Source: Candidatus Sungbacteria bacterium RIFCSPLOWO2_02_FULL_51_17
GTDB taxonomy: Bacteria > Patescibacteriota > Minisyncoccia > Sungbacterales > GWA2-42-14
Length of the DNA: 50,463 bases
Assembly (NCBI GenBank): GCA_001820785.1
Contig: MHQW01000043.1
Location: 24,931 to 75,393, forward strand
Direction: 5' to 3'
The notes below the pieces were generated by a model. It was not told where the DNA came from. It made no database searches and saw only the letters and a list, made by a program, of their open reading frames with translations. Below are positions 1-50,463 of the stretch, in pieces; position 1 is the stretch's first letter; the number at the start of each line of letters is the position of its first letter. The translations under genes were made by a program, and so were the position numbers.

Positions 1-921
1 GTATCGGTCAACGCCAAGCACCTTCATGGCGCTTTCAACGGGCGTGCCCTTTATTTTTGACTGAAGAAGGATCAGCGCCTCAACCGGATCTTTCGCCCTG
101 AACTCTTTTGCGTTCTCATATACTGCGTACATACTCGCAAGAAGCGAGGGATACGTTGAGAACACAAATGTGTATCCGAACGACTGAAGCTCTCGGAGCG
201 TCATGGGGTGCTCTTCCGCGGGCCAGAAAAACGACGGTGACAGGTTGAACGAAAGTCCGAGCGTCGGCATACATGCCTTCATCCCTTCGGCAAATGCTTT
301 AGCGCTTTCCCTGGACGGCGTAGGAAACTCGCACCACACAGAGTCAGCCCCCGCCCTTGCGTAAGCAAGTCCGCGGCGAAGTGCCTCATCAATGTCTCCG
401 CCGACTCGCGGGTCCTTTTTAGCGCCGGCGGCGCTAAACGCGTCGGTGCGCGCGATAACAACACGGCTGTAATCAACGCGATCTCGCGTGTCCAAGGCCG
501 CACGAAGTTTGCCGAGAAATTCCTCCATCGGCAACACTTCTTTGCCGGCAATGTGTCCGCATCGCTTGGGATATTTCTGATCCTCAATGTGAATGCCCGC
601 AACATTGGTTTTTGTAAGCATATCGGTAACCGTGCGAATGACATTATGGGTTGAGCCATAGCCGTCATCAATGTCGGCGACCGCAGGCAGATCGGTCGCT
701 TCAGCAACGTACATCATCGCCTGAAGCATTTCGGTCCCGCCGATAATGCCGTAGTCGGGCCGCCCGCGAAGTGCTGCGGCGGCATATCCTCCGAGATACA
801 AACACTCATGCCCGGCAAGCTTTGCGATCATCGCGTCCATCGCGCTTGAAACACCGAGCGCAAAGACGCCTTTGGACATGAGCGTTCGCAGTTTTGCGCC
901 CCTGCCATTCGTCTGTTCCAT
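1..921 (-). CDS. isocitrate lyase / PEP mutase family protein (3' end cut by window)
   Basis: Reading the minus strand from the ATG at 921 gives an open frame of 307 codons that runs off the window, so the C terminus is missing; the ORF track lists only a shadow of it (279..707). The protein has the features of the isocitrate lyase/PEP mutase TIM barrel: an Asp-rich metal-binding stretch (ADIDDGYG), the catalytic loop KRCGH, then an IARTDAF strand and an SPSFFW segment that resembles the NYSPSFNW-type region of isocitrate lyases. Family members cleave C-C bonds of 2-hydroxy- or methyl-dicarboxylates using Mg2+ and an active-site Cys, which is present here. Substrate (isocitrate, methylisocitrate, dimethylmalate) cannot be decided. 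No malate synthase or TCA gene is nearby, which is odd for a glyoxylate enzyme. It follows the pit operon on the same strand but behind a terminator. Confidence 0.85.
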   Translation of the reverse strand, partial: MEQTNGRGAKLRTLMSKGVFALGVSSAMDAMIAKLAGHECLYLGGYAAAALRGRPDYGIIGGTEMLQAMMYVAEATDLPAVADIDDGYGSTHNVIRTVTDMLTKTNVAGIHIEDQKYPKRCGHIAGKEVLPMEEFLGKLRAALDTRDRVDYSRVVIARTDAFSAAGAKKDPRVGGDIDEALRRGLAYARAGADSVWCEFPTPSRESAKAFAEGMKACMPTLGLSFNLSPSFFWPAEEHPMTLRELQSFGYTFVFSTYPSLLASMYAVYENAKEFRAKDPVEALILLQSKIKGTPVESAMKVLGVDRY

Positions 922-977
922 GATGTTGTTGTAAAAGAAAACTTTACCTATCGTATACCAAAAATCCACGCCGGTCA

Positions 978-1006
978 AAACAAAAACCCCGATCACTCGG
1001 GGGCTC
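978..1006 (-). terminator. rho-independent terminator of the pit operon
   Basis: On the minus strand a CCCCGA/TCGGGG hairpin with a 4-nt loop is followed by TTTTTGTTTT. The stop codon of the permease lies in the hairpin loop. It separates the phosphate genes from the lyase gene downstream. Confidence 0.7.
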
Positions 1007-2081
1007 CTTCGGCGGCAGGCCGCTCAAAGAATGGAACAACTCTTTCACATCCGAAAATTAGAATCAACAGCACCGCCACGAACACGCCCATGCCGGCAAG
1101 TCCGAAAAGATGAAAAACCTTCGCCGATACAAACGCCACAAAGCCACAGACGGGGAAGGTAAGGATCCACGCCCACACAATGTGGGACACGGTGTTCCAC
1201 CGCACGAACTTCACTCTTTTGGCAAGACCGACACCGATGATGGATGTGCCGATCGTGTGCGTCGTTGAAAGCGGCACCCCCAACCACGAGGCAAAAATGA
1301 TGGTGGATGCCGCAGAGGCCTCTGCGGAAAACCCTTGATAGGTCTCAAGCTTCACCATGCGATCTCCCATCGTGCGAATGATGCGCATGCCGCCAAGAGA
1401 TGTTCCGAGTCCCATAACAACGGCACACAGCAGTACCACCCAGAACGGGACCGCAAAGGTGGTCATGGCCCCGCCCAGAAGAAGCGCCAGGGAGAACGCT
1501 CCCATGAACTTCTGGCCATCGTTGGACCCATGGCTGAACGCCATAAAAGCGGCCGAGCATATCTGTATGATCCCGAAGTTCTTCCGACACCAGCTTGCCG
1601 GGGAAGAAGAAAACAGGATCTGGACGATCTTTGCGATAAGATAGCCGCCGCATGTTCCCAAGATCGTTGAAAAAAGAAGGCCAATGAGGACCTTAGACCA
1701 TCCGCCCCACAGAAGGACGCCGGGGCCCACCGCAAGGCCGGCGCCGGAAAGGCCGGCGATAAGTGCATGCGACTCGCTCGTGGGAATGCCGAAGCGCCAC
1801 GCAAAGACGCTCCATGAGATGATGGCGATCATGGCCGCCGCCACCGTTATGAGGTCAACCGCCTCGGGTCGTATGATTCCCTTGCCAATGGTGGATGCTA
1901 CCGCGGTGCCCGAAAATGCGCCTGCGGTGTTCAGAAGCGTTGCAAGAATGACGGCGGTGCGTGGAGAAAGGGTTCGCGTTGATACGACAGTTGCGATCGC
2001 GTTCGGCGCATCGGTCCACCCGTTTACAAACTCCGCGGCAAGGATCAGCATGAGCACCCCGGCGAGGAGATAGAATTCCAC
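993..2081 (-). CDS. pit: inorganic phosphate transporter, PiT family
   Basis: A 362-residue polytopic membrane protein with the two halves of the PiT (PF01384) duplication: NGWTDAPNAIATVVSTR near residue 20 and GIPTSESHALIAGLSGAG near residue 100 in the first half, and HGSNDGQKFMG and GVPLSTTHTIG in the second. PiT carriers import metal-phosphate by cation symport. The start is a GTG preceded by a very strong AGGAGGGGAGG ribosome-binding site, which fixes the start. It lies 9 nt after the DUF47 gene, with which it forms an operon. Length is short relative to E. coli PitA (about 500) but normal for the compact PiT branch. Confidence 0.95.
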   Translation of the reverse strand: MEFYLLAGVLMLILAAEFVNGWTDAPNAIATVVSTRTLSPRTAVILATLLNTAGAFSGTAVASTIGKGIIRPEAVDLITVAAAMIAIISWSVFAWRFGIPTSESHALIAGLSGAGLAVGPGVLLWGGWSKVLIGLLFSTILGTCGGYLIAKIVQILFSSSPASWCRKNFGIIQICSAAFMAFSHGSNDGQKFMGAFSLALLLGGAMTTFAVPFWVVLLCAVVMGLGTSLGGMRIIRTMGDRMVKLETYQGFSAEASAASTIIFASWLGVPLSTTHTIGTSIIGVGLAKRVKFVRWNTVSHIVWAWILTFPVCGFVAFVSAKVFHLFGLAGMGVFVAVLLILIFGCERVVPFFERPAAEGAPE

Positions 2082-2090
2082 CCTCCCCTC

Positions 2091-2762
2091 CTATGAGTGC
2101 TTCATGAGAATTTGATCGGCTACGTTCGCGCAATCCTCGGCCTTGTCCGTCACGATCTCAAGAAGATTGTAGATGTCAGCCCAGGCAAGATACAACGGCA
2201 GGTCTATGGTCTGGGCCCCGAGACGCCCAAAAATGCCGCGCCGCGCCTCTTCTTTGATCTCGTCGCCCATGTTCTCAAGACGGTGGATCTCAATGCAAAG
2301 CTCTCGTATCGCATCGGCGTTTTTCCGCGGATGCTTCAGCAGGCGACAGATCTGAACAAGGGCCTTGGTGCCGTCAAGAATGGTCGCGGATAACCGCTGT
2401 GCCTCCGGCGTTGACACCTGCAACTCGTACACCGTCGCAAATGCCTTTGACGCCTTATAGATATAGTCCACAACGTCGTCCAGTGCCTGTGTCAACGCGC
2501 GAATATCTTCCTTGTCAATGGGCGTGATAAACTCGGTGTTTATCCGCCGCATGACGGCATGCGTTATGACATCTGCCTCATGTTCCTTCTCCTTGATGCT
2601 CGCGGGGATCGCGGAAATGAGGTGCGCCCCCGACGCGGGCTCACCGGAAGCCGCAGCGTCTAAAAGGCGCTTTAAAAGGTCGGCGGCGGCGTGCACAATG
2701 TTCGCATGACTCTCAAAAAGCTCAAAAAACGAGGGTTGCCGCTTCTGCCACGGCCAGACCAT
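2091..2762 (-). CDS. DUF47 / PhoU-like phosphate transport accessory protein
   Basis: A 223-residue all-helical protein of the DUF47 (TIGR00153, PhoU-like) family. Recognisable are an N-terminal FFELFESHA segment, KEKEHEADVITHAVMRRI with the E..HEAD metal-binding helix, and a second repeat ending in RLENMGDEIKEEARRG plus a C-terminal EIVTDKAEDCANVADQI helix. These proteins are usually encoded next to PiT permeases and are thought to modulate them. The ATG is preceded by AAAGGAG, and the gene is the first of a two-gene operon. Confidence 0.92.
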   Translation of the reverse strand: MVWPWQKRQPSFFELFESHANIVHAAADLLKRLLDAAASGEPASGAHLISAIPASIKEKEHEADVITHAVMRRINTEFITPIDKEDIRALTQALDDVVDYIYKASKAFATVYELQVSTPEAQRLSATILDGTKALVQICRLLKHPRKNADAIRELCIEIHRLENMGDEIKEEARRGIFGRLGAQTIDLPLYLAWADIYNLLEIVTDKAEDCANVADQILMKHS

Positions 2763-2816
2763 ACGGCTCCTTTCGAGGTTGGTGGTTAGTGAATACTGTC
2801 AATGGACTCGGATACT

Positions 2817-2844
2817 ATAATAGCACATATATGATAAAAATCAA
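2817..2844 (-). promoter_or_regulatory. extended -10 promoter of the DUF47-pit operon
   Basis: On the minus strand a TTGATT -35 box (2844-2839) lies 16 nt before TATTAT (2822-2817), which is preceded by TGC, an extended -10 element. Transcription would begin near 2810, about 48 nt before the DUF47 ATG. No Pho-box-like direct repeat was noticed. Confidence 0.5.
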
Positions 2845-2891
2845 GTGCCCGTGTTGATTTGTGGCCAAAAATCATGTAGTATGGCGTCATC

Positions 2892-2940
2892 GCACCCATG
2901 GCTCAATTGGGTCTAAAGCAATGGGATTGCTTTTAGACGG
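2892..2940 (+). pseudogene. 5' piece of a degenerate tRNA-Lys copy with an inserted hairpin
   Basis: GCACCCATGGCTCAATTGG matches the first 19 bases of the intact tRNA-Lys at 2970 (2 differences). It then breaks off into a hairpin, GTCTAAAGCAAT-GGG-ATTGCTTTTAGAC (2911-2938), which sits where the D-loop should close, followed by GGGC that could still pair with GCTC. The anticodon and T arms do not follow. It is probably a remnant of a duplicated tRNA gene. Confidence 0.55.
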
Positions 2941-2955
2941 GCTTCTCCAGGTTAT

Positions 2956-3056
2956 GTACTCCTCTTTTTGCACCCATAGCTCAGTTGGTAGAGCAGCTCC
3001 CTCTTAAGGAGATTGTCGCAGGTTCGAATCCTGCTGGGTGCAAAAAGAGGAGTACT
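2956..3056 (+). repeat. perfect inverted repeat extending the tRNA-Lys acceptor stem
   Basis: GTACTCCTCTTTTT just before the tRNA and AAAAAGAGGAGTAC just after it are exact reverse complements. They continue the 7-bp acceptor stem into an uninterrupted 21-bp helix. The precursor RNA would therefore carry the tRNA on a 14-bp extra stem. Confidence 0.85.
2970..3042 (+). tRNA. tRNA-Lys (anticodon CTT)
   Basis: A 73-nt cloverleaf: acceptor GCACCCA/TGGGTGC with A73, D arm GCTC/GAGC with a GG-containing loop, anticodon stem GCTCC/GGAGA with loop CTCTTAA (anticodon CTT, reading AAG) and T arm GCAGG-TTCGAAT-CCTGC. The top pair of the anticodon stem is a G-A mismatch. No CCA is encoded. It is flanked by a perfect 14-nt inverted repeat and by two broken copies of itself. 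ORF 2952..3176 on the minus strand is an antisense artefact of this tRNA. Confidence 0.93.
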
Positions 3057-3077
3057 GCAATAGGGGCCCTGGAAGAG

Positions 3078-3173
3078 AGGGCTCCCTCTTTCAGCCAGTG
3101 GCTGATCCGCCTCCGGCGGAAAGGAGATTGTCACTGGATCGCTGCCCAATAGGCAGGAATCCTGCTGGGCGCG
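3078..3173 (+). pseudogene. 3' piece of a degenerate tRNA-Lys copy with inserted hairpins
   Basis: GGCTCCCTCTT, AAAGGAGATTGTC and GGAATCCTGCTGGGCGC line up in order with the anticodon arm, variable region and T/acceptor arms of the intact tRNA-Lys. Between them sit AGCC-AGT-GGCT and TCCGCC-TCC-GGCGGA hairpins in the anticodon loop and TGCC-CAATA-GGCA before the T arm; the TTCG of the T loop is lost. Together with the 5' piece it brackets the intact tRNA, as if one tRNA gene had been opened and a second placed inside it. Confidence 0.5.
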
Positions 3174-3397
3174 CAAAAATCATTTTTATAATAAATACCA
3201 ACATCTATGAAACACCAAGAAAGGTTTGCCAACTCAAAAGATACATTTAAAGACATACAAAAGTTTCATGAGCTTTTCGTGTTATTGCAATCGGGCGGAC
3301 TCGGCGAGTAATACTAAGTTGCCCATGAAGAGGTAGCGAGGCTGGCACCTTCCAGCCCCTAAAAGACATTCGGCGATGGGCGTACGCTCAAATACAT

Positions 3398-4702
3398 ATG
3401 GAAAATTTTGAGAAGGAATACGATAAGCTTGCTCCGCAAAAAATGCGCGCATCGCGCTTGATGGCAGAGTCGGACGATACCGCTGCCCCACCTTCTGATG
3501 CCGGAGCTGCTGCTGCCGAAAAAAATTATTCTGTCTCTTCAGAATTCCAAGAATATGTAAGGGGTCATCCCCCAATACAAAGGGTGTTTTCGCCTGAAAA
3601 TGAGCTGGCAAAAATACGGCGACTACCGAAAAACGAACAACGAGCGGCCCTCATCACCTTCAAAGAATTGCTGGCACGACAGCGGACCGCGTGGGCCGCG
3701 TGTCGCGTGTTTATTGAAAAGAGCATTGAGGCAAATAATGGCATTCCCAAAAAGGAGCTCTTGAATTTGGCAAGGCGGTTTGGAGACCAATACGGTTTTA
3801 CGAACGAACAGCGAAAAACAGCCGAGCGCCTTATTGATGGTTACTATAAGTACCGATACCGGGCGCTCCAGATGAGACGGCGGTTCCCCGATGACAAAAA
3901 GCTCATAAAAAAAATACTAGGAATGGACCCTGAAGAGATCGGGCAAGTAGACATTACGGTCGGACCGATGACCATAGATCTTACAGTAGGCGGGGCTAGT
4001 ATGAAAAAAATATATGAAAAGACGGGGGGCGCACAGGTGTCAGGATTTCAGTATGGAGGATTTGCGTGGCATACGGCCGGCAGAAATCCAATATTTTATA
4101 CCGTCATAAATCAGGACCAAGAAACAAGAGGGGCATTTGACGATCTCACTGGCGAGGAAACCAGAAGACACGAGCATGAACACCAAAAAAATGAACTTTT
4201 TAGAAGCGTGTTTAAGCAAGAAGCTCAACGGGAGGGAACATGGGGCGCGCTTCAACTTGATTTAAAATTTTTAAAATATTATGATGAGAGCGATCCCGAC
4301 ATTACAAAGGCGTTGTTTGAATCATACATGCGCGCTGAAATGACTAACGCTCTTGACTCTGCAAAGGACGAAATAACCGCCACTCTTACTACGATGAGCG
4401 TTTCTGCGCTACAATATAGGTTGGATGATCTTTTTTTTGGAGAACATGGGCCGTGCGATTACCTCGGACCCATGCGTGAGTGGGGTACAAAAGAAAAGAA
4501 TGGCACATATCGAGACCTCGTAGAAAAAATACTGGTCAAAGAATACCGCGCCATCATTGAAAAAGCTGTCGCGTCATATGGCGAGCTCATAAAAACACGA
4601 GCGTACACTTTCCAGGAAGCAACCGCACTTTTGACCGATAAGCCGCTTCCAGAATGGCCAAAGGCCTTACAAAGATTTTTGGAACAAAAAAATGTGAGAT
4701 GA
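3398..4702 (+). CDS. unknown protein with HEHEH putative zinc-protease motif
   Basis: A 434-residue soluble protein with no signal peptide or membrane segment. An acidic/Ala-rich linker (residues 24-42) is followed by a basic helical region (60-180) and a beta-rich part near 185-240. At 258-262 the motif HEHEH fits the HExxH zinc-metallopeptidase signature, preceded by an acidic DDLTGEET stretch, and a possible third ligand, Glu in KDEI, follows near residue 325, as in gluzincins. No known family is recognised. The gene sits alone between the tRNA-Lys cluster and a convergent frameshifted gene, with a slightly A-richer sequence than its neighbours. The ATG at 3398 has no convincing Shine-Dalgarno. 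Confidence 0.75.
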   Translation: MENFEKEYDKLAPQKMRASRLMAESDDTAAPPSDAGAAAAEKNYSVSSEFQEYVRGHPPIQRVFSPENELAKIRRLPKNEQRAALITFKELLARQRTAWAACRVFIEKSIEANNGIPKKELLNLARRFGDQYGFTNEQRKTAERLIDGYYKYRYRALQMRRRFPDDKKLIKKILGMDPEEIGQVDITVGPMTIDLTVGGASMKKIYEKTGGAQVSGFQYGGFAWHTAGRNPIFYTVINQDQETRGAFDDLTGEETRRHEHEHQKNELFRSVFKQEAQREGTWGALQLDLKFLKYYDESDPDITKALFESYMRAEMTNALDSAKDEITATLTTMSVSALQYRLDDLFFGEHGPCDYLGPMREWGTKEKNGTYRDLVEKILVKEYRAIIEKAVASYGELIKTRAYTFQEATALLTDKPLPEWPKALQRFLEQKNVR

Positions 4703-5171
4703 TGTGCCACCTTCTAAAAACGGCTTTTGCCAGTTCTGATGCGCTACGGAAGATGTCGCTACCAGCGCCCGCCACGCACCGGGAATGTGTTCGCGCATGG
4801 GCTCAAGAATGCCGAACTGCCTGATCTCCAGTTTTTTTCAAGCTCCACGGGATCCCGCAGAAGATGAATGAGTTCTTTTCGCTCTTGGGAAGTTTTTCCG
4901 CCCACTCCCGCGCGTGTTCTGCTACTAATGGACATGCGGTATCATGCCAGCGTTCAGTCACGGCATGTTTTGCCACATCAAAAAAATTTTCCACCGACAC
5001 AAGGTCAGAAGAAAGTTCCGGCCACCCGTCGCTTTGTATGGACGCCTCAAGACGGGCGCGGATCTCGCGCCCGAATTTCACGTACCCCGGAAGCCCTTCG
5101 CCGTCGCGAAGCACATCCATGCGGTTTGCCCTGTCGGGCGAAAAATGTTCGCCAAATCGCAGAGTAGCCAT
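4667..5171 (-). pseudogene. frameshifted gene of unknown function (two A-run frameshifts)
   Basis: The track ORF 4803..5171 encodes 122 residues (MATLRFGEHF...) and then becomes nonsense. Adding one A at the minus-strand A4 run (4876-4879) and one at the A7 run (4832-4838) joins it to ELIHLLRDPVELEKKLEIRQ and then FGILEPMREHIPGAW in other frames. This gives one protein of roughly 168 residues that ends at 4667, overlapping the 3' end of the convergent HEHEH gene. The start lies 5 nt after the stop of the C39-like gene, so it is the third gene of a xer - peptidase operon. Either both shifts are homopolymer errors in the assembly or the gene is decaying. No family is recognised. Confidence 0.6.
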
Positions 5172-5176
5172 GCTAA

Positions 5177-5941
5177 TTAATATACAACGACCATGAGCTT
5201 GTTTTGATTGATGCCGCTCGCCGACTGATCCCAGTCGGCGAGCGCTTGATAAAGAAGATTCTGGTCATACCGAAACCCATTACCAAATCGGGTTCCCGGC
5301 TCATTCGTGATGAATGTATTATCGCGATCGTCGTACCCTTTGACAAGAACTGTATGATACACGGGCCCTGGCGACATAAAATACTGGTTCCGCAATTCAC
5401 GACCGGCAAGCGGCAAAATGACCGCGCGATACCGCAATATCTCTTTTTTTACATCCTCCGGCGACCTCACGGGTTTCACTACAGCAACGACCCCATAGCG
5501 ATCCGTAAGCGTTTCGGCGATCTCTCGGGCACCAATATCTTTGTGGTATCCGAAGCGGGAAAGTTCATATCGCATGAGAAAAAGCATCTCGTCTCGAGCG
5601 CGCGCGGGGAGAATGGGAGACAGGGTCTCGGCGCGCACAAATGCTGCCGCCATGACGATAATCGCCTCCTCGCAAAAATCCTGCCAGGGCTGGGCCCAAT
5701 TCCCGAAAGGCGCCTGCGAGGTAAACGGAACCAAAAGTGAAAACGCATCGGGAAGCGTTGCCGGACCCTCCGACACCTCCCGCCACGAGAGATCGCGCAT
5801 AGCAGGCACTCGTACCGGTTCTCTCATTGCTCCAAAACCCGATGCACCAAGGGCGCTCCAGCCGATAAAGACAACTAAAAAAATAGCTAGCTCTCCCGCG
5901 ACGAATACTGCCCCTAACGCAATTATTTTTACCATTCTCAT
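5177..5941 (-). CDS. membrane-anchored C39-like cysteine peptidase
   Basis: 254 residues. One N-terminal membrane segment (about 5-31) anchors a domain of the peptidase C39-like family (PF13529 type). It has LVPFTSQAPFGNW leading to the catalytic Cys90 in DFCEEA, His196 in YHTVLVKGYDD and Asn213 in TNEPGT, i.e. an ordered Cys-His-Asn/Asp set. The topology puts the domain outside the membrane; family members act on peptides or cell-wall links, but the substrate here is unknown. The ATG overlaps the recombinase stop codon (ATGA), so the two are translationally coupled. An alternative Met is residue 3. Confidence 0.85.
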   Translation of the reverse strand: MRMVKIIALGAVFVAGELAIFLVVFIGWSALGASGFGAMREPVRVPAMRDLSWREVSEGPATLPDAFSLLVPFTSQAPFGNWAQPWQDFCEEAIIVMAAAFVRAETLSPILPARARDEMLFLMRYELSRFGYHKDIGAREIAETLTDRYGVVAVVKPVRSPEDVKKEILRYRAVILPLAGRELRNQYFMSPGPVYHTVLVKGYDDRDNTFITNEPGTRFGNGFRYDQNLLYQALADWDQSASGINQNKLMVVVY

Positions 5942-6846
5942 TTTTTTCGCGAAGTCCCGTGGAACTTGTGGTGTATATCTCGCAAGCTCCGGTCCGTGAT
6001 GTGAGTATAAATTTGGGTCGTTGTAATATTTGCATGTCCCAAGAGGGCCTGTACCGAGCGAAGATCCGCCCCATTTCGTAAAAGATCCGTTGCGAAAGAG
6101 TGCCGAAGCTTATGGGGTGTCACTTCTTTCGTAATGCCTGCCGCAATGGCGTGTTTTTTTATCATTCGCTGTACCGAGCGCGGGGTAAGCCGCGTCGGGT
6201 CCTTTTTATCCTGCGCCCGCACGGAGACAAACATCGCCTCGTCCACATCGTCGCGCTTTTTCAGATACTCCGTCAGCGCCGTCTTTGCGGCATCCGACAG
6301 AAACACCACGCGTATCTTATCACCCTTTCCCTTCACTGAAAACTCGTCGCGCGAAAGATTGACCGACATGCGGTTAAGGGCGCAAAGCTCCGAGACGCGA
6401 AGTCCCGTGGAAAAAAAAAGTTCAAGCATTGCTCTGTCGCGAAGTCCCGAAAGTGTTGTCGCACCGGAAACCCGAAGAAGCCGTTCAAGCTCGTCTCCCT
6501 CAAGAAAGCTCACTTCATGGGAGGGCATTTTTCCAAGCTCAATTTTTTCCGCGGCAAGCGTTTTTACATCGCGCCGGGAAAGAAATTTTAAAAAATTCCG
6601 AAGCGCTATTAAGTGATAGGCCTGGGTCTGTTTTTTTAATGCGGCACCCCCCTCTCCCGCGCCCCGGTTCAGATGCAGACGGTATTTTCGGACAACCTCG
6701 TCCGTTATATCCGCGGGATTTCGCGCGCCCGAAAATGTCAAAAACCGAAGAAGGTATCTGTCGTAATTTTCTATGGTTTTCAGCGCACGGCCCTTCTCTA
6801 TTTCAAGATACTCAAGGTATTCTTTTTGTAACTCTTGGAGTGTCAT
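5938..6846 (-). CDS. xerC: tyrosine recombinase XerC/XerD family
   Basis: 302 residues, normal for Xer. An N-terminal SAM-like DNA-binding domain (1-105) precedes the catalytic domain with Arg150 (TGLRVSEL), the beta-hairpin Lys in VKGKGDK (about 172), His245 and Arg248 in HKLRHSFAT, His271 in LLGHANI and the nucleophile Tyr280 (QIYTHI). A single Xer protein is presumably used with a dif site for chromosome dimer resolution; the site itself was not found here. First gene of a coupled operon with the C39-like peptidase. No integron or phage features surround it. Confidence 0.93.
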   Translation of the reverse strand: MTLQELQKEYLEYLEIEKGRALKTIENYDRYLLRFLTFSGARNPADITDEVVRKYRLHLNRGAGEGGAALKKQTQAYHLIALRNFLKFLSRRDVKTLAAEKIELGKMPSHEVSFLEGDELERLLRVSGATTLSGLRDRAMLELFFSTGLRVSELCALNRMSVNLSRDEFSVKGKGDKIRVVFLSDAAKTALTEYLKKRDDVDEAMFVSVRAQDKKDPTRLTPRSVQRMIKKHAIAAGITKEVTPHKLRHSFATDLLRNGADLRSVQALLGHANITTTQIYTHITDRSLRDIHHKFHGTSRKK

Positions 6847-6946
6847 ACCGTCAGTATATCACGAACGTCGCACAATATCATCAGGGCTCTTCCCGTCGTA
6901 AATCATAGGTTTTGTAAGGGTTTTTGCATGAAAAGACCCACCGCCC

Positions 6947-6975
6947 TTGCATGGCAAAGCGTTTTTTGCTATAAT
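6947..6975 (+). promoter_or_regulatory. sigma70-type promoter of rpsO (leaderless)
   Basis: TTGCAT, 17-nt spacer, TATAAT. The -10 box ends 4 nt before the first and 7 nt before the second in-frame ATG, so transcription should begin at the start codon itself. No Shine-Dalgarno exists. Confidence 0.75.
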
Positions 6976-6982
6976 CGCCATG

Positions 6983-7249
6983 ATGTTAAACACAAAACAG
7001 AAATCTAAAATCATTGAGAAGCATCGGTCGCATGCGACCGATTCCGGGTCCGCCGAGATACAGATAGCGATATTGTCGGAAGAAATACGGCGACTCGCGT
7101 TGCATCTCAAAAAACACGCGAAAGACAACCATTCGCGACGCGGTCTTTTGGGCATGGTGGCGCGCCGGCGCAAACTTCTGGACTACCTTGCCCGCACGAA
7201 CGCCAGAAAATACAACAATCTTGTCAAGAAGCTGGGACTCAAAAAGTAA
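6983..7249 (+). CDS. rpsO: 30S ribosomal protein S15
   Basis: 88 residues from the ATG at 6983 (an ATG at 6980 is also possible). The typical S15 blocks are present: DSGSAEIQIAIL, HAKDNHSRRGLLGMVARR and LLDYLARTNARKYNNLVKKLGLKK. The track start at 6947 is rejected because it lies inside the -35 box. S15 binds 16S rRNA helices 20-22 and nucleates the platform of the small subunit. It is followed by its own terminator, then by a NYN nuclease-like gene and pnp, a variant of the common rpsO-pnp arrangement. Confidence 0.97.
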   Translation: MLNTKQKSKIIEKHRSHATDSGSAEIQIAILSEEIRRLALHLKKHAKDNHSRRGLLGMVARRRKLLDYLARTNARKYNNLVKKLGLKK

Positions 7250-7270
7250 ATTTCTCTCTCGTCTTCATGG

Positions 7271-7306
7271 CAACTTACAACAATACCGTTGTAAGTTGTT
7301 TCTTCT
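7271..7306 (+). terminator. terminator after rpsO
   Basis: A perfect 11-bp stem CAACTTACAAC/GTTGTAAGTTG with a 6-nt loop is followed by TTTCTTCT. It lies 21 nt after the rpsO stop and before the NYN gene. Confidence 0.75.
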
Positions 7307-7324
7307 AAATACAGCATCACATCT

Positions 7325-7843
7325 ATGAGCGTTATAAAACACAAAAGCCAGCGCGTCGCCGTTTTCATGGACGTGCAAAACATGTATCACTCGGCGAAAA
7401 ATCTATTTCATGCCCGTGTGAACTTTAAAGAGATCCTCAAGGCAGCCGTTGCCGGCCGCCAGCTTATCCGAGCGATAGCGTACGTCATTAAAACAGAATC
7501 CGGAGAAGAAAAGAATTTTTTTGAGGCGCTCACCAGCATGGGCGTTGAGACCAAGGTAAAAGACCTCCAAATATTCGCGGGCGGCACCAAAAAGGCCGAC
7601 TGGGATGTCGGCATGGCGATTGACGCGATATTCCTCGCTGAAAAAGTTGATGCCATCGTGCTCGTCACCGGAGACGGCGATTTCGTCCCCTTGGTAGAAT
7701 ACCTAAAAGGTGGAAGGGCACAGGCAGAGGTCATTGCGTTCGGGCGTTCCGCGTCACAGCGCCTCAAAGAGGCGGCCGACGACTTCATTGACCTGGGAGA
7801 AGATCCGCGGTACTTGTTAAAGGCCCGAAGAGCGCAGGAATAA
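7325..7843 (+). CDS. NYN domain protein (LabA/DUF88-like, PIN-fold RNase)
   Basis: 172 residues covering one NYN/PIN-like domain. The acidic active-site motifs are visible: FMDVQNMY near residue 15, KKADWDVGMAIDA near 95 and VTGDGDFVPLVEYL near 118. NYN domains are metal-dependent single-strand RNA nucleases of the PIN superfamily. The position between rpsO and pnp supports a role in RNA processing or decay, but that is inference. The start ATG has no obvious ribosome-binding site. The C terminus is a short basic tail. Confidence 0.88.
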   Translation: MSVIKHKSQRVAVFMDVQNMYHSAKNLFHARVNFKEILKAAVAGRQLIRAIAYVIKTESGEEKNFFEALTSMGVETKVKDLQIFAGGTKKADWDVGMAIDAIFLAEKVDAIVLVTGDGDFVPLVEYLKGGRAQAEVIAFGRSASQRLKEAADDFIDLGEDPRYLLKARRAQE

Positions 7844-7990
7844 AGGTTCATTAACTACAACGGTCGCAAGACACCCATGAAGCGCTGTGCGCTCCCCGGG
7901 TCCTTTCGGCCTTAATTTAGAACCTCGCCTTCAGACATCGAGACTACCTGTATACGCTAGTCTTTCGTCTGTGGGTGAGGGATCTCGCAA
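7844..7990 (+). promoter_or_regulatory. structured leader of pnp
   Basis: AGGTTCATTAA (7844-7854) pairs with TTAAT-TTA-GAACCT (7912-7925) to enclose small GC hairpins (e.g. AGCGC-TGT-GCGCT). A second hairpin AGACTA-N11-TAGTCT follows, then GAGGGAT as a possible ribosome-binding site for pnp. In E. coli the pnp leader hairpin is the target of autoregulation by PNPase and RNase III; a similar use here is inference. Confidence 0.45.
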
Positions 7991-7996
7991 GAAAAA

Positions 7997-10168
7997 ATGA
8001 AAAAGGAATCATACTCCCTTGAGATTGGTCATGACAAGTTCACGGTGGAAATAACACCGCTGGCAGAACAAGCCCATGGCCGGGTACTCGTCAGATATGG
8101 AGACACGATGGTGCTCGCGACCGTCGTCATGGCAAAAAAACCCCGCGAAGGCGGTACATATTTTCCGTTAATGGTTGACTATGAGGAAAAGTTTTACGCG
8201 GCAGGAAAGATCCTTGGCTCGCGCTTTATCAAGCGCGAAACCCGCCCGTCGGAAGAGGCGGTGCTTGTCGGGCGTTTCATTGACCGCTCTATCCGCCCCC
8301 GCTTTAACCTTCGCATCAGAAACGACGTGCAGGTCATTGTAACGGTCCTTTCCATTGATGAAAAAAATGATCCCGATGTCGCCTCACTTCTGGCCGCATC
8401 TCTTGCCCTGTCGCTCTCGCACATTCCATGGGCGGGTCCCGTTGCGGGTGTTCGGGTAGGAAAAATTGACGGAAAGCTTGTCGTCAACCCGACGTTTGAA
8501 GACAGAAAAAATTCCCTGGTTGACTGTATCGTCTCCGGGACCGAATCAAAAATAAACATGATAGAGGCGGGCGCACAGGAAATACCCGAGGCCGAATTGG
8601 TAGGGGCGCTAGAACTTGCGCACACGGAGATAAAACGGATCATCCAATTCCAAAAACCTATCATTGCGGCTCACGGCGCAAAAAAAGCTCAACTCATTCT
8701 TGCAGAAGTTCCGGCCGACCTTGGCAAATCCTTAAAAAAGCACTTCCGGGAGCGCCTGGAGCATGCCCTGTTTGAGCGCGATAAAACGATCCGGCAAGAA
8801 AAAGTAGACGGCCTGAAAGAAGAGTGGATGACATTCGCAAAACAAGAGCACGGCGACATTTTTTCAAGCGCCGATGCCGACTATATATTTGAAGAAGAGG
8901 TGAACGATATCGTTCACAAAAAATTGCTTGAAAAAGGCGAGCGTCCCGATGGACGAAAACACGACGAGTTGCGCGAGCTTTCCGCGGAGGTCGGCCTCCT
9001 GCCGCGCGTGCACGGCTCCGCACTTTTTGTCCGCGGCCAAACACAGGCGCTTTCCGCATTAACGCTCGGAGCGCCCGGAGAAGAACAGCTTATTGAGGGC
9101 ATGGAGGTCCGCACCAAACGACGCTTTATGCATCACTATAACTTCCCGCCGTACTCCGTAGGAGAGGTTCGCCCCATGCGTGGCCCCGGACGCCGCGAGA
9201 TAGGCCATGGTGCGCTTGCCGAACGATCACTTGCCCCCATCATCCCTTCTAAAGACGAGTTTCCGTATACTATCCGCCTTGTATCAGAGATCCTTTCGTC
9301 AAACGGCTCGTCATCCATGGCCTCCGTTTGCGGCTCGGTACTTGCCCTTATGGACGCCGGAGTCCCGATAAAAAAACCGGCGGCGGGTATCGCCATGGGG
9401 CTCATGATGAACGGAGACGACTACAAAGTACTGACTGACATTCAAGGGCCGGAAGATCACCACGGCGATATGGATTTTAAAGCGGCCGGCACGAAAGACG
9501 GTATTACTGGCATTCAAATGGATGTAAAAATAGAGGGCGTTACGATTGATATCATCCGCGACACGCTCGCACAGGCGCGCGAAGCCCGCATGAAGATACT
9601 TGAGTGCATGCTTCAAACCCTTCCAGCTCCGCGGCCGGAACTCTCGCCCCTTGCTCCCCGTGTTGTTATCATCAAAATAAATCCGGAGAAGATCGGAGCG
9701 CTCATCGGCCCCGGCGGCAAGATCATCAACGGCCTTATAGAGCTCTACGGCGTCACTATAGACATTGATGATGACGGCTCGGTGTTCGTCACATCAACCG
9801 ATGCTGAAATGATGGAGCGCGCGGTCGCCGATATCAAAAAGATCACCAAGGAGATAAAACCGGGCGAACTACTTGAGGGACGCGTAAGCAGGATTTTCGG
9901 GTTCGGCGCAATGGTTGAGGTCGCCCCCAAACAGGATGGACTCATTCATATATCGGAACTTGCCCCGTGGAGAGTGGACCGCGTAGAAGACATAGTAAAC
10001 CTCGGAGACGCGGTACAGGTCATCGTAAAGGACATTGACGACCAGGGACGGGTGAATCTTTCGCTAAAGGATGTCCCGGGAAGATACTCGCCGGAAGACA
10101 TTCAGCGAGGAAAAACGCTTGCCGCAGAACGGCAATCCCGTCCGCCCCGCTCTCCCCGCCGATTCTAG
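7997..10168 (+). CDS. pnp: polyribonucleotide nucleotidyltransferase (PNPase)
   Basis: 723 residues, the usual PNPase length and order. The first RNase PH domain (1-225) and helical linker are followed by the catalytic second RNase PH domain with RRFMHHYNFPPYSVGE, GHGALAERSL and SSMASVCGS. Then come a KH domain (IGPGGKIINGL) and an S1 domain (LLEGRVSRIFGFGAMVEV). The enzyme degrades RNA 3' to 5' with phosphate and can add tails. The start ATG follows a GAGGGAT stretch about 12 nt upstream. It ends 10 nt before a strong terminator. Confidence 0.97.
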   Translation: MKKESYSLEIGHDKFTVEITPLAEQAHGRVLVRYGDTMVLATVVMAKKPREGGTYFPLMVDYEEKFYAAGKILGSRFIKRETRPSEEAVLVGRFIDRSIRPRFNLRIRNDVQVIVTVLSIDEKNDPDVASLLAASLALSLSHIPWAGPVAGVRVGKIDGKLVVNPTFEDRKNSLVDCIVSGTESKINMIEAGAQEIPEAELVGALELAHTEIKRIIQFQKPIIAAHGAKKAQLILAEVPADLGKSLKKHFRERLEHALFERDKTIRQEKVDGLKEEWMTFAKQEHGDIFSSADADYIFEEEVNDIVHKKLLEKGERPDGRKHDELRELSAEVGLLPRVHGSALFVRGQTQALSALTLGAPGEEQLIEGMEVRTKRRFMHHYNFPPYSVGEVRPMRGPGRREIGHGALAERSLAPIIPSKDEFPYTIRLVSEILSSNGSSSMASVCGSVLALMDAGVPIKKPAAGIAMGLMMNGDDYKVLTDIQGPEDHHGDMDFKAAGTKDGITGIQMDVKIEGVTIDIIRDTLAQAREARMKILECMLQTLPAPRPELSPLAPRVVIIKINPEKIGALIGPGGKIINGLIELYGVTIDIDDDGSVFVTSTDAEMMERAVADIKKITKEIKPGELLEGRVSRIFGFGAMVEVAPKQDGLIHISELAPWRVDRVEDIVNLGDAVQVIVKDIDDQGRVNLSLKDVPGRYSPEDIQRGKTLAAERQSRPPRSPRRF

Positions 10169-10177
10169 CAAGCATAA

Positions 10178-10205
10178 GCCCGCCCTCCGGCGGGTTTTTG
10201 TTTTC
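10178..10205 (+). terminator. terminator after pnp
   Basis: GCCCGCC-CTCC-GGCGGGT hairpin followed by TTTTGTTTTC, 10 nt beyond the pnp stop codon. A further AT-rich hairpin TTTTAAGC-AAATTC-GCTTAAAA follows near 10230-10255. Confidence 0.75.
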
Positions 10206-10290
10206 TCGGCATTGTTCCGAAGTATTGGATTTTTAAGCAAATTCGCTTAAAATCAAGGGGTGCGGTTAGGCTCAGTAAACGCATGCCCAT

Positions 10291-11160
10291 ATGGACCCGC
10301 TTACCAACCACAAGCCCGAAGAGACCAAGACAGATCCCCAGAAACATGAGGCGACTTTGCGTACGATGAAAACGGACGTGGCAACGTTCATACAAAAGGA
10401 AAGGCCCTCTCTTATCAGCATGGTCTCGCGACAAGAAGACGCGCCGCTCCTGGAGCGAAAGACGGCCGCGCGTCCCAGCGCCCTGTCGCTCCTTGCAACG
10501 TTTCTCATTATTGCGATCTTCGGCATGCTTGGATACACGGGCTACTTGTATTATCAGGCAACACGGGTCATCGTTGAACCGGGCCCGGGAACCACAAAAT
10601 TCTTTTCTACCGATAAAAAGGTTTCACATACGGTACAGCAAGATCGCGCGTCCCTCCTAAAAGTGCTTCAGGAGGAATCAACCGAGCGCGAACGCGATGG
10701 GCTCGTCAAAGAGCTTTCGCTCTCGCTTGAAAGTGCTGTTATCACACGAACACTTACCCCGCATCAATTTTTTTCGCTTCTTGCCATAAAAACTCCAAAG
10801 GGATTTCTGGATGAACTTGACGTAGAGTTCCTTCCGTTCCTGTTTTATACGAAAGGAGAAACGTACTTCGGTGCGGTGGCGCGCGCAAAAAACACCGATG
10901 CCGCTTTCGCAAAACTTCTTGAATGGGAGGTCTCCATCCAAAAAGACCTAAAGCCCCTTCTCTTCAACAGAGAAGCAGAGGTGACCATACCGCTTTTTGA
11001 AGACAAGACGTATAAGAATGTCCACTACCGCTTTGTACAACTTTCCAACGAGACCGACTTTGGCATCGGGTATTTCGTGTTCCCCACAAAATCGTTCGTT
11101 ATCATCGGAACATCCGAGGAAGAGCTTCGGGTCGTGATAAACCGGCTTTTTGAGGCGTAA
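10291..11160 (+). CDS. single-pass membrane protein of unknown function
   Basis: 289 residues. A polar cytoplasmic N terminus (1-68) is followed by one membrane segment (about 69-93, LSLLATFLIIAIFGMLGYTG) and a large outside domain that alternates helices and strands, ending EELRVVINRLFEA. It has no Cys and no recognised family. The extracytoplasmic part is rich in Phe/Lys/Glu and contains a TKGETYFGAVAR strand pair that resembles a folded sensor-like or accessory domain only in general character. It lies alone between pnp and the DksA-like gene, on the same strand. The ATG has no strong ribosome-binding site. Confidence 0.7.
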   Translation: MDPLTNHKPEETKTDPQKHEATLRTMKTDVATFIQKERPSLISMVSRQEDAPLLERKTAARPSALSLLATFLIIAIFGMLGYTGYLYYQATRVIVEPGPGTTKFFSTDKKVSHTVQQDRASLLKVLQEESTERERDGLVKELSLSLESAVITRTLTPHQFFSLLAIKTPKGFLDELDVEFLPFLFYTKGETYFGAVARAKNTDAAFAKLLEWEVSIQKDLKPLLFNREAEVTIPLFEDKTYKNVHYRFVQLSNETDFGIGYFVFPTKSFVIIGTSEEELRVVINRLFEA

Positions 11161-11234
11161 TAGTCATATAACTACACACCGGGCGGCATGCGATGCGTAT
11201 CGCCCCGCACCCCCTCCCCGTGTCTACTCTTATT

Positions 11235-11603
11235 ATGGATCAGTCAACACTTTCAGAATTAAAAAAGAAGTTGCTTGCCGAAAAAGCGCTCCTGGAGGCA
11301 GAGCTTTCATCGTTTGCCAAAAAAGACCCGGAAAGTAGAACCGACTGGGAAACACCGACCCCCGATGTTGGACAAGGAGAGGAGAGTGTTCCGCCGGACG
11401 ATCTTGCCGATAAATTTGAGGAGTATGAAAACCTGGTCTCGCGCGAGCAACCCCTTGAGACACGACTAAACGAGGTAACGAGAGCTCTTTCCCGCATAGA
11501 AGAGGGCGGGTACGGCACATGCCGGGTCTGCAAAAAACCCATCCCGCAGGAACGGCTTGAGGCAAACCCTGCGGCAATGACTGATATGGAGCATGCGGAA
11601 TAA
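11235..11603 (+). CDS. DksA/TraR family protein with incomplete zinc finger
   Basis: 122 residues from the ATG at 11235; the longer track start is unlikely. An N-terminal coiled coil (STLSELKKKLLAEKALLEAEL), an acidic middle (DVGQGEESVPPDD) and a second helix lead to a GGYGTCRVCKKPIPQERLEA zinc-finger half with Cys96 and Cys99. The second CxxC of DksA/TraR proteins is replaced by a segment ending TDMEHAE, so Zn binding would need Asp/His ligands or is lost. Relatives act at the secondary channel of RNA polymerase. The motif DxxDxA of DksA is not evident. A strong terminator follows. Confidence 0.8.
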   Translation: MDQSTLSELKKKLLAEKALLEAELSSFAKKDPESRTDWETPTPDVGQGEESVPPDDLADKFEEYENLVSREQPLETRLNEVTRALSRIEEGGYGTCRVCKKPIPQERLEANPAAMTDMEHAE

Positions 11604-11630
11604 GCTCTGCCATCACTTGGAATATCAAAA

Positions 11631-11662
11631 CCGCACGGAAAACCGTGCGGCGCTTTTTTATG
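11631..11662 (+). terminator. terminator of the DksA-like gene
   Basis: CCGCACGG-AAAA-CCGTGCGG perfect 8-bp stem followed by CGCTTTTTTATG, between the + strand DksA-like gene and the convergent small membrane protein gene. Confidence 0.85.
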
Positions 11663-11674
11663 CTTTGTCTTTGT

Positions 11675-11995
11675 TTACTTTTTTCTTAACCACAACACAA
11701 AATCTATATATCCAACACCAACGAGAGCCGCGATCGCCCCTGCCACAATAACGATAAAAATGTTGTGGGCTAGAATGCCCGCCCCCACCAGAACCAACCA
11801 CAACCCCGTCTCAATCGTCTTGAAGTAGTTCTTCGGAAGAAGGTTCGGCTTCCTTACAAAGATCACGAGAACAGCAACCATGAGCACAAGGGCCACCCGC
11901 GCAACATCCATATAAAACGGACCCTGACCAATAGATAGGGCAATAAGGAGAAAAATGAAGCCCCAGAAAAACAGAAAAAGATTGTCAAGAAGCAT
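11675..11995 (-). CDS. small polytopic membrane protein, unknown
   Basis: 106 residues from the ATG at 11995, chosen over the track start (12025) because CGGAGAAAGC lies at Shine-Dalgarno distance upstream. About four hydrophobic segments: LFLFFWGFIFLLIALSI, VALVLMVAVLVIFV, TGLWLVLVGAGILAH and an IVAGAIAALVGVG stretch. The family is not recognised. It is divergent from comM across a 109-bp gap and convergent with the DksA-like gene. Confidence 0.7.
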   Translation of the reverse strand: MLLDNLFLFFWGFIFLLIALSIGQGPFYMDVARVALVLMVAVLVIFVRKPNLLPKNYFKTIETGLWLVLVGAGILAHNIFIVIVAGAIAALVGVGYIDFVLWLRKK

Positions 11996-12068
11996 GTGCT
12001 TTCTCCGCTCTGTTTGGTGTTCCACACTGTATCATGCCACACAGCGCGTGTCAACCCTTCACGCCTTT

Positions 12069-12098
12069 TTGACATGTATTGCGGCCATCTGCTACGAA
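12069..12098 (+). promoter_or_regulatory. promoter of comM
   Basis: A consensus TTGACA and, 18 nt on, TACGAA, ending 6 nt before the ATG at 12105. It implies a leaderless transcript. Confidence 0.5.
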
Positions 12099-12104
12099 TA
12101 CGCC

Positions 12105-13631
12105 ATGATAAAGCTTCTCTCGGCGCAAGTCGTAGGGCTTGACGCAAAACCGATAGACATTGAGGTTGACATATCCCCCGGACTGCATATTTTTTCTATT
12201 GTCGGCCTTGCCGACAAAGAAATTCAGGAGTCACGCGAGCGCGTGGGGTCCGCCATCCGCCACATCGGTGCGCGTCCGCCCCACAAAAAATCACAGCGCG
12301 TCATCATCAATCTGTCGCCCGCCGATCTTAAAAAAGAAGGGCCGGCATTTGACCTACCCATCGCATTGGGTTTTCTTTTGTCATCGGAGCAGGCGCGCTT
12401 TGATCCTGCAGAAAAAATGTTCGTGGGAGAATTGGGTCTTGATGGCGCGATCAAAAAAGTATCGGGAGTACTGCCCATCACAATCCTTGCCCGCGCGCTT
12501 GGCGTGCGAGAGCTCTATATCCCTAAGGGCAACGGCGAAGAGGCGTCGCTGGTGGACGGCGTCACCATTTTTGAGACCGCCTCGCTTTCGGAACTTCTTG
12601 ACGTGCTTGAGGGAAGAACTGTGTACGAGCCGGTCCGCCCGCACGCTACCATGCGCGCCGAGAACACTCCTGCAGAAACGGACTTCTCGCATATTCGCGG
12701 ACAAGAAACGGCAAAACGCGCAGCTCTTATTGCCGCTGCCGGGAACCATAATATGTTCATGGAGGGGCCGCCTGGCACCGGCAAAACGCTTCTTGCAAAA
12801 ACACTTGCGACCATACTGCCTGCGATGGCGGATGAGGAGGTCATTGAGGTCACAAAAATATACAGCGTTGCGGGAGAGCTGAAAGAAAAAGGACGCCCCG
12901 TGACATCGCGGCCGTTTCGCGCGCCACACCACTCCGCCTCTCCCGTTTCTATCACGGGCGGGGGGTCCACCATCCGCCCGGGAGAAATTACGATGGCCCA
13001 CCGAGGGGTACTATTCCTGGACGAGCTTCCCGAATTCCAGCGCTCGGTGCTGGAGGCGCTCCGCCAGCCGTTGGAAAACCGCGAGATCACCGTTGCAAGA
13101 GCCCAGGGAGCGGCGACGTTTCCCGCCGACTTCATGCTGGTTGCCGCAATGAACCCATGCCCATGCGGAAATTACGGAAACACCAAAAAAGAGTGTGTGT
13201 GCGCCCCGGGAGCCATCTCAAAATACCGAAGAAAAATTTCCGGTCCTCTTTTGGATAGAATTGACCTATGCATTAACGTACCGAATGTGGAGTACGAAAA
13301 ATTGGAAGAACCGGCAACAACCGGCGAAACATCAGCGGACATCCGCGCGCGTGTTGAGGCGGCCCGAACCGTTCAGCGTACCCGATTTTCTGGCGAACGG
13401 ATACAAACCAATAGCCAGATGTCCACCGCGCTCATAAAAAAATATTGCCCGCTCTCAGAATCCTCAAAAGTCCTCCTTGAGACCGCCTACAACCAGTATG
13501 GATTTTCCCCGCGCGCATACTTTCGCATTATTAAAGTCGCCCGCACCATCGCCGATCTTGCCGGAGCCCGCGCGATAGAAGACCCGCACGTCCTTGAAGC
13601 ACTGCAGTATCGGCCAAAAGCAGAGGTGTAA
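12105..13631 (+). CDS. comM: ComM/YifB family Mg-chelatase-like AAA+ helicase
   Basis: 508 residues from ATG 12105, the family's usual length and N terminus (MIKLLSAQVVGLDAKPI). The N-terminal ChlI-like fold carries GLADKEIQESRERV. The AAA+ core has Walker A EGPPGTGKTLLAK, Walker B VLFLDELPEF, and sensor and Mg-chelatase-type inserts. A Cys cluster NPCPCGNYG...CVC follows before the ISGPLLDRIDLC motif and the C-terminal helical domain. ComM is a branch-migration helicase used when transformed DNA integrates in Haemophilus and Vibrio. Near a T4SS operon and pil genes this suggests DNA uptake (inference). The track's extended start at 11955 is rejected. Confidence 0.93.
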   Translation: MIKLLSAQVVGLDAKPIDIEVDISPGLHIFSIVGLADKEIQESRERVGSAIRHIGARPPHKKSQRVIINLSPADLKKEGPAFDLPIALGFLLSSEQARFDPAEKMFVGELGLDGAIKKVSGVLPITILARALGVRELYIPKGNGEEASLVDGVTIFETASLSELLDVLEGRTVYEPVRPHATMRAENTPAETDFSHIRGQETAKRAALIAAAGNHNMFMEGPPGTGKTLLAKTLATILPAMADEEVIEVTKIYSVAGELKEKGRPVTSRPFRAPHHSASPVSITGGGSTIRPGEITMAHRGVLFLDELPEFQRSVLEALRQPLENREITVARAQGAATFPADFMLVAAMNPCPCGNYGNTKKECVCAPGAISKYRRKISGPLLDRIDLCINVPNVEYEKLEEPATTGETSADIRARVEAARTVQRTRFSGERIQTNSQMSTALIKKYCPLSESSKVLLETAYNQYGFSPRAYFRIIKVARTIADLAGARAIEDPHVLEALQYRPKAEV

Positions 13632-13670
13632 TGAGATAAGAAGCGCGGCATGCGCTTTAGGATACACATA

Positions 13671-13703
13671 AAAATAAGGGCCCCTTCGGGCTTTATTTTT
13701 TAA
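13671..13703. terminator. bidirectional terminator between comM and the M23 peptidase
   Basis: AAAATAAGGGCCC-CTTC-GGGCTTTATTTTTT has A and T tracts on either side of a GC stem and lies between convergent genes. A smaller AAGCGC-GGCAT-GCGCTT hairpin precedes it. Confidence 0.8.
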
Positions 13704-13736
13704 CTGCAATCTTACATCCTACAGCTTACACCTATA

Positions 13737-14933
13737 CTAGAACGGATTTTTCGCGCCGCGAATTTCAAAATGAACGTGACATCCCGTTGAATTTCCTGTT
13801 GAACCGACAAGCGCTATGGTCATTCCTTGTGGGACCTTATTGCCGGACGCGACGAAGATCTCCTTGAGATGCCCATAGAGCGTTTGCGTGCCGTTGGAGT
13901 GGGCAATGACAACGTATTTTCCATATCCACCGTTCCATCCGGTTGATTTTGCGATAAGAACGGTGCCGGCAGCGGAGGCCGCGACCGGTGTTCCGCAAGA
14001 GATAGCAAGGTCAACGCCATTGGACCCGTGAAGTCCGTGAGGATTTGCCTTGGTCGCACGAGCGTTCCGTCCACCTATGATAGGACGCATATAATACCCG
14101 CTTATTTCAAGAGGGCCCGCATATTTTTTGGTCGTCACCGACGCCGGAATCGTCTTCGGCACTACGGGCGGAGGAAGTTCACCGTCCGGAATAATAATGG
14201 TGGTGCCGCTCTGAAGCGTTGTGCCCGGCGCGAGCCCGTTAAAGGCCAGAATGTCTCCCGCATCCCCACCGAACCGTTTTGCTATCGCCTCTATGGCGTC
14301 CCCCTTTTTCACCTCGTACTGAATGCCCGAGACGGGAAGAATGATGAGGATGTCGCCCGGTTTGATGGCGCTCGGACGCGCAATGTCGTTTGCCCACAGA
14401 AGCGTGTTGAGGGTGATGCCAAATGAACTCGCAATACCTGATGCCGTATCTCCGGGTTTTACCGTATATACATAGATCTGGTCAGTAACGATCCCTCCCT
14501 GCATAACGCCGATGGGATTTGCCGCACCCATGAGCGCGTTCTCATCAGTAAAAGCAAGCTCTCCGGAGGCAACGCCGACTGTTGCTGTATAGTCAACCGC
14601 CCGAGGAATCGGATAAATAACCGGGTCTGCGGATGCGGCCTGCGTCCCGCTTATAACGGCAGCCATTGATATGATCTCGGTGCTCTCGTCCCCAATAAAA
14701 AAATTGAGGACTGAGGAGAAGAATCCCGCATGGGCCTGAGCCGGAGTCCCCAAAATCAGTGAAAAAAGGCAGAAAAGCACATAAAAAACAAACAGCTTCC
14801 TTTGGAAAAGAAGCGTCAACGCTAGTGTTTTTGAGTTTTTCCCCTGGCCGCCTCCTTCTACAGGCAATCGCTCCCGGTCTTGGGGGGTAGTAAAATGGCT
14901 AATATGTCTTATGCGTCCGGGGCCTAAAACCAT
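13737..14933 (-). CDS. exported LysM - M23 family peptidoglycan endopeptidase
   Basis: 398 residues as tracked. Two LysM repeats (about 150-200 YTVKPGDTASGIASSFGI and 204-250 YEVKKGDAIEAIAKRFGG) bind peptidoglycan. A C-terminal M23 (LytM) domain has HGSNGVDLA (first Zn ligands), TLYGHLKE and GCHVHFE with the HxH pair, so the zinc site is complete. A hydrophobic export signal, FVFYVLFCLFSLILGTPAQA, lies at about 48-67, so the true start may be later than the ATG at 14933; an AAGGAGG on the minus strand near 14858 and a TTG further on are candidates. It probably trims or remodels the cell wall. Confidence 0.88.
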   Translation of the reverse strand: MVLGPGRIRHISHFTTPQDRERLPVEGGGQGKNSKTLALTLLFQRKLFVFYVLFCLFSLILGTPAQAHAGFFSSVLNFFIGDESTEIISMAAVISGTQAASADPVIYPIPRAVDYTATVGVASGELAFTDENALMGAANPIGVMQGGIVTDQIYVYTVKPGDTASGIASSFGITLNTLLWANDIARPSAIKPGDILIILPVSGIQYEVKKGDAIEAIAKRFGGDAGDILAFNGLAPGTTLQSGTTIIIPDGELPPPVVPKTIPASVTTKKYAGPLEISGYYMRPIIGGRNARATKANPHGLHGSNGVDLAISCGTPVAASAAGTVLIAKSTGWNGGYGKYVVIAHSNGTQTLYGHLKEIFVASGNKVPQGMTIALVGSTGNSTGCHVHFEIRGAKNPF

Positions 14934-15157
14934 GCTTTTCTAAAAAAGCATCAATTTAAGCCATTTTTTCGGAATTACCGTCAGGAAACCGAACACCCTC
15001 CCATTGTACAGAATCCCAAATTTGGAAGGCAAGGGCCTTGTCCACACCCCGTGGGCAACCGAACGAACAATAAAAAAACGCTCAGCCGCAAAACAAAACA
15101 GGGGTACGCCGTGTTAGCGCCCTCACACAATGACAATGCGCTGAATATTTTGGCGCC

Positions 15158-15185
15158 TTGAGTTTTTACCGGTGAACCGTAAGAT
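15158..15185 (+). promoter_or_regulatory. promoter of uvrD/pcrA
   Basis: TTGAGT, 16-nt spacer, TAAGAT, ending 9 nt before the GTG start. The transcript would have a leader of about 3 nt. Confidence 0.45.
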
Positions 15186-15194
15186 AGAAAGGCC

Positions 15195-17201
15195 GTGAAC
15201 CACATTCTTGAGGGTCTAAATGAACAACAGCAGAAGGCGGTGCTCACAGCCAAGGGCCCCGTTTTAATATTTGCCGGCGCCGGCTCCGGAAAGACAAAGT
15301 GCCTTACCCATCGCATCGCCCACCTTATCGCAACCGGTGTACCACCCGAACGGATATTGGCCGTAACATTCACCAATAAGGCCGCAAGCGAGATGAAAGA
15401 GCGTGTCGGCACACTACTGAGCGCCGCAAGCAACGGGCAAAAGCCCCGCACACCGTATGCCATGAACCGGATGCCGTGGATAGGAACGTTTCATTCGTTT
15501 TGCGTATTCATTCTCCGCGAAGAGGCGCCCAAGATCGGCTTTACAAAGTACTTTTCCATTTTTGACGATGATGACAGCATTTCGCTTATCAAAGAACTTC
15601 TCAAAGAGATGAATATAAGCTCAAAGCAATTTCCCGCCGCCATGATGCGAAACGCCATCTCGGGCTTAAAAAATGAGCTTATCTCGCCGGATACCTACGA
15701 CGGCAAGAACTCGCCTGACCCATTCCCAAAAACACTCTGGCGCCTTTATGAGCGTTATCAAAAAGGGCTTGCCGACGCGAATGCGTTTGATTTTGACGAC
15801 CTCATCATGAAGACCGTTCTCTTGTTTCGCGAACACCCGGCAACGCTTCTTCGCTGGCAAGAACAGTTCCAATACATTCATATTGACGAGTTTCAAGACA
15901 CAAATGCCTCCCAATACGAGCTCTCGCGGCTTCTTGCGGGCCTCCACAAAAATATTTTTGTCATCGGAGACGACGCCCAATCAATTTACTCGTGGCGCGG
16001 CGCCGATTTCCGTAATATTCTCAACTTTGAAAAGGACTGGCCGGGAGCAACCACTATTCTTCTGGAAGAGAATTACCGATCCACCCAGCCGATCCTGAAC
16101 GCCGCAAATCACGTGATAGCGCATAACACCCGCCAGAAAAAAAAGTGGCTCTCCACACAAAAGGCCGGAGGCGAAAACCCGCACGCGGTCATTGTGCCGA
16201 ACGAACGGCATGAGGCGGAGTACATCGCGGAACACATACATGAACGCGCAAAACGGGGCGAAGAGCTGTCGCAATTCGTGGTGCTCTACCGCACCAACGC
16301 CCAGTCGCGCGCGATAGAAGAACAACTTATTGAACGCGGCCTGCCGTACAAAATCGTGGGCGGCGTGAAATTTTACGAACGAAAAGAGGTCAGAGACCTT
16401 CTCGGGTATCTGCGTCTTTCGGTAAATCCCCAAGACCTTGCAAGCATCAAGCGCATCATCAACGTGCCCGCGCGCGGCATCGGAAAAATGACCTTGTTAA
16501 AATACATGAGTCATCCCGTAACCGAGACCGGCGCGCGTGATACTGCGCACATGAGCATCTCCGAAAGAAGGCGCGTAGAACAATTTGAGAGAGTGGTGCG
16601 AGACATGCGAGAGGCATCACTGCAAAAAATTCCGTCACGCCTCATAGAATTTCTTATCAACCGCATCAACTATGAGCAGTACCTTGAGGACTCCATGATG
16701 GACGCGGAAAACCGCATTGAAAATATTAAGGAGTTCGCGGGACTTGCAAAAAAATACGATGAGCTGCCGCTCCCTGCGGGTCTCGTAAAACTTTTGGAAG
16801 ATGTAGCGCTCCTTGCCGACGCCGACGCAGTAGACGAGCGGGCGGGCGCGGTGCACCTCATGACGGTGCACGCCGCAAAGGGGCTTGAGTTCCCCGTGGT
16901 CTTCATTGCGGGGCTTGAAGAGGGCGTTTTCCCCCATTCTAAAGCCCTTTTTGACCAATCAGCGCTTGAGGAGGAGCGACGGCTTTTCTACGTCGGCATC
17001 ACACGCGCAAAAGAATTGCTCTATCTCCTCTGCGCACACCGCCGGCTCTTGTGGGGCGAGACGTCAATAAATCCTCCGTCGCGTTTTCTGAAAGAGATTC
17101 CGGACGAATTTCTTCAGCATGAGGACTATGTGGGAGAGTACGGCAACTCGTACGCCGACGAAAAAAGCAGTGATGAAAACGAGAATATTCTTATAGAGTA
17201 G
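15195..17201 (+). CDS. pcrA: UvrD/PcrA-type superfamily 1 DNA helicase
   Basis: 668 residues with a GTG start. All SF1A motifs are present: Q motif LNEQQQKAV, motif I FAGAGSGKT, Ia TFTNKAA, II IDEFQDTN, III GDDAQSIYSWRGA, IV LEENYRS, V VHAAKGLEF, VI YVGITRAKE. It is a 3'-5' helicase for nucleotide excision and mismatch repair and for clearing recombination intermediates; UvrD and PcrA cannot be separated from motifs alone. The C-terminal tail is acidic and short. It is followed 43 nt later by rsmA on the same strand. Confidence 0.95.
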   Translation: MNHILEGLNEQQQKAVLTAKGPVLIFAGAGSGKTKCLTHRIAHLIATGVPPERILAVTFTNKAASEMKERVGTLLSAASNGQKPRTPYAMNRMPWIGTFHSFCVFILREEAPKIGFTKYFSIFDDDDSISLIKELLKEMNISSKQFPAAMMRNAISGLKNELISPDTYDGKNSPDPFPKTLWRLYERYQKGLADANAFDFDDLIMKTVLLFREHPATLLRWQEQFQYIHIDEFQDTNASQYELSRLLAGLHKNIFVIGDDAQSIYSWRGADFRNILNFEKDWPGATTILLEENYRSTQPILNAANHVIAHNTRQKKKWLSTQKAGGENPHAVIVPNERHEAEYIAEHIHERAKRGEELSQFVVLYRTNAQSRAIEEQLIERGLPYKIVGGVKFYERKEVRDLLGYLRLSVNPQDLASIKRIINVPARGIGKMTLLKYMSHPVTETGARDTAHMSISERRRVEQFERVVRDMREASLQKIPSRLIEFLINRINYEQYLEDSMMDAENRIENIKEFAGLAKKYDELPLPAGLVKLLEDVALLADADAVDERAGAVHLMTVHAAKGLEFPVVFIAGLEEGVFPHSKALFDQSALEEERRLFYVGITRAKELLYLLCAHRRLLWGETSINPPSRFLKEIPDEFLQHEDYVGEYGNSYADEKSSDENENILIE

Positions 17202-17250
17202 CGGCGGGCGCTCCGAACAGCGCAGAAACACATCTTCGCGCGTATTGCGT

Positions 17251-18111
17251 ATGCGTATGAAAAACGAACATAAAAAAACCCCCACCGCGCACGACATTCA
17301 CCCCAACAAGCTCATGGGGCAGCATTTTTTGGTTTCAAAAACGGTATTAGAAAAAATTCTTATGGCCGCAGAACTTTCAAAGAACGATACGGTGCTAGAG
17401 GTCGGCCCCGGACTCGGCGCGCTTACGCTTGAACTTTCGCGGCGGACGGAGCGCGTTATCGCCGTTGAAAAGGACCGCACGCTTGCGGCCGCTCTTAAAA
17501 AAATATTGGCAGAACACGGGCGCACAAACGTATCTGTCGTAGAAAAAGATCTTCTCCGCATACCGGTGAACGAGTTGGTCCGTGGCCCATATAAAATAGT
17601 CGCGAACCTTCCATACTACCTTACCTCGCGTTTTTTACGGATGTTCATTGCAGACACCGTGGCGCGACCGGAAGAGATCGTGGTGGTGATACAGCGCGAA
17701 GTCGCGGAACGCGTCGTCGCGCAACCGCCGGAAATGGGACTCTTGTCGCTTTCTGTCCAGACATTCGGAACACCGCAGATCATCTCGTTCATACCGGCAG
17801 ACGCTTTTTCTCCGCCGCCAAAAGTAGAATCGGCGATCCTGCGAATAACCGACATTTCTCCACGTTTTTTCCTTGCGCACGCGCTGGATGAAAAAAAGTT
17901 TTTCTCGCTGGCACGCACCGCATTCCAGCAAAAAAGAAAAATGCTGGCAAACTCACTTGCGCTCCTGTGCGAAGGAAAGGCGGCCGCCGAAAAAATTCTC
18001 GCCGCCGCACACATTCCAGGGGGAGCGCGCCCGCAAGAACTATCGCTTGATGACTGGGCGCGGCTTTGCACGGCGTTGCCCGCATCCCATCAGCCCCAAT
18101 CCGCCCCCTGA
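17251..18111 (+). CDS. rsmA: 16S rRNA (adenine1518/1519-N6)-dimethyltransferase
   Basis: About 286 residues. The track begins at a TTG (17245); ATGs at 17251 and 17257 are better starts. The RsmA/KsgA pattern is present: MGQHFLVSKTVLEKI, the SAM-binding VLEVGPGLGALT (motif I), VEKDRTL, the catalytic NLPYY motif in IVANLPYYLTS and the FSPPPKVESAI block. It dimethylates two adenines in helix 45 of 16S rRNA. The C-terminal helical domain is complete. It ends just before copy 1 of the dispersed hairpin repeat, which may terminate transcription. Confidence 0.95.
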   Translation: MRMKNEHKKTPTAHDIHPNKLMGQHFLVSKTVLEKILMAAELSKNDTVLEVGPGLGALTLELSRRTERVIAVEKDRTLAAALKKILAEHGRTNVSVVEKDLLRIPVNELVRGPYKIVANLPYYLTSRFLRMFIADTVARPEEIVVVIQREVAERVVAQPPEMGLLSLSVQTFGTPQIISFIPADAFSPPPKVESAILRITDISPRFFLAHALDEKKFFSLARTAFQQKRKMLANSLALLCEGKAAAEKILAAAHIPGGARPQELSLDDWARLCTALPASHQPQSAP

Positions 18112-18133
18112 TGCCTACCATCTCCATGTGCCA

Positions 18134-18254
18134 ACACAAACCCCGCCCGTAAAAGGCGGGGTTTACTTTATTTCACATGACGCGTTTCCCAATATCACAA
18201 AACGATATTTCATGCTCTGTACATACAGCCCGCCTTTTACGGGCGGGGTTTCGC
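18134..18254. repeat. dispersed hairpin-ended repeat, copy 1
   Basis: Left end AAACCCCGCCCGTAAAAGGC and right end GCCTTTTACGGGCGGGGTTT are inverted copies of one another, and each is itself a hairpin. About 65 nt lie between them, with a core containing ACGATATTTCATGCTCTG shared with copies 2 and 3. It sits between convergent rsmA and the Cys-rich gene and could end both transcripts. Confidence 0.85.
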
Positions 18255-18265
18255 ACAAAAAAGCA

Positions 18266-19327
18266 TCAACCGCATCCGCATATGCCGGTACCGAGCGGGT
18301 TCGTGAATTGATCCCATACGGCGTTTGGATAGGCCGCACAAATCAAGTTAAGGCACCCATCCGGGATGTCACAAGCGGCAGAAAACGGTCCGCAATCCTC
18401 AACAAACACGACGCTAACCCCAACGTACTTCCAGCCACAGTTGCAACAATACACCCAGCCATTGAAACCATAGACGGGGTACATGGGGTTAAGGTCCTTG
18501 TAACAATCCGGTTTTGTGTTCCAGGACGGCGTCCAGTCGTTTGATGCCATCGCGACCTCGGGAACTGCAAGCACATATTTTAAGCCGTCAAGAATATCGG
18601 CGATTAATGAGCCGCTCTCTTTCTTGTAGATTAGCCGTTGTGCCCCAGGAAGAACAATATCACTGACACCAACCGCCCCACCCTCCAGTGCCGCACGCTC
18701 CCTTTTAACGATCTCGGGTAAAAGCTCGTTCAGACCGCGTTCCAAAGACGCAACATCGTTTTCGTCAACAGCTCCTCGGGAACGGGCAAATCCGAAGATT
18801 CTGTTCAATGTTTTGTACACCTCCGCGTCCGTATTGAGAGGACTCCGCTCCGAATCTGCCACATATCCTTCAGAAACCATAAGATTTTCAACCTTTTTTA
18901 ACCCTTCGCGATACGCGGGAGGCCAAAGCCGGTCAAAAACCTCGGCTTCACTAAGCCGAGTCCCGGGCTTGGTTGCAAAATATTCCATAAATAAGCTTCC
19001 CTTTTGCCTATCTACTATGCGAAACACTATCGGCGCGATATCGGCAATCTTTGGTGTCTCGTATATTGGCTCCGGGGCTGTTTCCCCTTGAATACGCGTA
19101 GTTGCCTTTGGCATACTTTTTCCACCATCACCAGCAAACACGAGACCTTTTTGCTGTTCAATCTGGCTTAGCACCGCCGAACCACCACCCTCACCGCCCC
19201 CAACCAGAGAAGTCGCCCCCCTTGGCCCCGCACTACCGTTGTCAGATACAAAAAAGAGGTTCCCAAGAACAACAAGGGCAAAAACAGCAAGTAGAGCAAA
19301 AAATGCTATCAATCGTTTCTTTGTCAT
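18266..19327 (-). CDS. exported Cys-rich protein, unknown
   Basis: 353 residues from the ATG at 19327; the track's extra 23 codons lie upstream of a -10 box and are rejected. One N-terminal membrane/signal segment (about 5-25, LIAFFALLAVFALVVLG) and a Gly/Ser linker lead to a helical middle with a DRLWPPAYREGL segment. The last 80 residues carry ten Cys, including VYCCNCGW and a terminal GICGCG, so the C-terminal part is probably a disulfide-stabilised or metal-binding extracellular domain. No family is recognised. It is divergent from the T4SS-like operon, across 138 bp holding a DnaA-box-like TTATCCACA. Confidence 0.7.
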   Translation of the reverse strand: MTKKRLIAFFALLAVFALVVLGNLFFVSDNGSAGPRGATSLVGGGEGGGSAVLSQIEQQKGLVFAGDGGKSMPKATTRIQGETAPEPIYETPKIADIAPIVFRIVDRQKGSLFMEYFATKPGTRLSEAEVFDRLWPPAYREGLKKVENLMVSEGYVADSERSPLNTDAEVYKTLNRIFGFARSRGAVDENDVASLERGLNELLPEIVKRERAALEGGAVGVSDIVLPGAQRLIYKKESGSLIADILDGLKYVLAVPEVAMASNDWTPSWNTKPDCYKDLNPMYPVYGFNGWVYCCNCGWKYVGVSVVFVEDCGPFSAACDIPDGCLNLICAAYPNAVWDQFTNPLGTGICGCG

Positions 19328-19336
19328 AGTGCTTTC

Positions 19337-19364
19337 ATTATACAGTTCTTTAAAATATTTGAAA
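19337..19364 (-). promoter_or_regulatory. promoter of the Cys-rich gene
   Basis: On the minus strand TATAAT (19342-19337) ends 9 nt before the ATG; the -35 (TTTCAA, 16-nt spacer) is weak. The leader would be about 3 nt. Confidence 0.45.
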
Positions 19365-19453
19365 CAGCGCGCTGTCCAAAGACGGTTTTTTGCCATCCGC
19401 CCACAACCCCCCGTTATCCACAGGATTGTAACGGGTCTTGCACAGGGAAAGAG

Positions 19454-19459
19454 TATAAT
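19454..19459 (+). promoter_or_regulatory. -10 box of the T4SS-like operon
   Basis: TATAAT ends 6 nt before the GTG start codon of the first gene. No good -35 is seen at 16-18 nt (TTGTAA lies 22 nt upstream). It predicts a leaderless operon mRNA. Confidence 0.45.
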
Positions 19460-19465
19460 AAAGAA

Positions 19466-20512
19466 GTGAAATCCGTGGCGACCCTACTGAAAAGATCAAT
19501 ATACGCAAGGGCCACCCTTGCCCTTTTTGCCATTACCGCTGTGGGAGGCGCTGTGTTCCTCCTGCTTTTACCAACACCAGAAGAGCGGCTTCAGAAAGCG
19601 CTGGAAGAAAAGGTGGTCTTGAGCGATGAGGAAAAAAAATTGGTGTCAGCACGACTGGAAGAACTAAGCGGAGATGCCGATAGCGACGGCCTAAAGGACT
19701 GGGAAGAACTGATATACAAGACCGACAAGGACAATCCGGACACAGACGGCGACGGGGCTAAAGACGGGGAAGAGGTTCGTGCTGGAAGGAACCCGCTTAA
19801 AACAGGACCGAACGACGACATTCTTGGAACACTTTCGGACGAAACCGCCAAAGAATCAGCCGATGCTGCGCGTCCGATCTCAAACAAAATTGCAGATATT
19901 CTGTTGCAAGACCAGGCGTTTGCGGCGGCCCTCACCAATGGCCCCGAATCACTCACTGACGAAGACGTTGCCCGACTCGCAGAGCGTGTGTATGCGGCGC
20001 GCCCTAATATCGGCGAATCCGTGGACAGCGCCGCCCTGTGGCATCCGATAAAAATCATTACCGACAACTCACCGCTTGCGATAAAAAATTACTTCAACGC
20101 CCTGGGAGCAATCCTTATCAAATACCTGTCCGGCCCTGCCGAAGAGGATTCGCTTGCGATCATTGAGCGCGCGCTAGCAAAAAACAACCTTGCAGAACTT
20201 TACGCGCTCAACTCAAAGGTGGAACTTCTTGACCGAAGCATCGCCGCATTACAAAACGTTCCCACCCCTTCTTCGCTCGTTGATTTTCAAAAAAAAGAAC
20301 TGTTGCTTTTTGCGAAAACAAAAAATGAGCTGGCAGCACTTGCGAAAGCCGAGGAAGACCCGGCCGTCATGATATTTCTTGTCCCAGAGGTCCTAAAGTT
20401 AAAAAAGGAGGCAGGCAACTTCCATCGCGAGCTGATAGCGTGGCTTGCCGGACGATCAATAATGTTCAGCAATGAGGAGGGCGGGGTCTTCTTCAATAAA
20501 GAACAGGGATAA
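19466..20512 (+). CDS. membrane-anchored TSP3-repeat (Ca-binding) protein, T4SS operon
   Basis: 348 residues, GTG start. One membrane segment (about 15-36, ATLALFAITAVGGAVFLLLL) is followed by a coiled coil and two thrombospondin type 3-like Ca-binding loops, DADSDGLKDWEE and DTDGDGAKDGEE (about 70-105). A long helical C-terminal region without known domain follows. Such Asp-rich loops typify exported proteins that fold on Ca2+ outside the cell. First gene of an 11-gene operon; its stop codon abuts the next start (TAAATG). Confidence 0.8.
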   Translation: MKSVATLLKRSIYARATLALFAITAVGGAVFLLLLPTPEERLQKALEEKVVLSDEEKKLVSARLEELSGDADSDGLKDWEELIYKTDKDNPDTDGDGAKDGEEVRAGRNPLKTGPNDDILGTLSDETAKESADAARPISNKIADILLQDQAFAAALTNGPESLTDEDVARLAERVYAARPNIGESVDSAALWHPIKIITDNSPLAIKNYFNALGAILIKYLSGPAEEDSLAIIERALAKNNLAELYALNSKVELLDRSIAALQNVPTPSSLVDFQKKELLLFAKTKNELAALAKAEEDPAVMIFLVPEVLKLKKEAGNFHRELIAWLAGRSIMFSNEEGGVFFNKEQG

Positions 20513-21388
20513 ATGTCTATTTTTTCAAAAAAAACTTCACCAATTATTTCGTCTCTTATCCTCGGGGCGTTCGTCCTGGGCCTTTTGTTCCCGTTGTCCA
20601 TTCCCCGCGAGACACAAGCGTCTGTCCCACAACATTGCAGCTTAGTAGATGACCTTTGCACCAAAGAGGTGTCCGCGCGCCTTTCTTCTCTAAGCTGGGA
20701 CGCCCTTATTGGTTCCATTTTCTCCTGGGACGCGCTTTCAACTATGGCAGCAAAGGCCTTTATCAAGATCCTGCGCGAAATCGTTATAACATATATCAGA
20801 ACAGGGAGGTTTCAGAAACCCACGTTTGTGCTCAACTACATGCTTGATCCGCAGATGATGGCGGAAAACGCGGCGCGAATATTTTTATCAGACCTCACTG
20901 GACTCAATTTTTGTTCAAACGTGGGAGATGTAAGCAGAAATCTTTCTTTTTCGCTCAACCTCTCCCTTTCGCTGGAATGCTCACTTGCAAATAAAAATGA
21001 TTTCAATCGGATACTGACCGACTACATCCGCCGTCCGGAAACCGTCACTCCACGGGACTATTACTTATGGCTTCAGAGAGAGAATGATTACACTCACTCC
21101 GTCATTACCGCCGAATCAAAAAAACTTGAGGCCGAAGCCCGGGCGCTCATCGGTCGCGCCGCGGAAACCATAACGGGCGATGGCTTTCTTGGCATCCGCG
21201 ACCCCGCAACGGGCAAGGTAAAAACACCGGGTGAGATCGTCGCGGAACCCCTACGCCAGACGATCGCCTCGGACTATCGCGGCGTGGACATTGCCGATGA
21301 ACTGTCTGATGCGGTGGCGGCCGTAATAAACGTCATTTTTTCAACAGTACTGGAGAAAATAATCAATGGAGCTACATCGCTCATTTAA
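20513..21388 (+). CDS. exported protein of unknown function, T4SS operon
   Basis: 291 residues. A signal peptide (about 12-37, IISSLILGAFVLGLLFPLSI then TQA-SV) precedes a mostly helical domain with four Cys (two in CSLVDDLC, and single Cys in NFCSNV and LECSL) and a C-terminal hydrophobic helix (VAAVINVIFSTVLEKIINGA). Position directly before a VirB6/TrbL-like gene recalls VirB5/TrbJ-type periplasmic helical proteins of conjugation systems, but no sequence signature supports that assignment. Starts immediately after the previous stop codon. Confidence 0.7.
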   Translation: MSIFSKKTSPIISSLILGAFVLGLLFPLSIPRETQASVPQHCSLVDDLCTKEVSARLSSLSWDALIGSIFSWDALSTMAAKAFIKILREIVITYIRTGRFQKPTFVLNYMLDPQMMAENAARIFLSDLTGLNFCSNVGDVSRNLSFSLNLSLSLECSLANKNDFNRILTDYIRRPETVTPRDYYLWLQRENDYTHSVITAESKKLEAEARALIGRAAETITGDGFLGIRDPATGKVKTPGEIVAEPLRQTIASDYRGVDIADELSDAVAAVINVIFSTVLEKIINGATSLI

Positions 21389-21514
21389 CCCCACAATGAA
21401 CGCTTCCTGCAAAACACACTTGCAAAGACCGTTGTGTTACAGAAAACAGCATCCTCGGATCTTGTCTGATCTCTGCTCACACCAAAGAATGTAGTCATCG
21501 TTTACTCGCATCGC

Positions 21515-23863
21515 ATGTTTACAACCTGCCTTACAACGCAAAAATTTGTCGCAACCGCTCTTCTTCTGTCGGTTGCGCTTGGCGTCTTCCAGCCGCTTTC
21601 AGCGTTCGCAGAACCGGTAGGAGTTGAGTTTGGCGGTTCCGATCCGGGGGTCTCTGCAACCACCGATTATACCGCCCTCCAAAAGGATTCGGGGAACTGG
21701 AAAGCAAGCGAGATAAGCGCAAGCGCCAAAACCGGCCAAGGACAGAACTATAACACCTCCTGCTGGGGCGTCCTCTATGCGTTTGTGTGTGGTGGCATGT
21801 TACTGGTAGAGGCAATACTGGATTCGCTTGGGTGGATTCTCACCAGTATCGCCGAATACCTTTTCTTCTATGCAATTGAGGTAAACTTTTCTTCTTTTGA
21901 CCAGTCCGCGAAGGATTTTACCCAAATAGGCGTTCTTGGTTGGCGAGTTACGCGGGATGTGGCAAACATGTTCTTTGTGTTTATTCTGCTGTGGATCGCG
22001 CTTGCAACGATATTCAACTTCGGGCAATACACCGCCAAACAAACACTTCCGAAACTTATTATCGCGGCCCTCTTGATTAATTTCAGCTTGCCCATTGCCT
22101 CAATTGTCATCACAGGAACCAACTATCTTGCCGGCATATTCATTGCAGACCTTCAAAGGCAGGGCGGTCCGCGCGATATCATCTCAAAAATGGGCCTGGA
22201 CGGTGACCGGATCACAAAACAGGTCGGTACCACACGCCCGCCCGGCGGGGGAGGAGACACCAGTCAGCAAAAAGTTGACGCCGCCCTCCTAAAAACAGAA
22301 ACCTATGTGGACTCAAACGGAAACACCGTCACGGTTGACGCAACAGGGTGCCAGGCTCAGGCGCCCGCTAGCGACCCAGCAAACTTTATGAAAAGAATGA
22401 AGGCGTGCGCAGCCGTAGATCTTACTATCCGCGAAAACTTATCGGCGGTGTATAATGCCCAAAATGGGGCAGGAACGGTTGGCGCGATCGGCCAGCGCGT
22501 TATGGTTAAAATGATCGCCTACCCCATTGCAACCTTCGTCCTTTTCGCAGGAGCAATCTTTCTTATGATCCGGCTCGTTTCCCTTACGTTCATCATCATC
22601 CTTGCCCCAATGGCATTCCTTTTTATGGTGCTTCCTTCTACCCAGCAATACTACAGCCAGTGGTGGGATCGGCTCGTCAAATGGTCGTTTTTCTTCCCGG
22701 CTTTTTCCTTCTTTTTCTGGCTATCGCTCAAGGTGCTTGGCCTCATTACCCAGACCACCGATGTTGGCATCGGACCCCAGGTTGCTCAATTGATAATCGG
22801 CGCCATGATGATGATAGCGTCGTTGACAGTCGCGCAACAAATGGGCATCTCTGCCGCAGGCACCGTTAATGGGTGGGGCAGGAGAATGGCATACGGTTCC
22901 GGAAGATGGGCACGCAGAACGTCATACCGAAAGACCGTCGGCTCAAAGCCAGTCCAGGCGGGACTAGAAAAAGTGCGAAGTGCCGCGGTAAGTGCAGGAG
23001 CTCCAATGTGGGTAAGAAGAAACCTTGCAAAGGTCACCGCCGAGTCCGAGCGTCTGGGCAAGATCTCAACCGAGAAGAAGTATGGATATCTCAAGAACCT
23101 CAAACCGGAAGATCGCGGCAAGGAACTCAACTTTGCCAAGAAGGCCGATATGGAGGTGTTCAATAAGATGAGCGCACGAGACCAGCAAGAGGCGGTGAAC
23201 GGCCTTACCGCAGAAAAACAGGTGCAGGCATTCCACTCTGCACAGGCCCACGGCATGGGCAACCTCATTCTCAACGCAACGAACAACCCCGAGGTCATCG
23301 TGAACATTGAAAAGCCGGGCCTGCAAAATGCCAACCCCGTTGAATTTAGGAAACAAATAGTGAAGGAGGTTCAGCAAATGGCAAATGCAAATAAACTCGG
23401 AGATATATCACCCGAGTTCATTCGGAGCGAGCACTTCACGAACTGGATGGCGAGCGCAAAACAAGAAGAGATAGAGCAACTCTTCAAATCATCAGAAAAA
23501 GACGTGCGAAATGCTTTTGCAGATACGATTCAAAGCACCTATGACCAGGCACAAGAAATGGGAGCGGCCGCGGCCGCTATGGCGCCAGTCGCTGATCGTG
23601 ACCGAATATTTGACCAGGCATTCCAGCGCGATCTTGGTACCCGCATGTCTGCGGAGGTCAACCAATACCTTACGACATCTCCACACTTCCAGACGGTTAT
23701 GATGGGAGGTGCGCCCGTACTAAAACAGCGACGAACCGCCGATGAGGAACTACTAAGATTAATCAGAGCGGGAGGGCCCGCCGCCGCAGGTGGCACAACC
23801 CCCGCCACACCAGCAGCCCCGGCCGCGCCCCCCGCCGGCACTCCCCCGGGTGGCACACCGTAA
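21515..23863 (+). CDS. VirB6/TrbL-like polytopic membrane protein with long soluble tail
   Basis: 782 residues. A signal-like N terminus ending PLSAFA-EP, then at least six membrane helices between about 85 and 465, with a loop (about 215-290) containing a GGGGDT stretch. A highly charged soluble tail (470-782) follows, ending in an Ala/Pro-rich run. The layout of clustered central helices plus a large tail, and the place before PrgI and VirB4, fit the VirB6/TrbL inner-membrane channel subunit. This is inference from topology and context; no family motif is decisive. The tail holds repeated charged helices (EKKYGYLKNLKPEDRGKEL) and AAAAMAP-type linkers. Confidence 0.75.
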   Translation: MFTTCLTTQKFVATALLLSVALGVFQPLSAFAEPVGVEFGGSDPGVSATTDYTALQKDSGNWKASEISASAKTGQGQNYNTSCWGVLYAFVCGGMLLVEAILDSLGWILTSIAEYLFFYAIEVNFSSFDQSAKDFTQIGVLGWRVTRDVANMFFVFILLWIALATIFNFGQYTAKQTLPKLIIAALLINFSLPIASIVITGTNYLAGIFIADLQRQGGPRDIISKMGLDGDRITKQVGTTRPPGGGGDTSQQKVDAALLKTETYVDSNGNTVTVDATGCQAQAPASDPANFMKRMKACAAVDLTIRENLSAVYNAQNGAGTVGAIGQRVMVKMIAYPIATFVLFAGAIFLMIRLVSLTFIIILAPMAFLFMVLPSTQQYYSQWWDRLVKWSFFFPAFSFFFWLSLKVLGLITQTTDVGIGPQVAQLIIGAMMMIASLTVAQQMGISAAGTVNGWGRRMAYGSGRWARRTSYRKTVGSKPVQAGLEKVRSAAVSAGAPMWVRRNLAKVTAESERLGKISTEKKYGYLKNLKPEDRGKELNFAKKADMEVFNKMSARDQQEAVNGLTAEKQVQAFHSAQAHGMGNLILNATNNPEVIVNIEKPGLQNANPVEFRKQIVKEVQQMANANKLGDISPEFIRSEHFTNWMASAKQEEIEQLFKSSEKDVRNAFADTIQSTYDQAQEMGAAAAAMAPVADRDRIFDQAFQRDLGTRMSAEVNQYLTTSPHFQTVMMGGAPVLKQRRTADEELLRLIRAGGPAAAGGTTPATPAAPAAPPAGTPPGGTP

Positions 23864-23913
23864 TAATGAGAGATCCGTTTTTCCGCGCGTGAGATAATAC
23901 AAAAAGAGACACC

Positions 23914-24987
23914 ATGGAACCCGTAGACACAAAAAAAATTCAAGATGAGGCGGTTCAGCGCTTCAACACCCTGCCCCAGGATGTAAAAGACGCAATGATG
24001 AGCGTTTCTACAAGTGAGATCATTTACGAAACGGGGCGGAAGTTCGGGCTGAACATAGAAAAAACAGGGCTCCTTGCAAAACAGGTTGGCTTTGTCATGC
24101 TCGGCATGCTTCCTGCCCGCGATTTTATCCGCGACATGATAAAAATCCTTGGCGTAGACCCGAAGACCGCACAAGGCCTTGCCGCCGACATCAATCACCG
24201 GATATTCCTCCCCATTCGCGAGAATCTGAAAAAGATCCATGGCGTCGCGTTCAACGAAGATGTCTCGCGACAACCACAAGACATGCCTCAAAAACCTCTT
24301 GACGCGCCACAAGCGTCCGTGACGCCCCACACACCGCACACACAAGAGGCGTCAACCTTGAGGCCCGTCTCTGCTTCCCACGCCCCCGCCGCACCAGAAG
24401 CGATCCTTCCGAAACCGGAGACGCAACCCGCTCCGACTACCCAGCAATTCCAAGCGCCCCCTCCTCAAAAGATCGGAGAAGCAAAATCTGGGCTGGCGCA
24501 ACCACCGATTGCACCGAAACCGCCCGCATTAAGTTCCCTCCAAAAAGATATTGAAAGAGTTCTTGCGCCACTGGAAGATGCCCGGCCGACCATTCGCGTT
24601 CCGGCGCCCGAACGACCCGAAGAAGCGCCGCCCATCCACGCGGTCCCCGCTCAACAAAGAACATCGGCATCACCCCAACCGGATAAAGTCGCGTTCCCAC
24701 AATCAAGCACCACCCAGACAACTCCGAAACCCTTATTTTCTTCCTCGCCCGCCATCTTCCCTTCAGCAACAGAAAAACAGAAAGAGCCGGTAATCACAAA
24801 ACCGGAAGAGCGGGCAATCGCTGCTCCTTCGCTGCCCCCCCCAACCGGAGAGGCGCCAAAGATCAAACAGCCCATCGCAAGCGCCCTCTCGCAGGTCTTA
24901 CAGCCAAAGGCGGAAGGCGCGTTGCATGACCGCATTAAGGACCGGAGCAGCTATAAAGCAGACCCGTATCGTGAACCGGTAGAATAG
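23914..24987 (+). CDS. cytosolic helical domain with long Pro-rich tail, T4SS operon
   Basis: 357 residues, no signal or membrane segment. An N-terminal domain of about 105 residues (helices; FNTLPQDVKDAMMSVS, LAKQVGFVMLGMLPARDFI, LGVDPKTAQGLAADI) precedes about 250 residues of low-complexity Pro/Ala/Gln/Lys sequence. The short C-terminal motif GALHDRIKDRSSYKADPYRE ends the protein and may be a docking peptide. Family not recognised. Context (between the VirB6-like protein and PrgI) suggests an adaptor or substrate-recruiting role, which is a guess. Composition bias comes from the tail, not from foreign codon use. Confidence 0.65.
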   Translation: MEPVDTKKIQDEAVQRFNTLPQDVKDAMMSVSTSEIIYETGRKFGLNIEKTGLLAKQVGFVMLGMLPARDFIRDMIKILGVDPKTAQGLAADINHRIFLPIRENLKKIHGVAFNEDVSRQPQDMPQKPLDAPQASVTPHTPHTQEASTLRPVSASHAPAAPEAILPKPETQPAPTTQQFQAPPPQKIGEAKSGLAQPPIAPKPPALSSLQKDIERVLAPLEDARPTIRVPAPERPEEAPPIHAVPAQQRTSASPQPDKVAFPQSSTTQTTPKPLFSSSPAIFPSATEKQKEPVITKPEERAIAAPSLPPPTGEAPKIKQPIASALSQVLQPKAEGALHDRIKDRSSYKADPYREPVE

Positions 24988-25024
24988 GGGTTGGCCGCAA
25001 GACGCCATCACAAAAAATTCCGCT

Positions 25025-25113
25025 GGGTACGCTTTTGTACCCGGTACCCAAAATGACATTTTTCTTTTTGTGTCCTTTTGGGTGCCACGCACCGCCGAGC
25101 AGCAGGGGCACCC
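25025..25113 (+). promoter_or_regulatory. chain of mutually exclusive hairpins upstream of the PrgI gene
   Basis: GGGTAC-N6-GTACCC (25025-25042) overlaps nothing it can form with GGTACCCAAAA/TTTTGGGTGCC (25043-25053 with 25076-25086), whose 3' strand can instead pair with GGCACCC (25107-25113). The pattern is that of an attenuator or processing site inside the 208-bp gap between the Pro-rich gene and PrgI. Confidence 0.4.
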
Positions 25114-25195
25114 GTTCCGGCTTGTTTTTGCTTACGAAATGGACTCTCCCCACTATTTAGCCGCACCACAAGCGCCAGACGGATAAGAGAACATC

Positions 25196-25603
25196 ATGCA
25201 ACAATACCAGGTACCACAATTCATTATGATAGAAGACAAGATCATCGGCCCGCTTACCCTAAAGCAGTTCTTCTATCTGTTGGGAGGGGGCGGCGCTCTT
25301 ATCATTGCCTATGCGTTCCTAAATTTCATTTTTTTCGTGATCGTCGGAATTCCCATAGGCGCGCTCACCGCCGCGATGGCATTCCTCAAAATACAAGAGC
25401 GCCCCTTTCCACAGATGATCGTAAATGTCATCAACTTCTACACAAAGCCCCGCTTATATGTATGGAAAAACCTGCCACCGGCAAAAAAGAAGCGGGAAAG
25501 CGCGCAGGTGCCGGTAACAGCAATCCCTCGCATGAGCGAGAGCAAATTGTCGGAGCTTGCCTGGTCGCTTGATATTCACGAAAAAGTTAAACGAGAAGAA
25601 TAG
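25196..25603 (+). CDS. PrgI family membrane protein
   Basis: 135 residues of the PrgI family (PF12666): the N-terminal YQVPQFIMIEDKIIGPLTLK and QFFYLLGGGG block are diagnostic. Two adjacent membrane helices (about 32-70) and a charged cytoplasmic C-terminal tail follow. PrgI-like proteins are VirB3-like partners of the VirB4 ATPase in Gram-positive and CPR type IV secretion systems. It lies 8 nt before the TraC-like gene. Confidence 0.9.
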   Translation: MQQYQVPQFIMIEDKIIGPLTLKQFFYLLGGGGALIIAYAFLNFIFFVIVGIPIGALTAAMAFLKIQERPFPQMIVNVINFYTKPRLYVWKNLPPAKKKRESAQVPVTAIPRMSESKLSELAWSLDIHEKVKREE

Positions 25604-25611
25604 TACCTTCC

Positions 25612-26307
25612 ATGCCCCTTCCAAAACAGGAACAATCGGTGAAAGCAAAATCCGCGCAAGCAGCGCAGGACTTTTTAGCCGTTGATACCATTCGCGACGG
25701 CATCATAACCCTTAAAAACGGGGGCCTGCGAAAGATCCTTATGACTTCGTCGCTTAATTTCGCGCTAAAGTCCGCCGATGAGCAGGATGCTATTATTTTT
25801 CAATATCAGAACTTCATCAACGCCGTTGATTTCTCGCTTCAATTCGTCGTACAGTCCCGAAAACTGAATATCACCCCGTACCTTCAAATACTCAAGGAGC
25901 GGGAAAAAGAGGAGGCGAACGACTTATTAAAGGTGCAAATATCGGAATATCGCGAGTTCATACGCTCGTTCGTAGAACTTTCAAACGTAGTATCAAAGGC
26001 CTTCTATATCGTCATTCCGTTCAACCCCACACTGATGTCTGGCAAAGGAGGTCTTTTTGGCGGCATGGGAGGGAAAAAACGGACAGAAGAGGAAAATTTT
26101 CTTGAGTACAAAACACAGATAGACCAGCGGGTGGATGCGGTGTCGCTCGGTCTTATCCGCTTCGGCATACGAACAGCGCCGCTTAACACGGAGGAGCTTA
26201 TTGAACTCTTCTATGGACTCTACAATCCGGGAGAGTTGGGTAAAGAGAAACCGATATCGCAGGAAACCGTCGCGAATCTTGAGAGTGCGCAGGATGCCCT
26301 GCGGTAA
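25612..26307 (+). CDS. stand-alone TraC/VirB4 N-terminal-like domain protein
   Basis: 231 residues. The block LRKILMTSSLNFALKSADEQ and QYQNFINAVDFSLQFVVQSR with ISEYREFIRSFVELSNVV matches the N-terminal domain of TraC/VirB4-type ATPases as seen in CPR and Gram-positive systems, but no Walker motifs follow; the protein ends as the ATPase gene (26339) begins. A Gly/Lys-rich hairpin (SGKGGLFGGMGGKK) is an insertion. It is probably the separate docking subunit that bridges PrgI and VirB4. The complete VirB4 downstream has its own N-terminal domain, so this is an extra, not a split, copy. Confidence 0.8.
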   Translation: MPLPKQEQSVKAKSAQAAQDFLAVDTIRDGIITLKNGGLRKILMTSSLNFALKSADEQDAIIFQYQNFINAVDFSLQFVVQSRKLNITPYLQILKEREKEEANDLLKVQISEYREFIRSFVELSNVVSKAFYIVIPFNPTLMSGKGGLFGGMGGKKRTEEENFLEYKTQIDQRVDAVSLGLIRFGIRTAPLNTEELIELFYGLYNPGELGKEKPISQETVANLESAQDALR

Positions 26308-26338
26308 CGACCTTGGCAGTAGTGCCTGAAGAACAACT

Positions 26339-28171
26339 ATGGGACTTTTTTCCACCTTATTTAAAAAAGAAGAAAAACTGGAAGAAGATATTCTTTCAGT
26401 ATTTCCACAGGAAATCTATCGCTCGGGCGAGCTTTCGCTTATAGACGTCATATCGCCCGCGGCCCTTGAGATCAATCCGAGCTTCATACGCCTCGGAGAA
26501 AAATTTGCACGCACTATTTTCGTCTTCTCCTACCCGCGCTATCTTCACACAAATTGGTTCTCCCCCATCATTAATCTGGACATTGTATTTGACATCTCTA
26601 TCTTCGTCCACCCCGTAGACACGGCCGACATGCTCCGCCAGTTGAGAAAACAGGTTGCCCGCGTTGAGTCACAGATACGGACCCGCGAGGACAAGGGGTT
26701 CGTGCGGGACCCCATTCTTGATACGGCCCTTCGCGATCTTGAAGACCTTCGCGACAAGTTGCAGCAAGCGACCGAAAAGCTCTTTAACTTCGGGCTCTAC
26801 CTTACCGTGTTCGGAGATAATGAGGAAGAGCTGAACAAGAACGAAAGCCATATAAAATCTATCTTGGAGGCAAAGATTGTCTACTCAAAACCGGCCCTGT
26901 TCCAGCAGGCGGAAGGGTTTAATGCGACCCTTCCGATAAACGATGATCAGCTTTTAATACATAACTATCTTAACTCTTCCCCCGTCTCCAGCACCTTTCC
27001 ATTCGTTTCTTTTGACCTCACGTCAAACAAGGGGATCCTCTACGGCATCAATCGACACAATAACAGCTTGATCCTTTTTGACCGTTTTTCTTTGCAAAAC
27101 GCGAATTCGGTAATGTTTGCCGTATCGGGCGCTGGAAAATCATATATGATGAAGCTGGAGATATTGCGCTCACTCATGTTCGGCATTGATGTCATTGTTA
27201 TAGACCCCGAACGCGAATACGAGTTCCTGTCGCAGGCGGTGGGGGGCGCATATTTCAACATTTCCCTCACATCTACCCACCACATTAATCCTTTTGACCT
27301 CCCTCCCGCGCGCGAAGACGAGTCCCCCGCAGATGTCCTTCGCTCCACAATCGTCAACCTCATCGGCCTTTTCCGGATCATGCTGGGGGGGCTCACCCCC
27401 GAAGAGGACTCTATTCTTGACCGCGCAATCACCGAAACGTATGCCTCGCGTGACATCAATCCGGAATCGGATTTTTCACGGATACGAGCGCCGCTTCTTT
27501 CCGACCTTGCGCTGGTGCTTGCAAGCACCGAGGGCGGTGAAGGCCTGGCGACGCGTCTAAAAAAGTATACCGAGGGAACCTGGGCGGGTTTTTTGAACCA
27601 GCCGTCAAACCTTGATATGCGAAATCGCCTCGTGGTGTTCAGCGTCCGCGACATGGAAGAAGAGCTGCGGCCGGTCGCCATGTACATCATTCTTCACTTT
27701 GTCTGGAACACCATCCGGGCACAGCTCAAAAAACGGCTTTTGGTGGTTGACGAGGCCTGGTGGCTTATGCGCCACGAAGACGGGGCGTCGTTCCTCTATG
27801 GCATCGCGAAGCGCGCGCGAAAATATTATCTGGGGCTTGCGACCATCACCCAAGACGTTGCGGACTTCATGACGTCGCCTTACGGCAAACCGATCGTGAC
27901 AAACTCTTCAATGCAAATATTGTTGAAGCAGTCCCCAGCGACGATCGCGTCGGTTGTAGAAACGTTCAACCTGACCGAGGAAGAAAAGTTTCTTCTGCTT
28001 GAGTCAGACGTCGGAGAGGGTATTTTTTTCGCAGGCCTCAAGCATGTTGCGGTCAAAGTCGTCGGATCATACACCGAGGACCAGATCATTACATCGGACC
28101 CGTCACAGTTATTGCTTATTAAAAAGGCAAAAGAGGAGTTTCAAAATCAGAATCAGGCGCCTGGCCGATAG
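26339..28171 (+). CDS. virB4: VirB4-like conjugation/secretion ATPase
   Basis: 610 residues. An N-terminal region (1-245) typical of VirB4 is followed by a RecA-like ATPase: Walker A AVSGAGKSYMMKLE (about 263), DVIVIDPEREYEFL, an all-helical insertion, Walker B LLVVDEAWWLM (about 470), and GLATITQDVADF. Energises pilus biogenesis or substrate transfer at the inner membrane with PrgI. No VirD4 coupling protein, VirB11 or relaxase occurs in the window. Overlaps no neighbour; starts 31 nt after the TraC-like gene. Confidence 0.95.
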   Translation: MGLFSTLFKKEEKLEEDILSVFPQEIYRSGELSLIDVISPAALEINPSFIRLGEKFARTIFVFSYPRYLHTNWFSPIINLDIVFDISIFVHPVDTADMLRQLRKQVARVESQIRTREDKGFVRDPILDTALRDLEDLRDKLQQATEKLFNFGLYLTVFGDNEEELNKNESHIKSILEAKIVYSKPALFQQAEGFNATLPINDDQLLIHNYLNSSPVSSTFPFVSFDLTSNKGILYGINRHNNSLILFDRFSLQNANSVMFAVSGAGKSYMMKLEILRSLMFGIDVIVIDPEREYEFLSQAVGGAYFNISLTSTHHINPFDLPPAREDESPADVLRSTIVNLIGLFRIMLGGLTPEEDSILDRAITETYASRDINPESDFSRIRAPLLSDLALVLASTEGGEGLATRLKKYTEGTWAGFLNQPSNLDMRNRLVVFSVRDMEEELRPVAMYIILHFVWNTIRAQLKKRLLVVDEAWWLMRHEDGASFLYGIAKRARKYYLGLATITQDVADFMTSPYGKPIVTNSSMQILLKQSPATIASVVETFNLTEEEKFLLLESDVGEGIFFAGLKHVAVKVVGSYTEDQIITSDPSQLLLIKKAKEEFQNQNQAPGR

Positions 28172-28218
28172 TTCGCGGCCAGATCGGGCAGTGATACTTG
28201 CTAATACCACACATTAGT

Positions 28219-28833
28219 ATGGAAGACACGGTAAACGCAATTGAAGAAGCGCGCGCACGACGACTTGCATGGGAGCAGGCCGAGGATGCGCGCATCGCCG
28301 AGGAAGAAGAGGAGAACGAAGATGCTGACGCGGAAGACGACACTGATGAGGAGCTTGACCGTGATGAAGCAGATGAGAGCCCGTCTTTCGGCGTGGCGGA
28401 CCGCTCAAGAAAGGGGCCGCGAATTAGCTTTGTGGAGGGAACTCTCCTGCTGTTAGCAGCGCTCGCGATAGATGCGGCACAATTTCTCCTTGCGCTGGTG
28501 GTTGTTGGGGTTGTGTTCAATGGTATAATAGACATAGCGGCCTGGCTTGCTTTTTACCTCTTTTTTAAAGCAAAGGGCTTGTCCTTCGGCCTCTCGTTCA
28601 AGAACATGCTAAAGGGCGGAGCCGGAGGGATCATGAAAAATCCGCTCGCCATATCAACATTTGCCGCCATGATAGAATTCATCCCATTTATTGGCTCCCT
28701 TCCCGCATGGACCCTGGCGATCGTGCTTTCTCTCGGGGTTGAGTATGCCCAGTGGCTTGCATCAAAAGCACTGGGGAAAAAACTTCTATCTCTTCTGGAA
28801 GGGAAAAAATCCGTCGCAACCGCAGCTAATTAA
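28219..28833 (+). CDS. acidic-tailed membrane protein, T4SS operon
   Basis: 204 residues from the ATG at 28219; the track begins at a TTG. Residues about 20-55 are almost all Glu/Asp (EEEEENEDADAEDD), followed by four hydrophobic segments (about 72-105 twice, 140-165 and 170-190). The segment IAAWLAFYLFFKAKGLSF is repeated in style but not in sequence. Function unknown. A CTAAT-ACCACAC-ATTAG hairpin lies just upstream. Confidence 0.7.
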   Translation: MEDTVNAIEEARARRLAWEQAEDARIAEEEEENEDADAEDDTDEELDRDEADESPSFGVADRSRKGPRISFVEGTLLLLAALAIDAAQFLLALVVVGVVFNGIIDIAAWLAFYLFFKAKGLSFGLSFKNMLKGGAGGIMKNPLAISTFAAMIEFIPFIGSLPAWTLAIVLSLGVEYAQWLASKALGKKLLSLLEGKKSVATAAN

Positions 28834-28836
28834 TAC

Positions 28837-30153
28837 ATGCGCACCATGGGACAAAAAATGGCGTTCGCCTATATGGTTCTAGTATCCGTCGGCCTTCTCA
28901 CCATCCTGCTCTGGGGGTCTGTTGTGCGCGCCGCCACAGCGCCAGAGTTTGACATAACCATAACCCCGAGCCAGGTCGTAACCCCGAACACGTCCGTAAT
29001 ATTTCAGGTTGTTCCAAAAAACTTTTTTTCTGCGTCAACAACATTTTCCTGGTTCGTAGGGACAAAATCCTCGCCCGCCCTCTCCGGTGTCGGCAAATCA
29101 TCTTATACCTTCAAGACGACTGGCTTTCTCGGCGCCTTCCCAATAACGGTGCGCGTCGCCCCTGAAGGACTTGCCTTAGGGGAACGCGTTTCGGGAGTTA
29201 TTGTCATGCCAGACGACACTATTACTGACGGCCCCGCCATTCCCGGGGGGGGGCTGGATTTCGGCTCCGTGAAATCAAACTTCACCATAACCGCCGTTCC
29301 GCAAAATCCGCATGCTGGGGAATCGGTTGAGTTATCTATTGAGACATTTGCGTTTGATTCACGCTCCGCTCGTTTCACCTGGCGTGTGGACGGAAAAACA
29401 CAAAAGGACGCATCCGGCCTCGGCAAGACGGATTATTCGTTTGTCGCGGGCGCGGCGGGGACCACACACTCTGTGCGCGTTGATGTGGTAACACCGGAAG
29501 GGATCGCCAACTCAAAAACCCTCACAGTGCCCGTGGTAGACCTTGCGTTTTACTGGTGGTCAAACACCAGCATTCCCCTGTGGTACAAGGGGAAGGCGCT
29601 CCCCACAAAGGGATCGTCTGTCAGCGTTATGGCTCTTACCAATGGACAGCCAATCAGCGCATACAACTGGAGCATAAATAATAATCCGTCTTTCAAAAGC
29701 ACCTTGCGCGTATTCACCTATGTTCCACAGCTAACCGGCCTTAGGGATAACATATCTCTTGAGATCTTGAATAGTGCAAAAAACCTTAAAAAAGAGCGGG
29801 GGGTGACCATCGTCCCGACAGAAATGGCCGTTCATATATATGCAACGGGCCCGCTAGAAGGGACTGTGTTCACCGAGGCGCTCTCTGCTTTCACCGGGAG
29901 CTCACATTCTTCATATGACCTCATTGCAGAACCGTTTTTCTTTATAGAGGGCTCGCCAAAGGACCTCGCGTATGTGTGGACAGTTGGAGACAAAACGGTC
30001 ACAGAGGAAACAGACAGAGAAAAAAAGCGTGTGTTAACAGTGAAAACGGAGGACCCGACAAGCGGCCCCGTGATCGCTTCGGTGAGAGTGGAGTCCACAA
30101 GCCCTCGAAGTGCGCCGATTACAGTGCCCTTTTCAATAGGTGTCCGTAACTAG
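28837..30153 (+). CDS. exported Ig-like beta-domain protein, T4SS operon
   Basis: 438 residues. A signal peptide (about 8-33, FAYMVLVSVGLLTILLWGSVVRA-AT) and at least three successive beta-sandwich-like units, each with a SYTF/DYSF-type turn followed by an xxVRVxxPEG strand (about 35-130, 148-230, 235-420). The repeated FxWxVxxK pattern is typical of Ig/PKD-like folds. It may be a surface-exposed subunit or adhesin of the machine. Starts 3 nt after the previous stop. Confidence 0.75.
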   Translation: MRTMGQKMAFAYMVLVSVGLLTILLWGSVVRAATAPEFDITITPSQVVTPNTSVIFQVVPKNFFSASTTFSWFVGTKSSPALSGVGKSSYTFKTTGFLGAFPITVRVAPEGLALGERVSGVIVMPDDTITDGPAIPGGGLDFGSVKSNFTITAVPQNPHAGESVELSIETFAFDSRSARFTWRVDGKTQKDASGLGKTDYSFVAGAAGTTHSVRVDVVTPEGIANSKTLTVPVVDLAFYWWSNTSIPLWYKGKALPTKGSSVSVMALTNGQPISAYNWSINNNPSFKSTLRVFTYVPQLTGLRDNISLEILNSAKNLKKERGVTIVPTEMAVHIYATGPLEGTVFTEALSAFTGSSHSSYDLIAEPFFFIEGSPKDLAYVWTVGDKTVTEETDREKKRVLTVKTEDPTSGPVIASVRVESTSPRSAPITVPFSIGVRN

Positions 30154-30164
30154 CCAATATCTTT

Positions 30165-30560
30165 ATGAAGGCATTCATTTCTGTCCTCTTATTCCTCATT
30201 CTCATCATATCACCCCTGTCTTCGCTGGCGGTAGAGGTGGTCGTGGGCGGAAACACAAGTGGGTTTAGCACGCCCCCCGGCACCATCGGATCATGTAACT
30301 ACTCTGATCCTACAAGTTATTTTGATTGTCTATACAAATTCCTTTTCCTTATGGTGGGTCTGTCGGCATTCGGCGCCATTGTCTATGGAGGAACGCAGTA
30401 TGTTTTTGCCGCCGGCAATCCGTCACAGATCGGAACCGCTAAACAATGGATCTATAATGGTATTTTTGGTCTTCTTCTTGCTGGAGCGTCCTACCTGATA
30501 CTTAATACCATAAACTCGGACCTCGTAAAATCGTTCAACCTTAATTTGAGCAACTATTAG
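30165..30560 (+). CDS. T4SS pilin-like (VirB2/TrbC-type) protein
   Basis: 131 residues. A signal peptide (1-22) is followed by a short loop with two Cys (SCNYSDPTSYFDC) and two hydrophobic helices (about 56-76, 92-113) separated by AAGNPSQIGTAKQWIYNG. The GGTQYVFAAGNPSQI turn and two-helix layout match the CPR/Gram-positive T4SS pilin family (PF18895 type). It would form the pilus or membrane-embedded protein of the system. It lies between the Ig-like and beta-propeller genes. Confidence 0.85.
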   Translation: MKAFISVLLFLILIISPLSSLAVEVVVGGNTSGFSTPPGTIGSCNYSDPTSYFDCLYKFLFLMVGLSAFGAIVYGGTQYVFAAGNPSQIGTAKQWIYNGIFGLLLAGASYLILNTINSDLVKSFNLNLSNY

Positions 30561-30564
30561 CATT

Positions 30565-31785
30565 ATGGAAAAAAAATGGCTTCTTATTCTTTCCGCTCTC
30601 CTTGTCCTTCTTATTATCGGAGGCCTGTTCTTTTTCTTTTTTTCCGGAAAAAGCAATCCACTAAACGATGCCGGCGATGATGGGAGCATCGGCCTTCTTC
30701 GCTTCCTGGGACTTTCTGGAAACAAGGACATAGACACCGACGGCAGTCCACCCCCCTCCCCCACACCGGGGCCTGGCACAACCCCCGATGGACCCGGTGA
30801 CGGCACCGGACAAAAAGAGGCGCGCCTCATACAAATCACCACGAAGGGCGTTATCGGCCCTGCGCTTACTAAAGACGGAGCCGGGATCTCATACTATGTC
30901 CGCGCGGGCGGCAACCTGGAAGAGATGGCGCTGGACGGAAAAAATGTCCGCATTGTTTCTCCCCTCACCATCCTCGGCATGTTTGATGTGTTGTGGAGCC
31001 CGACACGAACCAAAAGCGTCCTTTCCTACGCCGATGATGATCTGGCAAAACGCTTCATATCAGAACCAGGAGGAGGATCTCCCGTGGTGTTCCTTCCGCA
31101 GGCGCTCACGGCGACCGCGTGGTCTCCGGACGGTACGTCTTTGGCATATTTTCTCCCGCAAGGAACAGCAAACACCAATCTCGTTGTTGCCTCGCATGAC
31201 GGCAAAAACCCAAAGGTGGTCTACTCCACACCAATTCCTGACCTTACCCTCTTTTGGCCAACAAAAACGACCATTCTCCTTCCTTCGCGTCCATCGGGGA
31301 TCGCTCCGGGCGTCCTGTTTAGCTTTAACACAAACACCAAGGCCGCAACCGTTGTCTTGGATTCTGCATACGGCCTGACCATCCTCCCGTCTCCAAAAGG
31401 AACCGCCATGCTGTATGCCGTCACAAATGACCGAGGGCGCGACCCCTCACTATTTCTTGCAAACATAACGGGAGAGAGCGCAACGAAGGTCTCGGTCACA
31501 ACCCTTCCGGAAAAATGTGTGTTTACGACAAATGAGTTCTTTGCGTATTGCGCTATTCCAAAAAACATCGCCTCTTTCTCTATTCTGCCCGATGACTGGT
31601 ACATGGGCGTGGGCTTTTTTGAGGACCGACTTATCAAAATAGACACCAAAACGCTTGCAACGGAAACGGTTTTTGACGAGCGGTCGTTTGATATGACAAA
31701 TATGTTCCTTTCGTCAGACGAACAACACCTCTTTTTCCAGGACAAACACGACAACACGCTCTGGCGGCTTCGCATCGTGCCCTGA
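30565..31785 (+). CDS. membrane-anchored beta-propeller-like protein, T4SS operon
   Basis: 406 residues. One membrane helix at 6-26 followed by a Pro/Gly/Thr linker (about 58-80). Then come about 320 residues of repeated strands with turns such as SPDGTSLAYF, SPTRTKSVLSY and SSDEQHLFFQ, as in TolB/WD40-like propellers (at least six repeats by eye). Two Cys near 315-325 may form a disulfide. Last gene of the operon; a 16-bp terminator follows 9 nt later. It likely acts as an extracellular scaffold or surface protein. Confidence 0.75.
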   Translation: MEKKWLLILSALLVLLIIGGLFFFFFSGKSNPLNDAGDDGSIGLLRFLGLSGNKDIDTDGSPPPSPTPGPGTTPDGPGDGTGQKEARLIQITTKGVIGPALTKDGAGISYYVRAGGNLEEMALDGKNVRIVSPLTILGMFDVLWSPTRTKSVLSYADDDLAKRFISEPGGGSPVVFLPQALTATAWSPDGTSLAYFLPQGTANTNLVVASHDGKNPKVVYSTPIPDLTLFWPTKTTILLPSRPSGIAPGVLFSFNTNTKAATVVLDSAYGLTILPSPKGTAMLYAVTNDRGRDPSLFLANITGESATKVSVTTLPEKCVFTTNEFFAYCAIPKNIASFSILPDDWYMGVGFFEDRLIKIDTKTLATETVFDERSFDMTNMFLSSDEQHLFFQDKHDNTLWRLRIVP

Positions 31786-31794
31786 TCGTGACAC

Positions 31795-31828
31795 ATAACA
31801 ATACCCCGCGAGCGCGGGGTATTGTTAT
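31795..31828. terminator. bidirectional terminator, T4SS operon / jag
   Basis: ATAACAATACCCCGCG-AG-CGCGGGGTATTGTTAT is a perfect 16-bp palindrome between the convergent beta-propeller gene and khpB; the khpB stop codon is inside it. Confidence 0.8.
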
Positions 31829-32292
31829 GGATAGGGTTTTATGACAACGGTCCGCTCCGGATCTTGCCCGACCGACTCGGTCGTAATATCGGGGTATTCC
31901 GCAAGCGCCATGTGTACGACCAGCCGTTCGTGCGGCCGCATGGCTCGCATTTTTATTTCTTTTCTGTACAAACGAACCTTTTTTGCAATGGTCTTCACTT
32001 CTTCTTTCAGCTCGTCGGCTTGTGCCGCGCGGTATCCGTTGATATCAAGAAAAAAACGGGGTACGGCCTCCATTTCCTTTGCTAAAAGTTTTTTCACAAT
32101 ATGCTCAAGCGCTATCAGATTCTGTCCGCGCTCCCCGATAAGAAGACGGGCGTCGGCGGTCGCAATAGCAACAGTGGATGCGTCCGAACGCGCCGACTCC
32201 GTGATGGTGACATCACCCTCAACGCCGAGGCGCGCGAGTACATCCTTGGTTTTTTCTTTGACTTTTTCCATGCCTTTATGTGGAGATGCCAT
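31825..32292 (-). CDS. khpB: KhpB/Jag-type KH-R3H RNA-binding protein
   Basis: 155 residues from ATG 32292; a Met at 32271 is also possible, while the track start at 32445 lies inside yidC. A KH domain (LLIGERGQNLIALEHIVKKL) is followed by the R3H domain (MRPHERLVVHMALAEYP, with R...H). The usual Jag-N domain is missing, as in compact versions. KhpB with KhpA binds RNA and influences cell-envelope genes. It is the last gene of the rpmH-rnpA-yidD-yidC-jag series. Confidence 0.9.
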   Translation of the reverse strand: MASPHKGMEKVKEKTKDVLARLGVEGDVTITESARSDASTVAIATADARLLIGERGQNLIALEHIVKKLLAKEMEAVPRFFLDINGYRAAQADELKEEVKTIAKKVRLYRKEIKMRAMRPHERLVVHMALAEYPDITTESVGQDPERTVVIKPYP

Positions 32293-32312
32293 CGCGCCGA
32301 GGCGAACACCGG

Positions 32313-33056
32313 CTACTTTCCCGCGCCGCTCGTCACGGGCACGCGAATCGGCAAGTATTTGTCTATAATTATCTGCTGAACTATAGCAAATACATTCAGT
32401 GTTGTCCAGTAGAGCGGGAGGGCCGCGGGAAGCGAAAAGGACCATATGGTAATAACGGCCGGAAGAAAATATTTCATTTGCACGGCCATAATGTGAGAAA
32501 TATCCTTTTGTGCTCCACCGCCCACGGCACCCGGCTGAGGCATGAGGTGGGCCTGAATGAGCTGTGTGGCTCCCGCCAGAAGGCCGAGAACATAGCTCTT
32601 TTGCGCAAGGTCAACAATGCCGAACGAAAGCGTGTTGATCTGGCCGGGGTCGCTGATAAAGTAGTATAACAGTCCGGGGCTGACCGCGCCGATGTGCCGA
32701 AAAAATACTTGGTACAGTGCTATGAGGAACGGCAATTGCAAAAGAAGCGGAAGACACCCCGTAAGCGGGTTTGCCTTGTGTTCGCTATAGAGCCCCATCA
32801 TCTGCCGTGCTTGTTCTTCTTTATTATCTTTGTGTTTTTCCTGAATCTCTTTGATCTTTGGCTGGAGAGCGGTCATGATCTTCTGCGCTTTCATGGCTTT
32901 GTAGGTCAGCGGCAGCGTTATCAAGCGTATGAGAAGGGTAAGTAGAACGATAGAAAGACCAAGGTCATGCGGGGGGACACCATTATATATAACGATAAGC
33001 CCGTTAAAAATTGGGCGGTAAAATATTTCGTTATAGAAAAGCGCTAATATGTTCAT
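32313..33056 (-). CDS. yidC: membrane protein insertase YidC/OxaI family
   Basis: 247 residues. The conserved core has the hydrophilic-groove first helix region (LSIVLLTLLIRLITLPLTYK with the catalytic Arg), the coiled loop KIKEIQEKHKDNKEEQARQM and later helices LPLLLQLPFLIALYQVF and a C-terminal FSLPAALPLYWTTLN. It lacks the periplasmic P1 domain, as in Gram-positive and CPR forms. It inserts membrane proteins with or without Sec. Standard neighbour of yidD and jag. Confidence 0.95.
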   Translation of the reverse strand: MNILALFYNEIFYRPIFNGLIVIYNGVPPHDLGLSIVLLTLLIRLITLPLTYKAMKAQKIMTALQPKIKEIQEKHKDNKEEQARQMMGLYSEHKANPLTGCLPLLLQLPFLIALYQVFFRHIGAVSPGLLYYFISDPGQINTLSFGIVDLAQKSYVLGLLAGATQLIQAHLMPQPGAVGGGAQKDISHIMAVQMKYFLPAVITIWSFSLPAALPLYWTTLNVFAIVQQIIIDKYLPIRVPVTSGAGK

Positions 33057-33070
33057 ATGTTTTTGCTATA

Positions 33071-33298
33071 CTATGTAACGGGATCAAATCCGCCGGGAAA
33101 AAGAGGGTTACATCGCAGAACCCTCAAAAACCCTGCCCAGAGGCCTCGCGCGACCCCGCGTGCTCGTACCGCCTCGGCTGTATATGCGGAACAGCTAGGA
33201 TGATACCGGCACCGACCGCCAAGCACGGATAGCACGCCGTGATCCGGGGATATGGTTCTCTGATATAAAAAAATGAGAAAAAGAGCCGTGTGTTTCAT
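33071..33298 (-). CDS. yidD: membrane protein insertion efficiency factor YidD
   Basis: 75 residues, the family's usual size. It contains [29 protein letters not shown] (Cys-containing signature) and a [17 protein letters not shown] terminus. It has an amphipathic N-terminal helix and assists YidC. It lies between rnpA and yidC, 5 nt after rnpA, and 14 nt before yidC. Confidence 0.95.
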
Positions 33299-33303
33299 GT
33301 GTG

Positions 33304-33666
33304 TTAGTGAATACTATGTACGAATACCTCAAATTCCTGGTACAGCTTTTTTGCCATCACTCTTCCCGCTCTTTCGTCCATTGATACTATGATGTCGGCA
33401 GTGGGATGCCCTTTGTACTGTTTTCTAAACCACTCCATCGTTCTTCGTTTTAGGCGATTTCGTATGACGCTTTTTTTGCTTACTGACTTCGGGACCATAA
33501 CGGCAAGCCGCAGGCCGCCCACCCCATCTCTTTTTCGTATGTAGAACTTCCCCGCGCAGAAATCTACCCGCCGAATCGGGTGAGGTTTTTTGCCGACACC
33601 CTGGCGCCGCGAGAAAAACTCTTGTATATCCGCCCGGGTAAATCGTTGATTGGAAGAAAGGGCCAT
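33304..33666 (-). CDS. rnpA: ribonuclease P protein component
   Basis: 120 residues. The RNR motif [12 protein letters not shown] and the following [21 protein letters not shown] block identify RnpA, which helps the RNase P RNA bind and cleave pre-tRNA. It lies 29 nt after rpmH. The N terminus is slightly longer than E. coli's. The RNA subunit gene was not found in the window. Confidence 0.95.
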
Positions 33667-33695
33667 ATGAAGATTAAGGTAAAGAAAAGACGCCT

Positions 33696-33830
33696 CTACA
33701 AGGCGATCCTTTTCCTCCCTTTTTGGCGGCGTCTCTGCAATACTCTTCGTCCGCCAGAACTTGCCATGCGCTTACGAAACCCGTGTGTTTTTCTCCTTTT
33801 TCTCTTCTTTGGTTGGTATGTTATTGACAT
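33696..33830 (-). CDS. rpmH: 50S ribosomal protein L34
   Basis: 44 residues, too short for the ORF track. [40 protein letters not shown] and a final RIAL are a clear L34. It opens the leftward rpmH-rnpA-yidD-yidC-jag operon next to the origin. Located from ATG 33830 to TAG 33696. Confidence 0.95.
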
Positions 33831-34307
33831 ATACACATAGTATAAGCACTTCGTCTATTTTTTCAACCACGTCTGCGGCAAGCGAAATACGGGTTTTGTA
33901 GTCATTCTTGCCATTTCTTTTTCTGTTTTGCTTCTCTCCAAAATTCTTTCTTTTTTTCCTTTATGTGCTGCAAGCTCGCTCTCTGGGCCTCCTATTTAAA
34001 ACGACATGATACGAGTGGCCAGTGTCGCTTTTGTTTTTCCTTTGTTTTTCACCTTTTTCTTTTTCCCTGCTGTCACACAATACTATGCCCTATATTTCTT
34101 TTTTGTAAACTTCTTTTCCTATTCCAGTTCTGCAACGATACATATGCACATGATTTTCACACCTTATGCAGTTGCCCCTGTTTTGTAGAAGAACGCTAAC
34201 AAGAATATAATACATCTCGTAGTGGCACCACACATTAAAAATTTTTTTATTCTCCCGTCTTTTTTTGAATTCAACTATGCCGGCGGAATATCAACTCATC
34301 CATCACC
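33831..34307. other. pyrimidine-rich intergenic region between rpmH and dnaA
   Basis: 477 bp without a gene. The + strand is strongly T/C-rich for about 330 nt (runs such as CTTTTTCTTTTTCCC), so the strands are very asymmetric. No TTATNCACA DnaA box was found, only partial matches. ORF calls here (33963..34199, 34006..34188) are low-complexity shadows. It holds the promoters of rpmH and dnaA. Confidence 0.7.
34183..34211 (+). promoter_or_regulatory. promoter of dnaA
   Basis: TTGTAG, 17-nt spacer, TATAAT; start about 34218, giving a leader of about 90 nt before the dnaA ATG. Confidence 0.65.
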
Positions 34308-35684
34308 ATGCCTGAACTCAACACATTGTGGCAATCGGTCCTCGGAGAACTTGAGGCGTCCATACCCCGAGCCAGCTTCATCACATGGTTCAAAGACACC
34401 AATATTTCAGATATGAAAGAGGGGTGTGTTACCGTTTCGGTCCCCAATGGGTTTGCTAAAGAGTGGATACAAAATAAATATCACAAACAAGTTCTTCGGT
34501 TTCTTCGAATCCTCTCTCATGAGATAAAAGATGTTGCATACGTTATAGGCGCCCCCACTACCTCCGGCGCGTATTTACAGGCGAAGGCACAAAAAAAGCG
34601 GCCTCTTTTCGTGCCCAAGGAATCGGATCAGCTTGATTTTAAGGAACTCAATGTAAACCCGGACACCAACCTTAATCCTCGTTATACATTTGATACCTTT
34701 ATCGTCGGCTCTTTTAATGAACTTGCTCACGCGGCGGCACGCTCAGTGGTAAAAAACCTTGGTAGGGACTTTAACCCTCTTTTTATCCATGGAAAGGTTG
34801 GCGTCGGCAAGACCCACCTCATTCAGGCAGTTGGCAATGCGGTAGTAAAAGAAAGCCCTCACGCAAAAGTAAAATATATTTCGTCAGAAAAGTTCATGGG
34901 AGAAATACTGGAGGCATTGCGTCGGCAAGATATGAACTCTCTGAAAGATAAATACCGGAACATAGATCTTCTTATTATGGATGACATCCAGTTCATTGCA
35001 AGAACAGAAAAGATGCAGGAGGAATTTTTCCATACTTTTAACGCCCTCTATGAGAAAAATAAGCAGATCATCATATCATCGGACCGGCCGCCTGCGGCGA
35101 TCGCAACATTGGAAGATCGCCTTCGTTCGCGATTTGAAGGCGGCATGATGGCGGACATCGGAGAGCCCGACTACGAGACCCGCCTGACAATACTTCGCTT
35201 AAAGTGCGACGAAAAAAAGATCGCTATGGCCCAGGATATCCTTGAATACATAGCGGCACAAATTAAAAATAACATCCGCGAACTGGAAGGCGCATTAAAT
35301 AGGGTTATTTTGACGAGCCAAATGAGTCCCGTTCCTCCAACAATAGATGATGTAAAAAACATCATCCAACAGATCATTTATTCGCCAAAGAAATTCACAT
35401 CACCTAAAAAAGTTATTAAAGCGGTCGCTGATTTTTATGAGTTGAGTGAACGGGAACTTATTAACCGCTCACGAAAAAAGGAAGTTGTTCGCCCGCGACA
35501 GATGGCAATGTACCTTCTCCGGGAAGAGTTAAAATGCTCATTCCCATTCATCGGAGAAAAGATGGGAAAAAAGGACCATACTACCGCCATACACGCATAC
35601 AAAAAGATTAGTGGAGATCTTAAGCGCGATGCCGATCTGGAAAGTGAAATGCGTGTTATCAAGGAACGAATGTATATAGCGTGA
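34308..35684 (+). CDS. dnaA: chromosomal replication initiator protein DnaA
   Basis: 458 residues. Domain I LWQSVLGELEASI, a short linker, AAA+ with LNPRYTFDTFIVGSFNELAH, Walker A GKVGVGKTHL, Walker B LLIMDDIQF and sensor motifs, and domain IV with the DNA-binding signature KKDHTTAIHAYKKI. The start ATG follows a 90-nt leader with no clear Shine-Dalgarno. It initiates replication at the neighbouring oriC by binding DnaA boxes in the dnaA-dnaN gap. Confidence 0.98.
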   Translation: MPELNTLWQSVLGELEASIPRASFITWFKDTNISDMKEGCVTVSVPNGFAKEWIQNKYHKQVLRFLRILSHEIKDVAYVIGAPTTSGAYLQAKAQKKRPLFVPKESDQLDFKELNVNPDTNLNPRYTFDTFIVGSFNELAHAAARSVVKNLGRDFNPLFIHGKVGVGKTHLIQAVGNAVVKESPHAKVKYISSEKFMGEILEALRRQDMNSLKDKYRNIDLLIMDDIQFIARTEKMQEEFFHTFNALYEKNKQIIISSDRPPAAIATLEDRLRSRFEGGMMADIGEPDYETRLTILRLKCDEKKIAMAQDILEYIAAQIKNNIRELEGALNRVILTSQMSPVPPTIDDVKNIIQQIIYSPKKFTSPKKVIKAVADFYELSERELINRSRKKEVVRPRQMAMYLLREELKCSFPFIGEKMGKKDHTTAIHAYKKISGDLKRDADLESEMRVIKERMYIA

Positions 35685-35909
35685 TCCTGTGTATAATCTC
35701 TGTATCGCGGCGTACACAAAAGCTGAATAGTTCCATGCATAATCTCTTGGTGGCGGTATAAGAAAAAAGTAATAGTAAAAATAATTTTTTTCTGTTCCGT
35801 TTGTGCACACGTTCTCTTATTAGATACCAGAACGTGAAATTGCCTAAATACAGGTACTCCAGCTCGGTATCCACATATTCTTTGTTGCTAATAATAATAA
35901 GTTTCTTAA
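35685..35909. other. oriC: probable replication origin (dnaA-dnaN intergenic region)
   Basis: A perfect DnaA box in reverse orientation (TGTGTATAA, 35688-35696) and two near-boxes (TTGTGCACA 35801-35809, GTATCCACA 35867-35875). Between them is a series TAA-TAG-TAA-AAA-TAA (35770-35784) matching the DnaA-trio pattern that directs strand opening in Bacillus, followed by an AT-rich run. Gene direction flips around this area. The perfect box also contains TATAAT and could be part of a promoter. Confidence 0.6.
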
Positions 35910-37001
35910 ATGAAAATATCTTGCATTAAGAACGACCTTACCGAAGCAGTATTAAAAGCGGAGCGGTTCATAGGAAAAAATCTTACACTTCCTATACTAA
36001 TGAACATTCTGCTTGAGGCAGGGGACAAGACAATCACGGTCACGGCTACAAATCTTGAGATGGGTATCCGGGAGCGTGTTCCCTGTAAAAAAGGGTCTGA
36101 TGGCGCCGTGAGTATTCCTGCACGCATATTTAGTAGTGTTCTTCAAAGTGTTCAGGATGATATTATTTCGCTTGAGGAAAAGAATGCTACGTTATCGCTT
36201 TCTTCCGATTCGTCTCACTATGTCATACATGGAGTTGTAGCAAAAGAGTTTCCTATTCTTCCTTCTATCGCACACGGCGTAGAGACGTCATTACCTATTG
36301 AAGCGTTCACATCGGCAATAACTCAAGTATTGCCGGCAGTATCATTGTCGGATATTAAACCAGAATTATCAGGTGTATATGTTTCCTGTGACGGTGGTAT
36401 TGTAAAAGTTGCCGCCACCGACTCCTTTCGCCTTGCGGAACGGACATTATTTCTCAAAGAAGAGAAGAAAGCGCCGTTCTCATTCATTCTTCCTCAAAGA
36501 ACTGCGCATGAGATTGTGCGATGCTTTTCCGGTGAAGGAGATGTTGATATTGTGTTTGGAGATAATCAGGTCTCTTTCTCTTCCGGTCCGCTGTTTATTA
36601 TTTCACGCCTTATAGATGGAGCGTATCCTGATTACCAACAGATCATCCCAAAAAACTTTTCTTCTTACATACACATAGGGAAGAATGATCTTATTAGTGC
36701 GGTAAAAGGAGCCGCCGTTGTATCAAGCCGTCTTAACGATGTGACGATCGGATTTGATGAAGATAAGGTAGAAGTTATGTCGGTGAATCCGGAGGTCGGG
36801 AAAACAAATATCACGAAAAAGGCAAAGGTAAATAGTGTCGGCAAGATAAGTTTTAATTACCGGTATCTGCTGGATGGTATTGATGTTATTACAGGAAACA
36901 AGGTGTCAATAGGGCTTCAAAACGAGAATAGTGCCGTCCTAATACAGGGTACCGAAGATCAGTCGTTCTTATATGTCCTTATGCCAATCCGCGCGATGTA
37001 A
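35910..37001 (+). CDS. dnaN: DNA polymerase III beta subunit (sliding clamp)
   Basis: 363 residues in three repeated clamp domains. The typical start MKISCIKNDLTEAV, the LPILMNILLEA block, EFPILPS and the C terminus FLYVLMPIRAM are clear. It forms the ring that tethers polymerase to DNA. It lies 225 nt after dnaA, separated by the origin region. The AT-rich ATAATAATAAG stretch upstream may hold its promoter. Confidence 0.97.
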   Translation: MKISCIKNDLTEAVLKAERFIGKNLTLPILMNILLEAGDKTITVTATNLEMGIRERVPCKKGSDGAVSIPARIFSSVLQSVQDDIISLEEKNATLSLSSDSSHYVIHGVVAKEFPILPSIAHGVETSLPIEAFTSAITQVLPAVSLSDIKPELSGVYVSCDGGIVKVAATDSFRLAERTLFLKEEKKAPFSFILPQRTAHEIVRCFSGEGDVDIVFGDNQVSFSSGPLFIISRLIDGAYPDYQQIIPKNFSSYIHIGKNDLISAVKGAAVVSSRLNDVTIGFDEDKVEVMSVNPEVGKTNITKKAKVNSVGKISFNYRYLLDGIDVITGNKVSIGLQNENSAVLIQGTEDQSFLYVLMPIRAM

Positions 37002-37011
37002 TTCGTTAACT

Positions 37012-37040
37012 AAAAAAGCGCCAGAAAATGGTGCTTTTTG
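37012..37040. terminator. bidirectional terminator between dnaN and the PBP gene
   Basis: AAAAAGCGCC-AGAAAAT-GGTGCTTTTT, with A tract before and T tract after, 10 nt past dnaN and 30 nt before the convergent PBP gene's stop. Confidence 0.75.
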
Positions 37041-37069
37041 TATAAGCAGAACACACAGAATAACAGCAT

Positions 37070-39586
37070 TTAGGATGGAGATATAAATTTTTCCTCTGGG
37101 ATGATAAGCGCGTTTCTATTTCCCATAACATCATATACCACCACCTCAACAGCAGGGTGTGCTTCTAACACTTCGCTTGTTGGAATAGATACGTGGATGA
37201 CTCCTTGCTGGGGGAATGAAAAGGTTTCAGTGACCTCATCATTGCGGAATACATCTATCTGTTTTATCTGAAACGGAGATAGGACGACAATATCAAAAAG
37301 GTAGGATGATGCGTTTTGGGTAAACGAGGTAAGGGAAATACGCGGCTTATTCTGTTCGGTGTGAATGTTATCGTATTCTTTCGGCAGTGTGTCCGGAGAA
37401 AGCGCTATGCGGCCCGAAGAAAGAAACCATGATTGGAACGAATCCTCCCAATTTTTGAATTGAGGGTCATCTCGCGGATCTATGGGTGATGGTCCAAGAG
37501 GATCACTTTTTTTGATCCAATACAATATTGTGTGGGGTTGTCCGACCGCGATCTCTTTAATAAACTCTTTTGGTGTGTATTCGGTCGCACGTTTTTTTGA
37601 TGCGGTGTCAATTTTTACCACAGTATCTCCTTCCCAAAGTCCTCGTAGTATTGGTTTTTCCGGCGGCGATACGTCCGGGGAAGGAAAGCTTTCGGGGAGC
37701 ATTTTTTTAAGGGCAACATCCATAAAGGAACGCCACATAGGGGCGGCGGCAAGAACACCCGACCCCTTCTGTTGTATGGGTGTATTGTCGTTGTTTCCTA
37801 CCCATATGCCGACAGCAATGGAGGGTGTATACCCTACCGTCCATGCATCTCGGTACTCTTGGCTTGTGCCGGTTTTTGCCGCAACCTGGTGGTCAGGGAA
37901 AAAAAGCGACGAGTTCGGGCGAAATACCGGAATGCGCGCAGTGTTATCCGACAGAACACCATTAAGTGTTCTTACGACATTTGTGTCTATGACGGCTTTT
38001 GAAACGACCCTTCTTTCCTCAAGGGTTGTTCCTCTTCTTTCTACTTTTAGTATGAAAGAAGGGGGGACGCGGATGCCGTCGTTAGCAAATACGCCATAGG
38101 CGCTCACCATATCAAGAAGGCGGACCTCTGCACATCCAAGAACCAATGCAAGGCCGCAGCGTTCTGCGTCTTGTAGTGTGCTGATGCCAACATCTTCCGC
38201 GGTGGTAATAGTATTCTTAACACCAGTAAGGTATAAGAGTTTTACTGAGGGAACATTGAGTGATTGGGCGATTGATTGGCGAAGAGATACGGGGCCTCGG
38301 AAGGTTTCATCATAGTTCTGGGGATGATAGCACTCATCTTCCGATATTCCGGCGCGCTGTGGCTTTCCGTCATGCGCACACGAGGGGTTGAATTCCGTCG
38401 GTACGTCAAAAAGGGTGGTCTCGGGCGTATAGCCAAGCTTGAAAGCCGCTGCGTAGACGAATGGCTTGAATGAAGAGCCCGGCTGGCGAAGGGCAGTCGC
38501 AACATTATAGTTTCCGTCATGTTCAAGGTCAAAGTAATCGTATGAGCCAACAAGCGTAAGTATCTCCCCGGTCTTGGGATCAATGGCAACGAGAGCCGCG
38601 TTTTCTGCCGCTATGAGTTTTTTATTTAATTCAACGCCTTCTTTAATGATCCGTTCCGCTTCAAGTTGGAGGTCTATGTCTATGGTCGTGGTAACTTCAA
38701 GCCCGCCCGATTCCACCAACTCTTCACCATACGTTTGATTCAAATACTCGCGCGCCATCATAACAAGGTGCGGCGCCTGAATATTTTGTTTTGGGTTCAA
38801 AAAATGTAGTTCCTCATCTCTCGCAACTTTTTCCTCCTCTTTGGTGATGTAGCCGAGCTTGTGCATGCGCTCCAATATAGCATTTTTTCTCACCATAAGT
38901 TCGGCGGCGTGGTTTCCATAAGGAGAATAATAGGTGGTGCCTTTTGGCAGGGACGTAAGAAGGGCGGCTTCCGCAAGAGTAAGATCTTTCGCCGACTTTC
39001 CAAAAAATGTCTTTGATGCTGCCTCTATCCCATATGCGTTGGAACCGTATGGTATCTTATTAAGGTAGAGTTCAAGAATATAGTCCTTTGAATAGCGCGA
39101 TTCCAGTCGGAGGGCGAGAATGAGTTCCTTTATTTTTCTCGTAAATGTGCGTTCGTCGCCTAAAAATGACTTTTTTACCAGCTGTTGAGTTATAGTTGAT
39201 CCGCCCTGGGACAAGGATCCCGTGGTGATATCCACCCAAAGCGCCCGAAGAATTCCACGGAAATCAAAACCCTTGTGGTTGTAAAAATCACTGTCCTCTA
39301 TGGCGATGGTTGCATGTTTTACTGCATCGGGTATCTCCCGGAACGGAATGACCGTTCTTTTTTCCTCGCCATGAATGTCGTAGAGGACATGTGTTTTTGT
39401 TCTGTCATATATTTTGGTTGACTCAACGACCTCCTGTGCGCTTATTTTTGACGGGTCGGGAAGGGTATATACGATGACCGAAACAAGGATTCCCGCGGAT
39501 ATGAAAAACAGCACCAGAAACGCGGTGGCAAAAAGAAACAGGCGGCGGGCAAAGCTTTCTCTTCTGCTTTTTTTGTGGAAAAACAT
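37070..39586 (-). CDS. class A penicillin-binding protein (PBP1A type)
   Basis: 838 residues. One N-terminal membrane segment (about 17-41), then a GT51 glycosyltransferase domain with AIEDSDFYNHKGFDFRGI, GGSTITQQLVK and ELILALRLE. A transpeptidase domain follows with the Ser-x-x-Lys active site in RQPGSSFKPFV, QSLN as the SxN motif and AKTGTS as KTG. A C-terminal extension of about 170 residues carries a beta domain that is not catalytic. It makes peptidoglycan from lipid II, so the cell builds a standard wall. Divergent from tyrS across 153 bp. Confidence 0.95.
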   Translation of the reverse strand: MFFHKKSRRESFARRLFLFATAFLVLFFISAGILVSVIVYTLPDPSKISAQEVVESTKIYDRTKTHVLYDIHGEEKRTVIPFREIPDAVKHATIAIEDSDFYNHKGFDFRGILRALWVDITTGSLSQGGSTITQQLVKKSFLGDERTFTRKIKELILALRLESRYSKDYILELYLNKIPYGSNAYGIEAASKTFFGKSAKDLTLAEAALLTSLPKGTTYYSPYGNHAAELMVRKNAILERMHKLGYITKEEEKVARDEELHFLNPKQNIQAPHLVMMAREYLNQTYGEELVESGGLEVTTTIDIDLQLEAERIIKEGVELNKKLIAAENAALVAIDPKTGEILTLVGSYDYFDLEHDGNYNVATALRQPGSSFKPFVYAAAFKLGYTPETTLFDVPTEFNPSCAHDGKPQRAGISEDECYHPQNYDETFRGPVSLRQSIAQSLNVPSVKLLYLTGVKNTITTAEDVGISTLQDAERCGLALVLGCAEVRLLDMVSAYGVFANDGIRVPPSFILKVERRGTTLEERRVVSKAVIDTNVVRTLNGVLSDNTARIPVFRPNSSLFFPDHQVAAKTGTSQEYRDAWTVGYTPSIAVGIWVGNNDNTPIQQKGSGVLAAAPMWRSFMDVALKKMLPESFPSPDVSPPEKPILRGLWEGDTVVKIDTASKKRATEYTPKEFIKEIAVGQPHTILYWIKKSDPLGPSPIDPRDDPQFKNWEDSFQSWFLSSGRIALSPDTLPKEYDNIHTEQNKPRISLTSFTQNASSYLFDIVVLSPFQIKQIDVFRNDEVTETFSFPQQGVIHVSIPTSEVLEAHPAVEVVVYDVMGNRNALIIPEEKFISPS

Positions 39587-39739
39587 ACTAGTAAAGGTGA
39601 TGGCGTGGAAAAATGCTTTGTAATTCTAACAAAAGTAGCGGGAATCTTCAACGGAGGAACAGTGCTTTTCGTTAGCGCGCGAGTGGCTTTATAAAACATG
39701 TTGTGGTGTGCCTCGGTTGGGTGGTATGCTTTTAGTGAT

Positions 39740-41092
39740 ATGGGAAACAAAAAAAATGGTATTATAACAGATCCGGACGCGATCAATAAGATACTGCGGC
39801 GAGGGGTTGCCGTAGATGCCCTACCATCATGGGGAGCTCTTTATGGCGTTTTAACGTCAGGGAAGCGGTTAAGGATATATACGGGGGCGGATCCGACGGC
39901 AGACACGCTTCATTTGAGTCATGCAAAAAACTTTATGCTTTTAGAAGAGCTTCGGGGACTCGGCCACGAAGTCATTTTATTGGTTGGGGATTTTACCGCG
40001 CGAATCGGCGATCCTACGGGCAGGGGCGAGGCGCGAAAACAGCTTACCCAAAAGGAAGTAAAGGAAAACGTAAAAAAGTGGCTTTTGCAGATCCGGCCGT
40101 TGATGAAGTTTGATGACAAAAAGAATCCGCCGAAGGTGCTATACAACAGCGCGTGGCTTTCTCGGCTCTCATTTCAAGAAGCGCTCTCATTGGCGTCAAA
40201 CTTTACTGTGCAGCAAATGCTGGAGCGCGACATGTTCCGACGCCGCGTTTACGGAGAGTGGCGGTGTAAGAAGTGCAACTACCCAAACGCATTTGAACAA
40301 AACATTTTGGACAGAACCGCACAATCTCAAGAGTGCCAAAAGTGCCATCAGAAATTTCTCAAAAACGAAATAGTATCTAGCGGAGACGGGGGCAACAAAA
40401 GGCCTATCTACCTCCATGAGTTTTTGTATCCCCTCATGCAAGGGTATGACAGCGTTGCGATGGACGTTGATATAGAGCTTTGCGGCAGGGATCAGACATT
40501 CAATGCGCTTGCTGGGAGAACACTCATGCGGCGTCTTAAAGATAAAGAAAAGTACATTCTTGTGGCAAATCTTATGGAGAATCCCAAAACGGGAGAGCTT
40601 ATGTCAAAAAGCCGGGGAACAGGAGTGTTTTTATCGGCGTCACCTGGGGAGATGTACGGTGCCATTATGGCCCAGCCCGACGAAATGATAGAAACGCTCT
40701 TCATCAACTGCACACGGATCCCGCTAGAGGAAAAAGACGGCATTATGAGGATGGGACCGCGAAACGCAAAGGCCCGCGTGGCGCGCGAGATCGTGAAAGT
40801 ATTCTACGGAGAAAAAAAGGCGCAAGAGGCGGAGGCGGGGTTCACACAACTTTTTTCTAGGAAGGATTACACCGGAGACCTTCCTGAGATACGGGTGGCG
40901 CCGGGAAGCACCGTTGCCGACGTGGTGTTGCAGACACACAAGGTGCCGTCGCGATCCGAGGCGCGTCGCCTTGCAGCCGCCGGCGCTATAAAGCTTGACG
41001 AGGAGGCGCTTTCCGATATTGCGCAAAAAATGCCGGTACGAGCGGGAGCGGTACTACGGATAGGAAAAAAACACATCTATCGTGTCAAGTAA
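39740..41092 (+). CDS. tyrS: tyrosyl-tRNA synthetase with inserted zinc ribbon
   Basis: 450 residues from ATG 39740; the longer track start lacks support. Class I catalytic core with GADPTADTLHLSHA (HIGH-type), LMSKSRGTG (KMSKS-type) and LHEFLYPLMQGYDSV, and an S4 RNA-binding domain at the C terminus (VPSRSEARRLAAAGAIKLD). Between RDMFRRR and RPIYLHEF lies an insertion of about 45 residues with two CxxC pairs, CKKC (176/179) and CQKC (199/202), a likely zinc ribbon that standard bacterial TyrRS lacks. The gene ends at copy 2 of the dispersed repeat. Confidence 0.93.
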   Translation: MGNKKNGIITDPDAINKILRRGVAVDALPSWGALYGVLTSGKRLRIYTGADPTADTLHLSHAKNFMLLEELRGLGHEVILLVGDFTARIGDPTGRGEARKQLTQKEVKENVKKWLLQIRPLMKFDDKKNPPKVLYNSAWLSRLSFQEALSLASNFTVQQMLERDMFRRRVYGEWRCKKCNYPNAFEQNILDRTAQSQECQKCHQKFLKNEIVSSGDGGNKRPIYLHEFLYPLMQGYDSVAMDVDIELCGRDQTFNALAGRTLMRRLKDKEKYILVANLMENPKTGELMSKSRGTGVFLSASPGEMYGAIMAQPDEMIETLFINCTRIPLEEKDGIMRMGPRNAKARVAREIVKVFYGEKKAQEAEAGFTQLFSRKDYTGDLPEIRVAPGSTVADVVLQTHKVPSRSEARRLAAAGAIKLDEEALSDIAQKMPVRAGAVLRIGKKHIYRVK

Positions 41093-41219
41093 AACAAACC
41101 CCGCCCGTAAAAGGCGGGGGTTTGTTTTACTCTGAATGATGGGCTTCGCGGTAGCCCGGAACGATATTTTACGCGCTATACCCAAGACCCGCCTTTTACG
41201 GGCGGGGTTTGTTTTGTTG
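41089..41219. repeat. dispersed hairpin-ended repeat, copy 2
   Basis: The left hairpin GTAAAACAAACCCCGCC/GGCGGGGGTTTGTTTTAC and the right half CCCGCCTTTTACGGGCGGGG are mutually inverted, with the core GGGCTTCGCGGTAGCC and AACGATATTTTACGCGCT shared with copies 1 and 3. It lies between convergent tyrS and the acidic mini-protein gene. Confidence 0.85.
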
Positions 41220-41220
41220 A

Positions 41221-41370
41221 TCAAGAAGAGCCGTCGTCGCTTTCTTCCTCATCATCGTCGTCCTCAAGATCATCGTCAAGATCTTTCTCATCGTCGTCAT
41301 CCTCTACTTCGCTCTCGTCTTCGTCGTCTGCGAACAAGGACAGCTTTTCGTCGTAGATTGAGTCAGTCAT
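41221..41370 (-). CDS. very acidic mini-protein, unknown
   Basis: 49 residues from ATG 41370 (MTDSIYDEKLSLF), about 60 percent Asp/Glu, with runs such as DDDDEKDLDDDLEDDDDEEE. No structural domain is expected. A TTGTTC-18-TATAAT promoter lies on the minus strand but its -10 ends only 3 nt before the ATG, so the start or the promoter is uncertain. Such acidic peptides may mimic DNA or bind basic proteins; this is a guess. It could also be non-coding. Confidence 0.5.
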   Translation of the reverse strand: MTDSIYDEKLSLFADDEDESEVEDDDDEKDLDDDLEDDDDEEESDDGSS

Positions 41371-41515
41371 CTCATTATAGATAATTAAACCCCTTACGAA
41401 CAACATCGACCTTTGATGTGTTTCTTTTCCTTTGTACCAAAAAACGTACTCCCACTATATACAGATTCGGCGTTAGTGCAAGGGCGCGGTTGTGAATATC
41501 TCTTCGTACGCGGCA

Positions 41516-41998
41516 TCAGAACGGGTCCCGGGGGATGCTGTGGGCCGCACATATCGCTACGGCAATTGCGTCGGTAATGTCATCAAGCTTTGGAATGATG
41601 GGAAACTTAAGAATAGCTCCCGTCATGGCGTGGACCTGTTTTTTGTCCGCCTTTCCGTATCCGGTCACCGCCATTTTTATCTCAAGCGGGGTATATTCGT
41701 ACACCCTAAGGCCTGAGCTTTTTCCAGTCAAGAGGATAACTCCGCGGGCCTCGGCAACCGAGATGACCGTTTTGGTGTTTTTAAAATAAAAGAGTTTCTC
41801 AACAGCAAGAACGTCCGGGGCATGTGTTTTGATGACCGCCGCAAGACCGCCTTGTATGAGAGCAAGCTTTTCCTCTTGCGGGGTGTTGGGGGTATTTACT
41901 ATTGCGTCGGCAGCTATCAGCCGAAGGGTCCCCTTGTGCCGCTCAACGACCGCATAGCCGACGATGCTTGTTCCGGGGTCTACCCCAAGTATTTTCAT
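41516..41998 (-). CDS. ruvC: crossover junction endodeoxyribonuclease RuvC
   Basis: 160 residues. Catalytic acidic residues in KILGVDPGT (Asp7), AVEKLFYFKN (Glu), and DDITDAIAVA (paired Asp), and the EIKMAVTGYGKADK block, identify RuvC, which resolves Holliday junctions. It is the last gene of the ruvB-...-yebC-ruvC operon; the usual yebC-ruvC pairing is kept. No ruvA is in the window. Confidence 0.95.
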   Translation of the reverse strand: MKILGVDPGTSIVGYAVVERHKGTLRLIAADAIVNTPNTPQEEKLALIQGGLAAVIKTHAPDVLAVEKLFYFKNTKTVISVAEARGVILLTGKSSGLRVYEYTPLEIKMAVTGYGKADKKQVHAMTGAILKFPIIPKLDDITDAIAVAICAAHSIPRDPF

Positions 41999-42048
41999 GT
42001 GAGCACACGGAGCGCCGTACTTTCTTTGGTGGTGGGCGCTCGCGAGGG

Positions 42049-42783
42049 TTATGCATATTGCAACTGGACGTTCGTATACACGTTTTGAATGTCGTCATGA
42101 TCGTCTAGCGCTTCATAGAGTGCGAGGATCTTTTGTTTGACGTGCTCGTCGGGCACTTGTATGGAGTTCTTGGAAATGCGGTCGGAGTATTCCTGCAACA
42201 CGACCAGTTTTGATCGCGCAAGCGTTTTTTTGAGCGCATCTGCCGTTGCGGGGTTGGTGTAGACGGTCACCAGATCGTCGTCTTGTTGAATGTCTGTGGC
42301 TCCCGCATCAATGAGGGAAAGCTCAAGGGCCTCCTCGTCCATCCCCTCTTCTTTTGTGAACTCAATGACAAATGTCTTTGTGAAGAGCCACTCTACGCTT
42401 CCTTGTGCCGCAAGGCGGCCGTCGTACTCGCTTAACAAATGTTTTATCTCGCTTGTCGTCCGGTTCCTGGAGTCGGTTATTCCCTCTATGAGAAACGCAC
42501 TGCCTCCCGGACCGTATGCTTCATAAAGCACCTCTTCCAAGGCCGCTTCGTTCGTTTTTCCGGTGCCGCGCGCGACGGCGCGCTCAATGTTAGACATCGG
42601 CATACCGAGAGCCCGCGCTTTTTCAACGGCGGTTCGAAGTTTTACATTGGCATCAAGGTCGGTTCCCTTCTCTTTTGCCGCAACCGAGAGCACGCGGGCC
42701 ATCTTTGAAAATGCCTTCCCCTTTTTTGCGTCGGTCAAGGCCTTCTTGTGTTTTATTTGTTTCCACTTGCTGTGTCCTGACAT
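42049..42783 (-). CDS. yebC: YebC/PmpR family transcriptional/translation regulator
   Basis: 244 residues. MSGHSKWKQIKHKKALTDAK and ARALGMPMSNIERAVARGTG are the family hallmarks; LYEAYGPGGSAFLIE follows. It is a DNA-binding or ribosome-associated regulator in different bacteria. Operon neighbour of ruvC (50 nt). Confidence 0.95.
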   Translation of the reverse strand: MSGHSKWKQIKHKKALTDAKKGKAFSKMARVLSVAAKEKGTDLDANVKLRTAVEKARALGMPMSNIERAVARGTGKTNEAALEEVLYEAYGPGGSAFLIEGITDSRNRTTSEIKHLLSEYDGRLAAQGSVEWLFTKTFVIEFTKEEGMDEEALELSLIDAGATDIQQDDDLVTVYTNPATADALKKTLARSKLVVLQEYSDRISKNSIQVPDEHVKQKILALYEALDDHDDIQNVYTNVQLQYA

Positions 42784-42792
42784 GGTGTGCGT

Positions 42793-43329
42793 TTACGGCT
42801 TGGCCGCCTGGTGGAACTCACTATGTGTTCCGTGTTTTATGCTTGAGTATTTTAACAGCAGGTCCTTTGCCTCGTAAAAACGGGGGACCGACCGGATAAG
42901 GAACATGCCCTCTGCGGCGGTCTCTACCTTTAAATTCCCGAACTTTAAGAGCATGGCGACCATGCCGTTTATCTCTGCGGTGACGTTCTGAATGTTTTCC
43001 ATATTCATTTCCGATATGTGGCGGACAAAAAGTCCTCGCTGGTTGATGTCAATAAGGCGCTCGGTAGTGATGATCCACACATCAAGATAGTAGTCCGCCC
43101 AGAGGAGAAGCGCGTACAAAAGGAGGCCCAGGAGGTATAATGCAAGGAAAAACTTTACGATGGGGGCGATCTGGGGCGTGGAAAGGACCGGAAAGCGGTC
43201 GGATAGGGATAGAAGCAAAAGCGACGGGAGGACCAAAGCGAAAAAAATCGTTGCAAGCGGACCCATCATAACGATCCAGTGGCGGCGCAAAATGAGCACT
43301 ATCTGTTCGTTTGGCCGAAGAGAGATCAT
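42793..43329 (-). CDS. membrane protein with bacterial PH domain
   Basis: 178 residues. Two membrane helices (about 20-45 and 58-80) are followed by a PH-like domain with WIITTERLIDINQRGLFVR and ISEMNMENIQNVTAEI, the bPH_2/YdbS-type pattern. A short C-terminal helix ends it. Function not known; such proteins occur in membrane and stress operons. It lies 4 nt after the small membrane protein gene and 9 nt before yebC. Confidence 0.82.
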   Translation of the reverse strand: MISLRPNEQIVLILRRHWIVMMGPLATIFFALVLPSLLLLSLSDRFPVLSTPQIAPIVKFFLALYLLGLLLYALLLWADYYLDVWIITTERLIDINQRGLFVRHISEMNMENIQNVTAEINGMVAMLLKFGNLKVETAAEGMFLIRSVPRFYEAKDLLLKYSSIKHGTHSEFHQAAKP

Positions 43330-43333
43330 GCGA

Positions 43334-43546
43334 TTATGATGTTAGCGCGGCGTACGGAATGGTGAAGAGGAAGTATGCCGCCACGCAGAAAAAGAAGAAA
43401 GAAAGCAGGAAAAAAAGAGGCACCACAAACCGCGCCGCAGTCCATCCCGGAAAGGAGTATCGGCGCAGGTGGTAGATAACGGCAAAAGAAAAAAAGAGCC
43501 ACAAAGCGAGAAACAGGAGAAAGATCAGAAGAAAAATAATGAACAT
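43334..43546 (-). CDS. two-helix small membrane protein
   Basis: 70 residues, two hydrophobic helices (FIIFLLIFLLFLALWLFFSF at 2-21 and VPLFFLLSFFFFCVAAYFLF at about 42-61). No family is recognised. It lies between ruvB and the bPH gene with 6- and 4-nt gaps, so it is cotranscribed. The ORF 43326..43601 in another frame is rejected. Confidence 0.6.
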   Translation of the reverse strand: MFIIFLLIFLLFLALWLFFSFAVIYHLRRYSFPGWTAARFVVPLFFLLSFFFFCVAAYFLFTIPYAALTS

Positions 43547-43552
43547 GGTGTG

Positions 43553-44557
43553 TTAAATAAGATGTCTCTGCTCCGGCTGGGAAATGCCCATGTGCTGCCA
43601 CGCAAGTGCCGTTGCAACGCGGCCCCGCGGGGTTCGTTCCAAAAAACCAACCTGCATAAGATACGGCTCATAGACGTCTTCAATGGTTTCTTCTTCCTCG
43701 GAGGTCGCGGCGGCGAGCGTTTGAACGCCCACCGGCCCTCCCTGGAATTTTTTAATGATCGCTTCAAGTATTTTCCGGTCTGTCGGTTCAAGGCCGATCC
43801 GATCTATCTCAAGCAGTTGTAAGGCCCGCGTTGCCATCTCAAGGGTCACTACGCCGTTTCCCTCAACTTCTGCATAGTCCCGCACCCTTTTGAGTAGGCG
43901 GTTCGCCACGCGAGGTGTTGAGCGCGAGGATTCTGCCACCAGGCGCCTGGCGGCGGGATCAATTGTTACTCCGAGGAGTGCTGCTGATCGGGCAATAATC
44001 TTTTCCATGTCTTCCGGCGTGTAGAAATCAAGGCGGAAAATTCCACCGAAGCGGGAGCGAAGCGGAGAGGACAGAAGGCCAATGCGCGTAGTCGCCGCTA
44101 TGAGGGTAAAAGGGGGAAGCTCCAGCTGGATCGTCCGCGCGGACGGGCCCTTGCCGATAATGATATCCAAGGTGCGCGATTCCATAGCCGGATACAGCAC
44201 TTCTTCTATGAGCTTGTTTAAGCGATGCGCCTCGTCAATGAACAGAACGTCTCCCGGCATAAGGTTCGTCAGAATGGAGGCAAGGTCTCCTACGCGCTCA
44301 ATGGCGGGCCCCGAAGTCACCCGAATATTTGCTCCCATTTCTTTTGCGATGAGAAAAGAAAGAGAGGTCTTCCCAAGGCCCGCCGGGCCGTACAGCAATA
44401 CGTGTTCTATTGACTGTCCCCTGTTTTTTGCCGCCTGAATGAGTATTTTAAGATTCTCCTTAATGGCGGGTTGTCCGATATACTCCTCCCAGCGCTGTGG
44501 GCGGAGGGAAAGGTCAAGCGACCGGTCCTCATTTTTTTGTTTTGGTTCGGTAATCAT
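43553..44557 (-). CDS. ruvB: Holliday junction branch migration ATPase RuvB
   Basis: 334 residues. RuvB pattern [12 protein letters not shown], Walker [17 protein letters not shown], Walker [28 protein letters not shown] and a C-terminal winged helix ending RTPRGRVAT. It drives branch migration with RuvA and hands the junction to RuvC. First gene of the five-gene leftward operon. Confidence 0.97.
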
Positions 44558-44586
44558 GGAGTGGGCACACTGCTAAGGAGCCGCTA

Positions 44587-44615
44587 TTGACAAGAATAAG
44601 TTTATTTGCTACAAT
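44587..44615 (+). promoter_or_regulatory. consensus sigma70 promoter upstream of the candidate RNA
   Basis: A perfect TTGACA and TACAAT separated by exactly 17 nt on the + strand, pointing away from ruvB and toward the pilB 3' end. Start is expected near 44622. No + strand protein gene follows. Confidence 0.7.
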
Positions 44616-44622
44616 GAATCCG

Positions 44623-44913
44623 ATACGAGGGTACAGGAGGGGCCGCGGCCCCATTTGTTTTGCCCTTTTTCTGAAGAAGCTCGGCTGTTGTTGTGTTTGG
44701 CACCTAGAAGTGTACTATTATTGTCCGGCGAACACAAAGCACGAGGCGCCTCAAAAAGCTGTGGGCAATTAAGGTGTTAAATACCTTTTTAGCCTTAATG
44801 GGGATTTTTACATGTCGGTTGGCCTGGTTTCGACTGGGCCACACCACAGAAAAGTCCTGACCTCCGAGTTCCCAAACCGGAGTAATTGCCCACAGCTTTT
44901 GGAGGTGTTTTTT
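44623..44913 (+). ncRNA. candidate structured non-coding RNA (type unknown)
   Basis: Starting from a consensus promoter, the sequence GGCGCCTC-A-AAAAGCTGTGGGCAATTA (44745-44771) can pair with its complement at 44883-44909: 18 Watson-Crick pairs in a row, then one mismatch and 8 more with wobble, closing a 111-nt interior with further hairpins, followed by T6. In the leader lies GCGAAC...CAATTAA, which reads ANTKHEAPQK...; the interior contains TGGTTTCGAC, a motif also near the 5' end of tmRNA. Neither a tRNA-like domain with CCA nor a tag ending in LAA is visible, so tmRNA is not claimed. A 6S-like rod is an alternative. Confidence 0.45.
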
Positions 44914-44934
44914 GTTTGTTGCTACTTCGCGCTT

Positions 44935-46596
44935 CTAGCCGATGACGCGTCGTACTTCCGCAAGGTCAGTAACGCCCCTAAGAACTTTCAACACGCCATC
45001 CTGTTTCATGGTGATCTGCCCCTGTCGTTTCATGGCTTCGCGCATTTCGGCAACGGTCGGTGATGTCTTGATGATTTTCTCCAGTTCATCGTCAACGAGG
45101 ATGATTTCAAAAACGCTGATACGGTTTTTATAGCCGAGTTCGCAGGCGGTACACCCTTTTTCATTCGCAGAAAAAATACTGATAGCGGAGAGTTCCGGCC
45201 GTGGCAGTCCCGCCGGCATATCTTCAATTGCTTGCACGATAACCGCGCGCTCGTCGGGGGTTGGTTCATGGGGGGTGCGGCAGACAGGACACAGGCGCCT
45301 GACGAGTCGTTGTGCCATGGCGACATTAATAGCGGGCGCAATGATGTTTGGTTTTACACCTATGTCAATAAGCCGCGGGATCGTTCCTGCGGCATCGTTC
45401 GTATGAAGGGTGGAGAACACCAGGTGTCCGGTAAGGGCGGCGTGAAGAGCCGTCTCCGCTGTTTCTAGATCGCGGATCTCGCCCACCAGAATAACATCGG
45501 GATCCTGGCGCAGGATTGAACGGAGGCCTGATGCGAAATCATATCCGCGCCGCACATCAATCTGCGTTTGTTCAATGCCGCGCAGGTGGTATTCAATCGG
45601 GTTTTCTAGGGTAATGATCTTCGTCTCCGGCGTATACACCTTTTTTATGAACGCATAAAGCGTGGTGGTCTTTCCGGAGCCGGTTGGTCCGGTGGTAAGG
45701 ATCATGCCGTTCGGTTTTTCCAATTCTTTTCTCATGCGCTCTTCCACCCAGGGCTGCATGCCAAGATCTTCAAGGGCCAAGCTGATCGTTTTTGGGTCCA
45801 AAAGCCGCATCACGATATTCTCACCGTCGGGACCGGGAAGCGTGGATACGCGCACCTCCAGTTCGTTGCCGGACGCGCGTATGGTAAAGCGCCCGTCTTG
45901 TCCGCGCTCTTTGATGTTGAGCAGGATCCCGGATATGAGTTTGATGCGGGAAAGAATGAATTTATACGTCGGGGCTGGCAGGAACGCGACATCGTGGAGG
46001 ACCCCATCAAGACGATAGCGGAGACGGATCGCCTCCGGCTGGGGCTCTATATGAATATCCGACGCGTTGAGCTTAAGAGCGCCGCCGATGATGAGCTCCA
46101 GGACCTCGGTAACGCTTTTGTAGATGACGGCATTAATGAGCGGAGTGATGGATTCGGGGGTGGTGATGAGGTTGCGGTAGTGTTCCAGGCGCGCCTCCGA
46201 TACGGTTATTTCTCCGGATATGCTGCCAAGGTCTTCCGGGAGAGATTTATACAGCTCCCATGCCTTTTCCAAACTGTACTGCGATACCAAAAAAAGCTTG
46301 TTCGGATTGTAGCGGTTTTGTTTCAGTTCTTCCAGTACCGCCAAGGTCTCGGGTTTCTGAGGGTTTTTAACTGCGACCTGAAGATTTTTGCCGACTTTTT
46401 GTACGACCGCAAGTCCCGCGCGCCGCGCCTTTTCTTCCGGGACTAGCTTTAGGGCGTCCGTATCTATGGGGACCGTGCCCAAATTCAAATAAGGGATCTT
46501 GTACTTTCCCGCAAGGATCTTCACCATTTCTTCCGCCTCCTGATGGCGGAGCTCTTTTATTTTCAGTTCCTGCCGTTCTTCGTCAAAGGCGACCAT
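44935..46596 (-). CDS. pilB: type IV pilus assembly / type II secretion ATPase PilB-GspE
   Basis: 553 residues. A MshEN-type N domain precedes the ATPase with DIHIEPQPEAIRLRYRLDG, Walker A TGPTGSGKTTTLYAF, the Asp box, Walker B ILVGEIRDLETAE, the His box and a tetracysteine zinc-binding knob CPVC...CTAC. It powers pilus extension or secretion. No other pil genes are within the window; the ATPase is downstream of the DHH-type gene, 93 nt apart. Confidence 0.95.
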   Translation of the reverse strand: MVAFDEERQELKIKELRHQEAEEMVKILAGKYKIPYLNLGTVPIDTDALKLVPEEKARRAGLAVVQKVGKNLQVAVKNPQKPETLAVLEELKQNRYNPNKLFLVSQYSLEKAWELYKSLPEDLGSISGEITVSEARLEHYRNLITTPESITPLINAVIYKSVTEVLELIIGGALKLNASDIHIEPQPEAIRLRYRLDGVLHDVAFLPAPTYKFILSRIKLISGILLNIKERGQDGRFTIRASGNELEVRVSTLPGPDGENIVMRLLDPKTISLALEDLGMQPWVEERMRKELEKPNGMILTTGPTGSGKTTTLYAFIKKVYTPETKIITLENPIEYHLRGIEQTQIDVRRGYDFASGLRSILRQDPDVILVGEIRDLETAETALHAALTGHLVFSTLHTNDAAGTIPRLIDIGVKPNIIAPAINVAMAQRLVRRLCPVCRTPHEPTPDERAVIVQAIEDMPAGLPRPELSAISIFSANEKGCTACELGYKNRISVFEIILVDDELEKIIKTSPTVAEMREAMKRQGQITMKQDGVLKVLRGVTDLAEVRRVIG

Positions 46597-46689
46597 GAGG
46601 TTCTGGCGTTACGGAACACCTGTTTGCGCTGAGGGGATGGCGTAGGCGCTACAACGCGCCCGGGGTGCGCGCATAAAGTATACCATCGC

Positions 46690-47799
46690 TTACGAAAGCT
46701 CTCCGAGGAGTTTATGCACACGCTCTTCCGCTTCCAGAAATGTTTTTGGCGTTTTGGCGTGCAAAAAGCCGGTAGCGTGTTCTCGCAGTTCTTTGTGTTC
46801 CCGCATGCGTTCGGCGAGATCCGCGTGTATCGGGGCAAGAACGGTTTCTATCCATTTTTTTTGCGGATGTTCATATAGCGTGACAAATGCGCGAGGCGCC
46901 TGAAAGTATTCTTTGAATTTGGCAAGCACAAATGAAATGTCTTCAGGCGATGTGTTAGTCGTAAGAAAGTCGGTTGCCGGAACGAATGTCCACAACAACG
47001 ACGTCTTCTCATCAAAGCGGGATCGGATGGCGGCCCTGCCCCAGAGCTGTAGAAGCGGCAACGGAACGGTCTTGTGGCGGGCGCGAATGATAGCGTCTTT
47101 GTCCGCGCCAACCTCCAGAAGAAAGGACGCGACCTCAAGAGAAGACGGCGTGGTGCCGGCGCCACAGAAATTCTCCGTTCTCTCAATGATGCCGGCAAGA
47201 AGCCACGAGGCATCCTCCTTGCGGATGTCTGCGTCCAGCTCGTCGGTGAGAAGCTCGTAGACAAGCTCTGAGAGAGAGCTTGTACGGACGTTTACCGCAT
47301 TGATCGTTGCGAACCTGTCGTTTTTTGGCGAGATGTCTATGTTGATGATCGGGTTCTTATAAAAAAGCGGAGGATGTTCTTCAAATTCTTTTCCGAAATG
47401 CTCCGGCCCCGGAATGCCGATGGTAATAATAAGATCATACTCTATGGTGCGGGCATGGACGCGGACATCTTCTTTTTTAATCTCCGCGTTTCGCGGTGTA
47501 AGGACGATGTGCACAAACTCCGCATCTGTTTCGTAGCGGATCTGTTTGATCGGAGATGAGGCAATAGGAATGGAAAGAACGCACTCGCCCGGAGCGGCCG
47601 GTTCGCTGGTACCCGAGAGAAGGAAGTGCCATTGTTTCGGCGGCAGGACCTCTCTCGTAAACACCGCCGTTTTGCCAAGGGCTGTCAGCGCGGTTTTTAG
47701 CACGAGGCCCGCCGCAAACTCATCTATGCCGTATGACAGCGGCAGCATGACCCCGATCCGCTGTGCCTTTTGTATCAGTTGTTTTGTTTCGTTCCACAT
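46690..47799 (-). CDS. degenerate DHH-family phosphoesterase-like protein
   Basis: 369 residues. The layout of NrnA-like DHH proteins is recognisable: an N-terminal beta-loop with GIDEFAAGLVLKTALTALGK in place of PDgDaxgS, and NIDISPKNDRFATINAV then SSLSELVYELL in place of DHHxxN...sstxElvyel. The DHH metal-binding triad reads DIS and the upstream DxD reads GID, so catalytic residues appear lost or changed. The second (DHHA1-like) domain includes FVTLYEHPQK. It may be a structural or nucleotide-sensing relative. It precedes pilB on the same strand. Confidence 0.7.
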   Translation of the reverse strand: MWNETKQLIQKAQRIGVMLPLSYGIDEFAAGLVLKTALTALGKTAVFTREVLPPKQWHFLLSGTSEPAAPGECVLSIPIASSPIKQIRYETDAEFVHIVLTPRNAEIKKEDVRVHARTIEYDLIITIGIPGPEHFGKEFEEHPPLFYKNPIINIDISPKNDRFATINAVNVRTSSLSELVYELLTDELDADIRKEDASWLLAGIIERTENFCGAGTTPSSLEVASFLLEVGADKDAIIRARHKTVPLPLLQLWGRAAIRSRFDEKTSLLWTFVPATDFLTTNTSPEDISFVLAKFKEYFQAPRAFVTLYEHPQKKWIETVLAPIHADLAERMREHKELREHATGFLHAKTPKTFLEAEERVHKLLGELS

Positions 47800-47994
47800 G
47801 CTGTGGTGGGCGTGACATTTTATATGATGTCTTACAAGTTATTCCATTCGTAGCGTTTTCCTTGTGTGCCAGTCAACTTTGACGTGTGCGCATCCTGCAT
47901 CCGGCGACGCTTGTCCGGTAACGGACCTTTGTCATTCTCCTGAACCTGTAGTACGGTAAAGGCACGCTCTCTTCATTGCCCGCCGAGATGGCTC

Positions 47995-48510
47995 GTGGCG
48001 CGGAAAAAGTGGCTTCGTATTCACCAACGAAAGCGGTGGCACGAACTCCAGGGACGAAGGTCCCGTGCGCGCGGACTGGACGCGGAGCGCATTGCGGTAG
48101 AGGCGACCAAAGAGCTTCTCCGCAGCCGCTTCTTTGACGCCTACGCGCACGCGCGCCACAACGACGAACTGGACGCAAGCCACATAGACATCGCCATGGC
48201 GAATTTGCAGGAGCACAAACTCTTTGTTCTTCAGATCAAAACCAAGGTGAAAAAGAGCCCGCTTCACGTAGGACACGAGACCCCCGCAGAACGGCATCGG
48301 AGGAAGTATCCTCACATACCGCTCATAGAGGTCCGTGTAGACAAGCACTGGAAAACACAGGTGCGAACTGTTAAGCGAAGCATCATGCGGCTTTGTCGGG
48401 CCGCTCCCTCCGCAGAACGCGTGCTGGATGCGAAAACGCTTGGCATTATAGCGGAACAGTTTCGCCAGCGCGGATACCGCGGCCCATATTTTTGGGAAGA
48501 CAATAAGTAG
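47995..48510 (+). CDS. putative PD-(D/E)xK-type nuclease-like protein
   Basis: 171 residues with a GTG start. A basic N terminus (RKKWLRIHQRKRWHELQGRR) precedes a helix-rich core with GLDAERIAVEATKELL and IDIAMANLQEHKLFVLQIK. The Asp...Q-x-K spacing recalls Holliday junction resolvase/restriction nucleases, in which D and (D/E/Q)xK coordinate metal. That assignment is inference from motif alone. The gene lies divergently from the DHH-type gene and ends just before copy 3 of the dispersed repeat. Shadows on the minus strand (47932..48513) are ignored. Confidence 0.55.
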   Translation: MARKKWLRIHQRKRWHELQGRRSRARGLDAERIAVEATKELLRSRFFDAYAHARHNDELDASHIDIAMANLQEHKLFVLQIKTKVKKSPLHVGHETPAERHRRKYPHIPLIEVRVDKHWKTQVRTVKRSIMRLCRAAPSAERVLDAKTLGIIAEQFRQRGYRGPYFWEDNK

Positions 48511-48632
48511 CAAGCCCCGCCCCTAAAGGGTGGGATTTCATTTTGCCGCGACTGATGCGCTTCGCGATAGCCAAAAATGATATTTCGCGCTTTGCTCAAA
48601 AGACCCGCCTTGTAAGGGCGGGGATTTCTTTT
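48511..48632. repeat. dispersed hairpin-ended repeat, copy 3
   Basis: GCCCCGCCCCTAAAGGGTGGG at the left and CCCGCCTTGTAAGGGCGGGG at the right, with the core GCGCTTCGCGATAGCC and ATGATATTTCGCGCTTTG matching copy 2. It is less perfectly palindromic than the others, so it has drifted. It lies between the nuclease-like and PDZ genes. Confidence 0.8.
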
Positions 48633-48719
48633 GGAACGCAGGAGAGCGGCTTGATTTTTTAAATGTGTGTGATACACATGGGGGGAACAAACCAATGTTC
48701 TTACAAAAAAGAGAGGGTC

Positions 48720-49499
48720 ATGAGCGCCTTGGCGCGCATCGTCGCTATCGGCATCCTTCTTATTGGCGCTGTTGTGAGCGCAGAGGCCGCATCTATGGGA
48801 CCACTTTCTGACCAGGATCGCGAAGATATAAAAAAGAATTATGAACGGACGACAAAAAGATGGGATGCCGCTTTTCAGAACGTGATAAGTGAGGTTCGTG
48901 AAAGCGGCCGTGAGCGCTGGGGGTTTGGCGCCACCTTTTATTTCGGGCGCTTTGTGGATGTGCGCGGCCTTGTTGTCGCGCACGTGCGGCTTGGTTCTCC
49001 GGCGGAACGAGCAGGGCTCAAACAGGGTGACTTTGTTGAATGGGCAGTATTAGTAACGGATACAGGTCGTCATGAGGTTGGCATTGTCGCACAAAGAGAC
49101 GCAACACACCAAGAGACAGCATACGGCGCGCTTGAGGCACTTGAGGCAGGATTACCGAGGGCCGAGCTTGATATCGTTTTTGTGCGGCCAGTATTGGTTG
49201 GTGATCACACAGAACTTCAAAGGATGCTCGCGCACATGTCTGCGGTGGTCATCCAAAAGGAACGCATCGTTGAGGCAGAGGCGCTTGCAAAGAGCGTAGA
49301 AAACACAGCCGCACCGCTTCAGGCCGCACTCGCGCATGGGGCGAACACCATGATCGGGGAGCTTGCCAATGTGCGTACGTGGGAGGAATTTTTAGAGCGC
49401 GAAGAGATCCTTGTTCGCACCCCAGCCCGTGCTCTTGATCGGTTTTGGGATGCTACGGTACAAGAGGCGAACGCATTTATCGCCGGGAAGAACAAATAG
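48720..49499 (+). CDS. secreted PDZ domain protein
   Basis: 259 residues from the ATG at 48720, which has GAGAGG at proper distance; the track's earlier start is rejected. A signal peptide (2-25, ALARIVAIGILLIGAVVSA) precedes a helix-rich region and a PDZ core VAHVRLGSPAERAGLKQGDF. A long helical C terminus follows. Without a protease domain, it is probably a binding module for exported proteins. Strong terminator 4 nt after the stop. Confidence 0.8.
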   Translation: MSALARIVAIGILLIGAVVSAEAASMGPLSDQDREDIKKNYERTTKRWDAAFQNVISEVRESGRERWGFGATFYFGRFVDVRGLVVAHVRLGSPAERAGLKQGDFVEWAVLVTDTGRHEVGIVAQRDATHQETAYGALEALEAGLPRAELDIVFVRPVLVGDHTELQRMLAHMSAVVIQKERIVEAEALAKSVENTAAPLQAALAHGANTMIGELANVRTWEEFLEREEILVRTPARALDRFWDATVQEANAFIAGKNK

Positions 49500-49502
49500 T
49501 GC

Positions 49503-49526
49503 AAAGCCCCAGCCGGGGCTTTTTAC
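49503..49526 (+). terminator. terminator after the PDZ gene
   Basis: AAAGCCCC-AGCC-GGGGCTTTTT, directly after the stop codon. Confidence 0.85.
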
Positions 49527-49599
49527 TTGCAAGAAGGGCTCGTGGTGGTGTGCGAGTTGGGGGCGCCACTCCAACACGAGCCGTCCCGACAAGAGGGCG

Positions 49600-49629
49600 T
49601 TGCCGTCAGGCGCGTGTGTGGTGTACGCT
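49600..49629 (+). promoter_or_regulatory. promoter of tgt
   Basis: TTGCCG, 18-nt spacer, TACGCT, ending 7 nt before the ATG. A leaderless transcript is predicted; the boxes are weak. Confidence 0.35.
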
Positions 49630-49636
49630 GGTATCT

Positions 49637-50463
49637 ATGCAGAACTTCTCGTTTGAAATAATAGCATCATCGTTGCGGAGCCGCGCTCGCGCCGGTGTGT
49701 TGCGAACGCCTCATGGTGATATTGAAACGCCCTCATTTATCACGGTCGGGACGCAGGCCGCGGTAAAGGCGGTGACCCCCGATGACATACGAGGGGCCGG
49801 ATCGCAGGCGATCCTTGCAAACACCTATCATCTGTTCCTTTCGCGAACGCATGAGGTAATACAAGGCGCTGGCGGGCTTGGTGCGTTCATGGGGTGGGAT
49901 GGGCCAACACTCACGGACTCCGGTGGCTTTCAGGTGTTCTCGCTGGGGTTCGGGCGCGATCACGATATTGGTCGGAGCTCAACATTGTTTCCTGGCGAAG
50001 ACATTCAGCGATTTTCCAAGGTGATGGACGTAAAAGAATCACAACACATCAAGATCCTAGAAGAGGGCGCGCTGTTCCGACTGCCCGACGGGACGAAGAA
50101 GGCGCTCACGCCGGAGTCGTCCATACAGATACAAGAGGCGATAGGCGCCGACATTGTTTTTGCATTTGATGAATGCACCTCTCCCCTTTCCACATATGAC
50201 TATACCAAGGAGGCGATGGGGCGAACGCATCGGTGGGCCGAAAGATGCCTCGCCGCCCGCACCCACTACGATCAGGCGCTCTTTGGCATTGTTCAAGGGG
50301 GCATCTGGGAGGATCTTCGCGAAGAATCATGCCGGATCATTGGTGGCCTTCCGTTCTCGGGATTCGGCATCGGGGGATTTTTGGGGCGCACCAAGGAAGA
50401 AATGTGGCGCGTCGCAGAGTTTGTCATTGCGAGAATTCCTGATGAAAAGCCGCGGCACCTTCT
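49637..50463 (+). CDS. tgt: queuine/tRNA-guanine transglycosylase (3' end cut by window)
   Basis: 275 codons from ATG 49637 are open to the end of the window, so the zinc-binding C terminus is missing. TGT motifs are clear: GTQAAVKAVTPDDI, TLTDSGGFQVFSL (substrate pocket with Asp), FAFDECTSP and FGIVQGG; an additional segment GRDHDIGRSSTLFPGED follows FSLGF. The enzyme exchanges guanine 34 for preQ1 or queuine in tRNA with GUN anticodons. The ORF track misses it because it is incomplete; the listed 49894..50169 and 50233..50442 are shadows. The gene is preceded by a terminator and a weak promoter. Confidence 0.93.
   Translation, partial: MQNFSFEIIASSLRSRARAGVLRTPHGDIETPSFITVGTQAAVKAVTPDDIRGAGSQAILANTYHLFLSRTHEVIQGAGGLGAFMGWDGPTLTDSGGFQVFSLGFGRDHDIGRSSTLFPGEDIQRFSKVMDVKESQHIKILEEGALFRLPDGTKKALTPESSIQIQEAIGADIVFAFDECTSPLSTYDYTKEAMGRTHRWAERCLAARTHYDQALFGIVQGGIWEDLREESCRIIGGLPFSGFGIGGFLGRTKEEMWRVAEFVIARIPDEKPRHL

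What the first reader, a model, noticed from the sequence alone, without database searches (positions are those of the whole stretch)
44587..44913. Consensus-promoter RNA with a 27-position closing helix and a tag-like reading frame
TTGACA-17-TACAAT drives about 290 nt with 18 uninterrupted base pairs, T6 at the end, a GCGAAC...TAA reading frame and TGGTTTCGAC. It resembles tmRNA in pieces and 6S RNA in shape but fits neither. It may be a new RNA or a very divergent ssrA.
Basis: partly seen in the sequence, partly recalled or inferred. Interest (0 to 1): 0.65.

Follow-up and report, generated by a model that had tools for sequence, protein, structure and literature searches.

The report
New 6S-shaped RNA of Parcubacteria
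Between two ordinary genes, this Parcubacteria genome carries a strongly conserved, stand-alone structured RNA that is in no RNA family library, occurs in at least a hundred species of this huge uncultured group, is not tmRNA, and has the overall shape of 6S RNA, the RNA that regulates RNA polymerase.

Summary
A near-perfect sigma70 promoter (44587-44615) drives a non-coding RNA whose conserved core is 44748-44909, with U6 at 44908-44913. Close relatives are Sungbacteria-type Parcubacteria. A covariance model finds the RNA in 21 of 23 genomes of the order and 116 of 286 of the class, one locus per genome, almost always between ruvB (divergent) and pilB (convergent). Covariation is overwhelming: 56 of 59 pairs change on both sides, and the top 38 covarying column pairs are all in the model. 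It forms a 22-bp closing stem (P1), an optional 5'-side hairpin (P2), an apical stem with a UNCG-type tip (P3) and a 3'-side hairpin (P4). No Rfam 15 family matches. It is not tmRNA: a complete tmRNA lies elsewhere, the 'tag frame' starts in a non-conserved leader, and TGGTTTCGAC is the P3 tip. It is not SRP RNA; the class appears to lack SRP altogether. The layout (closing stem, 5' central element, opposite hairpin, capped apical stem) and the sharp conservation of the junction-proximal 10-11 bp match 6S RNA. The Rfam 6S model and the pRNA 'GG' hallmark do not. Best reading: a new RNA class, probably a 6S-like polymerase regulator (about 0.42); binding is untested.

The parts
44587..44615 (+). 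sigma70-type promoter TTGACA-17-TACAAT (extended -10)
   Evidence: 80 of 99 family members have at least 11 of 12 consensus matches upstream of P1, 0 of 99 shuffled upstream regions
44622..44747 (+). variable 5' leader (from the inferred start site to P1); in the window's order it carries a GC-rich hairpin followed by U
   Evidence: not conserved in sequence in relatives; terminator-like hairpin in 14 of 20 order leaders, 0.7 expected
44639..44660 (+). terminator-like hairpin GGGGCCGCGGCCCC plus T-rich tail in the leader
44748..44909 (+). conserved RNA core (covariance model hit)
   Evidence: R2 148 bits, E 8e-33 in the window; R1 166 bits
44748..44769 (+). P1 closing stem, 5' strand
   Evidence: all 22 pairs show two-sided changes
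44770..44797 (+). P2 hairpin (optional, 5' side of junction)
   Evidence: 5 of 5 pairs show two-sided changes; 13 of 99 members lack it
44801..44858 (+). P3 apical stem with internal loop
   Evidence: helices 3-5
44824..44837 (+).
   Evidence: G-C pair invariant in 100 of 100 sequences, G.U 83 of 100, U.G 69 of 100
44862..44882 (+). P4 hairpin CUCCGAGUUCCCAAACCGGAG opposite P2
   Evidence: 8 of 8 pairs show two-sided changes
44885..44906 (+). P1 closing stem, 3' strand
44908..44913 (+). U6 tract directly after P1, probable terminator end
   Evidence: U-tracts in the same place in many homologs
43553..44557 (-). ruvB, divergent neighbour
   Evidence: NCBIfam RuvB 488 bits; conserved synteny
44935..46596 (-). 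pilB/gspE-type ATPase, convergent neighbour
   Evidence: NCBIfam PilB/GspE, below the equivalog cut-off; conserved synteny

Best explanation
Shown by computation: 44748-44909 is the core of a stand-alone, non-coding, structured RNA gene of Parcubacteria (class Paceibacteria), a family absent from Rfam 15. It has its own strong sigma70 promoter, is transcribed on the + strand, is closed by a 22-bp stem made from both ends, and ends in a U-tract. Inferred: it is an abundant RNA that acts in trans through a protein. The most likely partner is the housekeeping sigma-RNA polymerase, in the manner of 6S RNA. P1 would mimic downstream DNA, the P2/P4 junction would stand for the central bubble (a 10-nt unpaired 5' bulge in candidate homologs from other classes), P3 would mimic upstream DNA, and the conserved junction-proximal 10-11 nt of the P1 5' strand would template a short release RNA. 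Existence of the RNA family is about 0.97 certain; the 6S-like mechanism about 0.42.
For: Structure: MAFFT alignments not fitted to the structure already show 37 of 56 predicted pairs with two-sided changes and 33 of 59 against 14.7 shuffled. Across 99 class members the top 38 covarying column pairs all lie in the structure, with 56 of 59 pairs changed on both sides. Strand: G-U outnumbers A-C 711 to 122, and 369 to 93 without the conserved wobbles. Gene: promoter statistics, P1 starting about 10 nt after -10 in several members and U-tracts after P1. Conservation: 21/23 order and 116/286 class genomes; synteny. 6S-like layout: PMC8414754 describes canonical 6S as 160-200 nt, closing stem, large 5'-central bulge with an opposite hairpin, apical stem with internal loops and a terminal loop. 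Here lengths are mostly 147-174 nt with P1, a 5'-side element, opposite P4, and P3 with internal loop and tip. P1 conservation is sharply partitioned: inner part 1.37 bits per position, outer 11 nt 0.36. LAB pRNAs are conserved for 11 nt and then fade (PMC8414754). The other-class set has a 10-nt 5' bulge with near-invariant sequence. PMC11077062 states that 6S sequence is not conserved and proposes that each species has one abundant RNAP-binding RNA which may escape current models.
Against: No match to Rfam 6S. The family model R2 does not recognise E. coli ssrS, which Rfam finds at 140 bits in the same stretch. In most Paceibacteria the 5' side is a paired hairpin and the junction has only short linkers, and 13 of 99 members have essentially no 5' element, so a ready-made open bubble is missing. 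The putative pRNA (AUUGCCUACAG) lacks the GG at positions 4/5 or 5/6 of known pRNAs. Invariant features in the P3 tip and P4 loop are not explained by promoter mimicry. No expression or binding data were seen.
Confidence: 0.42

Rival explanations
1. The same trans-acting stable RNA, but a core component of some other RNP (ribosome-associated, RNA-chaperone-bound, or a scaffold unknown outside the candidate phyla radiation), unrelated to RNA polymerase.
For: Near-invariant P3 tip (tandem U.G/G.U under a UNCG-type loop) and a recurrent C-rich P4 loop look like protein or tertiary contacts; four-way junction with short linkers; no Rfam match.
Against: Gives no account of the sharp conservation boundary within P1 or of the 6S-type layout; no candidate partner found.
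Confidence: 0.38
2. Cis-acting element of the pilB-ruvB region: a divergent/antisense transcript or bidirectional terminator that separates the two co-oriented genes or regulates ruvB.
For: Almost always lies between ruvB (divergent) and pilB (convergent), in one orientation; P1 is a strong hairpin on either strand.
Against: G-U pairs and promoter place the selected structure on the strand opposite to both genes; four helices with internal loops and conserved tips are far more than a terminator needs; candidate homologs of the other-class set sit beside a vanW-domain gene instead.
Confidence: 0.1
3. RNA ligand of the RuvAB machinery: a four-way RNA junction that binds RuvA/RuvB and regulates it.
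For: Persistent linkage to ruvB, also in two other-class loci (L133, L139); four-way junction geometry.
Against: Some members lack P2 and are three-way; the vanW-linked set has no junction; linkage can be inherited operon order.
Confidence: 0.04
4. Very divergent tmRNA.
For: TGGTTTCGAC string and a GCGAAC...TAA frame in the window.
Against: Complete tmRNA elsewhere in the genome, 106 bits, tag found by ARAGORN; no tRNA-like domain; GCGAAC start not conserved; the string is the P3 tip.
Confidence: 0.01
5. Stand-in for SRP RNA in a lineage where the Rfam SRP RNA is missing.
For: RF00169 found in 0/55 class and 0/116 phylum genomes.
Against: Ffh M domain found in 0 of 55 class genomes and SRP54 GTPase domain only as weak P-loop-level matches, so there is no SRP protein to bind it; no SRP helix 8 motif seen.
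Confidence: 0.02

Closest known systems
6S RNA (SsrS, Rfam RF00013)
   Same: Length, stand-alone gene, closing stem from both ends, 5'-central element with an opposite hairpin, apical stem with internal loop and capped tip; sequence conservation confined to the junction-proximal ~10-11 nt of the closing stem; neighbour of an AAA+ DNA-repair ATPase gene (rarA for Firmicutes 6S, ruvB here)
   Different: No covariance-model match in either direction; 5' bulge usually folded into hairpin P2 or absent; no GG at pRNA positions 4-6; conserved U.G/G.U tip; RNAP binding untested
Ms1 / CoRP RNAs of actinobacteria (PMC11077062)
   Same: Precedent for lineage-specific abundant RNAP-binding RNAs that 6S models miss
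   Different: Ms1 is ~300 nt and CoRP ~500 nt; no homology tested or implied
tmRNA (RF00023)
   Same: Only a shared short string (TTCGAC) and a chance frame
   Different: No tRNA-like domain, no conserved tag frame; the genome has its own tmRNA

Membership tests
6S RNA | Match to the family covariance model RF00013 | tested here: not met
   no match in window loci or distant members nor in the whole genome at E<=10; control E. coli ssrS 139.8 bits
6S RNA | About 160-200 nt, monocistronic with own promoter and terminator | tested here: met
   core mostly 147-174 nt, range 124-216; promoters and U-tracts
6S RNA | Outer closing stem pairing the two ends | tested here: met
   P1, 22 pairs, all with two-sided changes
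6S RNA | Large unpaired 5'-central bulge | tested here: inconclusive
   10-nt bulge in the other-class set; P2 hairpin in most Paceibacteria, nothing in 13 of 99
6S RNA | Hairpin opposite the 5'-central bulge | tested here: met
   P4 in nearly all class members; absent in the other-class set
6S RNA | Apical stem with internal loops and terminal loop | tested here: met
   P3
6S RNA | pRNA template conserved for about 11 nt next to the bubble | tested here: met
   inner P1 1.37 bits against outer 0.36 bits per position; that this strand is a template is not shown
6S RNA | GG at pRNA positions 4/5 or 5/6 | tested here: not met
   template gives AUUGCCUACAG (hallmark from PMC8414754)
6S RNA | Binds sigma-RNAP holoenzyme and templates pRNA | not testable with these tools
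   needs biochemistry
tmRNA | RF00023 match, tRNA-like domain, conserved tag frame | tested here: not met
   genome's own tmRNA at C41
RNase P RNA | RF00010 match | tested here: not met
   no match here; genome's candidate at C15, 77 bits
SRP RNA | RF00169 match and an Ffh partner | tested here: not met

The most novel reading that the evidence does not exclude
A categorically new core RNA of the candidate phyla radiation, present across several classes in variants with and without P2 and P4, that works neither as 6S nor as any known RNP RNA and performs a function so far unknown in bacteria.
Probability: 0.3. Interest if true: 0.9.

Novelty: new variant of a known kind. Interest (0 to 1): 0.75.

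Why it matters
Paceibacteria/Parcubacteria are among the largest uncultured bacterial groups, and the papers searched here report nothing on their small RNAs (a review of Patescibacteria biology mentions none). A single-copy structured RNA with this much covariation, a strong promoter and fixed synteny is a ready target. If it binds RNA polymerase it would put 6S-type regulation in lineages where models see none, as PMC11077062 predicts; if not, it is a new RNA class with an unknown job. Either way it gives a covariance model that can be deposited and probed in existing metatranscriptomes.

Tried and rejected
tmRNA, RNase P, SRP RNA and canonical 6S. Sub-threshold snoRNA/miRNA matches were chance. 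A tag peptide: the GCGAAC start lies in the variable leader. A pseudoknot between the P4 loop CCCA and the UGGG before P3: no covariation support. Antisense transcript: G-U/A-C bias and promoters favour the + strand; antisense CM hits (40 bits) come from the symmetric P1. A genome-wide exact pattern scan gave names (Sungbacteria, Yanofskybacteria, Azambacteria); its one Firmicutes hit (L151) has no CM match. Literature searches for a Parcubacteria structured RNA found none.

Full report
What is there. The window belongs to a 1.24-Mb draft genome (G000) whose family-mates include contigs named Candidatus Sungbacteria and Parcubacteria group bacterium (contig lengths identify L142, L160 and L154 with G004, G002 and G003). 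The element lies between ruvB (43553-44557, minus) and a PilB/GspE-type ATPase gene (44935-46596, minus; names), on the opposite strand to both.

It is conserved. BLAST found the core in all five family-mates and ten or more order members, while the ~125-nt leader is variable. Because the GCGAAC start of the 'tag' lies in that leader, the frame is not conserved. A covariance model from 12 order members (R1) found the RNA in 21 of 23 order genomes and 116 of 286 class genomes (strict filters, so a lower bound). A broader model (R2) gives 148 bits at the window. Each genome has one locus; weak opposite-strand hits at the same place reflect the symmetric P1. No Rfam 15 family reached significance for the RNA in the window or in distant members.

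The structure is supported by covariation. On MAFFT alignments that were not fitted to the structure, 37 of 56 predicted pairs and 33 of 59 (shuffles 14.7) have two-sided changes. On the 99 class members (alignment fitted to the model, so it leans towards it), 56 of 59 pairs do, and the top 38 covarying column pairs all belong to the model. The helices are P1 (22 bp closing stem), P2 (5'-side hairpin, absent in 13 of 99), P3 (apical stem with internal loop and the tip YUGGU-UNCG-ACUGG with conserved U.G and G.U pairs) and P4 (3'-side hairpin with a bulge and often a CCCA loop). G-U pairs exceed A-C pairs 711 to 122 (369 to 93 without the conserved wobbles), so selection acts on the + strand transcript.

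It is a gene of its own. Of 99 members, 80 have an upstream promoter matching at least 11 of 12 consensus positions; no shuffled upstream region does. In 16 of 99, P1 starts within 15 nt of the -10 box, so the RNA begins at or near P1, and many have a U-tract right after P1. In the window's order the leader is longer and in 14 of 20 cases contains a terminator-like hairpin (0.7 expected), which may attenuate or be processed.

Location. Of 91 loci examined (a few sampled twice, seven from other classes), 79 have ruvB and 80 have pilB within the fetched flanks, always ruvB upstream divergent and pilB downstream convergent. Seven weaker hits come from other classes of the phylum (E 8e-8 to 5e-5). 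Two of them (L133, L139) are also beside ruvB, which supports homology. Three (L134, L135, L138) are beside a vanW-domain gene and, with L136, share the invariant stretch CAGGCACGACAAG. These fold as a P1, a 10-nt 5' bulge and an apical stem without P4. Their homology to the Paceibacteria RNA is likely but not settled.

What it is not. The genome has a complete tmRNA (tag) and an RNase P candidate. SRP RNA is undetectable in 55 class and 116 phylum genomes, the Ffh M domain is absent from all 55 (14 of 14 controls positive), and SRP54 GTPase hits are at the level of other P-loop proteins. The lineage therefore seems to lack SRP, so this RNA is not its RNA.

How it probably works. The layout matches the description of canonical 6S RNA in PMC8414754 (closing stem, 5'-central bulge, opposite hairpin, apical stem). 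Conservation within the closing stem is split: the junction-proximal part averages 1.37 bits per position and the outer 11 nt 0.36. That mirrors the 11-nt conserved pRNA template of 6S. Against this stand the absence of any covariance-model match in either direction, the lack of the pRNA GG hallmark, and a junction with little single-stranded sequence in most members. I therefore do not file it as a 6S RNA; I propose that it works like one with probability about 0.42. The main rival is an unrelated RNP RNA (0.38). Shown: gene layout, strand, structure, distribution, synteny. Inferred: abundance, trans action, RNAP binding, pRNA template.

Noticed in passing
class-wide (55 genomes): The SRP pathway seems to be missing: no SRP RNA (0/55 class, 0/116 phylum), no Ffh M domain (0/55), only weak SRP54-domain matches, although SRP is commonly called universal.
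   Followed up: partly
L134:956-1068, L135:1501-1611, L138:1501-1612 (minus), L136:1501-1626: A second conserved RNA type in other classes: 18-20 bp closing stem, 10-nt 5' bulge within the invariant CAGGCACGACAAG, apical stem; three of the four lie convergent to a vanW-domain gene.
   Followed up: partly
window 44622-44747 and leaders of L040-L060: In the window's order a terminator-like GGAGGG...CCUCUUUU hairpin lies between promoter and RNA core in 14 of 20 leaders (0.7 expected); attenuation or processing is possible.
   Followed up: partly
P3 loops of L008, L010, L012-L014, L016: Palindromic or repetitive inserts (for example TTACTAGTAACTGG, ATATTTAAATATT) occupy the P3 loop, and in some loci similar repeats also lie downstream of the RNA, so the loop tolerates insertions.
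   Followed up: no
G000:C15:27940-28547: RNase P RNA candidate scores 77 bits (below the gathering score of 100) and spans 608 nt for a 367-position model, suggesting a large insertion.
   Followed up: no
G000:C41:37046-37481: The genome's tmRNA encodes a long tag, ANLSTWQKAFAAFNGRIGFAPAFA.
   Followed up: no
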